Shown here piece by piece: positions 1 to 5,663 of a stretch of DNA of 5,663 nucleotides. The notes beneath the pieces were generated by a model that was given only the letters and a program-made list of their open reading frames with translations, ran no database searches and was not told where the DNA came from. The stretch comes from a bacterium (GTDB lineage Bacteria; UBP18; UBA7526): contig JAUXAI010000068.1 in NCBI GenBank assembly GCA_030619985.1, positions 1-5,663 on the forward strand. Direction: 5' to 3'. The position numbers and the translations under genes are program-made. Every line of letters starts with the position of its first letter. Position 1 is the first letter of the stretch.

Positions 1-390
1 ATCTATTCTCAGAACAGGATGTATGATGAGGCAATAGAGGCTTACCAGAAGGCCATGGAACTTGATCCTGAGAGGGAGCGCTATAGCAAGAGCCTGGCTG
101 ATATCTATAAGAAACAGGGGAAGTATGGCGAAGCAATCAAGGAGTATAAGAAAGTTCTTGAAATAACCACAGAGAGCTGGCTTCTTGCCCGCACCTCTCT
201 TGACTTGGCAGATACCTATAAGATGGCCAAGAGGTATGATGAGGCCATCTCTGAGTATAAGAGGATTATTGAAACGGTCAAAGAGGATTGGGTTGTCAAC
301 CAGGCCCAGAGAAGGCTCATCGAACTCTGCCAGAAGTTGGGAAGACTTGAGGAGCTCGCTCAAGAATATGAGAAGAAACTAAAGGAGTAA
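1..390 (+). CDS. TPR-repeat protein, C-terminal part (5' end outside the window)
   Basis: The reading frame is open from the first base of the window, so the gene starts upstream; the first ATG at 19 is internal to a TPR helix and is not a credible start. The 129 visible codons hold about three tetratricopeptide repeats with the usual pattern of a small residue/Tyr in helix A and Ala-Ile-x-x-Tyr in helix B: YDEAIEAYQKAMELDP, then YGEAIKEYKKVLEI, then YDEAISEYKRIIE. The last segment is a charged helix ending in EKKLKE. TPR arrays are protein-protein interaction scaffolds; the partner cannot be read from sequence. The stop codon is three bases before the next TPR gene, so the two are almost certainly co-transcribed and may work together. 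No catalytic domain is visible in this part, but one could lie upstream. Confidence 0.85.
   Translation: MYSQNRMYDEAIEAYQKAMELDPERERYSKSLADIYKKQGKYGEAIKEYKKVLEITTESWLLARTSLDLADTYKMAKRYDEAISEYKRIIETVKEDWVVNQAQRRLIELCQKLGRLEELAQEYEKKLKE
381..387 (+). promoter_or_regulatory. Ribosome binding site deciding a GTG start
   Basis: AAAGGAG lies inside the last codons of the upstream TPR gene, six bases before the GTG at 394. It is the reason for choosing this GTG: no ATG lies between it and the signal-peptide segment that follows in the same frame. Confidence 0.75.
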
Positions 391-393
391 ACT

Positions 394-2723
<2,330 letters not shown>

Positions 2724-2739
2724 GGCATTAGAAGAGTAA

Positions 2740-3042
2740 ATGATGGAGAAAAAAGGTAAGTATCCTTTCAAAGTAGTCTTAATAGCCATTCTTTTATTAA
2801 TCTTCTTTCTCGCTTATCTCTTCCTCTCTGGATATCTCAACCTGAGGAAGGTGGGTCAGAGATTGGCGAGAATAGAGGAGGAGAATGAGAGGCTCGTTCA
2901 GGAGAATAAGAGGCTGGAGGAGGAGATAAAGGCCCTGGAAGGGGACCCCTTCTATATTGAGAAGATTGCACGGGAAGAACTAGGAATGGTAAAGAAGGGC
3001 GAGATCGTCTACGAGATCATCTCTTCTGAGGAAGAGAAGTAG
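2740..3042 (+). CDS. FtsB/DivIC-family septum-formation protein
   Basis: The 100-residue protein has the full FtsB/DivIC layout: a short basic cytoplasmic N-terminus, one membrane helix at about 10-30, a heptad coiled coil rich in Glu/Leu/Arg at about 33-67, and the conserved tail DPFYIEKIAREELGMVKKGE at 69-88. In the family this bitopic protein joins FtsL and FtsQ/DivIB in the divisome and helps activate septal peptidoglycan synthesis by FtsWI. Placement directly after eno matches the eno-ftsB order known from many bacteria, which supports the call. Two adjacent ATGs (2740 and 2743) could start it; the purine stretch GAAGAG at 2731-2736 is better spaced (six bases) for 2743. The gene ends three bases before a promoter for the tRNA genes. 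I use the family name because FtsB and DivIC cannot be told apart from this sequence alone. Confidence 0.9.
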   Translation: MMEKKGKYPFKVVLIAILLLIFFLAYLFLSGYLNLRKVGQRLARIEEENERLVQENKRLEEEIKALEGDPFYIEKIAREELGMVKKGEIVYEIISSEEEK

Positions 3043-3045
3043 AAT

Positions 3046-3074
3046 TTGACAAATTAACTAATCTATGGTATATT
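3046..3074 (+). promoter_or_regulatory. Sigma-70 promoter of the tRNA genes
   Basis: A perfect -35 box TTGACA (3046-3051), a 17-base spacer and a -10 box TATATT (3069-3074, one mismatch to TATAAT) preceded by TGG, an extended -10. This is the strongest promoter in the window. The expected start point, about seven bases after the -10, is near 3081-3084, essentially at the first base of the tRNA. Confidence 0.85.
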
Positions 3075-3083
3075 GTGTAATAA

Positions 3084-3160
3084 AGCGGGGTAGTGGAGTC
3101 AGGTACCACGCGAGGCTCATAACCTCGAGGTCCCCGGTTCAAATCCGGGCCCCGCAACCA
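3084..3160 (+). tRNA. Initiator tRNA-fMet (CAT)
   Basis: The cloverleaf is complete: acceptor 3084-3090 with 3150-3156, D stem GTGG/CCAC, anticodon stem CGAGG/CCTCG around loop CTCATAA (anticodon CAT at 3118-3120), a five-base variable loop, T stem CCCGG/CCGGG around TTCAAAT, discriminator A and encoded CCA. Initiator identity rests on the unpaired 1:72 position, which lets formylase act and blocks elongation, on the T loop TTCAAAT and on the 3' sequence CCCCGCAACCA shared with bacterial fMet tRNAs. Three features are unusual: the mismatch is A1-A72 rather than C1-A72; the 11-24 pair is T-A, where E. coli fMet has A-U; and the three G-C pairs below the anticodon are reduced to two, with A29-U41. 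It has its own promoter and probably heads a two-tRNA transcript. Confidence 0.9.
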
Positions 3161-3283
3161 AATTTTCCTCTGGAAAATTTGACATCGAGCCCTGAAAGGG
3201 CGAGATACCTTAAAAAATATTAAGGTTTCTTGTCCCAACAAAGTTGGAACTCGAAATCAAATTTTTGATTGCATCAAAAATTT
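3160..3283 (+). other. Inter-tRNA spacer built of five consecutive stem-loops
   Basis: The spacer has no ORF of note but folds almost end to end. (1) AAATTTTCC/GGAAAATTT, loop TCT, 3160-3180. (2) GCCCT/AGGGC, loop GAA, 3189-3201, extendable to 3184-3206 through a GA/AG tandem mismatch and ATC/GAT. (3) ACCTTAA/TTAAGGT, six-base loop, 3207-3226. (4) CCAAC/GTTGG, loop AAA, 3235-3247, extendable to 3232-3250 with one C-A mismatch. (5) AAATTTTTGAT/ATCAAAAATTT, loop TGC, 3259-3283, ending exactly one base before the second tRNA. All basic stems are perfect. The first hairpin uses the last A of the tRNA CCA. Possible roles are tRNA processing signals, partial terminators or a small structured RNA; sequence alone does not choose. 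Confidence 0.75.
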
Positions 3284-3360
3284 GGCGGTGTAGCTCAGTT
3301 GGTTAGAGCAGGGGAATCATAATCCCCGTGTCCGGGGTTCGAGTCCCTGCACCGCCACCA
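3284..3360 (+). tRNA. tRNA with CAT anticodon, probably elongator tRNA-Met
   Basis: The cloverleaf is complete: acceptor GGCGGTG/CACCGCC fully paired, D stem GCTC/GAGC with loop AGTTGGTTA, anticodon stem GGGGA/TCCCC with loop ATCATAA (CAT at 3318-3320), variable loop GTGTC, T arm CGGGG-TTCGAGT-CCCTG with one G-T pair, discriminator A and encoded CCA. A paired 1:72 and the elongator-type T loop exclude an initiator. The GGCGGTGTAGCTCAG start and GAATCATAATC anticodon arm look most like bacterial elongator Met tRNAs from memory. The alternative is tRNA-Ile2, whose CAT anticodon is converted to lysidine by TilS; that possibility matters because tilS is the next gene. Presence of a tRNA is certain, its amino acid less so. 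Confidence 0.93.
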
Positions 3361-3361
3361 T

Positions 3362-3385
3362 GCGACCTTTAAGGTCGCCTTTCTT
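3362..3385 (+). terminator. Short terminator-like hairpin after the tRNA pair
   Basis: GCGACCT/AGGTCGC forms a perfect seven-base stem with loop TTA (3362-3378), followed by CTTTCTT. It starts two bases after the CCA of the second tRNA. The T tract is interrupted, so termination may be partial, but position and shape fit the end of the tRNA transcript. Confidence 0.65.
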
Positions 3386-3418
3386 GTAGCATTCGATTTT
3401 AAAAGATTGGAGGAAAAG

Positions 3419-3493
3419 GGATTCAAACGGATGATAATGGATTCAAACGGATAAAATAATTAGAAGTAAGTCCATATACATCCGCTCAAATCC
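3419..3493 (+). repeat. Palindromic repeat with internal direct repeats upstream of tilS
   Basis: GGATTCAAACGGAT occurs twice (3419-3432 and 3439-3452, period 20). The segment 3419-3441 is complementary to 3471-3493 at 17 of 23 positions, so the element can fold with a loop of about 29 bases. It occupies most of the 180-base gap between the second tRNA and tilS. I see no convincing promoter in the gap, although a TAAAAT at 3452-3457 could serve as a -10 box without a matching -35. Confidence 0.65.
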
Positions 3494-3503
3494 GTATGCA
3501 TCT

Positions 3504-3544
3504 GCATCTTGCTGAACGAAGTAAAGCATATTTGTAGAAGATGC
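3504..3544 (+). promoter_or_regulatory. Possible hairpin sequestering the tilS start codon
   Basis: GCATCTT (3504-3510) is perfectly complementary to AAGATGC (3538-3544), which contains the tilS ATG. GCT (3511-3513) can add pairs with AGC (3525-3527). A second copy of GCATCT at 3498-3503 offers an alternative register. With no well-spaced Shine-Dalgarno, this fold would limit initiation. Chance pairing is possible. Confidence 0.35.
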
Positions 3545-4944
3545 TTAAAGAGAAAGTAAGAGAAACCATAAAGAAATTCGAGATGCTCTCTCCTGGTGAT
3601 AGAGTAGTAGTTGGGGTCTCAGGAGGTCCGGACTCCGTTGCTCTATTGCATATATTAAAGGAACTTGCCCTCCAACTTAAAGTTTCTTTATCCATCGCCC
3701 ACCTAAACCACAGATTCCGGGGCAAGGAATCGGACAGAGATGCGGAATATGTTCAAGAATTGGCTCTGGAACTGGGCCTGCCCGTTATTGTGGAATCCAG
3801 AGACGTCTCGGCTTTCATTAAGAAAGAAGGCCTCTCTCTAGAGGATGGGGCAAGGAGGGCGAGGTATGATTTTTTCGCCCGGGTAGTAAAAAGAGTAAAA
3901 GCAAATAAAGTTGCCCTGGGCCATAACGCGGATGATCAGGCAGAGACGGTTCTTATGAGGCTTCTGCGCGGTTCAGGAAGGGAGGGTCTGGGAGGCATTC
4001 CCCCAGTAAGGGAACTGAAGCCAGGATCTAAGGTTAAGATTATCCGACCGTTGATTGAGGCTACCAGAGAAGAAATTGAGAAGTATTTAAAAGAAAATAG
4101 AGTTAAGGCTCGTCTTGATGCCTCAAATATAGAACCCATCTATCTGCGCAATAGGATAAGGTTGAAACTCTTACCCCTGCTTACCAAGTATAACCCAAAT
4201 ATCAAATCTATATTAGTACGCACCGCTCAAATTCTTGGTGAAGAGGATCGCTATTTAGAGAGAATCGTTAGTCAACACCTTAAGCGAATAGTGAAGAAAG
4301 GGAAAGAGGGGATTACATTAGACATTATTAAACTCTCATCCCTTTCTCTCCCCATCCAGAGACGCATCCTGAGAGAGACCTTAGGATCAATAAAAGGTAA
4401 TAAACTCGACATCCAGCTTGCACATATAGATGATATTCTTGACCTATTGAAGGCAAGAGGGAGGGCCTCCTTAGACCTGCCAGGAAATATTCTAATTACT
4501 AAGGAGTATAGAAAACTATCCATTCACTTTAAGAGAGAAAAGAAAGCCTCCTCCTTCAACTATTCTTTAAAGGTGCCTGACATCACCAAGATTCCGGAGC
4601 TTGGCCTCTCCTTCCGGACTAAGATCCCGAAAACAAGACCGAGGGCCTTAAAAAAGGCTTTGAAGAAGAGGGCCTACTTCGATTATGGAAGAATCAAGGC
4701 CCCTCTCTCCTTGCGCAACAGGGAAGCGGGAGACCGCTTTCAACCCTTAGGTATGAGAGGGAGTAAGAAGTTAAAGGACTTCTTCATAGACGAGAAGATA
4801 CCACTTAAAGAAAGAGAAAGAATACCCTTACTGGTTAGTGGAAAGGAGATTATTTGGGTGGTTGGCCATCGCATATCAGATAAGGCGAAAGTCACTAATA
4901 AAACAGAGAAAGTATTGATGGTAGAAGTTAAGAGATCAATGTAA
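3541..4944 (+). CDS. tilS: tRNA(Ile)-lysidine synthetase
   Basis: TilS uses ATP and lysine to convert C34 of tRNA-Ile2 (CAU) to lysidine, so that it reads AUA and is charged with isoleucine. The 467-residue protein is full length for the two-C-terminal-domain form. Visible features: N-terminal PP-loop SGGPDS at 27-32, NHR at 56-58, HNADDQAET at 128-136 (ATP/tRNA-binding core), IRPLIEATREEIE at 168-180, RNRIR at 203-207, a helical substrate-binding middle, and the TilS C-terminal domain from about 398 (DRFQPLGMRGSKKLKDFF). An in-frame stop at 3535 fixes the start at 3541. The purines AGAAG directly abut the ATG, leaving no normal ribosome-binding-site spacing. It lies upstream of hpt, an order common in bacteria, and downstream of two CAT tRNAs, its potential substrate class. 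AUA codons do occur in the neighbouring genes, so its activity is needed. Confidence 0.97.
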   Translation: MLKEKVRETIKKFEMLSPGDRVVVGVSGGPDSVALLHILKELALQLKVSLSIAHLNHRFRGKESDRDAEYVQELALELGLPVIVESRDVSAFIKKEGLSLEDGARRARYDFFARVVKRVKANKVALGHNADDQAETVLMRLLRGSGREGLGGIPPVRELKPGSKVKIIRPLIEATREEIEKYLKENRVKARLDASNIEPIYLRNRIRLKLLPLLTKYNPNIKSILVRTAQILGEEDRYLERIVSQHLKRIVKKGKEGITLDIIKLSSLSLPIQRRILRETLGSIKGNKLDIQLAHIDDILDLLKARGRASLDLPGNILITKEYRKLSIHFKREKKASSFNYSLKVPDITKIPELGLSFRTKIPKTRPRALKKALKKRAYFDYGRIKAPLSLRNREAGDRFQPLGMRGSKKLKDFFIDEKIPLKERERIPLLVSGKEIIWVVGHRISDKAKVTNKTEKVLMVEVKRSM

Positions 4945-4948
4945 AATA

Positions 4949-5078
4949 GAAATCCGAAGCACGAAATCCGAAACAATACTAAATGTTCTAAATCCAAATG
5001 ATCAAAACAAAAACCTTTTAGTTTTGAGATTTGAATTTAGGATTTATTTAGGACTTCGATATTAAAATTTCGAATTTT
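4949..5078 (+). repeat. Long imperfect palindrome between tilS and hpt
   Basis: The left arm (4949-5008) begins with GAAATCCGAA twice (4949-4958, 4963-4972) and ends in ATCAAAAC. The right arm (5021-5078) begins GTTTTGAG and ends TTTCGAATTTT. The arms are complementary through most of their length, with scattered mismatches and one-base gaps, around a 12-base loop (5009-5020). It fills nearly the whole 154-base gap. The word set (AAATCCGAA, TTCGGATTT-like complements, AAATCCAAATG, CAAAAC) resembles an intergenic repeat I recall from genomes of uncultivated bacteria. It is too decayed and lacks the G+C-rich stem expected of a terminator. Confidence 0.75.
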
Positions 5079-5088
5079 AAAGCAATGT

Positions 5089-5094
5089 AGGAGG
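5089..5094 (+). promoter_or_regulatory. Strong ribosome binding site of hpt
   Basis: AGGAGG, a full Shine-Dalgarno core, lies four bases before the ATG at 5099. It contrasts with the missing site of tilS and implies hpt is translated efficiently on its own. Confidence 0.8.
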
Positions 5095-5098
5095 GATA

Positions 5099-5647
5099 AT
5101 GAAGCCCAAGATCATAAAGGATGTTCTGATATCTGAAAAAGCGATTCAGAGAAGGATCCATGAGATGGGAAGGAAGATATCTAAGGATTATAAGGGAAAA
5201 GAACTGGTCATCGTGGCCATTATGAGGGGAGCCATGCTCTTCTTAGCAGACTTGGTGCGCCATATCACAGTTCCGGCAGCAATAGATTTCATGTTTGTCA
5301 CCAGCTACAAAAAGACCTCTAAATCCTCCGGGGTGATAAGGATCATCAAGGACCTAAAAGAGAATATTGAAGATAAGCATGTCTTGATTGTTGAGGATAT
5401 TGTTGATACCGGTCTCACCTTCTCCTATCTTAAGAAGTACTTAAAGGCCCATAACCCAAAGAATATTAAAATCTGCACCCTTCTGGATAAGCCCTCGCGC
5501 CGCCTGGTAAAGGTAAAGCCAAACTATGTGGGCTTCACTATTCCCGATGAGTTTGTAGTAGGCTATGGATTAGATTATTTGGAATTATATAGAAACCTTT
5601 CCTATATCGCTACCCTAACAGATAAGGCAAAGGAAAAACTGAAATAG
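5099..5647 (+). CDS. hpt: Hypoxanthine phosphoribosyltransferase
   Basis: The enzyme joins hypoxanthine (and often guanine) to PRPP, giving IMP/GMP in cytosolic purine salvage. The 182-residue length is normal. Signature parts are present: the pyrophosphate loop IMRGA at 41-45, the flexible catalytic loop beginning SYKKTSKSSG at 69-78, the PRPP-binding motif VLIVEDIVDTG at 95-105 with the acidic pair E99-D100 and the catalytic acid D103, the purine-contacting lysine K131 in LLDKPSRR, and the VGYGLDY segment at 154-160. Nothing essential is missing. The gene order tilS-hpt is widespread and is often followed by ftsH, which would lie beyond the window. The long palindrome upstream separates it from tilS, so whether the two share a transcript is open. 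Confidence 0.97.
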   Translation: MKPKIIKDVLISEKAIQRRIHEMGRKISKDYKGKELVIVAIMRGAMLFLADLVRHITVPAAIDFMFVTSYKKTSKSSGVIRIIKDLKENIEDKHVLIVEDIVDTGLTFSYLKKYLKAHNPKNIKICTLLDKPSRRLVKVKPNYVGFTIPDEFVVGYGLDYLELYRNLSYIATLTDKAKEKLK

Positions 5648-5663
5648 TTGCTGGATTAAGCAA
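5648..5663 (+). other. Short inverted repeat at the window edge
   Basis: TTGCT and AGCAA are complementary around GGATTA directly after the hpt stop codon. It could be the start of a terminator or of a larger palindrome, but the window ends here. Confidence 0.3.

Follow-up and report, generated by a model that had tools for sequence, protein, structure and literature searches.

Introduction

Among the described systems closest to the element reported here, REP/BIME repeats are palindromes tagged with GTAG and CGTC (PMC3733652). They consist of short palindromic units with internal mismatches, which occur singly or as inverted (HH/TT) dimers in intergenic regions and sometimes inside other palindromes. 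Repetitive hairpin-forming and double-hairpin elements are also found in mitochondrial genomes, such as those of sponges, where single, double or multiple hairpins invade intergenic regions, show compensating changes in their stems and differ between close relatives (PMC2800124). MITEs of bacteria, among them the RU elements of enterobacteria, are non-coding, 100-170 bp long and of inverted-repeat structure, and they are present or absent at corresponding sites in relatives (PMC2759123).

The 123-base spacer between two bacterial tRNA-Met genes that we describe here resembles these systems. As in an inverted REP/BIME dimer, its left part matches one model on the plus strand and its right part matches the same model on the minus strand. 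However, its units (GAYMTCGA..GAGAKRCCTT) have no terminal GTAG or CGTC at the stem foot, the family genomes contain no RAYT gene (0/6, genomes 53-93% complete), and the element is tied to tRNA ends and present in few copies, compared to tens to thousands for REPs. The mitochondrial elements are organellar, whereas this one is bacterial, has a conserved tandem G.A unit and is anchored on the CCA of one tRNA and G1 of the next. It shares with MITEs the size range, the non-coding nature, the inverted-repeat structure and the presence or absence at corresponding sites in relatives, but where those carry a single pair of terminal repeats it strings together several hairpins, and neither a clear target duplication nor a parent transposon was found. 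In its behaviour the element resembles a BIME or MITE, yet it does not show the features that define GTAG/CGTC REPs. Small palindromic repeats are common in bacteria; we found no described family anchored so exactly on both tRNA ends, with the tRNA termini serving as hairpin feet.

The spacer is a pair of inverted modules

The window, i.e. the whole stretch of 5,663 nucleotides analysed here, makes up contig 78 of the draft genome of a bacterium (G000; 1.25 Mb). Judging from the translations, its open reading frames presumably encode TPR-repeat-like proteins, enolase and an FtsB/FtsL-type small coiled-coil protein, followed, after the second tRNA-Met, by what we take to be a TilS-like and a hypoxanthine phosphoribosyltransferase-like protein. 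The gene order is coiled-coil protein, tRNA-Met, 123-base spacer, tRNA-Met, TilS-like protein. The first tRNA-Met(cat) (3084-3160, plus strand) has an encoded CCA and is probably the initiator, as position 1 is unpaired with position 72 (A1 x A72); the second tRNA-Met(cat) occupies 3284-3360 on the same strand. Upstream of the pair lies a promoter-like site, TTGACA-17-TATATT (3046-3074, plus strand; 11/12 consensus bases, TG before the -10), and a terminator-like hairpin (3362-3378, plus strand) follows the second tRNA. Both are consensus matches only, but they frame the two tRNA genes and thereby suggest that these form one unit. In Rfam, only the two tRNAs reach the gathering threshold within the window and no family does so in the spacer, where a match to AaHKsRNA22 is weak (22.7 bits compared to a gathering score of 39.8); a known riboswitch or sRNA was therefore ruled out.

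An initial annotation of the spacer had described a chain of five stem-loops with stems of 9, 5, 7, 5 and 11 bp. All five are present at 3159-3284 and their stems are real, but the lengths needed revision. Hairpin 1 (3159-3181, plus strand; loop TCT) has 10 bp and, as had been recognized, takes its foot from the tRNA, with C and A of the CCA paired to TG. Hairpin 5 (3258-3284, plus strand; loop TGC) has 12 bp and does more than abut the next tRNA, since its closing pair, C3258-G3284, uses G1 of tRNA-Met. Stems 2 and 4 belong to longer units, extending outward over a tandem G.A (or U.C) internal loop (3181-3189/3201-3209 and 3224-3229/3253-3258). The left copy of this unit, termed unit X (3181-3211, plus strand; covariance-model match 38.0 bits), comprises an outer stem (3181-3186/3204-3209), the tandem G.A (3187-3188/3202-3203) and an inner stem (3189-3192/3198-3201). 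The right copy (3222-3258) is inverted and matches the model on the minus strand with 29.1 bits; both copies show covariation. Between them, the third hairpin of the chain, ACCTTAA..TTAAGGT (3207-3226, plus strand), forms the centre of the palindrome, which is weakly conserved and varies freely.

The consensus of unit X is GAYMTCGA-stem-loop-stem-GAGAKRCC with a tandem G.A internal loop, laid out in the spacer as TCTC-GA-GGCC..GGCC-GA-GAGA, and a strand-symmetric conserved CGA..GAG is present in both halves of the spacer copies. As unit 4 is the reverse complement of unit 2, the spacer represents a head-to-head, REP/BIME-like pair between two flanking hairpins. Each basic module combines an outer hairpin with unit X, and two of them in inverted orientation make up the 123-bp spacer.

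Covariation favours a chain of hairpins

The spacer folds far better than shuffled sequence, in agreement with the structure initially proposed: its minimum free energy is -45.3 kcal/mol compared to -22.2 ± 3.25 for 200 dinucleotide shuffles (z = -7.1), none of which (0/200) was as stable. The opposite strand also folds (z = -6.8). In the single-sequence energy optimum, hairpins 2-4 are joined in a four-way junction closed by CGAG/CTCG, which for the window sequence is about 2 kcal/mol better than the hairpin chain. This junction is possible because four segments, s1 GACATCGAG, s2 CGAGATACC, s3 GGTTTCTTG and s4 CTCGAAATC, are mutually complementary.

An alignment of seven full copies separated the two folds. 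The chain pairing (s1:s2 and s3:s4) is formed in 97.4% of the cells, ten of which are changed on both sides, and its covariation score was reached by 0/500 shuffles. In the four-way pairing, no pair is changed on both sides, and the score was reached by 500/500 shuffles. A set of 24 units drawn from the two halves forms the outer stem and the first inner pair in 98.6% of the cells, with 27 doubly changed cells. Covariation in the relatives thus favours the chain, which indicates that the single-sequence energy optimum is misleading; a four-way junction or bistable RNA, although favoured by the energy in the window, was ruled out. The separate hairpins of the initial annotation are hence backed by compensating changes in relatives. 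By itself, this covariation would also be expected from selection on RNA.

The repeat is dispersed over tRNA junctions

Missed in the initial annotation was the spacer's membership of a dispersed repeat family. Searching the window's own genome at the DNA level led to a second copy of the architecture between tRNA-Arg(tct) and tRNA-His, and among the relatives G002 carries an ortholog of the window spacer that is 90% identical. We fetched the tRNA surroundings of six genomes of this bacterial family and read the tRNA spacers. Five kinds of junction (fMet-Met, Arg-His, Met-Val, Leu-Gly and Arg-Ser) carry full copies, seven in all; a sixth, Gln-Glu, has a longer variant, and incomplete or tandem copies follow Asp, Arg and Gln or precede Glu and Tyr. 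The module also occurs singly, in direct tandem and nested, and the copies are variable and often truncated.

The distribution rests on model searches of genomes. With the unit covariance model, the best matches lie at tRNA loci; part of this bias is ascertainment, since the model was trained on copies at tRNAs. Among the good family matches, the clear non-tRNA exceptions are confined to one G005 contig, where two sites lie about 1 kb from each other, one of them below E = 1e-3. An exact pattern scan across 84,980 species returned 17 stretches, with several matches only in JAHIPW01 and JAUWXM01 (G004 and G001 of the family); the 13 species with one match each are about the number expected from a rough estimate and were treated as chance. 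Viral contigs contained 0 matches to the unit pattern, which ruled out a viral origin of the unit.

A group of 17.8-bit matches to the unit model in G004 stems from another dispersed repeat, CTCCGAACTCTCCCTCGGGG-ACCTCGAGTCCCCTCGGGACGAGAGG, which is distinct from the spacer element. It lies away from tRNAs on contigs of G004 (e.g. L155 392-504, L157, L162 and L163) and in G000 (L158), is partly tandem at 43-bp spacing, and forms a hairpin with the same tandem G.A layout as unit X.

Presence and absence of the repeat in relatives

Corresponding junctions differ strongly between relatives. The Arg(gcg)-Ser junction measures 129 nt with the element in G004 compared to 1 nt in G001; the values are 110 nt (G001) and 3 nt (G003) for Leu-Gly, 107 nt (G000) and 4 nt (G001) for Arg-His, and 161 nt (G000) and 1 nt (G001) for Gln-Glu. 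The fMet-Met junction of G004 has the right hairpin only, the Arg-His copy of G002 has lost both units and kept the two outer hairpins, and some orthologous junctions contain unrelated spacers instead. As orthologous junctions often lack the element, some of them with spacers of 1-4 nt, it is apparently not required for tRNA processing. The element-free Arg(tct)-His and Gln(ctg)-Glu junctions of G001 (L076 and L077) also lack an encoded CCA, which the element-bearing orthologs have, and the element-free junctions could be secondary losses. Encoded CCA is patchy among the tRNAs of the six genomes, with Thr(tgt) and Gln(ttg) also lacking it. In G002 (contig 45, L140), the Gln-Glu junction that bears the element in relatives holds a 2.2-kb insert with a tRNA-Glu relic and three ORFs of 152, 268 and 202 aa, the third of which looks PIN-like.

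The tRNA ends usually take part in the outer hairpins. In nearly all of 14 tabulated instances of hairpin 1, which include partial copies and one relic, the hairpin begins on CA of the encoded CCA, paired with TG of the element, and the right hairpin closes on, or directly before, the first one or two bases of the next tRNA. At the Met-Val junction, G001 and G004 keep the pairing of the hairpin 1 stem with completely different sequence. In the Asp copy of G004, the CCA used by hairpin 1 is a repeated tRNA end brought by another small insert, and in the Gln-Glu copy of G005 it is likewise a repeat of the tRNA end. Small inserts directly behind the tRNA end, repeating its 3' end (CCCCGCCA or GCCA), occur after tRNA-Asp (L112 and L118) and tRNA-Gln (L122); they look as if the insertion had duplicated the tRNA 3' end.

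Origin of the repeat

Taken together, the spacer probably belongs to a palindromic repeat that is specific to this lineage and acts like a small, non-autonomous mobile element specialized for tRNA junctions, a reading that draws on only seven full copies. The insert occupies exactly the gap from the CCA of one tRNA to G1 of the next, so that the tRNA ends supply the foot pairs of the outer hairpins. By folding locally in the transcript, it should not hinder the folding and trimming of either tRNA, and the cell most likely tolerates the element at tRNA ends because it folds on itself. The repeat probably moves as a unit, most likely as DNA, with hairpin or single-strand intermediates and a mobilizing enzyme bringing about its spread and turnover. 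The loop of hairpin 1 is inverted between orthologs (TCT in the window, AGA in G002), as would be expected from DNA hairpin inversion or strand switching.

Searches for a mobilizing enzyme gave the following picture. The Y1 transposase (RAYT; PF01797) was found in 0/6 family genomes (53-93% complete), with control genomes positive, and the IS110 transposase (PF02371) in none, by which mobilization as a RAYT-dependent REP and by IS110 were ruled out. Tyrosine recombinases are present in one to three copies per genome and rve-type genes in only 2/6 genomes. An overall palindrome is present in the element; neither a clear target-site duplication nor a parent transposon was seen.

The initial annotation had suggested a role in 5'/3' processing, and a processing signal in which CCA tail and G1 are paired into the flanking stems, directing or restraining the end-cutting enzymes, is the strongest of the alternatives, albeit an unlikely one. 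It accords with the uptake of CA by hairpin 1 in nearly all copies, the closure of hairpin 5 on or next to G1, and stems kept by compensating changes even with a wholly different hairpin 1 at Met-Val. Against it, most tRNA junctions lack the element, and in relatives the corresponding junctions function with spacers of 0-4 nt or have unrelated ones; the copies are frequently truncated; and the two halves are oppositely oriented in the transcript, so that the right half is not the same RNA signal. Processing as a needed function is thus not supported.

Somewhat less probable still is that the palindromes grow and swap without transposition or an element-specific enzyme, through errors of replication (template switching, hairpin priming) where tRNA genes form secondary structures. 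The replaced hairpin 1 sequence with pairing kept, the inverted loop, the nested and truncated copies and the outcome of the transposase searches would all fit. However, the GAYMTCGA..GAGAKRCC unit recurs at unlinked junctions, and this requires copying between loci, for which local errors alone are insufficient.

That the tRNA precursor releases a small structured RNA with its own function, possibly a bistable chain/four-way switch, is very improbable: in the window, only about 2 kcal/mol separates the two folds, and the AaHKsRNA22 match hints in this direction, but the four-way pairs lack conservation, the spacer matches no Rfam family above its cut-off, the copies are variable and often truncated, and the 1-4 nt or unrelated spacers of relatives speak against a needed function here as well. 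Stepwise termination, also proposed initially, does not agree with the sole plus-strand terminator-like site being that at 3362-3378, after the second tRNA; with none in the spacer, a chain of intrinsic terminators (stem, then U run) was rejected.

Read as a mobile repeat, the element shows how a compact bacterial genome tolerates inserts within tRNA transcription units, and it would serve as a marker for a mobility mechanism.

tRNA genes nested in tRNA halves

When tRNA flanks were compared by BLAST with every tRNA in the six genomes, tRNA halves appeared beside about 25 intact tRNAs, a count that omits neighbours with a shared remnant. In all of these cases, the halves correspond to the amino acid of the inner tRNA. 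Where both halves fall on one best subject, the anticodon is the same in 7/8, the eighth being an Arg(tcg) that matches Arg(ccg); single-half calls are weaker because tRNA 5' halves resemble each other. Such loci include L011:905-1125, L103 and L109 in G004, L046 (~2950-3140) in G000, L075 in G001, L059 and L065 in G002, L092, L094 and L099 in G003, and L117 and L119 in G005, and the ortholog of the window's second tRNA is itself a nested case in G004. Many inner tRNAs are flanked by inverted-repeat arms such as CCCCGCACC and GGTGCGGGG.

The nested tRNAs look like in-place replacement by inserted cassettes. Same-specificity copies that appear to replace tRNA genes would amount to a new way for tRNA genes to turn over; a literature search for tRNA genes nested in broken tRNAs, with most subscription journals outside its scope, found nothing similar. 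Junction palindromes, hairpin inserts in tRNA loops and tRNA-carrying cassettes might even belong to one structure-directed system, a tentative idea that we regard as possible but doubtful. DNA hairpins would then enter other hairpins at their tips or feet, with tRNA genes as main targets, and tRNA-breaking insertions would survive only when bringing a working tRNA of the same specificity.

A broken tRNA-Arg occurs in G000 (contig 8, L048 1430-1660) and G001 (L076), with separate palindromic inserts in the D loop, the anticodon region and the T loop. The anticodon insert holds an intact tRNA-Arg(tcg).
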